A DNA stretch of 64,000 bases. It comes from an uncultured Alphaproteobacteria bacterium (lineage in GTDB: Bacteria > Pseudomonadota > Alphaproteobacteria > HIMB59 > GCA-002718135). A model generated the notes under the pieces. It had not been told where the DNA came from and did not search any database. It worked only from the letters and a program-made list of their open reading frames with translations. Location of the stretch: positions 1 to 64,000 of the forward strand of contig CACKRO010000006.1 in NCBI GenBank assembly GCA_902602695.1, in the 5' to 3' direction. Made by a program: the position numbers and the translations under genes. Positions 1 through 64,000 of the stretch are shown piece by piece. The stretch's first letter is position 1. Every line of letters starts with the position of its first letter.

Positions 1-1333
1 TAAAATTTTCAGTTTTGTTTAGTTGGGTTTGATTTAGTATAACACCATTATTATCTATCACTCCAGATATTCCATTATTAGAAACACGAATAATTGGCTT
101 ATTAAATTCTGCAGCTCTGATTTTAGTCAGATAGAAATGTTGATAGGGGCCTAGATAATCACCAAACCAAAAATCATTTGTAATATTAACAATAAAATTA
201 CTTTTGTTATTAACTTTATTTAAAAGTTTCCAATAAAAAACAATTTCATAACAAATCACAGGTATAAAACTTATATTATTTTGTAAATTAATTACTCTTT
301 CAATTTTACCTTTTGAAAAATTATTTGGACCGACAATGCTTTCTAAAAAAGTAAGTGAATTCCTTAATGGTAGAAATTCTCCAAAGGGAACAAGTATTTT
401 TTTATCAAAGTAAGCAACACTTGTGGAATTAATACTTGTTAAACTATTATAGTATTTATTATTCTCATATCTTGTAGCTCCAATAATTAATGTTTGATTT
501 TCTTTTAAAGAATCTTTTATAATTTTTAGTTCAAGATCATCTAAAAGATAAGGAAAATTATTTTCTCCAAAAATAAGAAGATCTGCGGTACTTTCATTAA
601 TGTGTTTAATTATTCTTTGAAGTTTTTTTTCGGCTGTCAAAGATTTGTCATTATTTTTAAAATTTAATTGAAAAATTTCCAAATTAATTGTTTTTATCTT
701 AGAATTATTTTTTTCAGTATCAAAATTTGATATCAATAAACTAATTATTGGTAAAGCAATAAACAATGAAAGATAACGGAATTCTTTTTTAAAGTTTTCT
801 TTAGTTAAAAAAATGAATGGTAAGCAGAATATCTGAATAATTAAATAACTTGAGAATAATGTTCCGAATGATTTTAGTGAAAAAAGTAAATATTCATTGC
901 TGGATAATATTAACGAAAATGTAAACCAGGGAAACCCATATAAAAATACAGATATTATATATTCACTAGATGTGAACATAAATGGAATAAGAAAAATTAT
1001 TGGAATATTTTTGCCTAATTTTAAAATTATTGTAAATATTGAACTTAAAATTACAGATAACAATATTATTAGTAACAAAAAAAATAAGTAAAAATTTTTA
1101 GTTTCTTCAAAAACAAAAAAGGGATTCTTAACCCAAAATAAATAACTAATAAAGAAGCCAAATCCAAAAATTGAGAATTTTTTAAAAATATTTAAATTAC
1201 TTTGATTTTGTCTATTTGAATCTAATAACAAACATAAAGAAGGAAAAATGATAAAACCAAGTGGTAAGAAAAAATATGGAGGAAATAGAAGTGAGGTTAA
1301 AAGTCCTAAGATTAAATAAATTAAAATACTCAA
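1..1333 (-). CDS. lnt: Apolipoprotein N-acyltransferase Lnt (partial, C-terminus beyond window edge)
   Basis: Lnt transfers the third acyl chain from a phospholipid to the N-terminal cysteine of lipoproteins at the inner membrane. About 444 codons are present; the usual length is near 500, so the C-terminal part lies outside the window. The N-terminal 200 residues are strongly hydrophobic, followed by a nitrilase-like domain. The Glu-Lys-Cys triad is visible: Glu near residue 255 (GENNFP), Lys near 311 (DKKILVPFGEF) and Cys near 360 (PVICYEI), close to E. coli positions 267/335/387. The start is TTG and overlaps the TGA stop of the upstream corC-like gene in TTGA, which fits translational coupling. 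It is the last gene of the miaB-phoH-ybeY-corC-lnt run. Confidence 0.9.
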   Translation of the reverse strand, partial: MSILIYLILGLLTSLLFPPYFFLPLGFIIFPSLCLLLDSNRQNQSNLNIFKKFSIFGFGFFISYLFWVKNPFFVFEETKNFYLFFLLLIILLSVILSSIFTIILKLGKNIPIIFLIPFMFTSSEYIISVFLYGFPWFTFSLILSSNEYLLFSLKSFGTLFSSYLIIQIFCLPFIFLTKENFKKEFRYLSLFIALPIISLLISNFDTEKNNSKIKTINLEIFQLNFKNNDKSLTAEKKLQRIIKHINESTADLLIFGENNFPYLLDDLELKIIKDSLKENQTLIIGATRYENNKYYNSLTSINSTSVAYFDKKILVPFGEFLPLRNSLTFLESIVGPNNFSKGKIERVINLQNNISFIPVICYEIVFYWKLLNKVNNKSNFIVNITNDFWFGDYLGPYQHFYLTKIRAAEFNKPIIRVSNNGISGVIDNNGVILNQTQLNKTENF

Positions 1334-2178
1334 TTATTTTTATTTACTTCAACTATTTCAATTTTTCTATTATTTGATTTAACGATCTTGATTCTAAGTT
1401 CATCATTAAAATCTATTACCTCATTATTTTTTGGTATCCTATTTATTTTTTCATATACTAGACCGCCTACAGAGGATGTTTCATCATTTTCATTTCTTGA
1501 AATATTAATTGCAAAGAATTCTTCTAAATCTTCTACTCTATAACTAGCATCTACAGTTATTGAATTATCTGATTTCTTATAAACTAATTCTTCTTCATCT
1601 TCGGCATCATGTTCATCTTCTATTTCACCAACAATTTCTTCAACTAAATCTTCTATCGTAACCAATCCGTCTACACCTCCAACTCCATCAACGACGAGCC
1701 CTATATGAATCCTCGATGATCTCATTGTTTTTAGTAAGTCTAAAATTGGTGACTTTGGAGCAACATATAAAACATCTCTTATAATTTCACTCATTTGAAA
1801 TGTATCTTGAGATGATTTAATAAAATCTTTTATATGGAAGAAGCCAATTACGTTATCAATATTTTTTTCATATACTGGAAATCTAGAATGCCCCTCCTCT
1901 TTAATGACTTCTAAAATTTCATTATAAGATTTCTCTTGATCTAGAGCTATTATTTCACTTCTTGGTATCATTAAATCTTCAACACTTTTTTCGTTCAAAT
2001 TTACAATATTCTTAATTAGATTTTTCTCATTATTATCATTGATATCTTCAAGTCCTTTATCATCTTCATCATTGGCTATAAAATTTAATATATCTTCTTT
2101 TGTCGAATCATTAGATAGCAGTTTTTTAATTATCCAATTTTTCCAGCTTGATGATTTATCAGCGTTATTTGTACTCAT
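1330..2178 (-). CDS. CorC/HlyC-type CBS-domain protein
   Basis: This 282-residue protein belongs to the CorC/TlyC family: two CBS repeats (about 70-195) and a C-terminal CorC_HlyC domain (about 205-280). Recognisable signatures are DLMIPRSEI in the first CBS repeat and SVGGLVYEKINRIP in the C-terminal domain. There is no transmembrane DUF21 part, so it is the short soluble form. In proteobacteria this gene usually sits between ybeY and lnt, as here. The family is linked to Mg/Co efflux or, in old literature, hemolysin; the physiological role is not settled. Its ATG overlaps the TGA of ybeY. Confidence 0.88.
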   Translation of the reverse strand: MSTNNADKSSSWKNWIIKKLLSNDSTKEDILNFIANDEDDKGLEDINDNNEKNLIKNIVNLNEKSVEDLMIPRSEIIALDQEKSYNEILEVIKEEGHSRFPVYEKNIDNVIGFFHIKDFIKSSQDTFQMSEIIRDVLYVAPKSPILDLLKTMRSSRIHIGLVVDGVGGVDGLVTIEDLVEEIVGEIEDEHDAEDEEELVYKKSDNSITVDASYRVEDLEEFFAINISRNENDETSSVGGLVYEKINRIPKNNEVIDFNDELRIKIVKSNNRKIEIVEVNKNN

Positions 2179-2657
2179 TTAATTAAGTAAGGATTTTTTA
2201 TTCCAAATAATCCTAAAATTTTTATCTCCTCTTTTTTCATTTTTTTAAAATCTAAATCTTTTCTATGATGATATCCATTTATATGCAATAAACTATGAAT
2301 TAGTAAATGGTTAAAATGATCATATATGCTAACTTTGTTGCTACGTATAAATTTTTCAATAGTATCTATGGAAAAAAAAATATCACAATATAAAATTTTT
2401 CCAACATTTTTATTTGAATTCTTAGAAATAAAAGTAAGAACATCTGTATCTGTTTGTTTATTTTTATAGCTTTTATTAAGTTTTATCATTTTTGATTTAT
2501 CTGTTAAAATTATATTTAATTCAAATCTATAATTTCTTTTAAAATAAGATCTCATCTTATTTATAGTGTTTTTTGTAATAGTCTTAATTTTGGGTACTCG
2601 CCTTGGCCATTTTTTTGATTCTGAAAAAAAATCAACTTTTATGTTTTTCATATGCAT
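2175..2657 (-). CDS. ybeY: Endoribonuclease YbeY (rRNA maturation factor)
   Basis: YbeY is a zinc-dependent endoribonuclease needed for 16S rRNA 3' end maturation and ribosome quality control. The H-x3-H-x5-H metal motif is intact at His121, His125 and His131 (HSLLHINGYHH). The length of 160 is normal. The gene overlaps phoH by 26 bases and corC by 4 bases. The annotated first Met is followed two codons later by a second Met (MKNIKVDFF), which could be the true start. Confidence 0.93.
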   Translation of the reverse strand: MHMKNIKVDFFSESKKWPRRVPKIKTITKNTINKMRSYFKRNYRFELNIILTDKSKMIKLNKSYKNKQTDTDVLTFISKNSNKNVGKILYCDIFFSIDTIEKFIRSNKVSIYDHFNHLLIHSLLHINGYHHRKDLDFKKMKKEEIKILGLFGIKNPYLIK

Positions 2658-3591
2658 TAATTATTTTTTTTACTAAATCATGTCGGACAACATCCTTTTC
2701 TGTTAATTCAATAAAACCTATATCGTTAACTTTATTTAATTTTTTTAATGCATCCTTAAGCCCTGAGTCTTTTTCGCTTACAAGATCAATTTGTGTAATA
2801 TCTCCTACAACCACCATTTGGCTATTTTTACCTAATCTAGTTAAAAACATTTTCATTTGTGTCTTTGTTGTATTTTGAGCTTCATCTAAAATTATAAAAC
2901 AATCTTCAAGGGTTCTTCCTCTCATAAAGGCAATTGGCGCTATTTCTATTGTGTTGTTAAGTAATTTTTTTTCTACCTGTTCATAAGGTAACATTGAATA
3001 TAAAGCATCATAGATAGGTCTCAAAAAAGGGTCTACTTTTTCTTTCAAATCTCCAGGAAGGAAGCCTAATTTTTCTCCAGCTTCAACAGCTGGTCTTGAT
3101 AAAATTATTTTATTTACTTTGCCATCTTGCAATGCAGAAACTGCTTTGGCAACAGCCAAATAAGTTTTTCCTGTTCCAGCAGGACCAATAGCAAATGTTA
3201 TATTTTTAGTATTTAGTAGTTGTAGATATTTATTTTGTATTTCAGTTCTTGGTATAATTTTTCTTTTTTTAGTTTGAATAAATAAATCCATCTGTTTGTC
3301 TGACTTAATATTCATAGATATTAAACTTTTATTATCTCTAATTCTATCCTCATCTATTACAGCACCATTTTGTGCTTCTTTAAATAAGTTAAGAATAGTT
3401 TTCTTAGTTTCAAAAATTGATTTTTTATTACCTGATATTTTGATTTTATTTCCACGGTATTGGATTTTAACTTGATTAATTTTTTCTATAAGAGATAAAT
3501 TCCTATCATTGATTCCAAATAAGTTACTTAAAATTGTATTATCTTCTAATTCTAATTCTAAATTTTCGTTTTTATTTAATATATCTGACAT
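2632..3591 (-). CDS. PhoH family ATPase (PhoH-like, YbeZ type)
   Basis: A P-loop ATPase of the PhoH/YbeZ family, thought to work with YbeY in RNA metabolism. The Walker A motif GPAGTGKT is at about 136-143 and the Walker B-like IILDEAQN near 233-240. The N-terminal region (about 20-75) resembles the KH-like fold typical of this family. The length of 319 is usual. The start overlaps the end of miaB by 16 bases, placing it in one translationally coupled operon. Confidence 0.93.
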   Translation of the reverse strand: MSDILNKNENLELELEDNTILSNLFGINDRNLSLIEKINQVKIQYRGNKIKISGNKKSIFETKKTILNLFKEAQNGAVIDEDRIRDNKSLISMNIKSDKQMDLFIQTKKRKIIPRTEIQNKYLQLLNTKNITFAIGPAGTGKTYLAVAKAVSALQDGKVNKIILSRPAVEAGEKLGFLPGDLKEKVDPFLRPIYDALYSMLPYEQVEKKLLNNTIEIAPIAFMRGRTLEDCFIILDEAQNTTKTQMKMFLTRLGKNSQMVVVGDITQIDLVSEKDSGLKDALKKLNKVNDIGFIELTEKDVVRHDLVKKIINAYEKHKS

Positions 3592-4880
3592 TCAAGTGCA
3601 AAATTAGTTGAGTTTGTAATTTTAACATCCATAATTTGATTTAATAAATTTTTTTTCGAGTTAATAAATGTACTTTGATTGTAGATTGTACGACCTATAA
3701 ATTGATCTTTGTGTCTTCCTATCTTTTCAAATAATACTTCCATTTTTTTATTAACAAATGATTTATTAAAATTTATTTGTTGTTGTGTGAGTAATGATTG
3801 TAATGCACTTAAGCGCGCTTTTTTGTCTGACAAACTAATGTTATCTTTATTTTGAGCAGGTGTTCCTGGTCTTGGACTATAAATGAATGAATAAGCAATA
3901 ACAAAATTTACTTTTTCAATAAATTTCATTGTATCTTCAAAATCTTTGTCTGTTTCTTCTGGGAAACCGACAATAAAATCCGATGAAAGAGCAATATCAG
4001 GACGAACATTTCTAATTTTTTCAACTATTCTTAGATAATCATCAGCTGTGTGTTTTCTATTCATTTTTTTTAAAATTTTATCTGAGCCAGATTGAATAGG
4101 TAAGTGAAGAAAAGGCATAAGTTTTGAATTAGCAGCATGGGCATTTATGAGAGAGACTTTCATATCGATAGGATGCGATGTCATATATCTAATCCTCTTA
4201 ATTTCTTCAATTTCACCTATCTTATTAATCAAATAAGCTAGATCTTTTGATTTTCCATCAGAGGCAGTACCATGATAGGCATTAACATTTTGACCTAATA
4301 AAATTATTTCTTTTATTCCATTTGATACATATTTTTTTGTTTCTTCTACTATATCATCAACTGGTCTAGAAAATTCAGGTCCTCTTGTATATGGCACTAC
4401 ACAAAAAGAACAAAACTTATCACACCCTTCTTGAATAGATAGAAATTCAGAAGATAAATTAGAAGAATTGAAAATTAAGTTTTTAAATTTTTCATTTTGC
4501 AAGAACTCACTATTTTCAATTTCGTCTACTTTATCAATCATATCAGGTAATTTGTGATATGACTGAGGTCCTACAACATAATCAACTGATGGAGATCTTT
4601 TTTTAATTTCAAGACCTTCGGCCTGAGCTACACAACCGGCAACAACTAATTTCATATTCTGCTTTTTATCTTTAATTTTTTTAACTCTACCAATATCAGA
4701 GTAGACTTTATCAACTGCCTTTTCTCTAATATGACAAGTATTTAAAACAGTTAGATCTGCCTTTGAAATATCATCAGTTATTTGATATCCTTTATTTGAA
4801 AACAAATCTTTAATACGATTGCTGTCATATACATTCATCTGACAACCATATGATTTTATATAAATATATTTATTACTCAT
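3576..4880 (-). CDS. miaB: tRNA-2-methylthio-N6-dimethylallyladenosine synthase MiaB
   Basis: This radical-SAM methylthiotransferase modifies A37 of tRNAs reading UNN codons. All six cluster cysteines are present: Cys13, Cys49 and Cys83 in the N-terminal UPF0004 domain, and Cys153, Cys157 and Cys160 in the radical-SAM motif CDKFCSFC. A C-terminal TRAM-like region follows. The length of 434 is typical. Upstream is an acetyltransferase gene overlapping by 8 bases, downstream phoH, so it is part of a long minus-strand operon. Confidence 0.96.
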   Translation of the reverse strand: MSNKYIYIKSYGCQMNVYDSNRIKDLFSNKGYQITDDISKADLTVLNTCHIREKAVDKVYSDIGRVKKIKDKKQNMKLVVAGCVAQAEGLEIKKRSPSVDYVVGPQSYHKLPDMIDKVDEIENSEFLQNEKFKNLIFNSSNLSSEFLSIQEGCDKFCSFCVVPYTRGPEFSRPVDDIVEETKKYVSNGIKEIILLGQNVNAYHGTASDGKSKDLAYLINKIGEIEEIKRIRYMTSHPIDMKVSLINAHAANSKLMPFLHLPIQSGSDKILKKMNRKHTADDYLRIVEKIRNVRPDIALSSDFIVGFPEETDKDFEDTMKFIEKVNFVIAYSFIYSPRPGTPAQNKDNISLSDKKARLSALQSLLTQQQINFNKSFVNKKMEVLFEKIGRHKDQFIGRTIYNQSTFINSKKNLLNQIMDVKITNSTNFALECQIY

Positions 4881-5352
4881 AATTAATTTTTTTTATGAAG
4901 CATTTAGCATGAATGTTTTTGTCATTATACCTATAATAGTTATGTCTAAAATTTAAAAAAACAAAGTTGTTTTTTTGATAAAAACTAATTGCACCTACAT
5001 TATCTTCAGCAACTTCAATAAAAATCTTTGAAAAATTAACATTATTTGTTTCAATATAATTTAATAACTTTGTTGCAATTTTTTTTCTTCTTAGATCTTT
5101 TGATACAAATAAAATATGCAGTTCAAAATCATATGCATTATCATTTTTAATAGTATCACCAATTAACACTCCTGCTAAGTTTTCAGCCTCATAGTAACCT
5201 ATGGAGTAATTATTGTTTTTGCTAAATTGGCTTTCAATATTTTTTTTATTCCAGCCTATCATTTTGAAATAATTAAATTCATTACTATTATCATCTATAA
5301 ACTTAATAATTGATGATAATTGTTCTTTATTAATAAAGCTAATTCTATTCAA
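4873..5352 (-). CDS. rimI: GNAT acetyltransferase, RimI-like
   Basis: A 159-residue GNAT-fold N-acetyltransferase. The acetyl-CoA loop region is seen in DLRRKKIATKLL (about 88-99), followed by IFIEVAEDN and AISFYQKNNF, both typical of RimI, which acetylates the N-terminus of ribosomal protein S18. It directly follows tsaB with a 4-base overlap, the normal tsaB-rimI neighbourhood in proteobacteria. The RimI assignment rests on this context and overall pattern; the exact substrate is inferred. Confidence 0.75.
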   Translation of the reverse strand: MNRISFINKEQLSSIIKFIDDNSNEFNYFKMIGWNKKNIESQFSKNNNYSIGYYEAENLAGVLIGDTIKNDNAYDFELHILFVSKDLRRKKIATKLLNYIETNNVNFSKIFIEVAEDNVGAISFYQKNNFVFLNFRHNYYRYNDKNIHAKCFIKKINYE

Positions 5353-5960
5353 TTTAGTAATTGATTATTGGATATATAAATTGGTTTAATAATAATATTT
5401 TTTTTAAAAGTTAAATTGCTATAATTATTATAAAATTCCTCAAAAAAAGAAAACTTCATTTGTTCTAGTTCATTATTTTCATTAATTTTACTATTATTAA
5501 AAAGAATTAAATCAATATATTTGGGGATTGAATATTTATTATTTTCAATTTTAAAGTATTCCATTTTATTATCTTTAATCTTATAACATAAAAATTTCTG
5601 CTTGTTAGATGAGGTTATAAAAACTGCCAAATTTTTTCTAGAATGTTTTATTGAATTAAATTTTAAGATATCTTCAATAGATAATGGGTAATAGGGAATA
5701 TTACGAGAAATCATTAGACCAGATATAAATGCTGACCCAACTCTTAAACTTGTATAAGACCCAGGACCAATTGTCGTTGAAATTTTTTTAAGATTTTTTG
5801 TTAAATTTAATCGTTTATCTATTTCTATATAGGATTGTATGATGTTATCACTCAACTTATCTGTTTCAGATTGAGTAATTTTCTGTTGTAATATTATTTT
5901 GTTGTCATCAATTACACAAAACTCTGGTATTGATGATATAATATCTAAAAATAATAACAT
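5349..5960 (-). CDS. tsaB: tRNA threonylcarbamoyladenosine biosynthesis protein TsaB
   Basis: TsaB is the regulatory partner of TsaD in t6A37 synthesis. The N-terminal strand-forming MLLFLDIIS and the TTIGPGSYTSLRVG segment (about 62-75) match the TsaB signature GPGSFTGLRIG. The length of 203 is close to the family norm, and the C-terminal half is divergent. The ATG directly abuts the ATG of the divergent deacetylase gene with no base between, so its promoter must lie inside that gene. Confidence 0.85.
   Translation of the reverse strand: MLLFLDIISSIPEFCVIDDNKIILQQKITQSETDKLSDNIIQSYIEIDKRLNLTKNLKKISTTIGPGSYTSLRVGSAFISGLMISRNIPYYPLSIEDILKFNSIKHSRKNLAVFITSSNKQKFLCYKIKDNKMEYFKIENNKYSIPKYIDLILFNNSKINENNELEQMKFSFFEEFYNNYSNLTFKKNIIIKPIYISNNQLLN
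5934..5942 (+). promoter_or_regulatory. Extended -10 promoter for the deacetylase gene, inside tsaB
   Basis: TGATATAAT is a perfect extended -10 element (TG-n-TATAAT) lying in the first codons of tsaB on the opposite strand. It ends 18 bases before the plus-strand ATG, giving a predicted leader of about 10 bases. No consensus -35 is visible, which extended -10 promoters do not require. Confidence 0.45.
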
Positions 5961-6989
5961 ATGAAATTATATAACTACATTCTATTGCTGTTTTTAAAAA
6001 GTATTTCTTTGACTTTTTTATTAGTAAGTGGCGCCTTTTCAAATGAAGTGAAGAATTCAGCAACAGTATTTATGTATCATAAATTTGGAGTTGCTAAATA
6101 CCCTTCAACCAGTGTAACTATTGATCAACTTAATAGTCATATTGTAGAATTAACTAAGGAAAAATATACTATTAAGTCATTAGATTTTATTATTGATACA
6201 ATTATTAATGATGGTGATCTTCCAGCAAATACTATTGGTATAAGTATAGATGACGCTGATAAGTCTTTTTTAGAAGTTGGATGGCCTTTATTTAAAAAAA
6301 ATAATATTCCTGTAACATTATTTGTAACAACAGGGACAATTTCAAATAATAAAAAATATATTAACTGGGATCAAATAAGAAAACTTAAAGGAGAAGGTGT
6401 AGTAATTGGTGCACACTCTCATACACATGCTCACATGCCAGATATAAGTATTGAAGAAGTAAGAGATGAAATAGAAACATCTAATAAAATTTTCTTAAAA
6501 GAACTTGGGGAAATACCAACTTTATTTGCATTTCCTTATGGTGAGACAACAAATGAAATAATTGAATTAGTAAAAGAATTTAAATTTAAAGTTGCTTTTG
6601 GTCAGCATTCCGGAATAATTAATGAAACTTCTAACATGTATTATCTCCCAAGATTTTCATTAAATGAAAGATATGGTGAAATAGATAGAGTAAAATTTGC
6701 TGCATCCTCTAAAGGATTGGGTGTTTATGACTTTATACCTCAAAACCCAACGATTAAACAAAACCCGCCATTCATAGGTTTCTCTCTTCTTGATGATAAG
6801 AAAGTTCAATCTCTAGATTGTTTTATATTTGATAGTAAAGGTCAAGTTGATAGAGAAATTTATAAATTTAATGAAAGAATTGAAATAAGACTTTCAAGAG
6901 AGTTGAATCCTGGAAGATCAAGAATGAATTGTACGGTTAAAGATAGTGAAGGCAATTGGAGATGGTTTGGCCACCAATTCTATTTTTAA
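5961..6989 (+). CDS. Exported polysaccharide deacetylase (NodB/CE4 family)
   Basis: A 342-residue protein with an N-terminal signal peptide (hydrophobic residues about 5-27, ending near FSNE) and a NodB homology domain. The metal-binding CE4 motifs appear as SIDDAD (motif 1, Ser-Ile in place of the usual Thr-Phe), GAHSHTHAHM (motif 2) and FAFPYGE (motif 3). After about residue 250 comes a separate C-terminal beta-rich domain ending in RMNCTVKDSEGNWRWFGHQF. It probably deacetylates an envelope or extracellular polysaccharide; the substrate is unknown. Start codon and stop codon abut the neighbouring genes on both sides. Confidence 0.85.
   Translation: MKLYNYILLLFLKSISLTFLLVSGAFSNEVKNSATVFMYHKFGVAKYPSTSVTIDQLNSHIVELTKEKYTIKSLDFIIDTIINDGDLPANTIGISIDDADKSFLEVGWPLFKKNNIPVTLFVTTGTISNNKKYINWDQIRKLKGEGVVIGAHSHTHAHMPDISIEEVRDEIETSNKIFLKELGEIPTLFAFPYGETTNEIIELVKEFKFKVAFGQHSGIINETSNMYYLPRFSLNERYGEIDRVKFAASSKGLGVYDFIPQNPTIKQNPPFIGFSLLDDKKVQSLDCFIFDSKGQVDREIYKFNERIEIRLSRELNPGRSRMNCTVKDSEGNWRWFGHQFYF
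5966..5971 (-). promoter_or_regulatory. Possible -10 box for tsaB inside the divergent gene
   Basis: TATAAT on the minus strand ends five bases before the tsaB ATG and lies within codons 2-4 of the divergent deacetylase gene. If used, the transcript would start at or next to the A of ATG and be essentially leaderless. No clear -35 element is seen. In AT-rich DNA such hexamers also occur by chance. Confidence 0.35.
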
Positions 6990-7982
6990 TTAATAAGAAA
7001 TATTTTTTTGATCAAAAATACTAAATTTATTACTTTTAATAACTTGTTTTATGGTTTTAATATAATTCTCATCTTCTGCGTAAGTACTTAATCTATCAAC
7101 TAGCAAGTTAACATTTGAAAAATTATTTCTTGTTCTCATAATATTCCGAATATCTCGGAAATCTTCATAGGCATAATGGGAATTAATATTGTTAAAGTAT
7201 GACTCAACGCTGTTATTGTAAGAATTGAAAGCTTTGATTAGATGAGTTTCACCATTTTCTCTTTCAAGTGGGATAACACCTTTAGTATTATCATAGGTAT
7301 ATTCACCAAATAATGCATTATATTCCTGAGCAAATCTAGATGAGCCCCAACCACTTTCAATTGCAGCTTGAGCTAAAACAATTGAGTTTGGAATCATTTC
7401 AACCCTTAAAAGAAGTTTATCAATAATTTCCATTTTATGTTCATTATCGAATTTAATTTTATATTTTTTTGATAATTTTCTTAATTTGTTTAGCTCAAAA
7501 CTATTTAGTGAATTATTTTCAGTAAGATTCGAGCGTAGTATCATTAGATCATTTCTATTTGATAAAATTTTTTGATTTTCATTTATTATTAGCGGTAGAA
7601 CTATTTTAACAAATTGTTGTTTTTGCTGATTTAAATGCTGAAAGTCTGTTTCAGATAAATTTGATACTAAATTAACTTTTTCAATTTTTTCAATATTAGA
7701 ATATGATTTTGGATGTAACGGTTTAGTTTTAATATTTACTAAAAATTTATTTGATTTAAATTTATTAAGAACATCATTTTTTAAAATATCTTTTTCAGAA
7801 TAAAGTTTATTAATTGTATATGAATCATAAGTCTTACAGTAGTTTAAAACAAGCTCATCTAAATCTGCATTTAGTTTATACTTTACATCTAGTGTTGGTG
7901 ATTTCTCCTCAAAAGCAATAGTTGGAATTGAAACTACAAGTCCAATAATTATAAATGGATATAAAAAAAGTTTATGCATCAA
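6990..7982 (-). CDS. Bax-like protein with glucosaminidase domain
   Basis: The C-terminal half (about 185-325) is a glucosaminidase-type peptidoglycan hydrolase domain of the Bax/FlgJ-like group, with the catalytic Glu region LAQAAIESGWGSSRFA and the downstream NALFGEYTYD. An N-terminal hydrophobic stretch (about 4-23) looks like a signal peptide or membrane anchor. The middle is charged and low in complexity. It overlaps the end of nfuA by 11 bases. Its stop abuts the stop of the convergent deacetylase gene. Likely role is cleavage of N-acetylglucosamine linkages in the periplasm. Confidence 0.82.
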   Translation of the reverse strand: MMHKLFLYPFIIIGLVVSIPTIAFEEKSPTLDVKYKLNADLDELVLNYCKTYDSYTINKLYSEKDILKNDVLNKFKSNKFLVNIKTKPLHPKSYSNIEKIEKVNLVSNLSETDFQHLNQQKQQFVKIVLPLIINENQKILSNRNDLMILRSNLTENNSLNSFELNKLRKLSKKYKIKFDNEHKMEIIDKLLLRVEMIPNSIVLAQAAIESGWGSSRFAQEYNALFGEYTYDNTKGVIPLERENGETHLIKAFNSYNNSVESYFNNINSHYAYEDFRDIRNIMRTRNNFSNVNLLVDRLSTYAEDENYIKTIKQVIKSNKFSIFDQKNISY

Positions 7983-8535
7983 TTGGTCTTACTTCTTGGA
8001 CCTCAGGAACATAATGCTTGAGCATATTTTCTATTCCCATTTTAAGTGTAGCAGTAGAACTTGGGCAACCAGAGCATGCACCTTGCATATGCAGGTAGAC
8101 AACTCCGTCCTTAAAACTGTCATAAACAATATCACCACCATCCATTGCTACAGCTGGTCTAACCCTAGTATCTAGTAATTCTTTAATCTGCTTAACAATA
8201 TCTGTATCATTTTCATCAACCTTCAGCGAAGTATCATCATTCTTTTTTGGATTATTAATCGTTACATCACCAGAGTTATAGTGATCCATTATAGATCCTA
8301 GAATTAATGGCTTCATAACTTGCCAGTCTAAAGATTGATTTTTTGTTATAGTAATAAAATCACTACCAAAAAATACGCCTTCCACACCCTCTAATTCAAA
8401 TAAACGTTTCGCAAACGGGGAATTAGATCCTTCTTCAACATTCTGAAAAAAAGCTGTTCCTTCTTCCATCACAACTTTACCAGGAAGGAACTTTAACGTT
8501 TGCGGATTTGGTGTTTGTTCAGTTTGTATAAACAT
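7972..8535 (-). CDS. nfuA: Fe-S cluster carrier NfuA-like (Nfu_N plus NifU C-terminal domain)
   Basis: A 187-residue Nfu scaffold/carrier. The N-terminal Nfu_N domain begins FIQTEQTPNPQTLKFLPG, a very conserved start in alphaproteobacteria and mitochondria. The C-terminal NifU domain carries the cluster-binding CxxC at Cys154 and Cys157 (GACSGCPSS). It delivers Fe-S clusters to target enzymes such as MiaB-type proteins. The start is secure because the conserved N-terminus begins at this ATG. Confidence 0.94.
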   Translation of the reverse strand: MFIQTEQTPNPQTLKFLPGKVVMEEGTAFFQNVEEGSNSPFAKRLFELEGVEGVFFGSDFITITKNQSLDWQVMKPLILGSIMDHYNSGDVTINNPKKNDDTSLKVDENDTDIVKQIKELLDTRVRPAVAMDGGDIVYDSFKDGVVYLHMQGACSGCPSSTATLKMGIENMLKHYVPEVQEVRPIDA

Positions 8536-8608
8536 ATGCTTTATATATAGTTATTAATATGTCTTTAGTATGAATTTTATAAAAAAAAATATTAAATTTG
8601 GGGAGTTT

Positions 8609-9617
8609 TTATGTCAAAAAACCAATAATTTCTTTTGTTTTTTGTAAAACAGGTTCTGCGACTGAAGTTGCATTATCTTTTCCGGCATTTAGAACAGAAT
8701 CGATATACGAAATATCATTCATGAGTTTATTCATTTCACTCGTAATTGGCTCCAACTTTGAGACAGATAAATCAGCTAAATCCTTCTTAAAAATAGAGAA
8801 TTCTTTTCCAGAATATTCATTAATGATAGTTTCAACTGAAGTATCTTTAAGTGAAGCAAATATGGATATTAAGTTCTCGGCTTCAGGTCTTTTTTGTAAA
8901 TCAGTTTTATTTTCGGGTAGTGGTTCTGGATCTGTTTTTGCTTTTCTTATTTTTTGAACAATATTTTCTGCTGTATCAGTTAACATTATTCTCGAATAAT
9001 CAGATGGATCAGACTTACTCATTTTTTTTTGACCCATCACGAAGGCTCATTACTCTTGTTGCTTCTCCAAATATCAATGGTTCGGGAATAGGAAATAAAT
9101 CTGTCTTAAAATCATTATTAAATTTTTGCGCTATATCTCTGGTCAGTTCCAAGTGTTGTTTTTGATCATCTCCAACTGGTACGTGAGTGGCTAAATAAAT
9201 TAAAATATCTGCGGCCATTAAAGTTGGATAGGAAAAAAGACCAACTGATACATTCTCACTATTCTTTCCCGCCTTATCTTTAAATTGTGTCATACGGTTT
9301 AACCAGCCCATTCGTGCAACACAATTAAATAACCATGCAAGCTGTGCATGTTGAGGAACTTGTGATTGAACAAAAATATTATTTTTCTTTGGATCAATGC
9401 CAGAGGCAATAAAGGCAGCTGTTACTTCTCTAGTTTTATCTGCTAATACTTTAGGATCTTGCCATACTGTGATTGCATGTAAATCAACAACACAAAAAAA
9501 ACATTCATATTCTTTTTGAAGCGTAACAAAATTTTTTATCGCACCAAGATAATTTCCTAAATGAAGATCACCGGAAGGTTGTACTCCTGATAAAATTCTT
9601 TTAGTTGGCTTATCCAT
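8609..9617 (-). CDS. trpS: Tryptophanyl-tRNA synthetase, reading frame interrupted by +1 base in an A9 run
   Basis: TrpRS charges tRNA-Trp. The N-terminal part (about 198 residues from 9617) has the HIGH-type motif [10 protein letters not shown] near 14-23 and ends in GDRG-like [11 protein letters not shown]; the C-terminal part continues exactly with [11 protein letters not shown] in another frame. The break falls in nine consecutive A residues (plus-strand T run 9022-9030); eight would restore GSKKMSKS and a normal product of about 333 residues. Both halves are fully conserved, which argues for a recent indel, a sequencing error, or rescue by slippage on the A run, not an old pseudogene. 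It is followed at one base by murJ upstream. Confidence 0.9.
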
Positions 9618-9618
9618 T

Positions 9619-11166
9619 TTATTTTTTTAAATATTCTCTTAATTGATTAATGGTTAAGACTTTTAACACAATTACTAAGGCAAAATAAATAATTATAGCT
9701 AAAAAGATCATTAGAAGTAAAAGACCTGAGTTTACCAATGCTGAATTCTCGATAATATTATTAAAGAGGGCTCCGTTTAATACATATATTCCTACAAACA
9801 ATATGGTGGAGCTAACAAATATTTTGAATGAATTTTTAACTAAAATATCATCAAATTGGATGAGGTTTCTCATATATAAAAAGACATAGAGTAACAAAGC
9901 ATTTATCCATGCACTAATAGCTGTTGCTAGTGCAATCCCCATTTCTCTCATCGATCCAATTAAAAGAAGTGATAATACAATATTACTAATCACACTGACA
10001 ATAGATATATAGAGAGGTGTTTTGGTATCTTCTCTTGCAAAGAAACAGGAAACTAAAACTTTAATTATAATGTAAGCAGGTAGACCTAAGGCAAAGTAAC
10101 TTAATACTTTAGAAGTATAAAAAGTATCTTCTTTTACAAATGCACCTCGCTCAAATAAAATTTGGATAATGGGTTCAGCTAAAATAAATAATCCTATGGC
10201 TGATGGTAAAGAAATTAATAATGAAAATTCAATAGATCTATTTTGAATATTATTTGTTGTGTCTAAATCTGATTGTTTAATGGCTTTTGATAAACTTGGT
10301 AAAAGAACAATACCAAGTGCTATTCCAAAAATAGCAAGTGGTAGTTGGTTAAGACGATCCGCGTAATAAATATGACTGATAGCACCAACAGGTAAAAAAG
10401 AAGCAATGATAGTTCCAATGACAATATTTAACTGAATAACACCTGAGCCAACAACACCTGGTAAAAATAATTTGAAAAACTTTTTTAACTTTTCGTTTAA
10501 AACTGGAAAGATAATACGTGGTCGATAAAAATTTAAAACCGCTCTGTATAAATATAAAAATTGTAAAACTCCTCCTATTAATACACCATACGATAATGCG
10601 TGACCTGCAGTAGTTACAAAAGGTGTTAAAAAGAATAATGACAGAATAAAACTTATATTTAAAATGGCAGGGGCAAATGCACCAGCCGCGAAACGTTCAT
10701 GAACATTATTAATTGAAGCAAAGTGAGCAGCTAAGGAAATAAAAATAATATAGGGGAAAATTATTTTTCCAAAATGTACGGCAAGTTCATAAGCTTCTTT
10801 ATGATCGGTAAAACCTGGTGCCAAAACTTGAATGATATAAGGCATCCCAAAGAAGAAAATGATTGTTAAAACGACCGTAGCAAAAAGTAACATTGAGGTC
10901 GTGTTCTCAACAAAGTCAGAAGCCTCGCGTTCATCTTTTGGATTGAGAACAACACCAGAGAAAACAGGGATTAATGCAGCGCTATATGCTCCTTCTGCTA
11001 GGACACGGCGAAAAAAATTAGGAATACGAAATGCTACGAAGAATGCGTCAGCAATTATTGTAGATCCAAGATATCTTGCTATTAATATGTCTCGAATAAA
11101 ACCTAATACTCGACTTAAAAATGTATAAAAGCTGACAGTAAAGAATGATCTAAAAAGACTCTTCAT
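9619..11166 (-). CDS. murJ: Lipid II flippase MurJ
   Basis: A polytopic MATE-like (MVF family) membrane protein of 515 residues with about 14 hydrophobic segments; it moves lipid II across the inner membrane for peptidoglycan synthesis. The N-terminus [20 protein letters not shown] and the segment [20 protein letters not shown] are hallmark MurJ/MviN sequences, including the conserved arginines of the central cavity. It lies one base before trpS in the same direction. Confidence 0.96.
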
Positions 11167-11216
11167 AGGATAGTTTTATAGTTTGAATGGTGATTTGTAT
11201 AAATGAATTTTAGGGC

Positions 11217-11903
11217 CTAATTATGCCCAAAGCTATAACCTGCAGATCTTACAGTTCTTATATAATCCTTTTTATTATTTGTATTCAGCACTTTTCTTAA
11301 ACGTCTAACATGAACATCAACAGTTCTAGGCTCTACTAACGCATCATTTTTCCATACATGATTTAATAATTGTTCTCTTGAAAACACGCGTTCTATATTT
11401 TCTAAAAAAAATCTTAGAAGATTAAACTCTGTAGGACCAAGTTTAATTTCTTTATCTCCTCTAAACACTTTGTGGGTAGCAATATTTAGAGAAATATCAC
11501 AAAATGTTATTTTTTCTTCTGCAAAAATTGGACGTGCTCTTTTAATAACTGCTTTAGCTCTTGCTAGTAACTCATTAATAGAAAAAGGTTTTGTAACATA
11601 ATCGTCTGCACCCATTTCTAAACCTTGAATTCGATCATTCTCCTCACCGCGTGCAGTCAGCATAATTATGGGAATATTTTTAGTTTCTTTATTATTTCTA
11701 ATTCGTTTACATAAATCAATTCCGGAAATTTTAGGTAACATCCAATCCAACAAAATTAATTCTGGAGGTTTATTAAAAATTTTATCTAGAGCAATCTCAC
11801 CATCTAGTGCTGTATCAACAATATAACCTTCTTTAGTAAAATTATATTTTAATGGCTCAATCAAGGCTTCTTCATCCTCTACGATTAAAACTCTTAATCT
11901 CAT
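11217..11903 (-). CDS. phoB: Phosphate regulon response regulator PhoB
   Basis: An OmpR/PhoB-type regulator of 228 residues. The receiver domain carries the acidic pair (VEDEE, residues 9-11), phospho-acceptor Asp53 (LLDWMLP) and the switch Lys in DDYVTKPF. The winged-helix DNA-binding domain spans about 130-226 (EPRTVDVHVRRLRKVL). The partner kinase phoR lies 38 bases upstream and phosphate-related genes follow across the divergent promoter, so the PhoB call is well supported. An 11-bp spaced direct repeat just upstream suggests autoregulation. Confidence 0.92.
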   Translation of the reverse strand: MRLRVLIVEDEEALIEPLKYNFTKEGYIVDTALDGEIALDKIFNKPPELILLDWMLPKISGIDLCKRIRNNKETKNIPIIMLTARGEENDRIQGLEMGADDYVTKPFSINELLARAKAVIKRARPIFAEEKITFCDISLNIATHKVFRGDKEIKLGPTEFNLLRFFLENIERVFSREQLLNHVWKNDALVEPRTVDVHVRRLRKVLNTNNKKDYIRTVRSAGYSFGHN

Positions 11904-11927
11904 TAACTATGAATACATATAATAAAA

Positions 11928-11945
11928 ATGTTACAATATAATTAC
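11928..11945. promoter_or_regulatory. Candidate Pho box upstream of phoB
   Basis: Two half-sites ATGTTAC and TAATTAC stand 11 bases apart, overlapping the phoR stop codon and ending about 25 bases from the phoB ATG. The second half-site is degenerate and the near-palindromic motif makes orientation uncertain. It is weaker than the site before the PiT-like gene. Confidence 0.35.
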
Positions 11946-12982
11946 AAAATTTTAATATTTTCTTGTGAAGGAAAAAGGGCTGAGAATGTGCTTCCTATTC
12001 CGACCTTACTTTTAATATCTAATTCACCTTGATGTCTTTGAATTATATGCTTAACAATTGCTAACCCTAGACCTGTCCCTCCTTGCATTCTTGATCTATT
12101 TTTATCAACTCTATAAAAACGTTGCGTAATCCTGTTTATATACTTTTTTTCAATACCATCACCTTCATCTGTAATACTTATCTTAAGATAAAGCTTATCA
12201 TTGTTTGTTTCTTCATCAAAATTGATAGTTATATTTGAATTTTCCTTACTATAATTAATTGCATTATCTAGTAAATTTATGAATACTTGCATCATAGCAT
12301 CGTAATCAGCTTTAACATTTAACTTATCTGTATTTTTTATAATCCTTATTTTAATATTTTTTTTGTCTGCCTTATTATATAAATTATCAACTACACCTTG
12401 AACTAAGTCTGCAACATTAATACTTTCAAAATGAAGCTCTTTATCATCAGATTCTATTTTGCTCAGGGTTAATAAGTCCTCAACAAGCCTAGACATTCTC
12501 CATGCTTGCTTACCCATGCTTTCAAGGAATTTGATTTGTGCAGTTTTATCATTGTTGGCATTATTTTGAATTGTTTCAACTGAAGCAATTATTGAAGATA
12601 AAGGTGTCCTTAACTCATGACTTACATTTGCAATAAAGTCAGTTCTCATTTTTTCATAACCTCTTTTTAAACTTTCATCAGTGAAAAAAATTGTTAGTTC
12701 TTTCTTATCATTTTCTAAAAAAACCATATTAGCATCAAAAAAAGAATCTTGAAAATTAAGTGGTGTAAAATTTATGTTATTTTCTTTATTTGTAGCGAAG
12801 CTATTATCAATTTTTTCATTGAGTTCTTCTGACTCAATTATGTTATCAATTTTGATATTCTCTTTTAGAAAAATGAATTTTTTCTTTGCTTCATAGTTAA
12901 AGTATAAAACTTTTTTATTTTTTGCAATGGATATGCAAGCAAATGGGAGTTTGTCTAAAATTTTTGATATATTATTTTGCAT
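11942..12982 (-). CDS. phoR: Phosphate-sensing histidine kinase PhoR, soluble form
   Basis: A 346-residue sensor kinase: an N-terminal PAS-like region (about 5-105), HisKA domain with phospho-acceptor His122 in NVSHELRTP, and a HATPase_c domain with N box NLLDNAINYS and G box GGTGLGLAIV. Unlike most PhoR proteins there is no hydrophobic segment long enough to cross a membrane, so it appears cytosolic. It is encoded upstream of phoB in one transcription unit, and its start faces the PiT-like gene across 113 bases containing tandem 11-bp repeats. The PhoR name rests on the phoB partner and the surrounding phosphate genes. Confidence 0.85.
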   Translation of the reverse strand: MQNNISKILDKLPFACISIAKNKKVLYFNYEAKKKFIFLKENIKIDNIIESEELNEKIDNSFATNKENNINFTPLNFQDSFFDANMVFLENDKKELTIFFTDESLKRGYEKMRTDFIANVSHELRTPLSSIIASVETIQNNANNDKTAQIKFLESMGKQAWRMSRLVEDLLTLSKIESDDKELHFESINVADLVQGVVDNLYNKADKKNIKIRIIKNTDKLNVKADYDAMMQVFINLLDNAINYSKENSNITINFDEETNNDKLYLKISITDEGDGIEKKYINRITQRFYRVDKNRSRMQGGTGLGLAIVKHIIQRHQGELDIKSKVGIGSTFSALFPSQENIKIL

Positions 12983-12992
12983 TTCTTAACAA

Positions 12993-13032
12993 ATATTACA
13001 CTTATGTTACAGATTTGTTACAGAAGTATTAT
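12993..13032 (+). promoter_or_regulatory. Strong candidate Pho box array between phoR and the PiT-like gene
   Basis: Four 7-base units follow each other with exact 11-base spacing: ATATTAC, ATGTTAC, TTGTTAC and GTATTAT (starts 12993, 13004, 13015, 13026). The middle two are nearly identical. Head-to-tail 7+4 repeats are the architecture bound by PhoB dimers (E. coli unit CTGTCAT). The array lies between two divergent genes and could control both. Confidence 0.65.
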
Positions 13033-13095
13033 TTTTTTATCAAATCAATTAAATTATATTTCGAATCTAATTTTAAATAAATATATGATTTAAAA

Positions 13096-14055
13096 ATGGA
13101 GTTAACCTTAATTTATACTATAATTGGTTTTGGACTTGCAGCATATTCTGTTATTGCAAACGACTCTGTTCAAACTCTCGGAACATTTATAGCTTCAAAT
13201 CAACGCTTTAAATGGTACTGGTTAGCTACTGCTGGCTCTGCTGTATTAGCATTTACACTTATATATGGATGGAACATTAACGACGGTGATATTAGCTTTG
13301 GACGTTTAAATAAAATTCCATATCAAACTATTCAGTGGTACCACGCTGCGGCTCCATTAATTTTAGTACTTCTTACAAGAGGTGGAATTCCAGTATCCAC
13401 TACTTTTTTAGTTTTATCTGCATTTGCATCAACAGTTGTATTAGAAAAAGTTCTGATGAAATCTGTAATTGGTTACGGATTAGCAGCAATGATAGCGTAT
13501 ATGGTTTGGATTGGTGTAAGTTATTTTATCAATGAAAAATTTGATAAAGTTCAAGATAAGCACAGAAGACTATGGGTAATAGCTCAATGGTGTACAACTG
13601 GTTTTCTTTGGTACACTTGGTTGAGCCATGATATTGCGAATATAGCTGTCTTCCTTCCTCGTGAACTTCCATTCAGTTTATTAATAGGAATCATTGCTCT
13701 ATTAAGTGTTCTCTTATTTTATATCTTTTGGGATAGAGGCGGACGTATTCAACGAGTTGTCTATTCAAAAACTGGAACACGTTATACTCGATCAGCTACT
13801 ATAATTGATTTTGTTTATGCAGTCATTCTACTCTACTTTAAGCAATACAATGATATTCCAATGTCAACTACATGGGTCTTTGTTGGTTTATTATGTGGAA
13901 GAGAACTTGCGATTTCTACAATGAACAAAGATTACAAACTTCGTTATGTCTTTCCATTAATTGGAAAAGATTTTCTAAAAATGATTTTTGGATTAACAGT
14001 ATCTGTTGGAATTGTTTTATCAATTCATTATGTTTTGATACCAAACGGTTTTTAA
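13096..14055 (+). CDS. Divergent PiT-family-like phosphate permease
   Basis: A 319-residue protein with about 8-10 hydrophobic helices. It shows the duplicated PiT signature in degenerate form: ANDSVQTLGTF (21-31) and SHDIANIAVFLPR (177-189) for the two Asn-Asp motifs, and PVSTT (99-103) and PMSTT (255-259) for the two helix-hairpin motifs. This is known PiT architecture, but the spacing and flanking sequence differ from the canonical PiT encoded at 18559. Position next to phoBR and a tandem Pho-box-like array support phosphate or a phosphate-like anion as substrate. Substrate is inferred; sulfate or arsenate-related transport is possible. Confidence 0.7.
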   Translation: MELTLIYTIIGFGLAAYSVIANDSVQTLGTFIASNQRFKWYWLATAGSAVLAFTLIYGWNINDGDISFGRLNKIPYQTIQWYHAAAPLILVLLTRGGIPVSTTFLVLSAFASTVVLEKVLMKSVIGYGLAAMIAYMVWIGVSYFINEKFDKVQDKHRRLWVIAQWCTTGFLWYTWLSHDIANIAVFLPRELPFSLLIGIIALLSVLLFYIFWDRGGRIQRVVYSKTGTRYTRSATIIDFVYAVILLYFKQYNDIPMSTTWVFVGLLCGRELAISTMNKDYKLRYVFPLIGKDFLKMIFGLTVSVGIVLSIHYVLIPNGF

Positions 14056-14549
14056 AGTTTACCTTTTTTCTTTTTGAGTTCTTTTTTTAATTTAGGCCAA
14101 TCATTATCACTTAAAATATAACCAACACAATTACTAGAACCACACTTACAAATGTGATCCACAAAATCTGTATCAAAAGGATAACCATAGTTATAAAAAA
14201 GCTCAGCTCCTTTTTTTATTCGTTTAATAGAAGAAATCCAAATTTCATTATCTATGATGTCCACTTCACAATTAGGATTACATGAGTGGTTAATAAATTT
14301 TGCAAAATTATAATCGACATCACCGTCTATGTCGTATCTTTTATTTAGCTCAAAAACGTAAACCATGCCGTTATTTTTATCTTTTTTAGCTTTTCGAATT
14401 TGTTTATCAGCTCTTTTGTCTCCCTCTTTTTTTGTGACTTTATCGCCTATATACTGAATAACTTTTGAGCCTTTTTTGATGTCATTTTTGGCAAATAAAC
14501 CGGAACCGTGAAGGGGAGATTTTTTTTTAAACCAAATTTTCTTCGTCAT
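14052..14549 (-). CDS. SET-domain protein lysine methyltransferase with post-SET zinc motif
   Basis: A small SET protein of about 165 residues. Key SET motifs are HGSGLFAKNDIKKG (SET-N), the pseudoknot FINHSCNPNCE and the catalytic-tyrosine region ELFYNYGYPF. It ends with a post-SET-like cysteine cluster CKCGSSNC, joined by the Cys in the NHSCNPNC loop for zinc binding. The target protein is unknown. I place the start at the Met of MTKKIWF; an upstream in-frame Met would add nine residues. It converges on the PiT-like gene with a 4-base overlap and diverges from plcP. Confidence 0.82.
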   Translation of the reverse strand: MTKKIWFKKKSPLHGSGLFAKNDIKKGSKVIQYIGDKVTKKEGDKRADKQIRKAKKDKNNGMVYVFELNKRYDIDGDVDYNFAKFINHSCNPNCEVDIIDNEIWISSIKRIKKGAELFYNYGYPFDTDFVDHICKCGSSNCVGYILSDNDWPKLKKELKKKKGKL

Positions 14550-14599
14550 ACTGTTATTTTTATACAATACATGCATATATTAATAAGTTGTATTATAAA

Positions 14600-14617
14600 A
14601 TGTTACTTTTATGTATA
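14600..14617 (+). promoter_or_regulatory. Candidate Pho box upstream of plcP
   Basis: ATGTTAC and ATGTATA stand 11 bases apart, ending 18 bases before the plcP ATG, in the 59-86 base region shared with the divergent SET gene. The half-sites match the array at 12993. The short distance implies a very short or absent leader. Confidence 0.5.
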
Positions 14618-14635
14618 AGGGCAATTATCTGATTA

Positions 14636-15448
14636 ATGAAATTTGAAAATAATAAAAAATTTTACCGCACAATTTGGATTTCGGATACCCATCTAGGAAC
14701 TAGTGGTTGTAAAAGCAACATGCTTTTAGAATTCTTAGATGAAACAGATTCAGAATATCTATTTTTAGTAGGCGACATTGTTGATGGATGGCGCATGCGT
14801 AAGAAAATGTATTGGCCTCAAGAACATAATGACGTTGTTCAAAAAGTTTTAAAGAAAGCGAAAAATGGAACTAAGGTAGTACTTATCCCAGGAAATCATG
14901 ATGAAGTATTAAAAGATTTTACAAATTTTTCCTTTGGAGAAATTTCAATCAAAAATGAAGATACGCATCAATTAGCTGATGGAAGGAAAGTACTTATTAC
15001 ACACGGAGATGAATTTGATGCCGTGATCATTAATGCTAGGTGGTTAGCTAAAGTTGGATCAGCGCTTTATGAATATTTATTAAAGTTAAACAATGTATTT
15101 AATTTTATTCGACGAAAGATGGGCTTATCTTACTGGTCACTGTCTCAATATTTAAAAAAGAAAACAAAGCATGCAACCAACTTTATTGGTAACTTTGAGT
15201 TTGCTGTATCTGACAGAGCGAGAAGAGAAAATGCCGATGTTGTTGTGTGCGGGCATATACATAGACCTGAAATAAAGGAATTAAATGGTGTTCTCTATTG
15301 TAATGATGGTGACTGGATTGAAAGTTGTACAGCACTCGTTGAAGATGAAATTGGAAATTTATCAATTCTTAATTGGCCTGAAGAAAGAGAAAAATTAAAA
15401 TTAATTTCTTTTGAAGAAAGACGAAAAATAAAAGAGGATGCAGCCTAA
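14636..15448 (+). CDS. plcP: PlcP-like metallophosphoesterase (phospholipase C of lipid remodelling)
   Basis: A 270-residue calcineurin-like phosphoesterase with all metal motifs: SDTHLG (16-21), VGDIVDGW, PGNHDE, ITHGDEFD and CGHIH. It is related to UDP-2,3-diacylglucosamine hydrolases, but size and the immediately overlapping glycosyltransferase match the plcP-agt pair of marine alphaproteobacteria, where PlcP removes phosphorylated head groups from phospholipids during phosphate starvation, leaving diacylglycerol. A Pho-box-like repeat lies just upstream. Lipid A-type function is the main alternative. Confidence 0.78.
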   Translation: MKFENNKKFYRTIWISDTHLGTSGCKSNMLLEFLDETDSEYLFLVGDIVDGWRMRKKMYWPQEHNDVVQKVLKKAKNGTKVVLIPGNHDEVLKDFTNFSFGEISIKNEDTHQLADGRKVLITHGDEFDAVIINARWLAKVGSALYEYLLKLNNVFNFIRRKMGLSYWSLSQYLKKKTKHATNFIGNFEFAVSDRARRENADVVVCGHIHRPEIKELNGVLYCNDGDWIESCTALVEDEIGNLSILNWPEEREKLKLISFEERRKIKEDAA

Positions 15449-16439
15449 AAAAATCGCGTTAATTAGTGATGCGTGGGTTCCTCAGGTAAATGGCGTAGTT
15501 ACGACATTTCAAAGCGTTATACCTATTCTAGAAAAGAAAGGTTTTGAAATTAAAATATTACATCCTGAGATGTTTAATAATTTTAGTTATCCTTGGTACA
15601 AAGAAATAAAAATTTCTTACAATACTAAAAAAATTACTGAAAAATTTTTTAAAGAATTTAATCCAGATATTGTTCATATAATGACTGAAGGGCCAGTAGG
15701 TTTTGCTGGTCGTAAGTACTGTCTTAAAAATAAACTACAATACACTTCTTCCTTTCACACCCGTTTTCCTGACTACATTAAGCAAAGAGCTTTTATCCCA
15801 AAGAGATTTACATACTCCATATTAAGAAGACTACATAGTGATTCAGAAAGAGTTCTTGTTCCATCAGTTTCAATGCTAAATGAGTTAAAAAAATATAATT
15901 TTAAAAATTTAGTAGTTTGGAATAGAGGTGTTGATACAGAATTATTTAATCCAAATAAAAGAGACACAAACAGTAAAGATAGACAACTGACTTATGTTGG
16001 TAGAGTAGCAATTGAAAAAAATATTGAAAAATTTTTAGAACTTAAAGGAAATTATAATAAAACTGTTGTGGGTGATGGTCCTGAATTACAAAAATATATT
16101 AATAAATATCCTGAAATAAATTTTGTCGGTGTAAAAACTGGAGATGAACTAGCGAAATATTATGCAAACGCAGATGTATTTGTCTTTCCTTCTAAAACAG
16201 ATACTTTAGGAAATGTAATACTTGAAGCATTGGCTAGTGGAACACCAATTGCTGCATATCCAGTAACCGGACCCATAGATGTGTTAACAGATGAAAAGAT
16301 TAACACTTTAGATAATGACTTGTTACAATCAGTTAAGAAGGCACTTAAAATAAAAAGAGTTGATTGTAGAAATTTTACTCTTAAATTAACTTGGGACAAA
16401 TGTGCGAATGAATTTTTAGAATTCATGGTAAAAGTTTAG
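15438..16439 (+). CDS. agt: GT4 glycosyltransferase, Agt-like diacylglycerol glycosyltransferase
   Basis: A 333-residue GT-B fold glycosyltransferase of family GT4. The N-terminus ALISDAWVPQVNGVVTT is typical of the GDP-mannose-dependent/Agt group; the donor-binding segment PSKTDTLGNVILEALASG carries the conserved EX7E-like motif near 250-270. It overlaps plcP by 11 bases and so is translated with it. In SAR11 and roseobacters the homologous enzyme adds sugar or uronic acid to the diacylglycerol made by PlcP, giving phosphorus-free glycolipids. The exact sugar cannot be told from sequence. Confidence 0.8.
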   Translation: MQPKKIALISDAWVPQVNGVVTTFQSVIPILEKKGFEIKILHPEMFNNFSYPWYKEIKISYNTKKITEKFFKEFNPDIVHIMTEGPVGFAGRKYCLKNKLQYTSSFHTRFPDYIKQRAFIPKRFTYSILRRLHSDSERVLVPSVSMLNELKKYNFKNLVVWNRGVDTELFNPNKRDTNSKDRQLTYVGRVAIEKNIEKFLELKGNYNKTVVGDGPELQKYINKYPEINFVGVKTGDELAKYYANADVFVFPSKTDTLGNVILEALASGTPIAAYPVTGPIDVLTDEKINTLDNDLLQSVKKALKIKRVDCRNFTLKLTWDKCANEFLEFMVKV

Positions 16440-16459
16440 TTATTTAGGGTAATTTTATA

Positions 16460-17116
16460 GTGACATTTTCTTTAAGACAAAAAATACTAGCAGAATTTAT
16501 TGGGACATATTTTCTTGTACTAACAGTTGTAGGTAGTGGAATTATGGGAGAGTTAATGTCAAATGACCTTGGTATAATATTACTAGGAAACACTATCGCA
16601 ACAGGTGCCATTTTATATGTAATTATTTCTATGTTTATTAATATCTCAGGAGCGTACTTTAATCCTGCTGTTGTATTAAGTGATATTATCCAAAAAAATA
16701 TTCCTATTAATTACGGAATAATTTTTATATTTACTCAGATTATTGCTGGTATATTTGGTTGTTTAACTGCAAATTGGTATTTTGAATATCCTATAATTGA
16801 TTGGTCACTCAATGAAAGAGTTGGTGTATTTAAATTCTTTTCAGAAATAATTGCAACTGTTGGATTATTATTAACTATTTTTATATTAAAAGAGGTAAGC
16901 AAGGAAAGAATAGCTATTGGTGTAGCTCTATTTATTACCGCAGGATATTGGTTTACTTCATCAACAAGTTTTGCAAATCCAGCAGTAACTATAGGAAGAA
17001 TGTTTACAGATAGTTTTAGTGGAATAAGTCCATCAAGTGTTCTAGGTTTTATTTTAGCTCAGATTATTGGCGCTATTATTGCAACAATAGTTGTTAAATT
17101 GTTTTTTAATAAATAG
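16460..17116 (+). CDS. Aquaporin/aquaglyceroporin family channel (AqpS-like role proposed)
   Basis: A 218-residue MIP channel with six hydrophobic helices and both NPA boxes: YFNPAVVLS (NPA 68-70) and FANPAVTIGR (NPA 173-175, selectivity-filter Arg180). Start is GTG, 20 bases after agt. The gene for arsenate reductase converges on it with a 13-base gap. In Sinorhizobium meliloti, arsenite made by ArsC leaves through the channel AqpS, so a similar role is plausible here. Water or glycerol transport is the alternative. Confidence 0.85.
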   Translation: MTFSLRQKILAEFIGTYFLVLTVVGSGIMGELMSNDLGIILLGNTIATGAILYVIISMFINISGAYFNPAVVLSDIIQKNIPINYGIIFIFTQIIAGIFGCLTANWYFEYPIIDWSLNERVGVFKFFSEIIATVGLLLTIFILKEVSKERIAIGVALFITAGYWFTSSTSFANPAVTIGRMFTDSFSGISPSSVLGFILAQIIGAIIATIVVKLFFNK

Positions 17117-17129
17117 CTCAGCATTAGTT

Positions 17130-17543
17130 TTAAAATAAATCTTTTAAATTTTTTAATTTATTAAAAATTGAATCTCTTACTTCTCTAAATTTATCTAATT
17201 GGTTTGAACTAAAATGATCTGATGCCGGATCATCAAATGGAATTGAAAGTATCTGAGCTTTAGAATTTAAAACTGGACATACTTCTTCCTTACAAAGCGT
17301 AAAAACAGTATTTAATTCATCTCTGAATTTGTTATCTAAACTTTCAAAATCTTTTGAATAATGTTTTGATATATCAATATCGATTTCACCCATAACCAGT
17401 ATAGCATTGGGATTAACCTCTTTGGGCACTGATCCTGCACTTTGAATAATACAATTAGGATATAATTTTTTTGCAATTCCTTCAGCCATTTGACTTCTTG
17501 CTGAATTAGCAACACACATAAAAAGAATATTTTTATTTTTCAT
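17130..17543 (-). CDS. arsC: Arsenate reductase, low-molecular-weight phosphatase type
   Basis: A 137-residue protein of the LMW tyrosine phosphatase fold used by thioredoxin-linked ArsC. The P-loop CVANSARS (nucleophile Cys10) and the redox pair Cys84 and Cys89 (TLCKEEVCPV) are present; the phosphatase-type Asp region is FDDPA. The pair of extra cysteines supports arsenate reductase over a protein phosphatase. The spacing between the pair is shorter (x4) than the commoner x6. The start overlaps the upstream small membrane protein by 4 bases. Confidence 0.85.
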   Translation of the reverse strand: MKNKNILFMCVANSARSQMAEGIAKKLYPNCIIQSAGSVPKEVNPNAILVMGEIDIDISKHYSKDFESLDNKFRDELNTVFTLCKEEVCPVLNSKAQILSIPFDDPASDHFSSNQLDKFREVRDSIFNKLKNLKDLF

Positions 17544-17767
17544 GAAAGCAAATAAATATATCCAAAAATAAATAGTGGAAGTTGTAAACCAAAGTTTGTA
17601 AGAAGAGCTCTATCTTTTGTCATATAGCCAACAATTGACCAACCAACAGCTCCTGTGCCATGAATAATTATGTTAATTGGATAGGCATTTAAATTGGTTA
17701 ATAATATTCCCGATAAAATTAACGCGGTGCTAAACCACTTAATTCTATTAATTGATATATCTGTCAT
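17540..17767 (-). CDS. Small two- or three-helix membrane protein, unknown function
   Basis: A 75-residue hydrophobic protein with three likely membrane segments (about 10-25, 30-48 and 55-74). I do not recognise it beyond resemblance to small uncharacterised membrane proteins of alphaproteobacteria (DUF6552-like). It is translationally coupled to arsC by a 4-base overlap, so it may assist arsenic handling. Function unknown. Confidence 0.6.
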   Translation of the reverse strand: MTDISINRIKWFSTALILSGILLTNLNAYPINIIIHGTGAVGWSIVGYMTKDRALLTNFGLQLPLFIFGYIYLLS

Positions 17768-17821
17768 AAATCTCCTATTTTGTGAAAATTTTCATTAATA
17801 CATGTAGCCTAAAGATAAAGA

Positions 17822-17850
17822 TATTAATCAAATTGTAACGAATTTTTAAC
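17822..17850 (+). promoter_or_regulatory. Candidate Pho box upstream of the DUF47-PiT pair
   Basis: TATTAAT, TTGTAAC and TTTTAAC stand at exact 11-base spacing (starts 17822, 17833, 17844), ending 39 bases before the ATG. A TATAAG hexamer follows nearer the start. The unit matches the TGTnAC core of the other candidates, with the first unit weak. Confidence 0.5.
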
Positions 17851-17889
17851 ATTTCTTTATTTTTTTTTGAAAAGTTCTATAAGCACGCC

Positions 17890-18552
17890 ATGTTTGGACT
17901 AAAAAGTGCATCTTTATTTGGTGATACCAAGAAACTTGAGAGAGAAATTGATGAATTTGTCGATATTGTCTCTGAAGTAGGTTTGGTATTTAAATCGATA
18001 GTTCCTACTTATCTCAACCATTCCGCCAACGGTAAATTTGAAGAAATGGTTGAAAAAGTTAAAGAAATGGAAAGTAAGGCCGACAAAATTACGAAAGATG
18101 TTGAGCATACTCTTTATGAAGAAACACTAATCCCAGATGCAAGAAGTGATGTGTTACGACTTCTAGAACACATCGACGAATTAATTGGAATGTACCAAGG
18201 GAATTGTTATCACTTCTCTATTCAAAAACCTAATTTTCCAAAAGAGTTTCATCAAGATTTAATTGAGTTAACAGAGACTGTTGTAAATTGTGTTGAATCA
18301 CTTTGTTTGACTGTCCGATCATTTTTTAGAGATATTAAATCTGTTAGAGATAATGCTCATAAAGTAACTTTTTATGAAAAAGAATCTGATATAAAATTTA
18401 GTTCTCTTGCAAGAAGAATTTTTGATTCTGAATTACCTCTAGATCAAAAAATGCATCTTCGATATTTTGTAGAGAAGATTGATCGTATTTGTGATCAAGC
18501 AGAAGACATAGCTGACGAGGTTCAAATTTACGCTATTAAACGTTCCGTTTAA
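17890..18552 (+). CDS. DUF47/PhoU-like Pit accessory protein
   Basis: A 220-residue all-helical protein of the DUF47 (TIGR00153) family, distant relatives of PhoU. Acidic, regularly spaced helices such as HIDELIGMYQGN and EKIDRICDQAEDIADEVQ are typical. Such genes nearly always precede a PiT permease and are believed to gate or regulate it. Here the permease starts seven bases later. A Pho-box-like repeat lies upstream. Confidence 0.9.
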   Translation: MFGLKSASLFGDTKKLEREIDEFVDIVSEVGLVFKSIVPTYLNHSANGKFEEMVEKVKEMESKADKITKDVEHTLYEETLIPDARSDVLRLLEHIDELIGMYQGNCYHFSIQKPNFPKEFHQDLIELTETVVNCVESLCLTVRSFFRDIKSVRDNAHKVTFYEKESDIKFSSLARRIFDSELPLDQKMHLRYFVEKIDRICDQAEDIADEVQIYAIKRSV

Positions 18553-18558
18553 TTTTCA

Positions 18559-19611
18559 ATGGACATTACAATTCTAATTTTTTTATTTGGTGGTCTTTTT
18601 TTAGGTTGGTCACTTGGTGCAAATGATGCAGCAAATGTTTTTGGAACTGCAGTTGGAACACGAATGGTTAGTTTCACAAGTGCAGCAATAATTTGTAGTG
18701 TCTTTGTTATTCTAGGTGCAATTATTAGCGGAGCAGGTACAACAGAAACTTTAGGAAAGTTAGGTGCTATTAATGCATTGCCTGGTGCTTTTGCAGCATG
18801 TGTTGCTGCAGGAATATCTGTATATTTAATGACCAAAGTTGGCTTGCCTGTTTCAACAACGCAAGCGATTGTTGGAGCAATTGTTGGTTGGAATTTATAC
18901 ACGGGATCTTCAACTAACATTCAGGTTCTTGTTACTATTTTAGCAACGTGGATACTCTGCCCTATTATTGCAGGAGTTACTGCAATGGGTTTATTTACTT
19001 TTACAAAAAGATTTATTCTCAATAGAAAGTTACATATTCTCAGATTAGATGCATATACAAGAACAGCCTTGTTGCTAGCTGGTGCATTTGGTGCTTATAG
19101 TTTAGGAGCTAATAACATAGCTAATGTCATGGGAGTATTTGTTCCTATATCTCCTTTCACGGATATTAATATTTCTAACCTTTTTATTTTTTCTTCCAAA
19201 GAACAATTATTCTTACTTGGTGGTTTAGCGATAGCTGTAGGTGTTTTTACGTATTCAAAAAAGGTAATGTATACTGTCGGTAATGATTTATTAAAAATGT
19301 CTCCAGTTGCAGCATTTATCGTAGTTGTATCACATTCAATTGTTTTATTTTTATTTGCATCACAAGGGATTAGTGATTTTTTACAATCAATAAATCTTCC
19401 TTCCATTCCGCTTGTTCCTGTTTCTAGTTCTCAAGCTGTAGTTGGCGGGGTAATTGGAATTGGTCTTTTAAAAGGTGGTAAGGAAGTACAATGGTCTATT
19501 GCTGGCAGAATATCTTTGGGATGGGTAATGTTACCAATTATTGCTGCTATTGTTTCTTTAATCGTTTTATTTGTTTTAGAGAATATTTTTAATTTACAAG
19601 TATCGTTTTAA
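18559..19611 (+). CDS. pit: Inorganic phosphate transporter, PiT family
   Basis: A canonical PiT cation-coupled phosphate permease of 350 residues. Both inverted-repeat signatures are intact: GANDAANVFGTAVGT (20-34) with GLPVSTTQAIVGAIVG, and GANNIANVMGVFVP (about 183-196) with PVSSSQAVVGGVIGIG. Roughly ten membrane helices. It forms a two-gene unit with the DUF47 protein. PiT carriers also admit arsenate, which makes the nearby arsC functionally sensible. Confidence 0.95.
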   Translation: MDITILIFLFGGLFLGWSLGANDAANVFGTAVGTRMVSFTSAAIICSVFVILGAIISGAGTTETLGKLGAINALPGAFAACVAAGISVYLMTKVGLPVSTTQAIVGAIVGWNLYTGSSTNIQVLVTILATWILCPIIAGVTAMGLFTFTKRFILNRKLHILRLDAYTRTALLLAGAFGAYSLGANNIANVMGVFVPISPFTDINISNLFIFSSKEQLFLLGGLAIAVGVFTYSKKVMYTVGNDLLKMSPVAAFIVVVSHSIVLFLFASQGISDFLQSINLPSIPLVPVSSSQAVVGGVIGIGLLKGGKEVQWSIAGRISLGWVMLPIIAAIVSLIVLFVLENIFNLQVSF

Positions 19612-20132
19612 TTTACAGCTCTATAAGCAAAAATAAAATTTTCTTGCTCTTTAGATTCTATGGCGCCCTTTCGTCTTTCACGGACCAAATCAATTGCCTC
19701 TTGTTTATTGTAATTAAATTCAACAAGTAAAATAGCTGCAATCGTTCCAGCTCTTCCTTTTCCTCCACGGCAATGTAAAACTAAATTTTTTCCATCTATC
19801 AATTCGTTCTTTAATAAAACTTTGGTTGTCTCCCATTTATATTTAAAATCTTTATCTGGTGCTCCCATGTCATAGATAGGTAAGTGGTACCAATGTAATT
19901 TATGTTCATAAATACTTTTGACAAATAAAGTTTTATCACACAATTTTTCAAATTCACTATCTTCAACAAAGGAAGTGATTGAGCTACAATTATTGTTTTT
20001 AAAAAGATTAAGTTCTTCATTAAAAATTGAATCTTCAAAGGTTCCTTCTTTGTTAAGTCCTGGAAAAGAAGTTAATATTATTTTTCCTGAAAAAGATTTT
20101 GATTCAATAAAATCGTAATTGCTAAATTGCAT
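19608..20132 (-). CDS. CDKN3-like dual-specificity/tyrosine phosphatase
   Basis: A 174-residue Cys-based phosphatase with the active-site loop HCRGGKGRAG (Cys121, Arg127) and an upstream general-acid candidate in PIYDMGAPD (Asp88 or Asp93). The C-terminal RERRKGAIESKEQENFI resembles the eukaryotic CDKN3 (KAP) family, which bacteria sometimes carry. It directly follows the PhnZ-like gene (stop and start adjacent) and converges on pit with a 4-base overlap. Substrate unknown; a phosphoprotein or small phospho-compound is possible. Confidence 0.75.
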   Translation of the reverse strand: MQFSNYDFIESKSFSGKIILTSFPGLNKEGTFEDSIFNEELNLFKNNNCSSITSFVEDSEFEKLCDKTLFVKSIYEHKLHWYHLPIYDMGAPDKDFKYKWETTKVLLKNELIDGKNLVLHCRGGKGRAGTIAAILLVEFNYNKQEAIDLVRERRKGAIESKEQENFIFAYRAVN

Positions 20133-20702
20133 TTAAGACTGATTAGCTAAAAAAGACTTTCTTGCTTCTTCTAAATAAGGACGAAAATGCTCTACATCGG
20201 GTGTTTTTTTATCTAAAATTTTAGCTAAATCATCAAATCGTCTTAACTCCACAGCTTCATCCATTAACGGTTTGCTAATAAACTCATCTGCTTCGTCTTT
20301 TGTAAAAGGACCACCTTGAACTTTTAAAGAAAGTTTTGAAGCTTCGGATAAACTTTCGTAATACCCTTCTTCAACACTAGATAAATATCTTTTTGAATCA
20401 ACATGTGCCCTAATTGGTAAAATAACATCTTCGCCAAAATATTTTTTTAAGAAATCTGCACCTAAATTTTCATGATGACCGTCTTTACCTTCATGAATAG
20501 GATCGCCATCTTCGTAAATGAGATGTCCAACATCATGAAGTAAAGCTGCAGCAATTGTGGATCCGGGTAATTTATGTTGTTCCGCTAATTCAGCACACTG
20601 AAGAGCGTGTTCTAATTGGGTCACATCCTCATTGCCATACTGAATATCCGCACCTTTAGTTTTTAAAAGGTTTAACAAATAATCGACGATATTTTCTTTC
20701 AT
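20133..20702 (-). CDS. PhnZ/TmpB-type HD-domain mixed-valence di-iron oxygenase
   Basis: A 189-residue HD-fold protein. Metal ligands fit the HD oxygenase PhnZ: His32 (EHALQCA), His56-Asp57 (LLHDVGH), His76/77 (DGHHEN) and His100. Importantly Tyr22 and Glu25 (QYGNEDVTQLEH) match the Tyr-x-x-Glu signature that separates PhnZ-type oxygenases from ordinary HD phosphohydrolases. PhnZ cleaves the C-P bond of 1-hydroxy-2-aminoethylphosphonate; TmpB does the same for the N-trimethyl analogue. It is divergent from phnW, which supports phosphonate catabolism, though no PhnY*/TmpA hydroxylase gene is in the window. Confidence 0.78.
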   Translation of the reverse strand: MKENIVDYLLNLLKTKGADIQYGNEDVTQLEHALQCAELAEQHKLPGSTIAAALLHDVGHLIYEDGDPIHEGKDGHHENLGADFLKKYFGEDVILPIRAHVDSKRYLSSVEEGYYESLSEASKLSLKVQGGPFTKDEADEFISKPLMDEAVELRRFDDLAKILDKKTPDVEHFRPYLEEARKSFLANQS

Positions 20703-20797
20703 TCTAATATTTAATTAACTTATTAGAGAATAATTTCAATTCCAAGTTTAATAGGATTGAACAATTTTATAATAATATCTATTAAGATAGAAATTAA

Positions 20798-21895
20798 ATG
20801 GATAAAAAATTACTTACCCCAGGTCCTTTAACAACCTCTATGACTACAAAAGAAGCGATGCTTCATGACTGGGGTTCAAGAGATAAAAAATTTATTGATC
20901 TTAACTCATCTATTAGAGAGTCACTGGTAAAATTAATAGATGGTGAAGATAATTATCAATGTGTACCGATGCAAGGTAGTGGAACATTTGCCGTTGAGTC
21001 AATGGTCAGCTCACTTACTTCTAAAAATTCTAAAATATTAATCCTTATTAATGGTGCGTATGGGCAACGAATGAAAAAAATGTGCACTTACCTAAATAGA
21101 GATTTTATAGAGTATGAAGTTGCTGAACATGAAGTTCACGAATTAAGTAGAATTGAAGAATTAATTGATACGAATGATTTAACTCATATTTTCGCCGTAT
21201 ATTGTGAGACAACTTCAGGGATTTTAAATCCAATTGAAGAAATTGCAGATTTAGCAGAGTCAAAAAAAATCTCTTTATTTATAGATGCTATGAGTGCTTT
21301 TGGAGCTTTGCCTCTTAGCGCAAAAAAAGTAACCTTTGACGCCGTTGCTGCCTCTTCAAATAAATGTTTAGAGGGTGTTCCAGGTGTTGGTTTTATTTTA
21401 GTAAAAAATGATGTCATTCAAAATGCAAAAGGAAATAGTCATTCCTTAAGTCTTGATTTGTATGATCAATGGCAGGCAATGGAAAAAAATAAACAATGGC
21501 GATTTACACCTCCTACCCATGTATTAGCAGCTTTTAATCAAGCTATAAAAGAACATGAGAAAGAAGGAGGGGTTCAAGGAAGACATGCACGATATAAAAA
21601 AAATTGTGAGATTATATGTGTAGGGATGAAAGAATTGGGTTTTGAACAACTACTTCCAGATAATTTACAAGCACCTATAATTATTACCTTTAAGCAGCCA
21701 AATGATTCGAGTTTTAATTTTGATAAATTTTATAATGCGTTGAGTGACAAAGATTTTTTAATTTATCCAGGTAAATTAACGGTAGCAGAAACCTTTAGAA
21801 TTGGTTGTATTGGTAATTTAAATGAAAATGATATGCATGATACTATAGGAGCTGTTAAAGAAGTAATTCAAGAATTAGCACTCGAAATAAATTAA
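20798..21895 (+). CDS. phnW: 2-aminoethylphosphonate:pyruvate transaminase PhnW
   Basis: A PLP-dependent class V aminotransferase of 365 residues converting 2-aminoethylphosphonate and pyruvate to phosphonoacetaldehyde and alanine. The N-terminus LLTPGPLTTSMTTKEAMLHD-WGSRD is the family hallmark; Asp163 (FIDAMSAFG) and the Schiff-base Lys189 (SSNKCLEG) are present. It starts a three-gene plus-strand unit and its product feeds PhnY encoded at 24628. Confidence 0.93.
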   Translation: MDKKLLTPGPLTTSMTTKEAMLHDWGSRDKKFIDLNSSIRESLVKLIDGEDNYQCVPMQGSGTFAVESMVSSLTSKNSKILILINGAYGQRMKKMCTYLNRDFIEYEVAEHEVHELSRIEELIDTNDLTHIFAVYCETTSGILNPIEEIADLAESKKISLFIDAMSAFGALPLSAKKVTFDAVAASSNKCLEGVPGVGFILVKNDVIQNAKGNSHSLSLDLYDQWQAMEKNKQWRFTPPTHVLAAFNQAIKEHEKEGGVQGRHARYKKNCEIICVGMKELGFEQLLPDNLQAPIIITFKQPNDSSFNFDKFYNALSDKDFLIYPGKLTVAETFRIGCIGNLNENDMHDTIGAVKEVIQELALEIN

Positions 21896-21899
21896 CTTA

Positions 21900-22532
21900 A
21901 TGACACAAGAAATTGAAATTCCATTAATTCAAGCGACCAATGAAAATCTTCAAGGGTATGGTTATCTTATTGATTCATTTGAAAAAAGTGAAATAGAAAT
22001 TGTTACATGGCCAAAACAAGGTTGGAGAGAAATTGAAGAGGGGACAGGAAATGAAGGTGGAACAACAGAAGGTTCTTTTGATACGTGGTGGCAAGGAGAT
22101 ACACTTTATGGGCAAAATAATGCGGTAGAACATAAAAGTGATTACGAAATTGATGGAAAATATATTCTTGGATATTCAACTAATCCTGACAATGAATTAC
22201 AGAAACAAAACTACAATCATCCAGATAAAATTTATTTATGGCACGCCAACTATCATCCAGATGGTGGTCAACTTTTTTTTCCTAAAGAGAACAAGCCTTT
22301 TATATGTCCATTAGCATTACCAACTGATGATATAAAATTAGAAAATTTTAAAGCATTTTACTGTGATGGTTCTAAGGGTCTTTATATCCATCCAAACATA
22401 TGGCACGAAGGTGTTTTCCCAGTCTCTGAAAAGCAATCTTTTGACGGAAAACAGGGAAAAGTTCATGCAAGAGTAAGCATTGATTTAAAAGAAGAGTTTA
22501 ATAAATATATCTATTTTAAAACTCAAATTTAA
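21900..22532 (+). CDS. Ureidoglycolate lyase (AllA)-like cupin-fold protein
   Basis: A 210-residue protein resembling the AllA/ureidoglycolate hydrolase family: LWHANYHPDGGQLFFP and YIHPNIWHEGVFPV look like the two cupin-like metal/substrate segments. No allantoin or purine-ring degradation genes are nearby, and it sits four bases after phnW, so a role in phosphonate or related carboxylate chemistry is more likely than ureidoglycolate cleavage. Family assignment is moderate; function is inferred only from context. Confidence 0.6.
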   Translation: MTQEIEIPLIQATNENLQGYGYLIDSFEKSEIEIVTWPKQGWREIEEGTGNEGGTTEGSFDTWWQGDTLYGQNNAVEHKSDYEIDGKYILGYSTNPDNELQKQNYNHPDKIYLWHANYHPDGGQLFFPKENKPFICPLALPTDDIKLENFKAFYCDGSKGLYIHPNIWHEGVFPVSEKQSFDGKQGKVHARVSIDLKEEFNKYIYFKTQI

Positions 22533-22554
22533 TTAGTACTAATTAATTTAAACT

Positions 22555-23349
22555 ATGAAAATTATTCATTTATCTGATCCACATATTTATACTGATAAAA
22601 TACATGGTATTGATCCAGTAGATAGATTCAAAAAAGCATTAGATCATATTATAATAAATCATAGCGATGCTGATCTTTTTGCAATTACAGGAGATATTAC
22701 TGATCTAGGAGATAAAGAATCATATCAATTATTTATAGAGATAATTAAAGAAAAAAAATTACCTCAAAAATTAAATCCTCAACTTATTATTGGTAACCAT
22801 GACAACCGAGAGGAATTTAAAATTAACTTCCCTTCAGTGGAAACAGATAACAATGGTTTTGTTCAATATTTTATCGACAGAGAGGATAAGAGATTTATTT
22901 TTATCGATACAAATTTAATCAATACACATGCAGGTCATTATTGTGAGGATAGACAAGAATGGTTCACAAAAATATTAAATGAAACATCTGAAGATAAAAA
23001 GATTTATGTTTTTATGCACCATAATCCTCTTGCTTTGGTAAAGGATGAAAGTGATGGAATAGGGTTAAAACAAAAAGAAGAGTTTAAGAAAATTATATTT
23101 AGCAATAAAGAAAAAATTAAGCATATTTTCTTTGGCCATCAACATATTACAAGTTCTGGTTCATATGGCGGTATTACTTTTTCCTCTCCAAGAAGTACTT
23201 GGTCTCCTCTGATACCTAACTTTTCAAATGAATATCGTTTAGGAACGGCTAATACAGATACAAATTATAATATTGCAATAATTCGATCAGATGCTTTAGT
23301 TATTCATACGGAAGATTTTTTAAAAACAAATATAAATTGGTTTGAATAA
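22555..23349 (+). CDS. Class III phosphodiesterase, CpdA/GpdQ-like
   Basis: A 264-residue calcineurin-like phosphoesterase with the complete metal set: LSDPHIY (D8-x-H10), TGDITDLG, GNHDNREEF, MHHNPL and FGHQHITS. The pattern fits class III cyclic-nucleotide or glycerophosphodiester phosphodiesterases (CpdA, GpdQ, Rv0805). As third gene of the phnW unit it may hydrolyse a phosphodiester or phosphonate ester to feed phosphorus acquisition. cAMP turnover is the alternative. Confidence 0.8.
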   Translation: MKIIHLSDPHIYTDKIHGIDPVDRFKKALDHIIINHSDADLFAITGDITDLGDKESYQLFIEIIKEKKLPQKLNPQLIIGNHDNREEFKINFPSVETDNNGFVQYFIDREDKRFIFIDTNLINTHAGHYCEDRQEWFTKILNETSEDKKIYVFMHHNPLALVKDESDGIGLKQKEEFKKIIFSNKEKIKHIFFGHQHITSSGSYGGITFSSPRSTWSPLIPNFSNEYRLGTANTDTNYNIAIIRSDALVIHTEDFLKTNINWFE

Positions 23350-23356
23350 AAAATAA

Positions 23357-24463
23357 TTATTTTTTTTCTATTACAAAAATTTCATTATTAAAATAAAGTC
23401 CCTTATTTTTAGTAACTACGTTTTGAACGATTTTTTCATAGTTTTTAGATTTTTCTATTTTTATTACTTTATCATCATCCATTTGATTGACATATATGGA
23501 TGCATTCCAAGCAGAAAAGACTAATGATGTAGCTATACCGCCACTAATTTCTGTTGGTAGCGCTCTTAATTTACACTTAATAATTCTTTTTTCTCCAAAA
23601 GATAAACTTCTTAATAAGTTTTTATCTAAGTTCTTCTTAAGATAGGAAATAATACTATTCCCAAGAGAAGGAAAAGGGTTCTCTTTTGGCCAAATTTTAC
23701 GGATTATTTCATTAGCAGGATCTTTTCCTGAAGCATGAATAGTTAATAATTTCCCTTTTGGTTTTAAGGCTTTAATCATTGGTTCGATGACATATTTTGA
23801 TTTTTTTTCTGCTGAAATTCTTGACCGATAAGGCTGTGATGCAATTATAAGATCAAATTTATTATCTGATTTTTTTTTGGTAGGTATTAATTCATTAACA
23901 TTAAATTCTTGATCTTCCCTGTAGATAACCATCACTGAAGGCTCTTTATAAGTATGGTTACCTGATTTTTTATTAATTTCTATATTCCATTTTTTTTCTA
24001 AAAAATCATTTTGTTTTCTTAACTGTTGAGCAAATTCTAGAGAGGTGTCACCTTTTAATTTTATAATATTCCAATTAATTTTTTTCTGTTTAACTTCATT
24101 TTTTGATTTTAGGTTGGCGGCTTCAGCATAGTGTAAATTTGAAATGACAAAAACAGTATTCTTATGCTCAACAAACCTATCAGGTAATTTTTCTAAACCT
24201 AATCTTACATCTTCAATACTTATTTCTTTTGTACAAACTAATAAAGGAATATTAGGCAGAGCCTCGTGGCACTGACGCATAACATTCATAAGTAAAGAAC
24301 CATCACCCATACCAGCATCAAATATTTTTATTCCTGGTTTTTGTGGTTTAATTTTATTTACGTGAGGACGTATCGCATCTGCTATTTGATTTTTTTCATT
24401 TGTGGTCGTTACAAACAATAAGTATTTTTGTCTGTTATCATAAAATCTAAAATTTTTTTTCAT
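23357..24463 (-). CDS. SAM-dependent methyltransferase-like protein in the phosphonate operon
   Basis: A 368-residue Rossmann-fold protein with SAM-binding motif I IFDAGMGDGSLL (about 46-57) and a later FDLIIASQPYRS segment resembling motif IV. The N-terminus RFYDNRQKYLLFVTTTNEK is distinctive. A C-terminal part (after about 240) handles an unknown substrate. It is downstream of phnA-phnY on the same strand and converges on the phosphodiesterase gene with seven bases between. I do not recognise a characterised relative; it could methylate a phosphonate, a lipid or a small amine. Confidence 0.65.
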   Translation of the reverse strand: MKKNFRFYDNRQKYLLFVTTTNEKNQIADAIRPHVNKIKPQKPGIKIFDAGMGDGSLLMNVMRQCHEALPNIPLLVCTKEISIEDVRLGLEKLPDRFVEHKNTVFVISNLHYAEAANLKSKNEVKQKKINWNIIKLKGDTSLEFAQQLRKQNDFLEKKWNIEINKKSGNHTYKEPSVMVIYREDQEFNVNELIPTKKKSDNKFDLIIASQPYRSRISAEKKSKYVIEPMIKALKPKGKLLTIHASGKDPANEIIRKIWPKENPFPSLGNSIISYLKKNLDKNLLRSLSFGEKRIIKCKLRALPTEISGGIATSLVFSAWNASIYVNQMDDDKVIKIEKSKNYEKIVQNVVTKNKGLYFNNEIFVIEKK

Positions 24464-24465
24464 TA

Positions 24466-24627
24466 CTAATAAAAGTCCATTAATTTAGAAAAGGATGTAA
24501 AGGTTTTTTTATTACCAATAAAGTTTTTACCCCGTTCTTCTAAAAAAGCTTCATCTACTATATTATTCCAATCTTGAACAGGAACTTTTATTTCATTTAA
24601 TATAAAGATATTGTTGTAATCTATTTT
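24466..24627 (-). pseudogene. 53-codon open stretch without a usual start codon between phnY and the methyltransferase
   Basis: Directly after the phnY stop codon the same frame stays open for 53 codons and then stops two bases before the methyltransferase ATG. It contains protein-like segments such as VPVQDWNNIVDEAF and ERGKNFIGNKKTF. No ATG, GTG or TTG occurs in frame except the fourth codon from the end. It could be the tail of a lost gene, a stop-readthrough extension of PhnY, or chance. I know no match. Confidence 0.35.
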
Positions 24628-26070
24628 TTACCAGGGCAAAGAAAATGTCTTAACGTTGGTAAAGCTTTTCATTGCTTCAATTACACCCTCTTTATACCCC
24701 AAGCCTGAATCCTTAATTCCACCAAATGGGGACATCTCAATTCTGTATCCAGGAACTTCCCAAATATTTACAGTTCCAACATTTAGACCTTGGATATATT
24801 TTTTAGCTCTCATAAAGTTATTTGTACATACACCAGATGATAATCCAAATGCTGTTGAATTAGAAATCTTCAACACAGAGTCATCGTCATTTGGTACACG
24901 GATGATCGGAATAACTGGACCAAAAGTTTCTTCTAAAACTAATTCACTTTTAGGATCGACATTGTCTACTACTATAGGGGGCAACAATGCACCATTTCTT
25001 CCAGGATGATATAAAATTTTAGCACCGTCTTCTTCAGCCATAGAAACTCTTTTATCAAAAAGTTCTGCAGCTTCAGCATTAACAACTGTACCTAAATCTG
25101 TTTCCATGTTCATAGGATCACCAAATTTAATTTTCTTAGCACGCTCGAGGGCCAATTCAACAAACTGATCTGCTATCGACTCTTGAACTAATATTCTTTT
25201 AACAGCTGTACAACGTTGTCCAGAGTTTTTTGTAGCTCCGGTTACAGCTAGCTCAACAGCTTTTTTAAGATCATCAGAATCTAAATCATTTAAAATAATT
25301 AATGGATCATTTCCACCAAGTTCAAGAACTGTTCTTTTGTATCCAGCTTGTTCAGCAATTAATTTTCCCACACCAACACTGCCTGTAAAAGTAATTAGAT
25401 CGATATTTGGATTTTTAATCATTTCCGATCCAATATCTTGAGGCCATCCAGTCACAACTGAAAACATTTCTGGTGGTAAGCCAGCTTCGTATAAAACATC
25501 AGCAAGAACCATTACTGTTAAGGGAGTTAATTCTGTCTGCTTACACACTGTACAATTATTAGTTGCAATCGAAGGCGCAATTTTGTGGGCTACCATATTT
25601 AACGGGTGGTTAAATGGAGTGATTGCTGAAATAGCTGTTAATGGCTCTCTTATGGTAAATATTTTTCTCGCTTTTCCATGTGGAGTTAAATCACAAGAAA
25701 AAATTTCTCCATCATCAAGAATACAAAGTTGTGCCGTTAAAGTAAATACATCAAATGCCCTTCCAACTTCGTATAAAGAATCTTGTTTTGAGATACCAAG
25801 TTCTAAAGTAATAATATCTGAGATTTCGTCTTTCCTTTTTACTAGTACTTCTGCTGCAGTTTGAAGAATTTTTTGTCTCTCATATCTAGTAAGTTTTGGC
25901 TGGTAATTTGCAGCAATATCAAAAGCCTTCCTAGCATGCTCTGCAGTACCGGCTGGAACCGTTCCGATTACTTCACCAGTGAAGGGGTACTCAACATTTA
26001 TTGTTTTATCTGAAGTAACTTTTTCTCCAGCTATACGCATTGCTTCATTAATCATTTTTTTGTGCATCAT
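24628..26070 (-). CDS. phnY: Phosphonoacetaldehyde dehydrogenase PhnY
   Basis: An NAD-dependent aldehyde dehydrogenase of 480 residues that oxidises phosphonoacetaldehyde to phosphonoacetate. Catalytic residues are visible: Asn154 (FNHPLNM), Glu250 (LELGGND) and Cys287 ([11 protein letters not shown]). It follows phnA with a 4-base overlap, and phnW lies close by, giving the complete PhnW-PhnY-PhnA route. The name rests on this context; the family has many other substrates. Confidence 0.88.
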
Positions 26071-27308
26071 AGGGCTCCATTAATTGCATAGTAAAATGCA
26101 TCATAGTTATATAATTGTTTACTAGGATCTAAGTTTTGTAATTTTAAGTTTGATATGAATGGAACTTCTCTTTCATGGAGTCCGCCATGTGAACGTAAAG
26201 GTTCATTTAATCCAGAAAGATTGTGCTTATCTTCAGATGAACCAATAGTCATAAATTCTGAAGACATACATATTATATCCCCCATTCTGTCAGGAGGTAA
26301 ATTATAAGTAGAGCATCCTTCTTCTTTTGTTAAAACAACTTCTATATCTTTTATTTCTTTGATAGCATTTACAACTGAATCTACCTTGCTCTTGTCTTCC
26401 AAATAAATTGTTGCAAAAGAACCAAGTGAACCATGATGAACAACATATGGATCTGTAATTGGTAGAATAACTTTAGCCATGTTTGGTTCAAATTTTTTAT
26501 CTAAATAATCTTGTAAGAATATTGCATTTGGGGAACCATCTTCTTTTGATTTTGGTTTCATACCATGATCTGCTGTGATGATTATAGAAACATTCTCTTT
26601 ATTTAAAAGACCAATATATTTATCAAACATTGCATAAAATTTATTGGCCGTTTCATTTCCCGGTGCATATTTGTGCTGTATATAATCCGTTGTCGATAAA
26701 TACATAATATTTGGTTTAAATTCTTCAAGAAGTTTTACACCTGCAGCCATTACAAACTCTGAAAGTCCTTCAGAATATACTTCTGGGACTGGCATCCCTA
26801 ACCAATCGTTTACGTTATCTATACCATTGAGATCTTTTGTTGCTTGATCAGATTTTTCAGCAGAAAAACATATAGCGCGATCATCATCAAAAGTTAAACC
26901 ATTACCCAATAAAGTTCTTAATTTATCCTTGGCGGTAACAAGAGCAATCTTAGATCCTAATTTATAAAATTTTTCAAAAATTGTCGGCGCTCGCATATAT
27001 TTTGGATCATTCATCATTACTTCTTCACCAGTTTCAGGCGTATAAAAAAAATTTCCACATATACCGTGAACAGCACTTGGTTGCCCTGTTACTATAGAAA
27101 TATTGTTTGGATTTGTAAAACTTGGAATAGCACTGTGAACAAGAAGGTTTTCTCCAGTTGCAATTAATTTATCAAGATTAGGAGTAAGATTTGATTTGGA
27201 TGCTTCTTCAAGATACTCTTTTTGACTACCATCAAGGCAGATCACAATTGCAGTTTTTGAGAAAGTACTTGGATATTTTCTTTTATTAACTTCTAGATTA
27301 TCGGACAC
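26067..27308 (-). CDS. phnA: Phosphonoacetate hydrolase PhnA
   Basis: An alkaline-phosphatase superfamily enzyme of 413 residues that hydrolyses phosphonoacetate to acetate and phosphate. Metal Asp26 (VICLDGS), the nucleophilic Thr65 (PSFTNPNN), the [18 protein letters not shown] segment, and distal metal ligands in ITADHGM and RSHGGLHE are all present. The motifs fit PhnA better than nucleotide pyrophosphatases. It heads the minus-strand phnA-phnY unit. Confidence 0.93.
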
Positions 27309-27594
27309 AATTTAAACTATATATAAAATTAATTTATAGTTATATGGACTTTAAACTCAATACTAATTCGAATATTTTTATTAAAATTGAAATAAATCTA
27401 AACAAATAGATTTAAGATATTCTCAAATTTAATGAATTTTGAACAATATAAACAACATTTTTAAAAGTGTTGACTTTAGTAATTAAAATATTGGTTCCCT
27501 CTTATTACTTTACTGCTTTTAAAATCTTACAACAACGATTTAATGAAGGAATTATTTTGACAGGCATGAAGTAAATTCTTATCTACTAATTACA

Positions 27595-28437
27595 TTGTCA
27601 ATAAATTTTATTTTTATCTTAATTCTTGTTTCTGCTCTATGTCATGCAGTTTGGAGTGCTATAATAAAATCAAGTAAGAACCCTTTATCGTTAATGGGTA
27701 TAACGTCTGTCTTAGAGGTTACTATTTTTTTACCTTTAACATTTACTGTTCCGTTTCCAACTTTAGAGGTTTGGTATTTTTTAATTGCAACCGTTATCAT
27801 TCATGTTTTTTATAGATTGAATGTAATTTATTCTTATAGGTACGGTGACCTATCCTACATCTATCCGATCTCTAGGGGAAGTTCATGTTTATTTGTTGCT
27901 ATCATTAGTATTTTGTTTTTAAGTTCTGATATTAGTGTTGCTGGCTTTGTTGGAATATTGATTGTTTGTATTGGTTTATTTTTAATTTCATATTCGAGAA
28001 GTTTATCTTTTAACTTTAGAGGTTTTGCTCTTGCAATTTCAACTGCTATTTTAATTACTTCATATACTTTAGTTGACGGAGTTGGGGTTAGGCTTTCGGA
28101 AAACGGTTTTTCGTATATTTATTGGCTCTTCACTCTCAATGGTATTCCTTTATTAGTTATAGGTTTAATTTCTAAGAATGGATTGCGAAAAACAGAAACG
28201 TATAATTTTAGTTCTGGTATAGTAGCGGGAATATTCGCAACAAGCAGTTATGCGATAGTTGTTTGGAGCATGCAATTTATAGAAATAGCTTATGTCTCTA
28301 GTATTAGAGAAATAAGCATTGTGTTTGCTGCAATAATTGGAATGGTTTTCTTGTTTGAGAAGAATGCAAAATCTCGAATAATACCTTCTATTTTAATAGT
28401 AAGTGGTATTTCGGTTGTTTATTTTCAAATTCTTTAG
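27595..28437 (+). CDS. EamA/DMT-family transporter
   Basis: A 280-residue membrane protein with ten hydrophobic helices in two EamA repeats; the N-terminal HAVWSAIIKSS matches the conserved start of this group. It starts with TTG; no ATG or GTG lies in frame upstream before the stop at 27544. The 286 bases before it contain no clear gene, only AT-rich DNA with a TTGACT hexamer but no well-placed -10. Substrate unknown (DMT carriers move metabolites such as amino acids). Confidence 0.78.
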   Translation: MSINFIFILILVSALCHAVWSAIIKSSKNPLSLMGITSVLEVTIFLPLTFTVPFPTLEVWYFLIATVIIHVFYRLNVIYSYRYGDLSYIYPISRGSSCLFVAIISILFLSSDISVAGFVGILIVCIGLFLISYSRSLSFNFRGFALAISTAILITSYTLVDGVGVRLSENGFSYIYWLFTLNGIPLLVIGLISKNGLRKTETYNFSSGIVAGIFATSSYAIVVWSMQFIEIAYVSSIREISIVFAAIIGMVFLFEKNAKSRIIPSILIVSGISVVYFQIL

Positions 28438-28472
28438 TTAAAAAACATAGACATTTTGGGTTAAAATTTTAT

Positions 28473-28643
28473 ATGAGTTTTATGGCAGATGATATTGTTG
28501 AGGTTGATCCTAAAACTGAAACTATCTCTTGCGATGGTGGTGAAGATGGTTTAGGACATCCCGCAGTTTATTATACCTTTAATAATGAGAATAAAATTGT
28601 TTGTGGTTATTGTGGTAAAATATTTATAAGAAAAGAAGAGTAA
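28473..28643 (+). CDS. zf-CHCC zinc-finger mini-protein (NDUFS6-like)
   Basis: A 56-residue protein with the CHCC zinc motif: Cys20, His29 (GLGHPAVYY), Cys44 and Cys47 (VCGYCGKIF). This family is related to the NDUFS6 zinc subunit of mitochondrial complex I and is common in alphaproteobacteria. A second in-frame Met three codons in (MADDIVEV) is an equally likely start. It ends two bases before the next gene, another zinc-ribbon protein, so the two are cotranscribed. Confidence 0.85.
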   Translation: MSFMADDIVEVDPKTETISCDGGEDGLGHPAVYYTFNNENKIVCGYCGKIFIRKEE

Positions 28644-28645
28644 AA

Positions 28646-28999
28646 ATGTACAAAGAATCCTGGGGTCTAAAAAGAATTTGTCCAATGTGTAGTAAACAAT
28701 ACTATGACTTAGGAAGAACAGAGCTTGAGTGCCCTGAGTGTGGTAAACAAATTGAAGTTACTACTATGACTAGACCAAGACGTGGAAGAAAACCAGGAAG
28801 TACAAATGCTGCTCCCCTGACAAACCCAATTCCTCAAAAACCAAAAGAAAAAGATGATGATCTTGATATTGATAGTTTGGATGTAGATAATAATGAAGAT
28901 AATCTTGAGGATGATACTGTTTTACTAGAAGACGAAACAGAAATTGATCCAGTTGCTGAAGGTATTAAGCCTAAAGATGACGGCGAAGAAGAATACTAA
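28646..28999 (+). CDS. TIGR02300 (FYDLN acid) zinc-ribbon protein
   Basis: A 117-residue protein with an N-terminal zinc ribbon of two CxxC pairs (CPMCSKQYYDLGR and CPECGK) around the YYDLGR signature, a basic middle (RPRRGRKPGS) and a very acidic C-terminal tail. This matches TIGR02300, an alphaproteobacterial family of unknown function. The basic patch resembles an AT-hook-like nucleic acid contact, which is inference. Confidence 0.85.
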   Translation: MYKESWGLKRICPMCSKQYYDLGRTELECPECGKQIEVTTMTRPRRGRKPGSTNAAPLTNPIPQKPKEKDDDLDIDSLDVDNNEDNLEDDTVLLEDETEIDPVAEGIKPKDDGEEEY

Positions 29000-29022
29000 T
29001 ATTTTTCAATAAAATTTAGAAA

Positions 29023-30261
29023 ATGTTTAAGGTACTACAAAACACTTGGGCCCTTTTTTTTGGGTTCGCTTTAATTAGTCTTGGTCACGGTTTGCAAGGA
29101 ACATTAATTGGAGTGCGTTCGGTTCTTGAGGGTTTTAGTTTTGTATCTTCTGGGCTAATCATAGCGGGTTATTATGTTGGCTACTTAACTGGTGCTTTAA
29201 CTATTCCAACATTATTAAGAAGAGTTGGGCATATAAGAGTGTTTGCTGCTTTGGCATCTCTTGCTTCCATTGCTATATTATTACACTCGGTATTTGTTCA
29301 TCCTTATTCATGGATGTTTATTCGTATTTTAACGGGTATGAGTCTTGCTGGTATATACGTAATAATGGAAAGTTGGTTAAATGAAAAATCAACTAACGAA
29401 ACTCGTGGGCAATTACTTTCTATATATATGATTTTTACATTTGTATTTGTTGGAGCTGGACAGTTTTTATTAAACTTAAGTGATCCGGCTAAAGTTGATT
29501 TATTTATTTTGGTATCAATTTTATTATCATTTGCTTTACTACCAATTTTATTATCTAAAACAGACCAACCAAATACAGAGAGTCCTAAATATTTTTCTTT
29601 AAGAGAATTTTACAATGTTTCTCCTCTAGGCTTTGTTGGTGCTTTAGCAACGGGATTGTCTCATAGCGCAGTGTTTGGTTATGGTGCTATCTACGCTTCT
29701 TCTATTAATCTCAGCTTATTTGAAATATCGTTGTACATGACAATCATAACTTCTGCTGGAGCTTTATCACAATGGCCGATTGGTTATTTATCAGATAGAT
29801 TAGATAGGCGTATTATCTTAATTGGTGTTTCCTTTATGGCATCTGGTTTAAGTTTATTCTTTGTTTTTGCAAACTTTATGCCACTCACTTTATTCTTCAT
29901 TATTACCTTCTTTTTCTCCATAGCTTGTTTACCAATGTATTCTTTAGCGGTAGCGCACACAAATGATTTTCTTCAGCCTAATGAGATAGTGTCAGCAAGT
30001 GCTACTTTTGGAATACTTATAGGAATTGGATCAATTATAGGTCCATTGCTTGTTTCAGGTTTTATGGAAATTGTAGGAGCGGCTGGATTTTATATTTATT
30101 TATTTTTTATACACGGACTACTAGGTCTTTTTGGTTTGTATAGGATGACACAAAGAATGAAACCTCGAGATCTAGAATCTCTATACAATCCTTTACCACG
30201 GAATATTAGTCCCGCAGGTATGGAAATGAATCCAGTTACTGAGCCAACTGAGGACGAATAA
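29023..30261 (+). CDS. MFS transporter, YcaD-like
   Basis: A 412-residue major facilitator protein with 12 hydrophobic helices. The loop 2-3 region RRVGHIRVFAALA and the WPIGYLSDRLDRR motif after helix 8 are MFS signatures; MESWLNEKS is typical of the YcaD subgroup. The C-terminal tail is polar. It overlaps the convergent msrQ gene by 26 bases. Substrate unknown. Confidence 0.82.
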   Translation: MFKVLQNTWALFFGFALISLGHGLQGTLIGVRSVLEGFSFVSSGLIIAGYYVGYLTGALTIPTLLRRVGHIRVFAALASLASIAILLHSVFVHPYSWMFIRILTGMSLAGIYVIMESWLNEKSTNETRGQLLSIYMIFTFVFVGAGQFLLNLSDPAKVDLFILVSILLSFALLPILLSKTDQPNTESPKYFSLREFYNVSPLGFVGALATGLSHSAVFGYGAIYASSINLSLFEISLYMTIITSAGALSQWPIGYLSDRLDRRIILIGVSFMASGLSLFFVFANFMPLTLFFIITFFFSIACLPMYSLAVAHTNDFLQPNEIVSASATFGILIGIGSIIGPLLVSGFMEIVGAAGFYIYLFFIHGLLGLFGLYRMTQRMKPRDLESLYNPLPRNISPAGMEMNPVTEPTEDE

Positions 30262-30841
30262 GTCTTTTAAATATTCTGTGAAGTAACAATAGCAAAATTA
30301 TTCCCATATAAATAACTGGTTCTGTTTTATCTGCACGCACTAAAACATAAAAATGTAAACTAGCTAAAATAGCAACTGGATAAATTAAATAATGAATTTT
30401 CTTCCATAATTTAAAACCCAGTTTTTTAATCATTTTATTTGTTGATGTGCTTGCGAGTGGAATCAAGAATAGAAAACTAATAAATCCAAAAGTAATAAAA
30501 GGTCTTTTAATAATATCTTGAATAATGAATTGCATATCTAAAAAATGATCTAAAACAATATACGTAGAGAAATGTAAACAAACATAATAGAAAGCAAAAA
30601 GACCGATCATTCTTCTTAAAATAACTATCGATTTTATTGCCTTAATATTTGATAAAGTAGTAATCATAAGCGTTACTATTATTAATCTAAGGGCCATAAG
30701 GCCCAACTCATCCATTAGTTTTTCAATTGGATTAACACCAAGATTGCCAGTAAGAAATTGATATACCCATAGCAAACTTGGAAATAAAATTAATAAAAAT
30801 AAGATTGGTTTACTTCTGTTAAAATTTTTTGTCGAAAACAT
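30236..30841 (-). CDS. msrQ: MsrQ heme-binding membrane subunit
   Basis: A 201-residue ferric-reductase-like (YedZ) membrane protein with about six helices and conserved His residues (YYVCLHFSTY, YPVAILASLHFY, LWKKIHYLIYP) that bind heme b. It passes electrons from the quinone pool or flavin to MsrP in the periplasm for methionine sulfoxide repair. It follows msrP with three bases between. Confidence 0.9.
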   Translation of the reverse strand: MFSTKNFNRSKPILFLLILFPSLLWVYQFLTGNLGVNPIEKLMDELGLMALRLIIVTLMITTLSNIKAIKSIVILRRMIGLFAFYYVCLHFSTYIVLDHFLDMQFIIQDIIKRPFITFGFISFLFLIPLASTSTNKMIKKLGFKLWKKIHYLIYPVAILASLHFYVLVRADKTEPVIYMGIILLLLLHRIFKRLIRPQLAQ

Positions 30842-30844
30842 TCA

Positions 30845-31762
30845 TTAATAAAATTTAGTTAGATCTAAATCTTTATAAAGGTGAGCAACTTCTTTTTCAT
30901 ACCCATTAAACATTAGTGTTTCTCTTCTTTTAAACTCTCCAATTCTTCTCTCTGTTCCTTGACTCCATCTTGGATGGTTAACAGTAGGATTAACATTCGC
31001 ATAAAATCCATATTCCCAAGGAGCTAAGGTTTCCCAAGATGTTTCAGGTTGTTGGTCTAAAAATCTTATTTCAACAATTGATTTAATTGATTTAAATCCA
31101 TATTTCCAAGGAACTACAAGTCTCATTGGAGCACCATTTTGATTTGGCATTTCATGGCCATACAATCCAGTTGCTAAAATTGTTAATGGATTCATTGCTT
31201 CATCCATTCGAAGCCCTTCTCTATAAGGCCAATTTATTGTTCGTTTCTTTTGTCCTGGCATTTCCTCCGGCCTGAAGACAGTTACAAACTGAACATACTT
31301 TGCTGAACTTAAAGGTTCAGCCATTTTGATAAGCTCAGATAATTGAAATCCTTGCCAAGGAATAACCATGGACCAAGCTTCAACACACCTCAATCTATAA
31401 ACTCTATCTTCAATTGTAACTTTTGATAAAATTTTTTCTAAGTCAATTGTCATAGGTTTTTTTACAAGACCATCTATTTTTACTGACCAAGGCTTTGGTT
31501 TAAAATCACCAGAATTTAAATGCGGATGTTTTTTGTGAGTACCAAATTCATAGAAATTATTATACGTTGTAATTTCTTCATAAGAATTAACTTTATCATT
31601 CTCATTCATAAATTGATTATAAATTGAAGGATCAGTATTGTGTTTTGCTAAAACTGAACTTGATACCGTTGCTAGTAGAGCACTAGCAAATGATCCTTGA
31701 ATAAACTTGCGTCTATTTAAGTAGGTTTTATAGGGTGTAATTTCAGATCCTAAAATTTTCAT
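30845..31762 (-). CDS. msrP: MsrP, periplasmic protein-methionine-sulfoxide reductase catalytic subunit
   Basis: A molybdopterin enzyme of the YedY/MsrP family, 305 residues. A twin-arginine signal is present (NRRKFIQG, about 17-24, followed by a hydrophobic stretch), showing export by Tat. The molybdenum-ligand Cys126 lies in RLRCVEAW, and VPWKYGFKSIKSIVEI is a family hallmark. With MsrQ it repairs oxidised periplasmic proteins. Confidence 0.94.
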   Translation of the reverse strand: MKILGSEITPYKTYLNRRKFIQGSFASALLATVSSSVLAKHNTDPSIYNQFMNENDKVNSYEEITTYNNFYEFGTHKKHPHLNSGDFKPKPWSVKIDGLVKKPMTIDLEKILSKVTIEDRVYRLRCVEAWSMVIPWQGFQLSELIKMAEPLSSAKYVQFVTVFRPEEMPGQKKRTINWPYREGLRMDEAMNPLTILATGLYGHEMPNQNGAPMRLVVPWKYGFKSIKSIVEIRFLDQQPETSWETLAPWEYGFYANVNPTVNHPRWSQGTERRIGEFKRRETLMFNGYEKEVAHLYKDLDLTKFY

Positions 31763-31800
31763 AATTTAAATATATATTAATAAATTTAAAATTGTAGCTA

Positions 31801-31820
31801 TGATAAGAACATCTTTATCA
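31801..31820. promoter_or_regulatory. Dyad TGATAA-N8-TTATCA between msrP and the binding-protein gene
   Basis: A perfect six-base inverted repeat with eight bases between lies in the 86-base divergent region, 29 bases before the plus-strand ATG. It may be an operator. I cannot name the regulator, and short AT-rich dyads occur by chance. Confidence 0.3.
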
Positions 31821-31848
31821 AATCCATATAAATTGCTAGGGTAAATCT

Positions 31849-33639
31849 ATGAAAAAATTTCTACTCTTAATAATAGGTATAGTCTTACTTTCCTTACCTA
31901 TCAAAATATCATTTGCTGAACAAGTACATGGTATTTCAATGCATGGCACACCAAAGTATGCCAGTGATTTTGAAAATTTGGATTATGTAAATCCTGATGC
32001 ACCAAAAGGTGGTACAGTTAAATTTGGATCATATGGATCTTTTGATAATCTTAATAGAGTAGCTTTCAAAGGGTCAAAAGCTGCAGGATTAGGGTATGTT
32101 AATGACACTCTAATGAGAAGAGTTTGGGATGAAGCATTCTCTCTTTATGGTTTAATTGCCAAAACAGTTGAGTTACCTGAAGATAGATCTTTTATAACAT
32201 TTTATTTGAACCCAAATGCTACCTTTCATGATGGATCACCAATTACTAGAGATGATGTATTATTTAGTTTAGAAACTTTTCAAACTAAAGGTACGCCTAA
32301 TCAGAAAAAAACTTATGGAAAAGTAGTTCAAACTGAAATGGTTGGAAACAGCGGAATAAAAATGATTTTTGAAAATAATGAGGATAAAGAACTTCCACTC
32401 ATCATTGCAGGTTTCCTACCTATTATTCCAAAAAAGTTTTATGAAAACTTGGATGTAACAAAAACTTTTTTAGATATTCCTCTTGGAAGTGGTCCTTATC
32501 AAATTGATAGTCTCGATCCAGGGCGACAAATTAAATACAAACGCGTAGAAAATTACTGGGCTAAAGATTTGCCAGTAAACAAAGGTCTCTATAACTTTGA
32601 TGCTATTATTTATGATTATTATAAGGACTCTAATGTTTTGGTTGAAGCGTTTAAGGTTGGTGAATATGATTTTAGAAGAGAGTACAATGTTAAACGTTGG
32701 TTAACAGAATATGATTTTAAGGCAGTTAATTCTGGAGAGGTAATCCTTGAAGAAATGAATAATGATAGACCAGTTGGAATGAATGGTCTTGTCATGAATA
32801 CTAGACGGGACATATTTAATAATAGAAACGTGCGCCTAGCACTCAGTTATGCTTATGATCATGAGTGGATTAATAAAACAATTTATCAAAATGCTTATGT
32901 AAGAACGGATAGTTATTTTGATAATTCACCTTTAGCTTCCTCCGGTTTACCTTCAAAAGAAGAATTAGAATTATTAGATGTGTGGAAAGATCAAATTCCA
33001 TCAGAAGTATTTACAGAAACATTTACTCCTCCAACAACTGATGGAAGTGGAAATGATCGTAAAAATTTATTGAAAGCAAAAGAGATTCTTGAAAAAGAGG
33101 GATGGATAGTTGAAAATGGAAGGCTGATCAAAGATGGGCAAGAATTTAAATTTGAATTTTTAATTGTCAGTCCTTCAGATGAAAAAATAGCTTTAGCCTA
33201 TCAAAGTAATTTAAAAAAACTTGGAATTACTATGGATGTCAGAACAGTTGATTCATCACAGTATCAAGAACGTCTTTTAAGTTATGATTTTGATATGATT
33301 AAAAGATACTGGGGAGTCAGTCTAAGTCCTGGAAACGAACAACAATTTTATTGGGGCTCTGAGGTAGGAAAAAAAGATGGAAGTAGAAATTATCCCGGAA
33401 TTGATAATCCTGCAGTTGATGCATTAATTGAAAAACTAATAAATGCCTCAAATAGACAAGAGCTTACTACTGCAATTCACGCTCTTGATAGAGTTTTATT
33501 ATGGGGTCACTATGTTGTTCCACTCTATCATAGTAACAAAGATCGAATTGCTTATTGGGATTTTTTTGAGTATCCCGATGAAATTCCACTTTACGGGATA
33601 GTAATTGAATCTTGGTGGATTAATAAAGATAAACAATAA
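31849..33639 (+). CDS. Family 5 extracellular solute-binding protein, YejA-like
   Basis: A 596-residue periplasmic binding protein with a signal peptide (about 1-23, cut near SFAEQ). HGISMHGTPKYASDFENLDY and NPDAPKGGTVKFGSYG are typical of YejA-type peptide-binding proteins, and GVSLSPGNEQQFYWGS lies in the C-terminal lobe. No permease or ATPase genes of this type follow; the next gene is a DMT transporter, so the partner components must be encoded elsewhere. Confidence 0.88.
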   Translation: MKKFLLLIIGIVLLSLPIKISFAEQVHGISMHGTPKYASDFENLDYVNPDAPKGGTVKFGSYGSFDNLNRVAFKGSKAAGLGYVNDTLMRRVWDEAFSLYGLIAKTVELPEDRSFITFYLNPNATFHDGSPITRDDVLFSLETFQTKGTPNQKKTYGKVVQTEMVGNSGIKMIFENNEDKELPLIIAGFLPIIPKKFYENLDVTKTFLDIPLGSGPYQIDSLDPGRQIKYKRVENYWAKDLPVNKGLYNFDAIIYDYYKDSNVLVEAFKVGEYDFRREYNVKRWLTEYDFKAVNSGEVILEEMNNDRPVGMNGLVMNTRRDIFNNRNVRLALSYAYDHEWINKTIYQNAYVRTDSYFDNSPLASSGLPSKEELELLDVWKDQIPSEVFTETFTPPTTDGSGNDRKNLLKAKEILEKEGWIVENGRLIKDGQEFKFEFLIVSPSDEKIALAYQSNLKKLGITMDVRTVDSSQYQERLLSYDFDMIKRYWGVSLSPGNEQQFYWGSEVGKKDGSRNYPGIDNPAVDALIEKLINASNRQELTTAIHALDRVLLWGHYVVPLYHSNKDRIAYWDFFEYPDEIPLYGIVIESWWINKDKQ

Positions 33640-33656
33640 ATTTACATACATTTTCT

Positions 33657-34541
33657 ATGAGTCATACAAGAGCAAATATTATGATGCTTATTGCATCACT
33701 TATATGGGGAACAGCATTTGTTAGTCAGACGACTGGAATGGGTGCCATTGGACCATTTACTTTTAGTTTTGGTAGATTTTTCTTTGCTTTTTTAACTGTG
33801 ATCCCCTTTGCTATTTACCTGGAACAAAAAAATGTTTCAAAAATTTTACAGGATAGAAAAAAAATTTATCTCTGTATTGCAACAGGAATTTTTCTGTTTG
33901 GTGGTATGGGTCTACAACAATATGCGCTTCAAAAATCATTAATATCGAATGCAGCTTTTCTAAGTACTCTGTATGTTCCATTTGTTGGAATCATTTCAAG
34001 ATTTATAATTAAAAAACAAGTTCACTGGATTATATGGGTTGCAATATTACTCTGTTTGTATGGCTCTTATCTGTTGTCTTCAAATCAATCAGTTGACATA
34101 CAACAATCTGATAGTCTTTTATTTATAGCGGCCTTGTTTTTTGCTTTGCATATTATTTGTATTGATATTTTTATGAAGGAACTCAATAGTCCTTTTTTGT
34201 TTGGTAGCATTCAATACTTTATAGTTTTCATATTATCTATGATTTTAGCTTTCTGGTGGGAAGAACCAAAATTATCAAATATGCAAATTGAATGGTTTGA
34301 AATTTTATATACAGGAATTTTCTCTGCAGGAATTGGTTATACATTACAAATAATAGCTCAACAAAAAGCTAATCCTGCACCAGCTGCAATTATATTATCA
34401 ATGGAATCTGTATTTGCAGCAATTGCAGGATGGATACTTTTAAATCAAATCTTAGACACACAAAAAATACTGGGATGCCTTGCAATATTTATTGGAGTCA
34501 TTATAGTACAACTTGTACCAATAATAATTAAACAAAAATGA
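33657..34541 (+). CDS. EamA/DMT-family transporter
   Basis: A 294-residue membrane protein with ten helices in two EamA repeats; the first begins MMLIASLIWGTAFVSQ and the second contains QIIAQQKANPAPAAIILSMESVFAAIAGW, both typical of drug/metabolite exporters such as YddG/RhaT relatives. It follows the binding-protein gene by 17 bases and overlaps the kinase gene by 4. Substrate unknown. Confidence 0.85.
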   Translation: MSHTRANIMMLIASLIWGTAFVSQTTGMGAIGPFTFSFGRFFFAFLTVIPFAIYLEQKNVSKILQDRKKIYLCIATGIFLFGGMGLQQYALQKSLISNAAFLSTLYVPFVGIISRFIIKKQVHWIIWVAILLCLYGSYLLSSNQSVDIQQSDSLLFIAALFFALHIICIDIFMKELNSPFLFGSIQYFIVFILSMILAFWWEEPKLSNMQIEWFEILYTGIFSAGIGYTLQIIAQQKANPAPAAIILSMESVFAAIAGWILLNQILDTQKILGCLAIFIGVIIVQLVPIIIKQK

Positions 34542-35512
34542 GTGAAAAATTAGACGTAGTAGGAATTGGAAACGCAATGGTTGATGCGATTATTCCATCC
34601 AATCAAGGCGAAATTGAAAAACATGAAATCAATAGAGATTCAATGAATCTTATTGATGAAGGTTTAAAAAATAATTTACATGATAGTTATTCAATCAGAG
34701 AAATGGCAGGTGGCGGATCACTTGGTAATTCTATGTTTGGCATTACATCATTTGGTGGCAATGGAAGCTTTATTGGAAAAATAAAAAATGATGAAATTGG
34801 TATTTATCTTCAAAAAGATATGGTTCGCGAAGGATTAAAATTTCCTTTAGGTTTTACATCACCTGATATTTCAACAGGTTGTTGTACAATTTTTGTAGAA
34901 GAAGATGGAACAAGAACGATGTGTACCTTTTTGGGCGCGGGAACATTGATTGGCCCTGAAGATATCAAAGAGGATGATATTAAAAATCATAAGATTGCTT
35001 ATTTAGAAGGATATTTGTGGGATAATGAAAATGCGAAAAAAGCTATGAAAAAAATGGTGGATATTTGCAAAGCTGATAATCAAAAAATTGCCTTTACTCT
35101 TTCAGATCTTTTTTGTGTTGATAGACACCGTGACTCTTTTAAAGAATTAATAACAGAGAATGTTGATATTTTATTTGCCAATGAAGATGAAATCAAAGCT
35201 ATGGCAGAAACGGATAGTTTTGATGAAGGTTTAGAATATGCAAAATCGTTAAATATTGTTGCAGCCATTACTAAAGGAAGTAGTGGATCAGTGATTGTAT
35301 CTGGAAGTGAAGTAATTGAAGTTTCGGCAAAAAAAGTAGAAAAGGTTATTGATACAACTGGTGCAGGAGATTTATTTGCAGCTGGCTTTTTGTTTGGTTA
35401 TTCAAAAGATAAGAGCATGGAGGAATGCGGAAGCTATGCCTCGATTGCTGCAGCAGAAATTATTTCGCACTACGGTGCAAGACCTTTAGTAAAACTATCT
35501 AGCTTAATTTAG
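34538..35512 (+). CDS. PfkB-family kinase, probably adenosine kinase
   Basis: A 324-residue ribokinase-fold enzyme. VGIGNAMVDAI starts the family, GGSLGNSMFG is the N-terminal substrate-binding signature, and DTTGAGDLFAAGF (about 267-279) is the PfkB signature 2 with the catalytic Asp. This adenosine-kinase-like subgroup is common in alphaproteobacteria. The convergent neighbour is adenosine deaminase, which supports adenosine as substrate; the 3' ends overlap by 14 bases. Confidence 0.8.
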   Translation: MSEKLDVVGIGNAMVDAIIPSNQGEIEKHEINRDSMNLIDEGLKNNLHDSYSIREMAGGGSLGNSMFGITSFGGNGSFIGKIKNDEIGIYLQKDMVREGLKFPLGFTSPDISTGCCTIFVEEDGTRTMCTFLGAGTLIGPEDIKEDDIKNHKIAYLEGYLWDNENAKKAMKKMVDICKADNQKIAFTLSDLFCVDRHRDSFKELITENVDILFANEDEIKAMAETDSFDEGLEYAKSLNIVAAITKGSSGSVIVSGSEVIEVSAKKVEKVIDTTGAGDLFAAGFLFGYSKDKSMEECGSYASIAAAEIISHYGARPLVKLSSLI

Positions 35513-36479
35513 ATAATAATTTATTTTTATTTTCTTCATCACAAAAAGAATACTTAATGGCGTTATGAGTAAGTGATGTAAGTTCTTTTTCATTCAAGCC
35601 TAATTCTTCCATAACTTTGTATTCACCTTGAATAGTAGCATTAAAAAATGGAGGGTCATCTGAATTAACAGTGACTTTTACACCTTGATCAAATAATTTT
35701 TTAACTGGATGACTTTCATAATCTTCATAAATCTTTGTAGCGATATTACTCGTTGGACAAGTTTCAAGAATAATATCTTTTTCAATAATCTCTTTTACAA
35801 GATCTGGATCTTCAATTGATCTTACACCGTGACCTAATCTAGTCGGGTGTAGTAAATTTATGGCATTACGAATATTTTCTGGACCGTCCCATTCACCAGC
35901 ATGAACAGAAATAGGGAAGTTATTCTCTTTCAGCATATCGAATGTTTTTACAAATAGATTTGGAGGAAAATGTAACTCATCACCGGCTAAACCAAAACCA
36001 ACTAAGCATGAATGTGGATTATCAAGGACTTCTTTAGCTGTGTTCTGAACAGACTCTGGTCCAAGATGTCTAATACCATTCATTATATATCGAGACACAA
36101 TACCAAAATCCTCTTCAGCTTTTTTAGAAGCTTCGTAAACTCCTTCAATAAATGAATGATATGTCATGCCCTTTGCTTTGGCGTGAGTTGATGAAATCAT
36201 CGCTTCAACATAGAGGACATTGTTGGCAGCGCATTCTTTTAAATACTCATACGTTAATTCAAAATAATCTTCAGGTGTATGAATAACAGAAGTGACAATG
36301 TCGTACTTTTTTATAAAATCATAAAAATCATCCCATTGGTATGCATATTTTGATCCAAACATTTCTTCTGGTATTTCATGATTGTTGCGCATAGCAAATT
36401 TTTTACAAAGGTCTGATGTAATGGTAGCTTCAAGATGAACATGAATTTCTGCTTTTTTAACTGTATTAAAAATTTTCAT
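35499..36479 (-). CDS. add: Adenosine deaminase
   Basis: A zinc amidohydrolase of about 326 residues. Motifs in order: AEIHVHLEAT (zinc HxH), SVHAGEWDGPENI (zinc His), RLGHGVRS, ETCPTSN and VTVNSDDPPFF (zinc Asp and catalytic Asp). I chose the start at MKIFNTVKK, because the 15 residues upstream (MFLFPLIYYIGNFNY) are outside the family and would overlap the divergent gene. It deaminates adenosine to inosine and, with punA/deoA/cdd nearby, belongs to nucleoside salvage. Confidence 0.9.
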   Translation of the reverse strand: MKIFNTVKKAEIHVHLEATITSDLCKKFAMRNNHEIPEEMFGSKYAYQWDDFYDFIKKYDIVTSVIHTPEDYFELTYEYLKECAANNVLYVEAMISSTHAKAKGMTYHSFIEGVYEASKKAEEDFGIVSRYIMNGIRHLGPESVQNTAKEVLDNPHSCLVGFGLAGDELHFPPNLFVKTFDMLKENNFPISVHAGEWDGPENIRNAINLLHPTRLGHGVRSIEDPDLVKEIIEKDIILETCPTSNIATKIYEDYESHPVKKLFDQGVKVTVNSDDPPFFNATIQGEYKVMEELGLNEKELTSLTHNAIKYSFCDEENKNKLLSKLS

Positions 36480-36508
36480 ATAATTGAAATTACCTATATA
36501 ATAAATTA

Positions 36509-37420
36509 GTGGAAACAAAAACAAATAGAAGAAATTTTATTGTTGGAGCAAGCTGCTCATTATGTGGATCTGTGTTTTTACCATCTTGCACACAAGTACC
36601 GCTAACAAATAGGAGTCAGTTGAATTTGTATGATAGCAACCTCCCCATAATTTTAATGGGTGGAGGTATCCTTGGCACACCAAAGATTTATCCCAATGAA
36701 AGATCTCTAAATCAAGAAGTTGAAAAAACATATTCAAGATTTTTATCTAAAGCTAAAGAAGATAAAATTCTTTTAGATAACACAGATGAATCAAAAAAAA
36801 TTGAAGAAATAGGAAAAGAAATTTACACCTCTCTAGATACATATTATCTTAATAAACGTGAAAAAAATCCTGCTGGAAATTTTAATTGGCAGTTCGCTCT
36901 TATAGATTCAGAAAATAAAAATGCTTGGTGTATGCCAGGGGGCAAAATCGCTTTTTATACAGGCATACTTCCTATATGTAAAAATGATGATGGTATTGCA
37001 GCAGTCATGGGACATGAAATTGCTCATGCATTTGCAAGACATACTGTAGAAAAATTAACTCAAGCTTCAATGATACAAATGGCAACCATTGGGATATCAC
37101 GAAGTAGGTATGCAGAACTTCTTAATAAGTCTTTTAGAGTAGGCAATGTAGGTGGTAATGTTTACAACTCAGTTGTTAAATATGGAATCTTTCTTCCCTT
37201 CAGTAGAAAAATGGAAAGTGAAGCAGATTATTTAGGCATGGGATTTATGAATCTTGCAGGCTTTAATATTAAAGAGCCTGCCAAACTATGGCAAAGAATG
37301 ATGGCAGATCAAGAAGGAAGAATGCCCGAATTTATGGGATCTCACCCAAGTCCAGATAATAGATCCAAAAAATTTCTAGAATGGGAAAGTGAAGTTTTAG
37401 ATAAATTTCCTCGTGTTTAA
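36509..37420 (+). CDS. M48-family metallopeptidase, Tat-type lipoprotein
   Basis: A 303-residue zinc peptidase. The N-terminus has a twin-arginine RRNF motif (7-10), a hydrophobic stretch and a lipobox LPSC with Cys27, suggesting a Tat-exported lipoprotein. The catalytic motif is HEIAH (169-173) with the third ligand in SEADYLG. Related to LoiP/YcaL and BepA-type outer-membrane quality control proteases. Start is GTG, placed by the signal region. Confidence 0.87.
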   Translation: METKTNRRNFIVGASCSLCGSVFLPSCTQVPLTNRSQLNLYDSNLPIILMGGGILGTPKIYPNERSLNQEVEKTYSRFLSKAKEDKILLDNTDESKKIEEIGKEIYTSLDTYYLNKREKNPAGNFNWQFALIDSENKNAWCMPGGKIAFYTGILPICKNDDGIAAVMGHEIAHAFARHTVEKLTQASMIQMATIGISRSRYAELLNKSFRVGNVGGNVYNSVVKYGIFLPFSRKMESEADYLGMGFMNLAGFNIKEPAKLWQRMMADQEGRMPEFMGSHPSPDNRSKKFLEWESEVLDKFPRV

Positions 37421-37442
37421 TTTTTAGTGTATTAGGAAAGTT

Positions 37443-38489
37443 GTGTTAGCTGTTGAAGTAAAAAATCTGACTCATGAGATTAATAATAAAAAAATCTTAA
37501 ATAATATTGAGTTCAATCTAACCAAGGATAGCATTTCTTGTATTCTTGGCCCTTCAGGAAGTGGAAAAACTACATTATTAAAACTTATTGCAGGTTTAGA
37601 AAAAGTACAATCTGGTGAAATCTTAATAAATGGCGAAGAGGTGAGTAGTACAAAAAAACATCTACCAACTGAAAAGAGAAAAATTGGATTTTTATTTCAA
37701 GACTATGCTTTATTTCCACATTTAACAGTCAAGCAAAACTTAGAGTATCCCATAAATTATAAGAATTCAAATTATAGAATTGAGGATATTATTGATTTAA
37801 TAAAACTTCCAAACTCTCTAAATAAATTTCCCCATGAGTTAAGTGGTGGCGAACAACAAAGAGTAGCATTAGCAAGATCAATTATTTCTCAACCTGATTT
37901 ACTTTTATTAGATGAGCCATTTTCGAGTCTTGATTTGAATTTAAGAGAAGAGGTCAGGGATGATACTTTGCATTTATTACAAAAATCTAACATATCAGTG
38001 ATTATTGTTACTCACGATCCATTTGAAGCTATGTTCATTTCTAATCAAATAAATATTATGGATACCTCAGGATATATTATTCAATCTGGAAGCCCGGCAG
38101 AATTATATAAAAATCCTAAAAATTCATATGTGACTGAATTTTTTGGTGAAACAAATAGGTTTCATGGAGTAGTTAATAACTCTTTTGTAGATACGCCAGT
38201 AGGAAAAATTAAAGCTCCAAATGAGCTTGAAAATACAAATGTAGAAATACATGTAAGACCACAAGGAGTAAAATTAAAGCAACAACCAACACCTGTTAAT
38301 GGAATAAAAGGTACTGTTATGGCCTCAAAATTAATGGGGTCTTTTAGTTTTGTTCATCTTTCAGTGCTTGATGACAATAATGAGGTTATTCATGTTCATA
38401 GTCACATGCCTCCAGAATTTAATCCTCAACAATCATCTGCTGTCGAAATTGAGATAGATCAATCTCAAGCTTTTATTTTTAAAAATTAG
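37443..38489 (+). CDS. Iron(III) ABC transporter ATP-binding protein (FbpC/FutC type)
   Basis: A 348-residue ABC ATPase with Walker A GPSGSGKT (36-43), signature LSGGEQQR (near 134), Walker B LLLLDEPFSSLD and a C-terminal TOBE-like regulatory domain (about 240-348, VRPQGVKL). It belongs to the FbpC/PotA-like group. Start is GTG. It converges on the permease gene futB with a 4-base overlap, so the transporter is split between strands. Confidence 0.87.
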   Translation: MLAVEVKNLTHEINNKKILNNIEFNLTKDSISCILGPSGSGKTTLLKLIAGLEKVQSGEILINGEEVSSTKKHLPTEKRKIGFLFQDYALFPHLTVKQNLEYPINYKNSNYRIEDIIDLIKLPNSLNKFPHELSGGEQQRVALARSIISQPDLLLLDEPFSSLDLNLREEVRDDTLHLLQKSNISVIIVTHDPFEAMFISNQINIMDTSGYIIQSGSPAELYKNPKNSYVTEFFGETNRFHGVVNNSFVDTPVGKIKAPNELENTNVEIHVRPQGVKLKQQPTPVNGIKGTVMASKLMGSFSFVHLSVLDDNNEVIHVHSHMPPEFNPQQSSAVEIEIDQSQAFIFKN

Positions 38490-40099
38490 TTGCTTTCTTT
38501 TTTTTGTGAAACTCTTTGAAGAGTTGTGTTTAAAAATATTACTGGACCAAGACCAACCACAATAATTATTAGAGCAGCAAATGATGATTCTTGTAAAAGT
38601 TCATCTGATGCATATTGGTAGACATAAGTAGCTAAAGTTTCAAAATTAAAAGGTCTTAGCAGTAGGGTGATTGGAAGTTCTTTTAAAATATCAACAAAAA
38701 CTAGAATACCTCCAATTAGGATATTGGTATAAATTAAGGGTAATACGATTACTCGAATTGTATTTAGAAAACCTTTTCCCATTGTTTGGGAAGCATCAAC
38801 CGCATTTGGATGAACTTTAAGTATTCCTGATCGCAGGGCAGCATTACCAACTGCTAAAAATCTAGTTGTGTAAGCAAAAATTAATACTAAGAAACCACCT
38901 GCAGCATAACCCATTTCAATATTAGTTATTGAGTTTAACCATCCAAAAAAGATAACAATGCCAACTGCAAGTATAGTACCTGGTAAAGCATAACCACATG
39001 AAGCTACAAAAATTAATCCTTTTTGAAAAGTATTTGATTTATAATTTGATACAATAATTAGAATTATAGAAACTAGCATGACAGTAGCAGCTCCTGCAAG
39101 TGCAAGCGATATACTTGTTGTTGCAGCAAATATAACTTCACTAAAATTAATTATAGAAAAACCACTTAAAACGAAATTTAAAAGAATGAGTACAGGAATT
39201 ACAAATCCAAGAGTAATTGGGGTTAAACAAATTAAAAAACAAAGTAACTTTCCAGAAAATGAAATTGTTTCTGACTGAAGCATATTTTGACCACTACTTT
39301 TTTCAAAATACCTTTGTCTACGTCTTGCTAAATATTCAACAGTTAAAAGGACAACAACAAAAATAAATAAAACTGAAGATATTTGTGCTGCACCTGATAG
39401 ACTGTTCATTCCCAACCAAACATTAAATACACCAAGGGTTAGAGTTTCTAGAGCAAAGTATTCAACTGTTCCAAAATCAGAAATTGTTTCCATTAATATA
39501 AGTGCTAGGCCAGCAAATATTCCTGGTCTTGCAAGTGGCAGAGCAACAGAAAAAAAACTGCTTCGTCCATAAATTAGACTTGTTTGATAAAAAGATAAGG
39601 GCACGGTTAAAAAAGATGCTCTAGTCATCATGTAAATATATGGATAAAGAACACACGACATAACTAAAATAGCCCCACCCATTGATCGTATTTCTGGGAA
39701 CCAATAATCGTTAACACTATTCCAATTAAAAATTTCCCTTAGTAGTTTTTGTAATGGACCAGCGTATTCTAAAAAATCAGTATATGTATAAGCAATGATA
39801 TATGCAGGTACTGCAGCGGGTAATAATAGTGCCCACTCAAAAAAATTTTTACCAATAAAGTTATATCTTGTAACTACCCATGCTGAAGAAACACCAAAGA
39901 TCATACTTAGAATTCCTACCCCGATCATGAGCACAATTGTGTTGTAAACATATCTTGGCAGAACGGTTGAGAATAAATGTGGCCATAGACTGGTATCTCC
40001 TAAAAATGCGGAGTAAAAAATAGCAACTATTGGACAAATTATAAAAAGAGCAAGAAAAGTTGCTAACGTAGATGAGCTATTCCAATTATACAAATTCAC
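38486..40099 (-). CDS. Iron(III) ABC transporter permease (FbpB/FutB type, fused two-domain)
   Basis: A 537-residue permease with about 12 helices in two BPD_transp_1 domains. EAA loops are visible in each half, for example YGRSSFFSVALPLARPGIFAG and MGKGFLNTIRVIVLPLIYTN. The duplicated length is standard for ferric-ion permeases. It lies 11 bases after futA and carries iron from the periplasm with the FutC ATPase. Confidence 0.92.
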   Translation of the reverse strand: MNLYNWNSSSTLATFLALFIICPIVAIFYSAFLGDTSLWPHLFSTVLPRYVYNTIVLMIGVGILSMIFGVSSAWVVTRYNFIGKNFFEWALLLPAAVPAYIIAYTYTDFLEYAGPLQKLLREIFNWNSVNDYWFPEIRSMGGAILVMSCVLYPYIYMMTRASFLTVPLSFYQTSLIYGRSSFFSVALPLARPGIFAGLALILMETISDFGTVEYFALETLTLGVFNVWLGMNSLSGAAQISSVLFIFVVVLLTVEYLARRRQRYFEKSSGQNMLQSETISFSGKLLCFLICLTPITLGFVIPVLILLNFVLSGFSIINFSEVIFAATTSISLALAGAATVMLVSIILIIVSNYKSNTFQKGLIFVASCGYALPGTILAVGIVIFFGWLNSITNIEMGYAAGGFLVLIFAYTTRFLAVGNAALRSGILKVHPNAVDASQTMGKGFLNTIRVIVLPLIYTNILIGGILVFVDILKELPITLLLRPFNFETLATYVYQYASDELLQESSFAALIIIVVGLGPVIFLNTTLQRVSQKKESN

Positions 40100-40110
40100 T
40101 TGGTTATAAA

Positions 40111-41130
40111 CTACCAGCCAACCCGATCAATTATCATTTGGGCATTAGGAGCAAGTTCTGCTATTTTTATTATTGGAAGTGTATCCTCTCTAAAGCTACC
40201 CCAGCTTTGTAGTTCTTCTCCAGGCTCAATTTTTTGATTTGCTGGATACTCAAAATTTATTTCTCCGTAGAGTTTTTGTGCTTTTTCACTTGTTAAAAAC
40301 TCAAGTAACTTCTGAGCTTCTTCTTTGTTACTAGAATACTTAGCTACCCCTCCACCTGAAATATTTACATGAGCTCCTCTGTCACCCTCAGCTTGATTAG
40401 GAAAAACTAATCTCACACTTTCAGCCCATTTTCTTTGTTCAGGGTCTTCTGAGAATTTCAGTTTTCCATAATAATAATTATTTATAAGAGCAAGTTCACA
40501 CTCCCCTTCATGAATAGCTTTAACCTGCGCTCTATCATTGCCTTGTGGTCTTTTGGCAAAATTAGCCACCATAGCCTTAGCCCATTTTTCAGCTTCATCT
40601 TCTCCAAGCGCTGCTAAAACTGATGCCATTATTCCACGGTTATAAACGTGACTTCCAGGTCTTGAGCAAATTTTTCCCTTCCACTTGGGGTCCGCCAAAT
40701 CTTCAATTCTAGTTATTTCACCTTCTGCAATCTTCTCTTTGTGAACTACAATAACTCTAGCTCTTTTGGAAAGACCAAACCATGTATTGTCAGGACTCCT
40801 CAGGTAATTAGGAATATTATTTTGTAACTGTTTTGAATCTAATGGAGAAAGTAAATCAAGATCATCATAAATATACAGTCTTCCTATATCTACCGTAAGA
40901 ATAACATCTGCTGGACTATTTTCTCCCTCAGCCTTCAGTCTCTGGGCTAAGCCTTTTTTAGAATAAACAACATTTGTTTTAATGCCAGTTTCCTCAGTAA
41001 ATAGTTCTAGAAAAGGGTTAATTAAGAATGGCTGTCTATGTGAATAAATATTTATCTCTTTTGCATTTAAATACGGAGTAAAAATAAATATAAAAAATAA
41101 AAATACAAAATGTAATAAATTAGTTTTCAT
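40111..41130 (-). CDS. Iron(III) ABC transporter substrate-binding protein (FutA/FbpA type)
   Basis: A 339-residue periplasmic binding protein with a signal peptide (about 1-23). IYSHRQPFLI near the N-terminus and the tyrosine cluster INNYYYGK are typical iron-binding segments of the FutA group; HVNISGGGVAKYS is another family signature. It overlaps the upstream hydroxylase gene by 11 bases and leads into the permease gene. Confidence 0.92.
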   Translation of the reverse strand: MKTNLLHFVFLFFIFIFTPYLNAKEINIYSHRQPFLINPFLELFTEETGIKTNVVYSKKGLAQRLKAEGENSPADVILTVDIGRLYIYDDLDLLSPLDSKQLQNNIPNYLRSPDNTWFGLSKRARVIVVHKEKIAEGEITRIEDLADPKWKGKICSRPGSHVYNRGIMASVLAALGEDEAEKWAKAMVANFAKRPQGNDRAQVKAIHEGECELALINNYYYGKLKFSEDPEQRKWAESVRLVFPNQAEGDRGAHVNISGGGVAKYSSNKEEAQKLLEFLTSEKAQKLYGEINFEYPANQKIEPGEELQSWGSFREDTLPIIKIAELAPNAQMIIDRVGW

Positions 41131-42130
41131 TTAACGATCTCCTTTTCAGATTAATTGAGCTAAATTTAAGTTTTATTTTTAAAAACTTTCTTAAAAAATA
41201 ATTTTTAATTTCAATAAATGGATTTATGTATAAATCTTTTAAATTATGACTTTCATCTTTTTGGTTCTTTTCAATTCCAAGTTCTAAAGTTTCAAATTCA
41301 ACTGAATGATGAAGTGATCTAAATAGATAATCCCAAATAGCTAAAGCTGCTCCAAAGTTCTTATCATGGTGTTCTCTTGCTATAGAGTGATGTAATTGAT
41401 GTTGGGCTGGAGAAATGAATATATACTCTACCCATCTCCAATATCTAATTCCTACATGCGAGTGTCGTAAATTTGATCCTAGAATATTAAAAATAAATAC
41501 AAAAATGTTTACTCCAAGAACTGTATATAAGCTTACTGAATCACCAAATAAAAAAATAAAAGAAGAAATACTTATTGCTTGTGTGATTGAACTTCTAAGA
41601 GAGAAAATTATTCCCTCTAAAGGATGAGTTCTAAAAACAGTCATTGGTGTTAAAACGGTAGCAGAATGGTGCACTTTATGAAGTGACCATAAAATTGGCC
41701 ATTTGTGCATAAACCTATGAACTATATATTTGCTAAAATCATCAATAGTAAATTGAAAAGTAGTGAAAGCAATTATCACAAGAATTGGAAGGGCTTCTTT
41801 AAACATTCCAACGCTTAACCAATCAATGGTGTGAAAATAAAAGTAAAGTGCTGTAGCAATTGTTAATTGAGTAATTAAAAATGGTGAAATAGTCATCATG
41901 ATTAATTGGTTGATAAGAAAAACTTTGTAGTCGGATTTTGCTGACTTAGAAAAAAATATTTTTTTATCAAAAATTTTCTTAAATGCTGCAAAAAGAGAAT
42001 ATTTTCTTAATAAGATAAACCATAGAAATGCAATTAATATTGAGATTCCAATGTATGCTACAAAGACTCTTTTTTTTGGATCAATAAATTGATTACCAAT
42101 ATTAGATAAATATTCTGTTAAAATTTCCAT
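41120..42130 (-). CDS. Fatty acid hydroxylase/sterol desaturase-family membrane di-iron protein
   Basis: A 336-residue membrane protein with about five helices and the histidine boxes of the FA_hydroxylase superfamily: HRFMHKWPILWSLHKVHHS (HX3-4H and HXXHH), HPLEG, and HQLHHSIAREHHDKNFG. These ligate a di-iron centre that hydroxylates or desaturates lipids. It is inserted in the iron-uptake operon between the DUF4856 gene and futA, separated from the former by a perfect hairpin. The lipid substrate is unknown. Confidence 0.85.
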   Translation of the reverse strand: MEILTEYLSNIGNQFIDPKKRVFVAYIGISILIAFLWFILLRKYSLFAAFKKIFDKKIFFSKSAKSDYKVFLINQLIMMTISPFLITQLTIATALYFYFHTIDWLSVGMFKEALPILVIIAFTTFQFTIDDFSKYIVHRFMHKWPILWSLHKVHHSATVLTPMTVFRTHPLEGIIFSLRSSITQAISISSFIFLFGDSVSLYTVLGVNIFVFIFNILGSNLRHSHVGIRYWRWVEYIFISPAQHQLHHSIAREHHDKNFGAALAIWDYLFRSLHHSVEFETLELGIEKNQKDESHNLKDLYINPFIEIKNYFLRKFLKIKLKFSSINLKRRSLNEN

Positions 42131-42142
42131 TCCAGTTTAGCA

Positions 42143-42166
42143 GTGTGGCTTTATACAAAGCCACAC
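42143..42166. terminator. Perfect hairpin between the DUF4856 and hydroxylase genes
   Basis: A 10-base-pair stem GTGTGGCTTT / AAAGCCACAC with a four-base loop. On the minus strand it lies just after the DUF4856 stop but has no following U run, so it may act as a partial terminator or as an RNA-stabilising end that lets DUF4856 be made in excess over fut genes. Confidence 0.6.
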
Positions 42167-42178
42167 CATAATATTGAA

Positions 42179-43558
42179 TTAATCGTTTTCAGCTGAGTCA
42201 GAGCTTCCCATAGAACCAGCAAGCTCCTCCATTGCAGCTAATTGATCATTGTTTCTTGCAGTAATACCAAACTCATCAACCATCATTTTTTGAATTTTAA
42301 GCATATGAAGTTTAAACTCACTCCACTCCTGTGCTTGGTCTTTTATGAAATTACCACTAGAGTCAACACCTACAACCTGTGATGCATTTAAGAGAACCGG
42401 GCCAAAACCCATCATTCGGTTCATCTTAACAGCAGTTTCTCCAAGATCTCCAGGACCACACTGTAGAGCTAATGCAAAACCTTTAAGTTCACCCCAATGT
42501 TTAGCATATTTTCTAAAAGCTTCTTCAGTATCACCATTGGCATCCATGATTGTTTCAAGTGCAACAATATCTTTGTAGGTAGATCCAGCATATTTAAAGA
42601 CGGACTCAGCAATAACTTTTTGCCAGTTATCTCTAATCACATCTCTTGCAGCTAACATGTCAGTTCTTTCAGAAAAATTTAAGTTTCTTCCATCAGCATC
42701 TCTAATAACTTTTCGTCCATCAATAAATGCTTGATTAATAGTTGCAAGATAATCAGTCTTACCACCTTTATCATAACTTGAAGCATAGTAAGCGTGTGCA
42801 AAAGTCATCTCAGAATATAGATCAACAACACCATCCCCGTTAAAGTCTGCAGATGCTAAATCTTTTTTCTTAGCAACATTATAGTTGTCCTCAGCTGAGA
42901 GAGTTAGTGCGTGAGCAGCAGATCCCCAATAACCAAATGCCTCATCCCAACTATGCTCCTTACCAGTGTAGTAAGCCCCTTCTTTATAAGGTGCATTATT
43001 TGGTTTTTGACCAATTTCCATTTTACTACCAAGATAACTGTTTACAGCTTGATTATAAAAAACAGCTCCCATAGCAAACTTTGATATTAATTGAGTGTAA
43101 TCAAAACCAGTAGATGGATCAAAACCACCTTCAACTTGACTTGCCTTAAGCATCATATGTTCAATAGCTTCTGGACCTGTTAGATTACCCCAACCAGGAA
43201 TATATCCTTTGTACATTTTACCCGAAAGGTTTCCACTACCTATTTCTGAAACCATGGTTTGTTTAACTGGAAAACCATCAGCAGATTTAGGAGCTATTAT
43301 TTCTAAACCATCTTCTCCATTGTAATAGGACATCATTTTATCTAGATCACCTGTTTTCACTAAAGCTTTTAAACTGTCATGTAAAACTTGTCTGGCCATC
43401 TGACCTGTATATTTCACTGAGTTTGTTTTATCGCCGTCATAACCTTTTAAAGTAATAGGGTAAGGTCCATAAACTTCTGGACCATGACCATCTGCAAAAG
43501 ATTTTGAAAAGCTGAAAGAAAAAACTAAAGCAGTAGCAATGAGTAATATTTTTTTCAT
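42179..43558 (-). CDS. Exported DUF4856-family protein, probably iron-related
   Basis: A 459-residue protein with a signal peptide (about 1-22, cut near SFADG). It matches the DUF4856 family, thought to be distantly related to imelysin-type iron-regulated proteins. KEHSWDEAFGYWGSA and GPGDLGETAVKMNRMMGFGP are recognisable. It carries a perfect EF-hand loop, DFNGDGVVDLYSE (238-250), and two weaker Asp-rich loops, so calcium or another metal may bind. It is first in the operon with futA/futB, and its 460-bp leader has two Irr-like boxes. Confidence 0.72.
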   Translation of the reverse strand: MKKILLIATALVFSFSFSKSFADGHGPEVYGPYPITLKGYDGDKTNSVKYTGQMARQVLHDSLKALVKTGDLDKMMSYYNGEDGLEIIAPKSADGFPVKQTMVSEIGSGNLSGKMYKGYIPGWGNLTGPEAIEHMMLKASQVEGGFDPSTGFDYTQLISKFAMGAVFYNQAVNSYLGSKMEIGQKPNNAPYKEGAYYTGKEHSWDEAFGYWGSAAHALTLSAEDNYNVAKKKDLASADFNGDGVVDLYSEMTFAHAYYASSYDKGGKTDYLATINQAFIDGRKVIRDADGRNLNFSERTDMLAARDVIRDNWQKVIAESVFKYAGSTYKDIVALETIMDANGDTEEAFRKYAKHWGELKGFALALQCGPGDLGETAVKMNRMMGFGPVLLNASQVVGVDSSGNFIKDQAQEWSEFKLHMLKIQKMMVDEFGITARNNDQLAAMEELAGSMGSSDSAEND

Positions 43559-43595
43559 GTATATTTTCCTTAATTGTAAATTTTTTCTTAGTTTA

Positions 43596-43673
43596 AGGGT
43601 GTGGAGATGAGTTGAAACTCGCTTGGTTAAGATGCGCCCTTACCTTTAAAAAGATTAATCATCTCCACGTCCT
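43596..43673. other. Structured element: 10-bp perfect inverted repeat with 48-base inside
   Basis: GTGGAGATGA (43601-43610) pairs with TCATCTCCAC (43659-43668). On the plus strand the stem extends outward by two G-U wobbles and three Watson-Crick pairs; on the minus strand those wobbles become mismatches. Inside is a small hairpin GAGTT-GA-AACTC. It may be a small RNA read rightward or a 5' UTR element of the minus-strand iron operon. No known riboswitch signature is recognised. Confidence 0.4.
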
Positions 43674-43764
43674 ATTACTAAGGATCTATGATGCTTTTAT
43701 AATAATTTAAAAAAAAGATTTTTTTATTTTATTTACCAAGTGTTTATAGGCTATATCGGATGTA

Positions 43765-43781
43765 TTTAGATTTATTCTAAT
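43765..43781. promoter_or_regulatory. Irr-box-like (ICE) palindrome, distal copy
   Basis: TTTAGAT-TTA-TTCTAAT fits the alphaproteobacterial Irr/ICE consensus TTTAGAA-N3-TTCTAAA with two mismatches, one per arm. It lies upstream of the DUF4856 iron operon. Confidence 0.45.
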
Positions 43782-43800
43782 TTAAAGGTTTTTAAAAATA

Positions 43801-43857
43801 GGTGGTTAGAAATCGTAATATTAAATGTGAGTTATAATGTTATAAAAACTAACCACC
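43801..43857. other. 9-bp perfect inverted repeat with 39-base loop
   Basis: GGTGGTTAG (43801-43809) pairs with CTAACCACC (43849-43857). It stands between the two Irr-like boxes. Its size is similar to the element at 43596 but the sequence differs. Confidence 0.35.
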
Positions 43858-43947
43858 ATGGAACGGAAGTAGATTTGTTTATAGGTAAAAATTAATTTTT
43901 ATGTCAAAAAAAATTATTTTGATATTATAAAATAGATATTTGAGAAT

Positions 43948-43964
43948 TTTAGAACTATTCTAAT
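43948..43964. promoter_or_regulatory. Irr-box-like (ICE) palindrome
   Basis: TTTAGAA-CTA-TTCTAAT matches the Irr/ICE consensus TTTAGAA-N3-TTCTAAA in 13 of 14 arm positions. Irr controls iron and heme genes in alphaproteobacteria. It lies 184 bases from the second copy and about 390 bases from the DUF4856 start. Confidence 0.55.
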
Positions 43965-43991
43965 TAAAAGTAATAGACTTTAATTCTAGGT

Positions 43992-44009
43992 GGGGCCTCA
44001 GAGGGCCCC
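43992..44009. terminator. GC-rich hairpin downstream of hsp20
   Basis: GGGGCC-TCAGAG-GGCCCC forms a six-pair all-GC stem, striking in this AT-rich region, ten bases after the hsp20 stop codon. No U run follows on the minus strand, so it is either a weak terminator or an mRNA-end stabiliser. Confidence 0.5.
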
Positions 44010-44018
44010 TATCCAAGA

Positions 44019-44456
44019 CTATTTTATAGAAATAAGTCTAGCTTTCTTTTCTTCTGGTATAATTCTCTCAAGATCAATTGTTAAAAGTCCATTAATTAAT
44101 TCAGCATCCTTAACTTTGATGTCTTCTGAAATAGTGAACGATCTTTCAAACTGTCTGGTTGAGATTCCTTTATGAATTACTCCATTACCATTATCATTAA
44201 CCACTTTTTCTTTTGGTTTATTTCTAACAGTAAGATTATTTTCTTTTAATTCAATCTCAATGTCTTCTTTACTATATCCAGCAAGAGCAACTTCAATTTT
44301 ATAATTGTGATCATCAACTCTATGAATATTGTAAGGTGGATAGTTTGTATTGTAACGTTCAGTGGATTCTAACATTCTATCAAATTCATCGAAAATCGAA
44401 TCAAATCCAACAGAAAATGGTCTTAGAGAATTCCAAACGGATAGGTTTCTAGTCAT
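44019..44456 (-). CDS. Small heat-shock protein Hsp20 (IbpA-like)
   Basis: A 145-residue alpha-crystallin-domain chaperone (about 35-130; YKIEVALAGYSKEDIEIEL, NNLTVRNK, FERSFTISEDI and NGLLTIDLER are diagnostic) that holds unfolded proteins. I place the start at MTRNLSVWNSL, preceded by a good AAGGAG ribosome site; the 16 upstream in-frame residues are leader RNA, not protein. A sigma-32-like promoter and a ROSE-like hairpin over the ribosome site lie directly upstream. Confidence 0.93.
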   Translation of the reverse strand: MTRNLSVWNSLRPFSVGFDSIFDEFDRMLESTERYNTNYPPYNIHRVDDHNYKIEVALAGYSKEDIEIELKENNLTVRNKPKEKVVNDNGNGVIHKGISTRQFERSFTISEDIKVKDAELINGLLTIDLERIIPEEKKARLISIK

Positions 44457-44460
44457 AATA

Positions 44461-44478
44461 ACTCCTTTATAAGCAAGT
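44461..44478 (-). ncRNA. ROSE-like RNA thermometer hairpin covering the hsp20 ribosome site
   Basis: In the hsp20 leader ACUUGCU pairs with AGGAGU across a five-base UAUAA loop: A-U, C-G, U-A, U-G, a bulged G, C-G, U-A. UUGCU facing the Shine-Dalgarno with a bulged G is the hallmark of ROSE elements, which melt on heating to release the ribosome site. Further possible hairpins (CCCACA/UGUGGG) lie upstream. Confidence 0.65.
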
Positions 44479-44517
44479 ATTAATGTCGGCACCCACAATG
44501 GCATACTGACAATAATA

Positions 44518-44545
44518 ATGTGGGGATGATTATGATTAATTCAAG
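44518..44545 (-). promoter_or_regulatory. Sigma-32 (RpoH)-type promoter of hsp20
   Basis: CTTGAA (44545-44540), a 14-base spacer and CCCCACAT (44525-44518) closely match the RpoH consensus CTTGAA-N13-17-CCCCATnT. The predicted transcript start is near 44511, giving a leader of about 55 bases that contains the thermometer hairpin. Confidence 0.65.
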
Positions 44546-44552
44546 TATGTGA

Positions 44553-45209
44553 TTATTTTTTTCTTATAAAGGATAAGCCATCTGATAACGGTAAAAGAGA
44601 AAAGTCTACACGAGAATCATTTTGGATTTTTGTATTTAACTCTCTTATGGTATTTGTTTGAGAATCGTTTTTTTTCTCATCAGCAACATCACCATGCCAA
44701 AGCATGTTATCTATAATTATAATGCCGTTTGATGGAACAAGGCTTAAAGATAATTCATAATAATTAGGATAATTATTTTTGTCAGCATCTATGAAGATGA
44801 AATCATAAGAATGTTGACGGTCTATCATACTTTGCATTATTTCAACCCCATCACCGATAATAGATTCGATTTTTGAACTCATATTATCTAGATCCCAATA
44901 TTTTTTAGCTAATGATAGAAATTCGTCTGAATTATCAATTGTTGTGATTTTTCCTTCTGCTGACAAACCTCTTGCAATAAATAAAGTGCTCATGCCAGTA
45001 AATCTTCCAACTTCTAGACAAGATTTTGCTTTCGATAATTTTGTGATTATTTCTAAAAACTGACCTTGTTCTTTTGCAATTTGCATTTGAGATACACTGC
45101 CAAGCTTAGATGTTTCATCTGCCAGATCGTCAACTATTTTATCTTTTCTATAACCTACGTTTTGTAGATATTTTACTAAGCTTTCATCTATTTTAGTTTG
45201 TGTACTCAT
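44553..45209 (-). CDS. Class I SAM-dependent O-methyltransferase (COMT-like)
   Basis: A 218-residue methyltransferase of the catechol/caffeoyl-CoA O-methyltransferase family. SAM motif SCLEVGRFTGMSTLF (about 62-76), acidic SAM-ribose contact ITTIDNSDE, and metal-binding IFIDADKNNY and IIIDNMLWHGDV are present. It overlaps deoA by one base at the end of the nucleoside salvage run. The substrate is not predictable. Confidence 0.88.
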   Translation of the reverse strand: MSTQTKIDESLVKYLQNVGYRKDKIVDDLADETSKLGSVSQMQIAKEQGQFLEIITKLSKAKSCLEVGRFTGMSTLFIARGLSAEGKITTIDNSDEFLSLAKKYWDLDNMSSKIESIIGDGVEIMQSMIDRQHSYDFIFIDADKNNYPNYYELSLSLVPSNGIIIIDNMLWHGDVADEKKNDSQTNTIRELNTKIQNDSRVDFSLLPLSDGLSFIRKK

Positions 45210-46522
45210 TAATTAATGTACTCATAAACTTGTGGTAATTTTTTTATTTCTTTATCTGAAATTGTAAAACAATCTTTTATTCTTTCTTCCAATTCTTTTG
45301 AATCATCTTCTGGGTTTGAGTGTAATTGCAATAATGGTTTCGTGCTATCAATTTTTTCACCAACAGAAATAACACTATCATATCCTACACCATAATTTAT
45401 TTTATCAGAAACTTGTTTACGTCCTCCACCAAGCTCTATTAAAATTAAACCTAATTCTCTTGTATGAATTTTTTCGATCCAACCTTCTTTATCAGAAAAA
45501 ATATCTCTAGCTGTTGACTCATTATGTAAATCTGTTTCGTAAGTTGATAAAATATTTTTTGGTCCTCCCAAAGCTGAAGTCATCTTTTCAAATTTTTCTG
45601 CTGCTTCTCCATTTGAAAGAACCTCTTCAATTTTTTTAAGAGCATCTTCTTTAGAAATTTTATGGACCATCATTAAAAGTGAAGAGATTAATTCATTCGT
45701 GATTTTTTCTAAGCGATAATCTTTAATTTCATTTTTTAAATACTTTATACACTCTAACATTTCTAAAGTATGACCTGCGCTTTTTCCTAAGACTTGATTC
45801 ATATCTGTAATTATAGCTTCGCATTTAAGCCCAGCTCCCTTTGCAACACTAACTAAAGATTGTGATAATTCTCTTGATATCTCTATAGTACTATTAAAAG
45901 ATCCGTTCCCAACTTTTACATCGAGAATAAGTGACTTCAGCCCAGAGGCAATTTTTTTAGATAAAATGGAGGAAGTAATTAATGGTAATGATTCCACTGT
46001 TCCAACAATATCTCTTATGGAGTAAAGTTTTTTATCAGCAGGTGCTAAGTTTGATGTTTGACCAATTATGGCACAACCAACTTCTTTAACTACTTTTTTA
46101 AACATATCTAAATTAGGTTGTGTATTATAACCTGGGATTGAATCGAATTTATCTAATGTTCCGCCTGTATGACCTAGTCCTCTTCCAGAAATCATAGGAA
46201 CATATAAACCGCATGCAGCTAATATTGGTGCTAATACAATACTAGTTTTGTCACCAACTCCACCAGTTGAATGTTTATCACAAACAAGTTCACTATCAAC
46301 CGTGTCTGACCAATTTATTGTATCACCTGAGTTTGTCATTGCTTCGGTTAAATAAACTGTCTCTTCTGGCATCATGCCATTAGAAAATATGGCCATACTC
46401 ATTGCAGCAATTTGAGGATCAGAAAAAGATCCATCTGTTAAACCCTTTACAAATTCATTAATTTCTTCTTTTGATAGAGATTTTTTATCTCTTTTTTTTC
46501 TAATTATTTCTTGAGGAATCAT
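45209..46522 (-). CDS. deoA: Thymidine phosphorylase DeoA
   Basis: A 437-residue pyrimidine-nucleoside phosphorylase converting thymidine and phosphate to thymine and deoxyribose-1-phosphate. CDKHSTGGVGDKTSIVLAP (phosphate-binding) and MISGRGLGHTGGTLDKFDSI are hallmark segments; the C-terminal PYNP domain follows after about 345. The start overlaps punA by 23 bases. Length is normal. Confidence 0.95.
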   Translation of the reverse strand: MIPQEIIRKKRDKKSLSKEEINEFVKGLTDGSFSDPQIAAMSMAIFSNGMMPEETVYLTEAMTNSGDTINWSDTVDSELVCDKHSTGGVGDKTSIVLAPILAACGLYVPMISGRGLGHTGGTLDKFDSIPGYNTQPNLDMFKKVVKEVGCAIIGQTSNLAPADKKLYSIRDIVGTVESLPLITSSILSKKIASGLKSLILDVKVGNGSFNSTIEISRELSQSLVSVAKGAGLKCEAIITDMNQVLGKSAGHTLEMLECIKYLKNEIKDYRLEKITNELISSLLMMVHKISKEDALKKIEEVLSNGEAAEKFEKMTSALGGPKNILSTYETDLHNESTARDIFSDKEGWIEKIHTRELGLILIELGGGRKQVSDKINYGVGYDSVISVGEKIDSTKPLLQLHSNPEDDSKELEERIKDCFTISDKEIKKLPQVYEYIN

Positions 46523-47330
46523 CGAATTGAACTTCGCGTATAAACTGTTTAATTAAATTTAATACATTGTTCTCTGCTAAGCTTGCGTTTTCTAAAGTTT
46601 CTTGATGACTGAGTTTTGTTTTATTCATTCCTGCAGCTAAGTTTGTAATTACACTTATTCCAATCACAGGTAAGCTACAATGATTTGCAACTAATACTTC
46701 TGGCACTGTTGACATTCCAACGGCATTTCCACCAATTATTTTTAAGGCATTGATTTCAGCTGGAGTTTCAAAGTTAGGGCCTGAATACATGCAATAAATT
46801 CCTTCATATAATTTTTGATTCGTTTTTTTAGCCATATCAATTAATTGTTCTCTATAAAATTTATGGTATCCATCACTCATATCATGAAAGCGTGGGCCAT
46901 AACTATCTGCATTGGCACCAATAAGCGGATTAAAGCCACTCCAATTGATATGATCCTTAATTGCCATTAAACTACCTGCTGGCATATTCTCATCAAGACT
47001 TCCAGCAGCATTAGTTACAATTAAAAGTTTAGATCCAATATCTTTTAAAACACGTATTGGGGCTGCTAAACTTTGTGGATTATGTCCTTCATAAATATGT
47101 GATCTACCATACATGCAAACGACATTTAAATTATTAATTTTTCCTAAGACTAACTTTCCTGCATGTCCTTTTACGGTTGGTTGAGGAAAGTCTTCTAGTT
47201 CCTCATATGATATAGATTCTATAATATCTTGATCATCAAAAAAATTTGTTAACCCACTTCCTAAAATTACAGCTACGTCAGGCGAATTATTATTTGTTAT
47301 TTCTAAAAATTTTCTAGATGATGGAAACAT
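46500..47330 (-). CDS. punA: Purine nucleoside phosphorylase
   Basis: A trimeric-type PNP of 276 residues. VAVILGSGLTNF, VKGHAGKLVLG, MYGRSHIYEGH, NAAGSLDENMPAG and the active-site Glu in YCMYSGPNFETPAEI are all present. It splits inosine and guanosine with phosphate. It overlaps cdd by one base and deoA by 23. Confidence 0.95.
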   Translation of the reverse strand: MFPSSRKFLEITNNNSPDVAVILGSGLTNFFDDQDIIESISYEELEDFPQPTVKGHAGKLVLGKINNLNVVCMYGRSHIYEGHNPQSLAAPIRVLKDIGSKLLIVTNAAGSLDENMPAGSLMAIKDHINWSGFNPLIGANADSYGPRFHDMSDGYHKFYREQLIDMAKKTNQKLYEGIYCMYSGPNFETPAEINALKIIGGNAVGMSTVPEVLVANHCSLPVIGISVITNLAAGMNKTKLSHQETLENASLAENNVLNLIKQFIREVQFDDSSRNN

Positions 47331-47746
47331 TAAAGATTTTCTGGACCAAAAGAATCTGGAAGTAATTCTTCAAGAGTTGAAGTTTTCATATGCCCTTTTT
47401 CACTACACATATGGATTTTAGTATCTAATGATGCAAATTCTCTTAATCGCTGTCTACATCCTCCACAAGGTGAACATAATAAATCTCCAGAACCAATAAC
47501 AACGACTTCTAAAATTTTTTTACTTCCATGTGAAATCATATTGCCAATTGCAGTTGCTTCGGCACACTGTGATTGAGGGTATGCCGCATTTTCTACATTA
47601 CACCCTGAAATAATTTGGTTATCTTCAGTAAGAAAAGCTGCGCCTACTTTAAAATGTGAATAAGGAACATGAGCTTGTTCTCTAACTTTTTTTGCAGCCT
47701 CAAATAAGCTATCAAAATTTTCTGAAACCATATTCTTTTTTAACAT
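47330..47746 (-). CDS. cdd: Cytidine deaminase
   Basis: A 138-residue tetrameric-type deaminase converting cytidine to uridine. Zinc ligands Cys61 (QCAEATA, catalytic Glu63), Cys94 and Cys97 (SPCGGCRQ) are in place, and NVENAAYP contacts the ribose. The first residues MLKKNMVSEN are less conserved; the Met at residue 6 could be the start. It leads the cdd-punA-deoA unit. Confidence 0.94.
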   Translation of the reverse strand: MLKKNMVSENFDSLFEAAKKVREQAHVPYSHFKVGAAFLTEDNQIISGCNVENAAYPQSQCAEATAIGNMISHGSKKILEVVVIGSGDLLCSPCGGCRQRLREFASLDTKIHMCSEKGHMKTSTLEELLPDSFGPENL

Positions 47747-47772
47747 GAAATTACTAAAAAAATTATTTATTT

Positions 47773-48924
47773 CTAAATCTTAAACAATTCTTGAGACAAA
47801 TCAGGAAGTTCATCTCCCCAAAAAACTTCTTTGCGCAAAAATTCTGGATCTTGGTTAAAACAAACAGACATTGCTGAATTATAAACGGCTCTTGAGTCAA
47901 TTGTGGAGTTTAGATCTCTTCCTTCAAATAATTCTTTCTTTTTCAATCCAGGCCAATCTGTGTAAACTTGGGATTTTTTTAGTAAGCCGCCAGCCATTAG
48001 TATTGCGCTTCCATATCCATGTTCAGTACCATAGCCTCCATTTTGTTTTATAGTTCGGCCAAATTCTGTCAAAGTTAAAATTAGAGTATTATCAAACGCT
48101 TGGCCAAGATTTTCATGCAAAATTGTAACAATTTTATTTACCTCTTCAAGTTCATCGGCATGAGCTCCATCAACACCTCCTTGAGCAGCATGGGTATCAA
48201 AACCATCTAAATCAAATACAGCGACTCTAGGACCACTTTGATCTTTTAATTGTTTAGCAGCTTCAAGGGCAAGTTTTTTTCTATCGTCAGAGTCAGTAGC
48301 TATTTGCATGGACAATGGTCTTTGTCTAATTGTATCAAGCGTCGATTTAATTAGCTCATTATGCTCACCTTTAAATTCATTATAAATTTGATCTATTAAA
48401 TTCGTTTCAACAAAGTCTGGTGATGGAAAAAAATTATTATTTTGAGGCACACCTCTTAATAAAAGTGGCATTGGTAATGATATAGCCAAACCTTTTCCTA
48501 TAATATTTGAAGCTAATAATCCCCTACCAAGCCATCCTGTTTTTTCTTTGTACGGAATGTGAGCTCCAGTTTCCATTAAGTTTTGACCATCAAAATGAGA
48601 TCTACCTGTGTAGGGAATATTCGTTGCATGTACAAATGCTGCTTGATTAGTTTGCCAAAGCTTATGAAAAATTTCTAATTTAGGGTGAAGACCAAAATCA
48701 CTATTTAAATTAAGAACATCTTCCAAAATAAGTTTTTTTCTTAATTTTTTTAGACGTTTATCTCCAATAACAGGAACAGCTGTTAAACCATCCATCCCTC
48801 CACGAAGTGATATAATAATAAGATTTTTTTTCTGCATTGAAGCAAAACTAATTTTTGGGAAATATCCTGAAAGAAATAGTGTTGTTGATCCTCCAATTAA
48901 AAAATTTCTTCTTGTGCAGTTCAT
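47773..48924 (-). CDS. DUF1501 family Tat-exported protein
   Basis: A 383-residue protein of the DUF1501 (sulfatase-like fold) family with a twin-arginine signal TRRNFLIGG (4-12) and hydrophobic stretch. IISLRGGMDGLTAVP, HFDGQNLMETG, FDLDGFDTHAAQGG and LTEFGRTIKQNGGYGTEHG are characteristic. It overlaps the DUF1800 gene by 4 bases; the two families almost always pair, with unknown function in the periplasm. Confidence 0.9.
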   Translation of the reverse strand: MNCTRRNFLIGGSTTLFLSGYFPKISFASMQKKNLIIISLRGGMDGLTAVPVIGDKRLKKLRKKLILEDVLNLNSDFGLHPKLEIFHKLWQTNQAAFVHATNIPYTGRSHFDGQNLMETGAHIPYKEKTGWLGRGLLASNIIGKGLAISLPMPLLLRGVPQNNNFFPSPDFVETNLIDQIYNEFKGEHNELIKSTLDTIRQRPLSMQIATDSDDRKKLALEAAKQLKDQSGPRVAVFDLDGFDTHAAQGGVDGAHADELEEVNKIVTILHENLGQAFDNTLILTLTEFGRTIKQNGGYGTEHGYGSAILMAGGLLKKSQVYTDWPGLKKKELFEGRDLNSTIDSRAVYNSAMSVCFNQDPEFLRKEVFWGDELPDLSQELFKI

Positions 48925-50357
48925 GCTTTCAATACTCCAGGTAAATTACAAATGACTCCATACTTTTGACCTAAATCATAATCCAAAGTGCCAAACCTAA
49001 AATTTTCAATAAGTGATGCCATATTTTCATGATCTTCAAAATTATTTTTAAGACAAGCTAAAATAAAATCATGGGATCTGTTTCCAGATTTAACAAGTGT
49101 TGGAAGCTCAACGGAAGAGAACCAAAAGCGACGTAATAATAATTCTGGTGATACCCAATCTGCCTCAAAATCACTCCAACCATTTGGTTGTTTTTCACGA
49201 TAAGGTGAATGACCAATTTCTCTAAGTATCCATGATAGTTGTCTTTGTCTTCTATTTGGCTTTGAACTGAAAGAATAATTCATTTTTTCAGAAGAAAGAG
49301 GAATATTTAAATCAAACATTCTAGATAGTTGCATCAACCATATTTCTGGTGGATGAAATTTATGTGTACTCTCATTATGTTTGTAAGCTTGTGTAATAAC
49401 TGCTTTGTGAATTTCAATTAGACTTCCATTGGATTTGTTCCATGCTTCTATTACTGGGTTAATCATATCTTCAGTTGGTTCATCTGTAATAAAATGCCTG
49501 CATAATTTTGTTGAAACAAATTTGATACAGATTGGGTGTGTTGCCAAATCATGAATTACTTTTGCAAGTTCTCTTTTTGCATCATTTTTATATTTAACTC
49601 CTAAAACTATTTTGTCTCCTTTTTGATGCATTTCTTGATCAAACCATATATCTCCTGTCTCTAAATTTTTTCTATCCCATTTGTGTGCCCAACCTGTCAT
49701 AATATAAGCTAACTGAATAACATCATCCTGAGTGTATCCAGCATTTGGTGAAACAGTATGTAATTCTAGTAGTTCTCTTGCATGATTTTCGTTTATAGTT
49801 TCTCGCCACTCCATTCCTTTTTTAGAATTGGGACCAAAAGATTCTGAGTTATCAAGATGGTGAATCATGCACCATGAAGTAGTAACCGACTGCACCATCT
49901 CTTCAAAAGTTTTAACCATATTAGGTCTAATAATTTCACGTTGATAAGGCCCAGTGCTAAACTCTGCCAAAAAATCTTTTTCACTTATTGCAAAGTGATT
50001 TCCCCAAAAAAACCAAAAACGCTCAAAAACAGGCTGTTTGGAATATTTAGTTTGATAATGACGAATAGCATGTTCATTTAATTCAAAATACCTTTCACCA
50101 GTTTTTATTCTTAATTCATCTTTTGCTTTTCTATAGGCATGTTTGTCATTTTTAAATTTTTTTCTTAAGACTTCTCTGTCTCCGTATACCCACTCTCCAT
50201 ATTTTTTTCTTAATTCTTTTTCTGTTGGAATTATTCCAGGCCATAAGAGATTGGGTATAGTATCTAGTTGATTTAATGCCCAATTAAGAGGATCTTTATC
50301 TGGTTTATCATTTGGTGATAAACCAAACGCTACTCGTCTATAAAATTTTAATGACAT
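48921..50357 (-). CDS. DUF1800 family protein
   Basis: A 478-residue DUF1800 protein. FWFFWGNHFAIS, NENHARELLELHTVSPNAGYTQDDV and the CRHFITDEP segment are diagnostic. No clear signal peptide is seen, so it may leave the cell with its Tat-exported DUF1501 partner; this is inference. It is the first gene of the pair. Confidence 0.9.
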   Translation of the reverse strand: MSLKFYRRVAFGLSPNDKPDKDPLNWALNQLDTIPNLLWPGIIPTEKELRKKYGEWVYGDREVLRKKFKNDKHAYRKAKDELRIKTGERYFELNEHAIRHYQTKYSKQPVFERFWFFWGNHFAISEKDFLAEFSTGPYQREIIRPNMVKTFEEMVQSVTTSWCMIHHLDNSESFGPNSKKGMEWRETINENHARELLELHTVSPNAGYTQDDVIQLAYIMTGWAHKWDRKNLETGDIWFDQEMHQKGDKIVLGVKYKNDAKRELAKVIHDLATHPICIKFVSTKLCRHFITDEPTEDMINPVIEAWNKSNGSLIEIHKAVITQAYKHNESTHKFHPPEIWLMQLSRMFDLNIPLSSEKMNYSFSSKPNRRQRQLSWILREIGHSPYREKQPNGWSDFEADWVSPELLLRRFWFSSVELPTLVKSGNRSHDFILACLKNNFEDHENMASLIENFRFGTLDYDLGQKYGVICNLPGVLKA

Positions 50358-50385
50358 ATTTAAAAAAAAATAGTTTACATATATT

Positions 50386-50391
50386 TATAAT
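50386..50391 (+). promoter_or_regulatory. Possible -10 box of the TrpF-like gene
   Basis: TATAAT lies 18 bases before the ATG in the 52-base divergent region. No -35 match is visible. Confidence 0.3.
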
Positions 50392-50409
50392 ATTTAAAAA
50401 TAAAATTTA

Positions 50410-51060
50410 ATGAAAAAAATACCCCTAAAGATTTGTGGCATAACAAATGTGAAATCAGTTGAAGTTGCATATAAAAATAAAATAAAATCATTAGGTTTTG
50501 CTAGTAAAAGTTTAAATGGACCAAACACAGCTAGTGATAAAAAAATTCAATCATTAATTAAAGAATGTAAAAATTATAAAATAGAATCAGTTCTTTTGAC
50601 TCGTTATGTATCACTAGATAAAATAATTGAACAAATTGATTTCACAAAACCAAAGACAATTTCATGTTCGTATCATTTTTCAAAAAAGGATTTATTAAGG
50701 ATTAAAAATATATTTAAAAGATTAAAAATTGGTGTTGCTATTAATCCTGAAAATTTTAATAAAAATTATATTGAGTCAATTAAAAAAATTGTTGATGTGG
50801 TTTATTTTGATATGAATGTTTATAGAAAAAAAAGCATTAAAAAATACTCATTGAAAAAAAGTATTAAACAAATAGAATTTATTAAAAATAAAAATATTCC
50901 TGTTTATATTGGTGGTGGTATAGATAAGAAAAATGTTTCGAATATTCTTAAACAAACTTCACCTTTTGGTTTGGATATTTCTAGAGGTTTAAAAAATAAC
51001 CGTAATTTAATATCTCAAGAAAAGCTTAAAGATTTGTTAAATCAAATTTCTATAGGATAA
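50410..51060 (+). CDS. Degenerate TrpF-like (phosphoribosylanthranilate isomerase-like) TIM barrel
   Basis: A 216-residue, very lysine-rich protein. The N-terminal KICGIT (catalytic Cys9) and the terminal GLDISRGLKNN resemble TrpF, and an Asp in VVYFDMN could be the general acid. But the SPR substrate-binding motif is replaced by SLN, and the GGTG loop is absent, so catalysis as normal TrpF is doubtful. No other trp biosynthesis gene is in the window. It overlaps the convergent folK by 24 bases. Confidence 0.6.
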   Translation: MKKIPLKICGITNVKSVEVAYKNKIKSLGFASKSLNGPNTASDKKIQSLIKECKNYKIESVLLTRYVSLDKIIEQIDFTKPKTISCSYHFSKKDLLRIKNIFKRLKIGVAINPENFNKNYIESIKKIVDVVYFDMNVYRKKSIKKYSLKKSIKQIEFIKNKNIPVYIGGGIDKKNVSNILKQTSPFGLDISRGLKNNRNLISQEKLKDLLNQISIG

Positions 51061-51537
51061 TTTTTTAATAATGTATTTATTTGTTAATTCTTTAGATAAT
51101 TGATTAATAGATTTTTTTTCAACCGGATGGAGAAGAAAGGGTTTAATATCTAATATAGGATATAAAACAAAATCTCTTTCTTTGGCTCTTGGATGCGGAA
51201 TAATTAGATTGTTGTAATGATACTTACTAGTTCCAAAAAAAATTATATCAATATCGATACTTCTTGGTCCGTTAACTATTCTTTTATTTTTTTTTAATTT
51301 TCTCTCAATTTTTTGAATAGTATTTATTAATTGAAGAGGCTGTTGATTTGTTTTTAAGATAATTGCACTATTGTAAAAGTTTGACTGATATTTATATCCA
51401 TATGGCGCTGAAATATAAATATTAGCAAACTTACTTATGTACCCAATTTTATTTAACTCTCTTACTGCACTTCGTAAATTAAGTATTGAATTACCTACAT
51501 TTGACCCTAGGGCTATGATAGTTTCAGTTTGAAACAC
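51037..51537 (-). CDS. folK: 6-hydroxymethyl-7,8-dihydropterin pyrophosphokinase FolK
   Basis: A 166-residue HPPK. IALGSNVGNS at the N-terminus, GPRSIDIDIIFFG (metal-binding Asp pair) and the ATP-binding IPHPRAKERDFVLYP are diagnostic. It catalyses pyrophosphoryl transfer to the pterin before FolP. It overlaps folB by 14 bases and the TrpF-like gene at its 3' end. Confidence 0.94.
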   Translation of the reverse strand: MFQTETIIALGSNVGNSILNLRSAVRELNKIGYISKFANIYISAPYGYKYQSNFYNSAIILKTNQQPLQLINTIQKIERKLKKNKRIVNGPRSIDIDIIFFGTSKYHYNNLIIPHPRAKERDFVLYPILDIKPFLLHPVEKKSINQLSKELTNKYIIKKLSYRNLI

Positions 51538-51868
51538 TTACTGATTCTGCTCCATATTTTTTGGCAACAGCTGTTTTATTTATCTTTATTTTTATATTTT
51601 TAATTTTAAATTTTTTTTCAAGTGCATTCGATGTTTTAAAAATTAAATGTTCAAGAGTGTGTGACTTTGATTCTTTAATATAAGTCTTAAGAAATTTTGT
51701 AATGGCAGAATAATCTTTAACATTATTGATATTATTTAAATTTAAAGAGTTTTTTACTTTATAGTCAAAGGATAGAGTAACTTTGAGAAGTTGCTTTTTC
51801 TTTCTTTCAAGTTCTGTGATGCCTAAATTTGCACTAATGGATAAGTTTTTTATTTCTACTTTAAACAT
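51524..51868 (-). CDS. folB: Dihydroneopterin aldolase FolB
   Basis: A 114-residue FolB-like enzyme that converts dihydroneopterin to hydroxymethyldihydropterin. LSISANLGITELERKKKQ matches the family N-terminus (usually IGI..E), and HTLEHLIFKTSNAL contains the HTVE-like segment; VAKKYGAESVSV is the C-terminal signature. It lies between folP and folK with overlaps of 13 and 14 bases. Confidence 0.85.
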   Translation of the reverse strand: MFKVEIKNLSISANLGITELERKKKQLLKVTLSFDYKVKNSLNLNNINNVKDYSAITKFLKTYIKESKSHTLEHLIFKTSNALEKKFKIKNIKIKINKTAVAKKYGAESVSVSN

Positions 51869-52674
51869 AATTTTTTAAAAATTTTTAATGACTGTGAAGT
51901 TTCTTTAACATCATGCACCCTAAATATATCAACACCCTTTTGATAACAATATAAAGCCGAAGCAAGAGAGCCACCTAATCTTTCATCAGCATTGCTTTGA
52001 TCAATTAGATTGATCCAACTTTTTCTTGAAGAACCCAGTAGCAATCCATAACCTTTAAACTTAAACTGTTCCATTTTTTGCATGATCTCGATATTTTGAT
52101 TTAAATTTTTGCCGAAACCTATTCCAGGATCAAACCATACTTTAGTTGAAGGTATTTTTAATTTTTCTAATTGTTTAATTTTTTTTAAAAAAATTTTCTT
52201 AATATCCTGTACTACATTTTTATAAGAATTAATTTTAGATTGCATTGTCTTAGGTGGAGCAGGTGTGTGCATTAGGATTAAACCTGTTTTGAATTTTTTA
52301 GATAAATAAAATAAATCCTCAGAACCACCAAATACATCATTAATTATATGAGCACCCATGCTTAATGCATATTCTTGTGTCTCAATTTTATTAGTATCAA
52401 CAGAGATAACAAATTTGTTTTTTGGTAATTTTTTTAATATAGGATCTAGCCTTTTAACTTCTTCCTTGTGAGTAAGAGGTTCAGAGCCAGGCCTCGTACT
52501 TTCAGCTCCAATATCAATAATATCTGCTCCATTTTCTGTCATTTTCTTGATATTATTTAGGGCATCCTTTGTCTTAAAACTCTTTCCACCATCACTAAAA
52601 GAGTCGGGTGTAACATTACATATGCCCATAACTGTTGGTTTATTAAATTTAAAATTATGTTTACCCAATTTCAT
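51856..52674 (-). CDS. folP: Dihydropteroate synthase FolP
   Basis: A 272-residue DHPS joining pterin diphosphate and p-aminobenzoate. MGICNVTPDSFSDGG, DIGAESTRPGSEP and the phosphate-site GSSRKSWI plus RVHDVKE are hallmark motifs. One base separates it from the pabC-like gene, so pABA production and use are coexpressed. Confidence 0.95.
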   Translation of the reverse strand: MKLGKHNFKFNKPTVMGICNVTPDSFSDGGKSFKTKDALNNIKKMTENGADIIDIGAESTRPGSEPLTHKEEVKRLDPILKKLPKNKFVISVDTNKIETQEYALSMGAHIINDVFGGSEDLFYLSKKFKTGLILMHTPAPPKTMQSKINSYKNVVQDIKKIFLKKIKQLEKLKIPSTKVWFDPGIGFGKNLNQNIEIMQKMEQFKFKGYGLLLGSSRKSWINLIDQSNADERLGGSLASALYCYQKGVDIFRVHDVKETSQSLKIFKKLCLK

Positions 52675-52675
52675 T

Positions 52676-53425
52676 TTATAAAACTTTTGAATATTCTTTT
52701 AATATAGACTTGTACATCTTAAGAGAGGATCTATACCAATTTAATTGATCAATTGAAGAAATACTTATAACCCCCTTACCAGATCCAACCAAAAGTATTT
52801 CACTGTATTCATAAAAGTTAGATATCAGAATATCTATTTTTTTAATCTTGTATGGAATTGTTTTAGTTAAATATGATAAAGTTATTCCAAAGTAATATGA
52901 ATTCTTCGGAATAAATAATTGATTATTTTTTACAAAAATTAAGTTTGTGGTCGACCCCTCTAAAATCTTACTCTTATTATAAAAAAGAATTTCTTCTTTT
53001 TGTAAATTAATTTTTTTTTGTAAAGAAAGTATTTTTTTATATTGTAAGTTTTTAAAAGAAGGTAAGCTTCTTTGGTATCTATAGATATGAGCAGTAAAGT
53101 TTTTTTGCTCTTTATTTCTTTTTCGCAAAGATAAAGAAATTAATTTTTTTGTAACTGCCACTCTTAATAAGTGATCATAGTTTTTAATTTTAGAATTAGT
53201 ATTTATAAAATTAATTAGAAATTGTTTTGAAATTTTAAAACTAATACCAAAGAATTTTGAGTCTTTGTTAAGTTTTTTTAAATGTTGATCTATTAAAACT
53301 AAGTTTGGTTTTTTTCCTGATATCCTTATAGTTGTAAAAACACCATTATATCCCCATAGAGAATTAAACTTTACATTTTTTAAATCTTTAACGTGATATG
53401 ATTTTTTTAATAAGATATTTTCCAT
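52676..53425 (-). CDS. pabC: Class IV aminotransferase, probably aminodeoxychorismate lyase PabC
   Basis: A 249-residue PLP fold-type IV protein. YNGVFTTIRISGKK matches the family start and KILEGSTTNLIFVKN the cofactor-binding segment (EGSTSN type). It overlaps pabA by 38 bases, making it the likely lyase giving p-aminobenzoate. The sequence is divergent and rich in Lys and Asn, so the call leans on context. Confidence 0.78.
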   Translation of the reverse strand: MENILLKKSYHVKDLKNVKFNSLWGYNGVFTTIRISGKKPNLVLIDQHLKKLNKDSKFFGISFKISKQFLINFINTNSKIKNYDHLLRVAVTKKLISLSLRKRNKEQKNFTAHIYRYQRSLPSFKNLQYKKILSLQKKINLQKEEILFYNKSKILEGSTTNLIFVKNNQLFIPKNSYYFGITLSYLTKTIPYKIKKIDILISNFYEYSEILLVGSGKGVISISSIDQLNWYRSSLKMYKSILKEYSKVL

Positions 53426-53945
53426 TGGGAGTTAAAAAAGAGTCTGGGTGAAACTGAAATCCATATACTTGATTAATATCATCTTCAATTGCCATTGCCA
53501 CGTTTGTTTTTGCACAACGCATTGTGATTGTCATTGATTTTGAAATAAATGGCTCTTCTAATTTAAGTGAATGATATCTGCCACCGAGGAGATCGGCATT
53601 TTTTTTAAAAATTGATTTGTTACTTATAATTTTTATACGACTTTGATAACCATGTAAGATATTTTTTTGTTGAACTATTTTACCTCCTTCAGAGTGCACT
53701 ATGTGTTGGAAACCTAGGCAGATTCCGAGAATTTTTTTCTTTCCCTTATATTTTTTATAAATCTCTGAAGTTAAGGGATAATCTTTTGGTTCACCGGGCC
53801 CAGGTGAAAGAACTATTGTTGTAGCTTTACGAAGTTTTTTATAATTAATTTCATAGTAATTAGATACAACAGTCGGCTCGATACTATCCAATAAATGTGC
53901 AAGATTGTATGTAAATGAATCTTCATGATCGATTAAATAAATCAT
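53388..53945 (-). CDS. pabA: Aminodeoxychorismate synthase glutamine amidotransferase PabA
   Basis: A 185-residue class I glutamine amidotransferase. LIDHEDSFTYNL, LSPGPGEPKDYP, nucleophile Cys76 (GICLGFQH) and GFQFHPDSF are present. The usual Glu of the Cys-His-Glu triad (HPES) is Asp here (HPDS). Overlap of one base with pabB and 38 with pabC shows tight coupling. It supplies ammonia to PabB. Confidence 0.9.
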   Translation of the reverse strand: MIYLIDHEDSFTYNLAHLLDSIEPTVVSNYYEINYKKLRKATTIVLSPGPGEPKDYPLTSEIYKKYKGKKKILGICLGFQHIVHSEGGKIVQQKNILHGYQSRIKIISNKSIFKKNADLLGGRYHSLKLEEPFISKSMTITMRCAKTNVAMAIEDDINQVYGFQFHPDSFLTPNGKYLIKKIISR

Positions 53946-55150
53946 TAATTAAACAAATCTAATAGAGATTTAGCCTTTATATAATTTTCATTATATTCTT
54001 TTTTTGCAGTGCTTCCCAATATTACTCCACTAGCAACAGATAACTCAATAGCATTTTTAAAATTAAGTAGTGTCCTTATCATTATATTAAAACGCATATC
54101 TCCATTCGAATGTATGATACCAAAACTACCAGTATAAATATTTCTATCAGATTTTTCTTTTTTATTTAAAAGTTGAATAGTGCTTATTTTTGGACAACCA
54201 ATAACTGATCCACCAGGCATTAACGATGAGATTATGTCATGGTTAGTTATTTTGTTTTTCAAAACACCTTTGATTGTTGTAACGTAATGGAAGAGATCTC
54301 TATATTCTTCAACTGTTTTTAATTTATCTATTTTTACAGAACCAGTTTTACAAATTTTTGAAAGATCGTTTCTTTCCATGTCCACTATCATATTGTGTTC
54401 TTTAGTTTCTTTTTCATTTCTTCTAAAAAAAGCCAATGCTTTATTATGATTTATTTTTTTCGTTTTTCTTAAAGTACCTGCAATAGGTTTAGTTTTTATC
54501 AGATCTCCTTTTTTTAATAACAGTGTTTCAGGTGAGCAACTAATAATACTATAACCTTTATCTCTAATTAGAAAACTTTCAGGAGATTCATTTATTTGCA
54601 TTAATTTCCAGAAAAGATCTATCGCGTTTATATTGCCTTTTTTTGAGTAAGTCTGAGCAATTTTTATTTGATAAGTTTTCCCTTGCTTAATATTTTTTGA
54701 GAAATCATCAAACAGCTTAGAGTACTGTTGTAGAGTTAAATTTAAATTAAAATTCTTATTTAATTTCGAGTATTTTTTTGTATTAGTTTTAATATTTCTA
54801 AAATTGGTTTTGGTACTTTTAATTATAATTTTTTTACCAATACTAATTTTTGTTTTAGGTTTATAAAAAAGTCCACTATAAAAATTTGTAGTTTTTTGTT
54901 TTGGAAGTTTTATTCCAATATTATCACAAAGTAGTTTGTATCCAAAAAAACCTATGTAACAATTTAAACCGTCAATACTTGAGCTCTTTTCTTTAGATTG
55001 TGTATTTAAAAATTTTTTTATATTTTTTTTATCTACAATTATTTTTTTAGAAAAATCGGTATATACGTCAAAGCCATTATCATTTTTATAAATAATGATA
55101 GACTTATCAGATTGATATAATTTATCTAAATATTCGTTATTGTTCAGCAC
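53945..55150 (-). CDS. pabB: Aminodeoxychorismate synthase component I PabB
   Basis: A 401-residue chorismate-binding enzyme forming 4-amino-4-deoxychorismate. Signature segments: KPIAGTLRKTK (Lys that marks ADC synthases), RNEKETKEHNMIVDMERNDL, MPGGSVIGCPK and YTGSFGIIHSNG. The PIAGT motif and pabA/pabC neighbours favour PabB over TrpE. It is the first gene of the six-gene folate run. Confidence 0.92.
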   Translation of the reverse strand: MLNNNEYLDKLYQSDKSIIIYKNDNGFDVYTDFSKKIIVDKKNIKKFLNTQSKEKSSSIDGLNCYIGFFGYKLLCDNIGIKLPKQKTTNFYSGLFYKPKTKISIGKKIIIKSTKTNFRNIKTNTKKYSKLNKNFNLNLTLQQYSKLFDDFSKNIKQGKTYQIKIAQTYSKKGNINAIDLFWKLMQINESPESFLIRDKGYSIISCSPETLLLKKGDLIKTKPIAGTLRKTKKINHNKALAFFRRNEKETKEHNMIVDMERNDLSKICKTGSVKIDKLKTVEEYRDLFHYVTTIKGVLKNKITNHDIISSLMPGGSVIGCPKISTIQLLNKKEKSDRNIYTGSFGIIHSNGDMRFNIMIRTLLNFKNAIELSVASGVILGSTAKKEYNENYIKAKSLLDLFN

Positions 55151-55178
55151 TGGATTCTATTATAATTAGGATACTTAT

Positions 55179-55601
55179 ATGAAAACTATTTTAACTAAAA
55201 TATTCTTTTTTTGCTTATCCGTCACATGGTCATCTTATCTTTATGGTCATGGAACAATAATTTTTCCCAATGTTGAACATGGAGAGGGATATATAGATGT
55301 TAAAATATATGACTCTAAAGAGAGTTTTTTAGATGAGGAATTAGCTATTGAGAGTGTGAGGAAAAGAGTTCAAAAAGGTGAGGTTGTTGTCCCTTTAAGT
55401 AAAATACATGAAGGAAAAATTGCAATAGTTGCCTATCATGATGAAGATTCTAATGGAGAATTAAAGACGGGATTATTTTGGCGACCAAAAGAAGGTTTTG
55501 CTTTTAGCAATAATTATCAGCCTAAAGGTCCTCCATCTTTTGAAAAAGCATCAATTATTTTAGTTCACGGCGAACCCGTGGTAATAGAACTTAATTATTA
55601 A
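55179..55601 (+). CDS. Exported DUF2141 family protein
   Basis: A 140-residue secreted protein with a signal peptide (about 1-23, cut near YGHG). AIVAYHDEDSNGELKTG and PKEGFAFSNNYQPKGPPSFEKA are the DUF2141 hallmarks (usually HDEN.NGKLD...P.EGYGFSN). The fold is beta-sandwich-like; function is unknown. It diverges from pabB and leads into cysS. Confidence 0.85.
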   Translation: MKTILTKIFFFCLSVTWSSYLYGHGTIIFPNVEHGEGYIDVKIYDSKESFLDEELAIESVRKRVQKGEVVVPLSKIHEGKIAIVAYHDEDSNGELKTGLFWRPKEGFAFSNNYQPKGPPSFEKASIILVHGEPVVIELNY

Positions 55602-55611
55602 AAAAATATTG

Positions 55612-56994
55612 ATGTCATTACAATTACAGAACACACTAAGTGGTAAAAAAGAATTATTTAAACCAGTTAATCCTGATCATGTAAGAATTTATGCATGTGG
55701 TCCAACTGTTTATAATTTTGCACATATTGGAAATGCGAGAATGGCAGTGGTTAACGATTTATTAGTTCGTGTTTTAAAAACCCAGTATAAGAAAGTAACA
55801 TATGTATCTAACATCACCGATATTGATGATAAAATTATAGATGCGTCTAAGGAAACTGGTGAGGACATCAGTGTTATTACATCAAAATATACTGAGATAT
55901 ACAATAATGATATGAGTGCCCTTGGTGTAAACCTTCCTGATATTCAACCAAGAGCAACTGATCATATAAAAGAAATGATTGAGTTAATAAAAAAATTAAT
56001 TGAGGAAGAGAAAGCTTATGAAAAAGAAGGGCATGTTTTATTTCATGTACCAGCTTTTGAGAATTATGGAATTCTTTCAAAAAGAAATAGAGATGAACAA
56101 ATAGCTGGAAGTCGTGTTGAGGTTGCACCTTTTAAAAAAGATCCAGCTGATTTTATTTTGTGGAAACCTTCCCCTTCTCCACTGCCAGGTTGGGATTCAC
56201 CTTGGGGATTTGGAAGACCGGGATGGCATTTAGAATGTTCTGTAATGTCAGAAAAATCCCTGGGCCTACCTTTTGATATTCATAGTGGTGGTATAGATTT
56301 AGTATTTCCTCATCACGAAAATGAAATAGCTCAAACTTGTTCAATTTCTGAAAATAAACATCCTGAGGATTTTGCAACTTTTTGGTTTCACAATGGTTTT
56401 GTTAATGTTGAGGGTGAAAAAATGTCGAAATCGATTGGTAATATAAGACTAGTTCACGAACTTAATAAAAAATATAAAGGAGAAGTTTTACGACTAACAT
56501 TATTATCAGCTCACTATAAACAGCCATTAAACTGGACTGAAGACATCATTGAACAAAATAGTAAAATGATTGATAGACTTTATAGAGTACTATTAGAACT
56601 ATCAGAAGTTGAAATAGATTCTAAGATACCTTCTGAGTCAATAATGGAATCAATTTTAGATGATTTAAACACGCCAAAAGTAATTGCAAAACTTAATGAG
56701 GAAGCAAATGATGTTTCATCTGCATCTGATGAAAGAAAAAGAGAAATAAAAAATAATCTCCTATCAGCCGGCAAAATATTAGGTATTCTTGAGAATGATC
56801 CAAGTAGTTGGTTGGGTTATAATCAAAAAAATACTGAAAATACTGAAGAAATTGAAAGGTTGATAAATGAACGCAATGAAGCTAGACGCAGTAAAAATTT
56901 TAATTTGGCTGATAGTATAAGGGACATATTAAAAGATAAAGGTATAGAAATAGAAGATACTGATAAAGGAACGATTTGGCGGAAATCTAAATGA
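55612..56994 (+). CDS. cysS: Cysteinyl-tRNA synthetase
   Basis: A 460-residue class I synthetase. [10 protein letters not shown] (HIGH motif), the zinc/tRNA-binding WHLECSVMS and [15 protein letters not shown], and KMSKSIGN are all present. I take the ATG giving MSLQLQN; a TTG directly before it would only add one residue. It ends in a 4-base overlap with thrS. Confidence 0.96.
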
Positions 56995-58916
56995 GTGAAA
57001 AGATAATAATTACATTCCCAGATGGAAATAAAAAAGAAGTTGATAAAGGCATTAGTGGTCTAGATTTAGCTTCACAAATTTCTAAATCTCTTGCCAAAGA
57101 GTCAGTCGCTATAAAAATTAATAATGAAATAAAAGATATTAGTTTGCCTATTAATGGTGATGCGTCAGTAGCAATTTTAAAAAGAGATAGTGATGAAGCC
57201 CTTGAATTAATTCGGCATGACTGCGCTCATGTAATGGCAGAAGCTGTACAAGAATTATTCCCGGGAACACAAGTTACGATTGGTCCAGCTATTGAAAATG
57301 GTTTTTATTATGATTTTGCAAGAGATGAACCTTTTACTGTTGCTGATCTTCCAAAAATTGAAAAGAGAATGCAAGATATAATACAAAGAAATAAAAATTT
57401 TGTAAGAGAAGTATGGTCTAAAGAAGAATCAATAAAACATTTTAAAGATAAGGGTGAGGACTACAAAGTTGAATTAATAAATGATTTACCTAATAATGAG
57501 GAAATCAGTATTTACAAACAGGGTGACTGGTTAGACTTGTGCCGGGGCCCTCACATGGTTTCAACTAAACAAATTGGTAAAGCATTTAAATTAATGAAGG
57601 TTGCTGGTGCTTACTGGCGAGGTGATTCATCCAATGCAATGCTAACAAGAATTTATGGAACGGCATGGGCAACAGAAAAAGATCTTGAACAACACCTTGT
57701 ACAAATTGAAGAAGCAGAGAAAAGAGATCACCGAAAATTAGGACGAGAAATGGACTTATTTCATTTTCAGGAAGAAGCTCCTGGAGCGGTGTTTTGGCAT
57801 CCTAAAGGTTGGACATTATTCCAATCCTTAATAAATTATATGCGAAAGAGACAAGACAATGCAGGTTACGTGGAAACTAATACACCAGACATGATGGATA
57901 AGTCTCTATGGGAAACCTCTGGTCACTGGGATAAATTTAGTGACATGATGTTTAGAACTGAAGCAAAAGACGATAAAATTTATGCAATCAAACCAATGAA
58001 TTGTCCTGGTGCTGTAGAAATATTTAAACAAGGATTAAAAAGTTATAGAGATCTACCATTTCTATTATCTGAGTTTGGAAAAGTACATCGTTATGAACCA
58101 TCGGGTGCCCTTCATGGATTAATGCGAGTGAGAGCATTTACACAAGATGATGCACATATATTTTGTACAGAGGATCAAATTACACAAGAGAGTAAGACGG
58201 TATGTGATCTGATACTTAGTATCTATAAAGATTTCGGTTTTGATAATGTTAGAATTAAATTTTCTGATCGTCCTGAAAAACGTGTTGGAGATGATGCTGT
58301 TTGGGATAAAGCTGAGGCTGCATTAATGCAAGCTATGGAAGCAACAGGCCTTGAGTACTCGCTAAATCCAGGAGAGGGAGCATTTTATGGTCCAAAATTA
58401 GAGTTTGTTTTACGTGATGCAATTGGCAGAGACTGGCAATGCGGCACACTGCAAGTAGATTTAAATTTACCTGGAAGATTGGGAGCTACTTATGTGGGAG
58501 AAGATGGTAATAAAAAAATACCAGTCATGTTACATAGAGCACTATTTGGTTCCTTAGAGAGATTCACCGGTATTCTAATTGAGCATTATGCAGGTCATCT
58601 TCCGTTTTGGCTTTCACCATTGCAAGCAGTAGTTGCTACAATTACATCTGATACTGATGAGTATGCTTACGAGGTACAAAAGGTATTAGTGTCAAAAGGA
58701 ATTAGAGCCAAAATAGATACTCGTAATGAAAAAATTGGTTATAAGATACGTGAACACAGTAATAGCAAAGTGCCAGCAATCATAGCTGTTGGAAAAAAAG
58801 AAGCTCAAGATAAAACAGTGTCTGTTAGAAGAATTGGATCCTCTGAAACAAAGACCTTTAAATTAGAAGATATTGCTACTAGCTTATCTAAAGAAGCAAA
58901 ATCACCAATAGAATAA
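56991..58916 (+). CDS. thrS: Threonyl-tRNA synthetase
   Basis: A 641-residue class II synthetase. TGS domain (about 1-62), editing/SAD domain with [12 protein letters not shown] and [10 protein letters not shown], catalytic motifs [10 protein letters not shown] and [14 protein letters not shown], and the anticodon-binding domain after about 535. Editing residues are intact. It follows cysS in one unit and precedes hemB by three bases. Confidence 0.97.
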
Positions 58917-58919
58917 ACA

Positions 58920-59921
58920 ATGAATAACATGCAAGGTAAGTTTCCAAGTACAAGACTTAGACGCAATAGAATGAAAGAATTTTCTCGTCGTTTAGTTGCT
59001 GAAAATACACTTAGTGTTAATGATTTAATTTTACCTCTATTTGTATGCGAGGGAAACAAAGTTGATGATCCTATTAATTCAATGCCTGGTGTTAGCAGAT
59101 ACTCTATTGATAATCTTTTAAATCAAGTAGAGAAAGCTGTTAAATTTAATATTCCTGCTATTGCTATATTTCCACAAATTGAAAGTGATCTTAAAAATTC
59201 TGAGGGAAATTTAGCTGTAGATGAAAATAATTTGGTGTGCAGATCAATTAAAAGTATCAAAAAGGATTTTCCAAATATTGGTATTATATGTGATGTTGCC
59301 TTAGATCCTTTTACTGATCATGGGCATGATGGTTTAGTTATAAGTGATAAAATAGATAATGATAAAACTTTGGAGGTTTTGGAGCAACAGGCTCTAGTCC
59401 AAGCAAATGCTGGTTGTGATGTAATCGCCCCGTCAGATATGATGGATGGAAGAGTTGGAAGAATAAGAACTGCATTAGATTCAAATAACTTAACAGATAC
59501 TCTCATACTTTCTTACGCTGCTAAATATGCTTCAGGTTTTTACGGTCCTTTTAGAGATGCTATAGGCTCTGGTTCTAATTTAGGTAAAGATGGTAAATTA
59601 ACATATCAAATGGATCCATCGAACAGTGATGAAGCAATTAGAGAAGTTGGATTAGATATAAGTGAAGGAGCAGATATGGTAATGGTTAAGCCTGGTATGC
59701 CTTATCTTGATATTATTTCTAGAATAAAATCAGAATTTAGAGTTCCAACCTTTGCCTACCAAGTATCTGGTGAATATTCGATGATAAAAGAGTCAATTAT
59801 TAAAGGTTGGCTCAATGAGAAAGTTATAATGGAATCTCTTTTATCTTTTAAAAGAGCTGGAGCAAATGGTATACTGACTTACTTTGCATTAGAAGCTGCT
59901 GAAAAATTAAAAAATGAGTAA
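58920..59921 (+). CDS. hemB: Delta-aminolevulinic acid dehydratase HemB
   Basis: A 333-residue porphobilinogen synthase in heme synthesis. Active-site lysines lie in [11 protein letters not shown]-region and [12 protein letters not shown]. The metal-binding segment [15 protein letters not shown] has Asp instead of Cys, the Mg-type typical of alphaproteobacteria. It overlaps hisI by 8 bases. Confidence 0.96.
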
Positions 59922-60387
59922 CATTCAATTTGAAAAAAGAAAATCTATAGAACAAGTTGAGGAATCAAACGAGCTTGCTCCAAAATTTGATTCAAATGGT
60001 CTTATTCCAGTTGTAACAACAGATTTTTCATCTGGCGAACTACTTATGCAAGGCTATATGAATGAAGAAGCTTTTAAAAAAACTATAAGTTTGGGCGAAG
60101 CGGTATATTTTTCTAGAAGTAGAAATACTCTTTGGCATAAAGGTAAAACAAGTGGATTAACTCAAAACATAAAAGAAATAAGAATTGATGATGATCAAGA
60201 TTGTGTTTGGTTAAGAGTTGATGTCAAAGGTGGTGCCAGCTGTCATGTAGGATATAGATCATGTTTTTATAGAAGCATTCCTTTGGATAGTTCTAGCTCT
60301 AAAGTTATTCTTAAATTCGAAGAAAAAGAAAAAGTTTTTGATCCTGAGGAAGTATATAAAGGTGCACCAAATCCTACTAAACTATAA
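59914..60387 (+). CDS. hisI: Phosphoribosyl-AMP cyclohydrolase HisI
   Basis: A 157-residue enzyme of histidine biosynthesis. [27 protein letters not shown] and the zinc cysteines in [24 protein letters not shown] region are present. It is stand-alone (no HisE domain) and no other his genes are near. It carries about 25 extra C-terminal residues relative to the common length. Confidence 0.93.
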
Positions 60388-60977
60388 TGTCAGACAAATT
60401 AAAGTTTATTGAAACTAGTAAACTTCCAACAGATATTGGGGAGTTCACTGTACATGCCTTTACAGATAAAAATGAATCTAAAGATCATTTAGCAATATGT
60501 ATGGGTGACTTGCTTACTGATGAGCCTGTTTTATCAAGAATTCATTCGCAGTGTATTACAGGTGAATCATTTTTTAGTATGAGATGTGATTGTAGATTTC
60601 AACTAACAGAATCATTAAAACAAATTGCCCAAAATGGCAGAGGAGTAATTTTTTATCTTCAGCAAGAAGGAAGAGGTATTGGTCTTTCAAATAAAATTAA
60701 GGCATATAGCTTACAAGACAGAGGACTAGATACCGTTGAAGCTAATCATCAATTAGGATTCAAAGATGATGAGAGAACTTATGAAAATATAGCTGGAATG
60801 GTGAAATATCTAGCAATTAAAAAATTAGACTTGATGACAAATAATCCAAAAAAAATTAAAGCACTTAAAGATATGGGTATTGAGGTAAATCAGAGAATTC
60901 CTCTTTTTTCAAATACTAATAAATATAATGAGAAATATATTTCTACAAAAAAAAGTAAACTTGGTCATTTAATTTAA
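60387..60977 (+). CDS. ribA: GTP cyclohydrolase II RibA
   Basis: A 196-residue monofunctional enzyme starting riboflavin synthesis. RIHSQCITGESFFSMRCDC carries the zinc cysteines and YLQQEGRGIGLSNK the catalytic region. It lacks a RibB domain. It overlaps hisI by one base and its stop directly abuts the GTG of the cupin gene. Confidence 0.94.
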   Translation: MSDKLKFIETSKLPTDIGEFTVHAFTDKNESKDHLAICMGDLLTDEPVLSRIHSQCITGESFFSMRCDCRFQLTESLKQIAQNGRGVIFYLQQEGRGIGLSNKIKAYSLQDRGLDTVEANHQLGFKDDERTYENIAGMVKYLAIKKLDLMTNNPKKIKALKDMGIEVNQRIPLFSNTNKYNEKYISTKKSKLGHLI

Positions 60978-61382
60978 GTGGAAGCAGATAGTTTAATCAC
61001 TAAATTAAATATGATTAGTCACCCTGAGGGTGGACATTATGCTGAAAACTTCAAGAATGATAATGTAAGTCAAATTTATTATTTATTAAAAAAAAATGAA
61101 AAATCTCATTGGCATCGACTAACTAAAAATGAAATATTGCATTTCTATTCAGGAAGTCCTCTAGAAGTTTTTACATCTAGCGATGGAGTTGATTATGAAC
61201 TTTTCTCCTTAGGATTAGATTGTAATTATATTTACACGGTACAAGCAAATACGTGGTTTGCTATGCGATCGGCTGGATCTTACAGCTTAATTGGATGCAC
61301 TGTCGCACCTGCTTTTGATTTTAATGATTTTGAGCTTGCCCCTGCGACGTGGCGACCTGAAAAATTCAAAATTGAGTTATAG
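60978..61382 (+). CDS. Cupin family protein, DUF985
   Basis: A 134-residue cupin_5/DUF985 protein. HPEGGHYAENF, SQIYYLLKKNEKSHWHRL and EILHFYSGSPLEVF, FDFNDFELAP are typical. The start is GTG directly after the ribA stop. Members bind sugars or metals in structural work, but the function is unknown. Confidence 0.87.
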   Translation: MEADSLITKLNMISHPEGGHYAENFKNDNVSQIYYLLKKNEKSHWHRLTKNEILHFYSGSPLEVFTSSDGVDYELFSLGLDCNYIYTVQANTWFAMRSAGSYSLIGCTVAPAFDFNDFELAPATWRPEKFKIEL

Positions 61383-61404
61383 TTTTCACTTTTCTTTAAT
61401 TTAA

Positions 61405-61424
61405 ATTCTTTATATATTAAGAAT
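61405..61424. promoter_or_regulatory. Palindrome ATTCTT-N8-AAGAAT upstream of katG
   Basis: A perfect six-base inverted repeat lies 19 bases before the katG ATG, followed by a strong GGAGG ribosome site at 61432-61436. It may be an operator for an oxidative-stress or iron regulator, or part of the -10 region. The regulator is not identifiable. Confidence 0.35.
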
Positions 61425-61442
61425 ATATAACGGAGGTTCTAA

Positions 61443-63578
<2,136 letters not shown>

Positions 63579-63598
63579 AATTAGTTTTAATTAGTTTA

Positions 63599-63623
63599 AA
63601 AGTGGAACTTTAAGTTCCACTTT
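63599..63623. terminator. Bidirectional terminator between katG and the SnoaL-like gene
   Basis: AAAGTGGAAC (63599-63608) pairs with GTTCCACTTT (63614-63623) over a five-base loop, followed by a T-rich run to the right and preceded by an A-rich run to the left. It can serve both convergent genes. Confidence 0.85.
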
Positions 63624-63625
63624 CT

Positions 63626-63946
63626 TTATTTTGGCATATTTGTTGCACCAGTTTCTAAAGAAATTATTTTGCCATCTTTAAATTTATATATGGCCATAAC
63701 AGCCTGAGTGTTTCCATCTTTGAAAGTAACAAAAGAATGGTGTACTCCAATTTCATCATTTTCATACACAATCCTAGACTTATCTTCATTTATATCATCA
63801 CTCATAGCCCAACCAATAACGTCTGATTTTGAGAGTTGATTACCTGAAGAGTGCATTGTAAATTTGAAGTCATCGTGAATAATTTCATTCATTCCTGCTT
63901 CGTCTTTTTCATTAAACACCCTCATGTATTTTTCTAATATAGACAT
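63626..63946 (-). CDS. SnoaL/NTF2-like small protein
   Basis: A 106-residue NTF2-fold protein. YMRVFNEKDEAGMNEIIHDDFKF is the usual helix-strand start of SnoaL-like proteins and AIYKFKDGKIISLETGA the C-terminal strand. It converges on katG. Function unknown; such folds serve as isomerases, hydrolases or binding proteins. Confidence 0.78.
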   Translation of the reverse strand: MSILEKYMRVFNEKDEAGMNEIIHDDFKFTMHSSGNQLSKSDVIGWAMSDDINEDKSRIVYENDEIGVHHSFVTFKDGNTQAVMAIYKFKDGKIISLETGATNMPK

Positions 63947-64000
63947 ATTTTCTCCTAGTATTTTAATTTCTATATAAGTGTTTTTCTGAAATTAGTATTT

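Follow-up and report, generated by a model that had tools for sequence, protein, structure and literature searches.

The window, a 64,000-nucleotide stretch of DNA, comes from the 1.28-Mb draft genome of an uncultured marine alphaproteobacterium, a member of a clade that, by genome naming, would be HIMB59/AEGEAN-169. The genes considered here are the following:

19608-20132: dual-specificity-phosphatase-like gene that follows the HD oxygenase gene (family scan)
20133..20702, minus strand: phosphonate-degradation-type HD-domain oxygenase, transcribed divergently from phnW (TIGR03276, 202.6 bits, cut-off 214.6)
20798..21895, plus strand: phnW, 2-aminoethylphosphonate:pyruvate aminotransferase, 365 aa (NF010006, 508.7 bits, cut-off 296; TIGR02326, 464.5 bits; both above cut-off)
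21900..22532, plus strand: AllA-like cupin gene, 210 aa, ATG start (partial match to PF04115)
22555..23349, plus strand: class III metallo-phosphodiesterase (PDE) gene, GpdQ/Rv0805-like, 264 aa, ATG start (calcineurin-like phosphoesterase PF00149, 62 bits)
23357-24463, minus strand: weak methyltransferase-like gene adjoining the PDE gene (PF13847, 20.5 bits, below cut-off)
24628..26070, minus strand: phnY, phosphonoacetaldehyde dehydrogenase (TIGR03250, 796 bits, above cut-off)
26067..27308, minus strand: phnA, phosphonoacetate hydrolase (TIGR02335, 468.9 bits, above cut-off)

As phnW, phnY and phnA are all found in the window, the PhnW-PhnY-PhnA route is complete, and the locus itself is an ordinary operon of a known pathway. 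The phnW, AllA-like and PDE genes all lie on the plus strand, separated by gaps of 4 and 22 bases, and form a probable operon. An initial annotation of this DNA had singled out the two genes that follow phnW; its coordinates, strand and gaps proved exact, and its names for both are right at the family level (PF04115 and PF00149). Two other genes of the list are retained in relatives, the dual-specificity-phosphatase-like gene in much of the clade and the gene at 23357-24463, which had no match in the NCBIfam scan, beside the PDE gene in most relatives.

Conservation of the gene order in the clade

A profile query with the AllA-like gene was used to collect named loci. We compared the best 80 of a larger number of matches, a sample that is skewed to close relatives because only the best matches entered it; the closest, from Pelagibacteraceae bacterium AG-337-I02, is 100% identical. 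In 75 of these 80 loci, the gene immediately before the AllA-like gene is phnW, usually with a gap of 7 bases and in seven cases with a 1-base overlap. Three of the other five (L104, L117 and L136) are at a contig end, where just the final residues of phnW are readable in L104. The genuine exceptions are L131 and L133, both labelled Gammaproteobacteria, in which the AllA-like gene is found without phosphonate context.

In the same best 80 loci, the PDE gene directly follows the AllA-like gene in 53, lies behind an insertion of 3.2 or 6.2 kb in 13 and was not found in 14, three of which have less than 3 kb of downstream sequence. Two types of insertion occur: a minus-strand set resembling UgpE-UgpA-UgpB (top NCBIfam scores 137, 135 and 135 bits, all below cut-off) and a cassette that encodes GDPD, permeases, a binding protein and a UgpC-like ATPase. 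Replacement of PDE by GDPD was ruled out, the PDE gene being present beyond the GDPD cassette. The pairing of phnW with the AllA-like gene persists in clade loci where the PDE, transporter and HD genes vary. Thus, these two genes represent the constant unit of the locus, and their arrangement is more than chance. The order phnW-AllA-like-PDE is also kept in the clade, so that the possibility, raised by the initial annotation, of an order unique to this genome can be set aside.

Several loci show further variations. L135 has phnW-AllA-like-phnA-phnY in this order and on a single strand. On the small contig L136 (49-1907), labelled Methylococcales, phnX (TIGR01422, 299.6 bits, above cut-off) comes after the AllA-like gene; the opposite strand carries Pit- and PhoU-like genes, and the bin label may be wrong. 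A putative aminophosphonate FAD oxidoreductase (TIGR03329, 590 bits, cut-off 632.8) is encoded upstream of phnW and the AllA-like gene at positions 269-1675 of L120. In L025 (1636-6524), the same pair is directly preceded by an SDR gene and by genes for a betaine-type ABC transporter (ProV-ProX-ProW-like) that might import methylated aminoethylphosphonates; a similar proX-proW-phnW order is seen in L130, L132, L134 and L137. A search of 61 genomes found AllA-like genes, full or nearly full, in most genomes of the window's own genus and in none of the 24 genomes of the sister family f2, including two (G037 and G039) that encode PhnA.

The AllA-like protein and its distribution

The AllA-like protein matches PF04115 (Ureidogly_lyase) in its C-terminal half alone (40.9 bits, cut-off 23) and scores far below every NCBIfam cut-off for ureidoglycolate lyases (best 32.1 bits, cut-off 230). 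The AllA encoded elsewhere in the same genome also stays below that cut-off, at 137.5 bits, but matches the model over nearly its full length; its gene (L259, 5521-6015) belongs to a purine cluster with allantoicase and OHCU decarboxylase genes and, as read from the list of open reading frames, xanthine dehydrogenase-like genes. An AlphaFold2 model of the AllA-like protein, built with 15 clade sequences (pLDDT 83.6), adopts the AllA cupin fold, matching 2bdr over 147 residues with Z 17.6 and rmsd 2.4. Among solved structures, ureidoglycolate lyases come first (Z 17.6 to 14.9), followed by DUF4867 (10.2) and other cupins (7.6 at most). The AllA motif E-x-H-P-x-G-x-Q aligns with N-x-H-P-D-G-G-Q of the AllA-like protein, with Asn117 in all 15 clade rows at a position occupied by Glu in the aligned AllA chains and in the genome's own AllA. 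This Glu, two residues before the His of HPxGxQ, is presumed to be catalytic, and Asn117, judged by its position, would replace one Glu metal ligand. Because of the separate allA and the invariant Asn for Glu, we do not refer to this protein as AllA.

We analysed co-occurrence with phosphonate genes over 385 class genomes, with one draw for all queries and E-value thresholds of up to 1e-12 for the AllA-like protein and up to 1e-30 for PDE. There were 23 carriers of the AllA-like gene, 81 of PhnW, 44 of PhnA and 31 of PDE. PhnW was found in 20 of the 23 AllA-like genomes (Fisher OR 33, p 4e-12; OR 30 without the window's genus) and PhnA in 19 (OR 64, p 1e-16; OR 57 without that genus), with p-values that are optimistic because the genomes are related and not independent. 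The AllA-like gene is carried by 18 of the 34 genomes with both PhnW and PhnA, by 2 of 47 with PhnW only and by 1 of 10 with PhnA only; the two AllA-like genomes with neither, G253 and G345, contain the HD oxygenase gene, so that at least one of PhnW, PhnA and HD is present in 23/23. Most AllA-like genomes whose phnW region was opened have phnA and phnY homologs after phnW. At the level of families (about 172 in total, a figure taken from the highest label), 10 of the 12 with the AllA-like gene contain a PhnA genome and 11 a PhnW genome. As a partner of the AllA-like protein, PhnX was ruled out, being present in 1 of the 23 AllA-like genomes (60 genomes searched). PDE was used as an approximate reference for effects of lifestyle and genome size, and its odds ratios were 2.2 for PhnW and 5.4 for PhnA (1.8 and 4.4 without the own genus). 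With this control showing some enrichment with PhnA as well, signals of this kind are due in part to lifestyle or genome size.

Among 21 candidate stretches of viral contigs there were no AllA-like relatives. A draw of 115 genomes from the phylum gave two matches, both already within the class set; it says little on other classes, as the rows listed were all from the window's own or the same class.

Outside the clade, we inspected 20 AllA-like genes (from 21 genomes, with G365 left out) and up to about 20 kb around each, and found phnW near none of them. A divergent LysR gene adjoins six of these unlinked copies (L146, L149, L151, L152, L154 and L156), four of them from a single family (f38). 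The best NCBIfam match of all six regulators is TIGR03339, the LysR of aminoethylphosphonate catabolism, at 259-272 bits, which is below the cut-off of 341 and well above the runner-up (145-160 bits); two LysR proteins encoded next to phnW score 339.8 and 342.4 on this model and an unrelated LysR from L140 scores 77.5. Seven records of Paraburkholderia plasmids carry an AllA-like copy that is about 51% identical; no phosphonate genes were seen near it in the one annotated record (a second opened record is unannotated).

Thus, it is well supported that an AllA-fold protein accompanies PhnW-PhnY-PhnA across Alphaproteobacteria, mostly unlinked. Its fold, its conservation beside phnW in the clade, the genome-wide co-occurrence and the phn-type regulators make it quite likely that this route, which degrades aminoethylphosphonate via phosphonoacetate, has in the AllA-like protein a helper not recognised so far. 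The alternative that these genes occur together because of large genomes and a shared lifestyle, the clade operon being a historical accident, could draw on the enrichment of the PDE control with PhnA and on the relatedness of the genomes. We regard it as quite improbable, given that the enrichment of the AllA-like gene far exceeds that of the control (OR 21 between them outside the own genus, p 2e-5), the family-level counts hold, the window's own draft genome is just 1.28 Mb and the phn-type LysR neighbours would need another reason. Still less credible, and in our view very improbable, is an ordinary ureidoglycolate lyase or other ureide enzyme that stands in the phnW operon by happenstance. 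The shared AllA fold and Pfam family would agree with such an enzyme, and so would the arrangement in L140 (8060-10049), where the unlinked copy is preceded by a gene for a Zn-hydantoinase/allantoate-amidohydrolase relative, hinting at ureido chemistry instead; however, the separate allA in the purine cluster, the scores far below the lyase cut-offs, the invariant Asn for Glu and the co-occurrence with phosphonate genes all speak against it. A relative of the L140 hydantoinase gene is also found in L131, about 7 kb from the AllA-like gene and beside pyrimidine-degradation-like genes.

The HD-domain oxygenase offers another partner, in that the AllA-like protein might make or process the 1-hydroxyphosphonate cleaved by the HD enzyme and have no part in PhnW-PhnY-PhnA. 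A search for the HD gene in 183 of the 385 genomes (the 23 AllA-like genomes, all 70 further genomes with PhnW or PhnA, and a random 90 of the 291 remaining) found it in 21 of the 23 AllA-like genomes, including the two without PhnW and PhnA, compared with 18/70 and 9/90 in the other two groups (27/160 without the AllA-like gene), and the window's own HD gene is transcribed divergently from phnW and the AllA-like gene. Nevertheless, among genomes with both PhnW and PhnA, the HD gene is present in 16 of 18 AllA-like carriers and in 10 of the 16 others (p 0.08), which is no clear separation; it is not adjacent to phnW and the AllA-like gene in several clade loci, and dioxygenases of the PhyH (20/20 genomes searched) and TauD (19/20) types, which could feed the HD enzyme, are present in the genus. 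This partnership therefore appears distinctly unlikely, and we retain the helper of PhnW-PhnY-PhnA as the preferred reading. The PhyH-family dioxygenases are striking for such small genomes, with 8 matches in the window's own draft genome and up to 11 in a relative (own genome and 19 genus relatives).

The phosphodiesterase and its neighbours

Class III metallo-phosphodiesterases are recognized by the metal-ligand motifs D-x-H, GDxxD, GNHD, HH and GHxH, all of which were found in PDE, and residues D8, H10, D47, N81, H155, H195 and H197 are invariant in 19 clade rows. Comparison with PDB sequences gave GpdQ as the best match (E 1.8e-12), followed by Rv0805 (E 1.5e-11), and comparison of folds ended in a tie (Z 29.2 for Rv0805 and 28.7 for GpdQ).

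Besides the UgpBAE-like or GDPD-UgpC-like cassettes that separate the AllA-like and PDE genes in 13 of the best 80 named loci, transporter (ugp-type) genes were found within 1.5 kb in 16 of 28 loci of PDE relatives from the class outside the genus. Plasmid relatives of PDE were matched in 379 records, and in all five annotated ones that were opened PDE ends an ABC-transporter operon annotated as sugar-type; the binding protein of one such operon has UgpB as its sole NCBIfam match, a weak one (61 bits). Outside the clade, PDE is weakly linked to phnW or phnA. Since its site is common to UgpBAE-like transporters and GDPD, diester scavenging fits PDE best, and the protein, an optional neighbour of phnW, is probably a GpdQ-type diesterase belonging to a module for diester scavenging at this shared genomic site. 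It would hydrolyse glycerophospho- and perhaps glycerophosphono-diesters and could in this way feed aminoethylphosphonate to PhnW; specificity of this candidate for phosphonate esters is possible.

PDE might instead be a cyclic-nucleotide phosphodiesterase, acting on cAMP or 2',3'-cNMP and devoid of a nutritional role. This is consistent with its best NCBIfam matches, SpdA (2',3'-cyclic nucleotide phosphodiesterase, 181 bits, cut-off 400) and then CpdA (65.7 bits, cut-off 225), both below cut-off, with the tie between the Rv0805 and GpdQ folds and with the three nearest relatives in the class by E-value (39-41% identical), which have no ugp-type genes in their 1.5-kb flanks. The UgpBAE-like and GDPD cassettes beside PDE in the clade and the ABC-transporter operons of its plasmid and class relatives argue against it, and we consider a cyclic-nucleotide substrate rather unlikely, scavenging of diesters remaining our choice.

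Whatever its substrate, PDE is dispensable and elsewhere not specifically tied to phnW. The suggestion of the initial annotation that both genes extend aminoethylphosphonate breakdown survives in part: for the AllA-like gene, it agrees with the co-occurrence with phnW, phnA and HD and with the phn-type LysR genes, while PDE is weakly linked to phnW or phnA outside the clade and missing from some loci that keep phnW and the AllA-like gene. The opening of an ester is plausible for a GpdQ-like PDE at a site shared with UgpBAE-like and GDPD cassettes, phosphonate esters being possible substrates. The idea that the AllA-like protein processes a carboxylate released by PDE found no support, because the AllA-like gene occurs without the PDE gene. 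The initial annotation was thus right to single out the AllA-like gene, partly right on PDE and probably wrong in tying the two proteins together.

Proposed roles and comparison with known systems

Taken as a whole, the phnW operon is more probably than otherwise a phosphonate-catabolism unit with two independent add-ons, the AllA-like helper and the scavenging PDE. As to the reaction of the AllA-like protein, AllA itself splits ureidoglycolate, a gem-hydroxy adduct, into glyoxylate and urea. Action on a gem-hydroxy adduct of phosphonoacetaldehyde would be the simplest reading of fold and context; it is a guess by analogy, and we hold it unlikely to be right. The AllA-like protein would then split or form such an adduct, e.g. 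a carbinolamine R-NH-CH(OH)-CH2-PO3, and free phosphonoacetaldehyde would reach PhnY from N-substituted aminoethylphosphonates; alternatively, it would rescue aldehyde trapped by amines. In the broadest version, a speculative proposal that we consider rather unlikely, this cupin family of Alphaproteobacteria, labelled ureidoglycolate lyase and encoded mostly away from phn clusters, would be a missing enzyme of natural phosphonate breakdown. Acting on gem-hydroxy adducts of phosphonoacetaldehyde, it would give bacteria with PhnW-PhnY-PhnA, including the abundant HIMB59, access to N-modified aminoethylphosphonates beyond the reach of the known helpers. Surveys restricted to phn clusters would overlook a helper that tracks the phosphonoacetate branch but is, as a rule, encoded elsewhere. 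Should a modified aminoethylphosphonate prove to be its substrate, the range of phosphonates that bacteria of ocean and soil are known to have at their disposal would be wider, and a misleading annotation as ureidoglycolate lyase would be corrected.

According to a study of AEGEAN169 (Ca. Indicimonas), a pathway from 2-AEP to acetate and phosphate is found in over 85% of clade members, with transcripts detected (PMC11366302); neither ureidoglycolate nor phosphodiesterase is mentioned in its main text. The HIMB59 phosphonate island described in PMC10734472 is a C-P lyase island and different from the phnW-AllA-like locus. In the open-licence literature, we found no mention of the AllA-like gene as a phosphonate helper, which does not imply its absence from print, and no paper that combines ureidoglycolate lyase, cupin and phosphonate; three papers contain both ureidoglycolate lyase and aminoethylphosphonate. 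Neither ureidoglycolate nor cupin is mentioned in the main text of PMC12366243, PMC8154272, PMC8316502 or PMC9381506, and ureidoglycolate is likewise missing from PMC10734472 and PMC10308909. Nothing on point was found there for GpdQ acting on phosphonate monoesters or for ugp genes with a metallophosphoesterase, PMC12718374 included.

Of the known systems, GpdQ and Rv0805 share with PDE the class III phosphodiesterase fold and the metal-ligand positions; they are about 20% identical to it in the structural alignment, and PDE differs in belonging to an operon with phnW. AllA (PF04115; 2bdr, 1xsq, 1xsr and 1yqc) shares with the AllA-like protein the cupin fold over 141-147 residues (Z 14.9-17.6) and the H-P-x-G-x-Q motif plus a later W-H. 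However, AllA has about 165 aa and the AllA-like protein 210 aa, and the latter is distinguished by the invariant Asn for Glu, by co-occurrence with phosphonate genes and by a window without a purine cluster.

In PMC11968277, ureidoglycolate lyases are described as Ni-binding enzymes that catalyse elimination reactions, and DUF4867 as having a 2His-2Glu metal site. The DUF4867 protein SftX of sulfoglycolysis, considered with the DUF4867 structures 9gyz and 9gyy (Z 10.2 to 9gyz), provides a parallel, an AllA-related cupin that accompanies a sulfonate pathway and whose reaction is unproven, although it represents another family and another pathway and has the 2His-2Glu site. Known counterparts of the proposed helper are PbfA, PbfB-D and PbfF, which a review and discovery papers describe as accessory genes of phnW-phnX or phnW-phnY-phnA clusters (PMC10574752; PMC12366243). 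Like the AllA-like protein as proposed here, they are accessory to aminoethylphosphonate breakdown; unlike it, they are a PLP lyase (PbfA), FAD oxidoreductases (PbfB-D) and an NAD racemase (PbfF), whereas the AllA-like protein is a cupin that is usually unlinked outside its clade.
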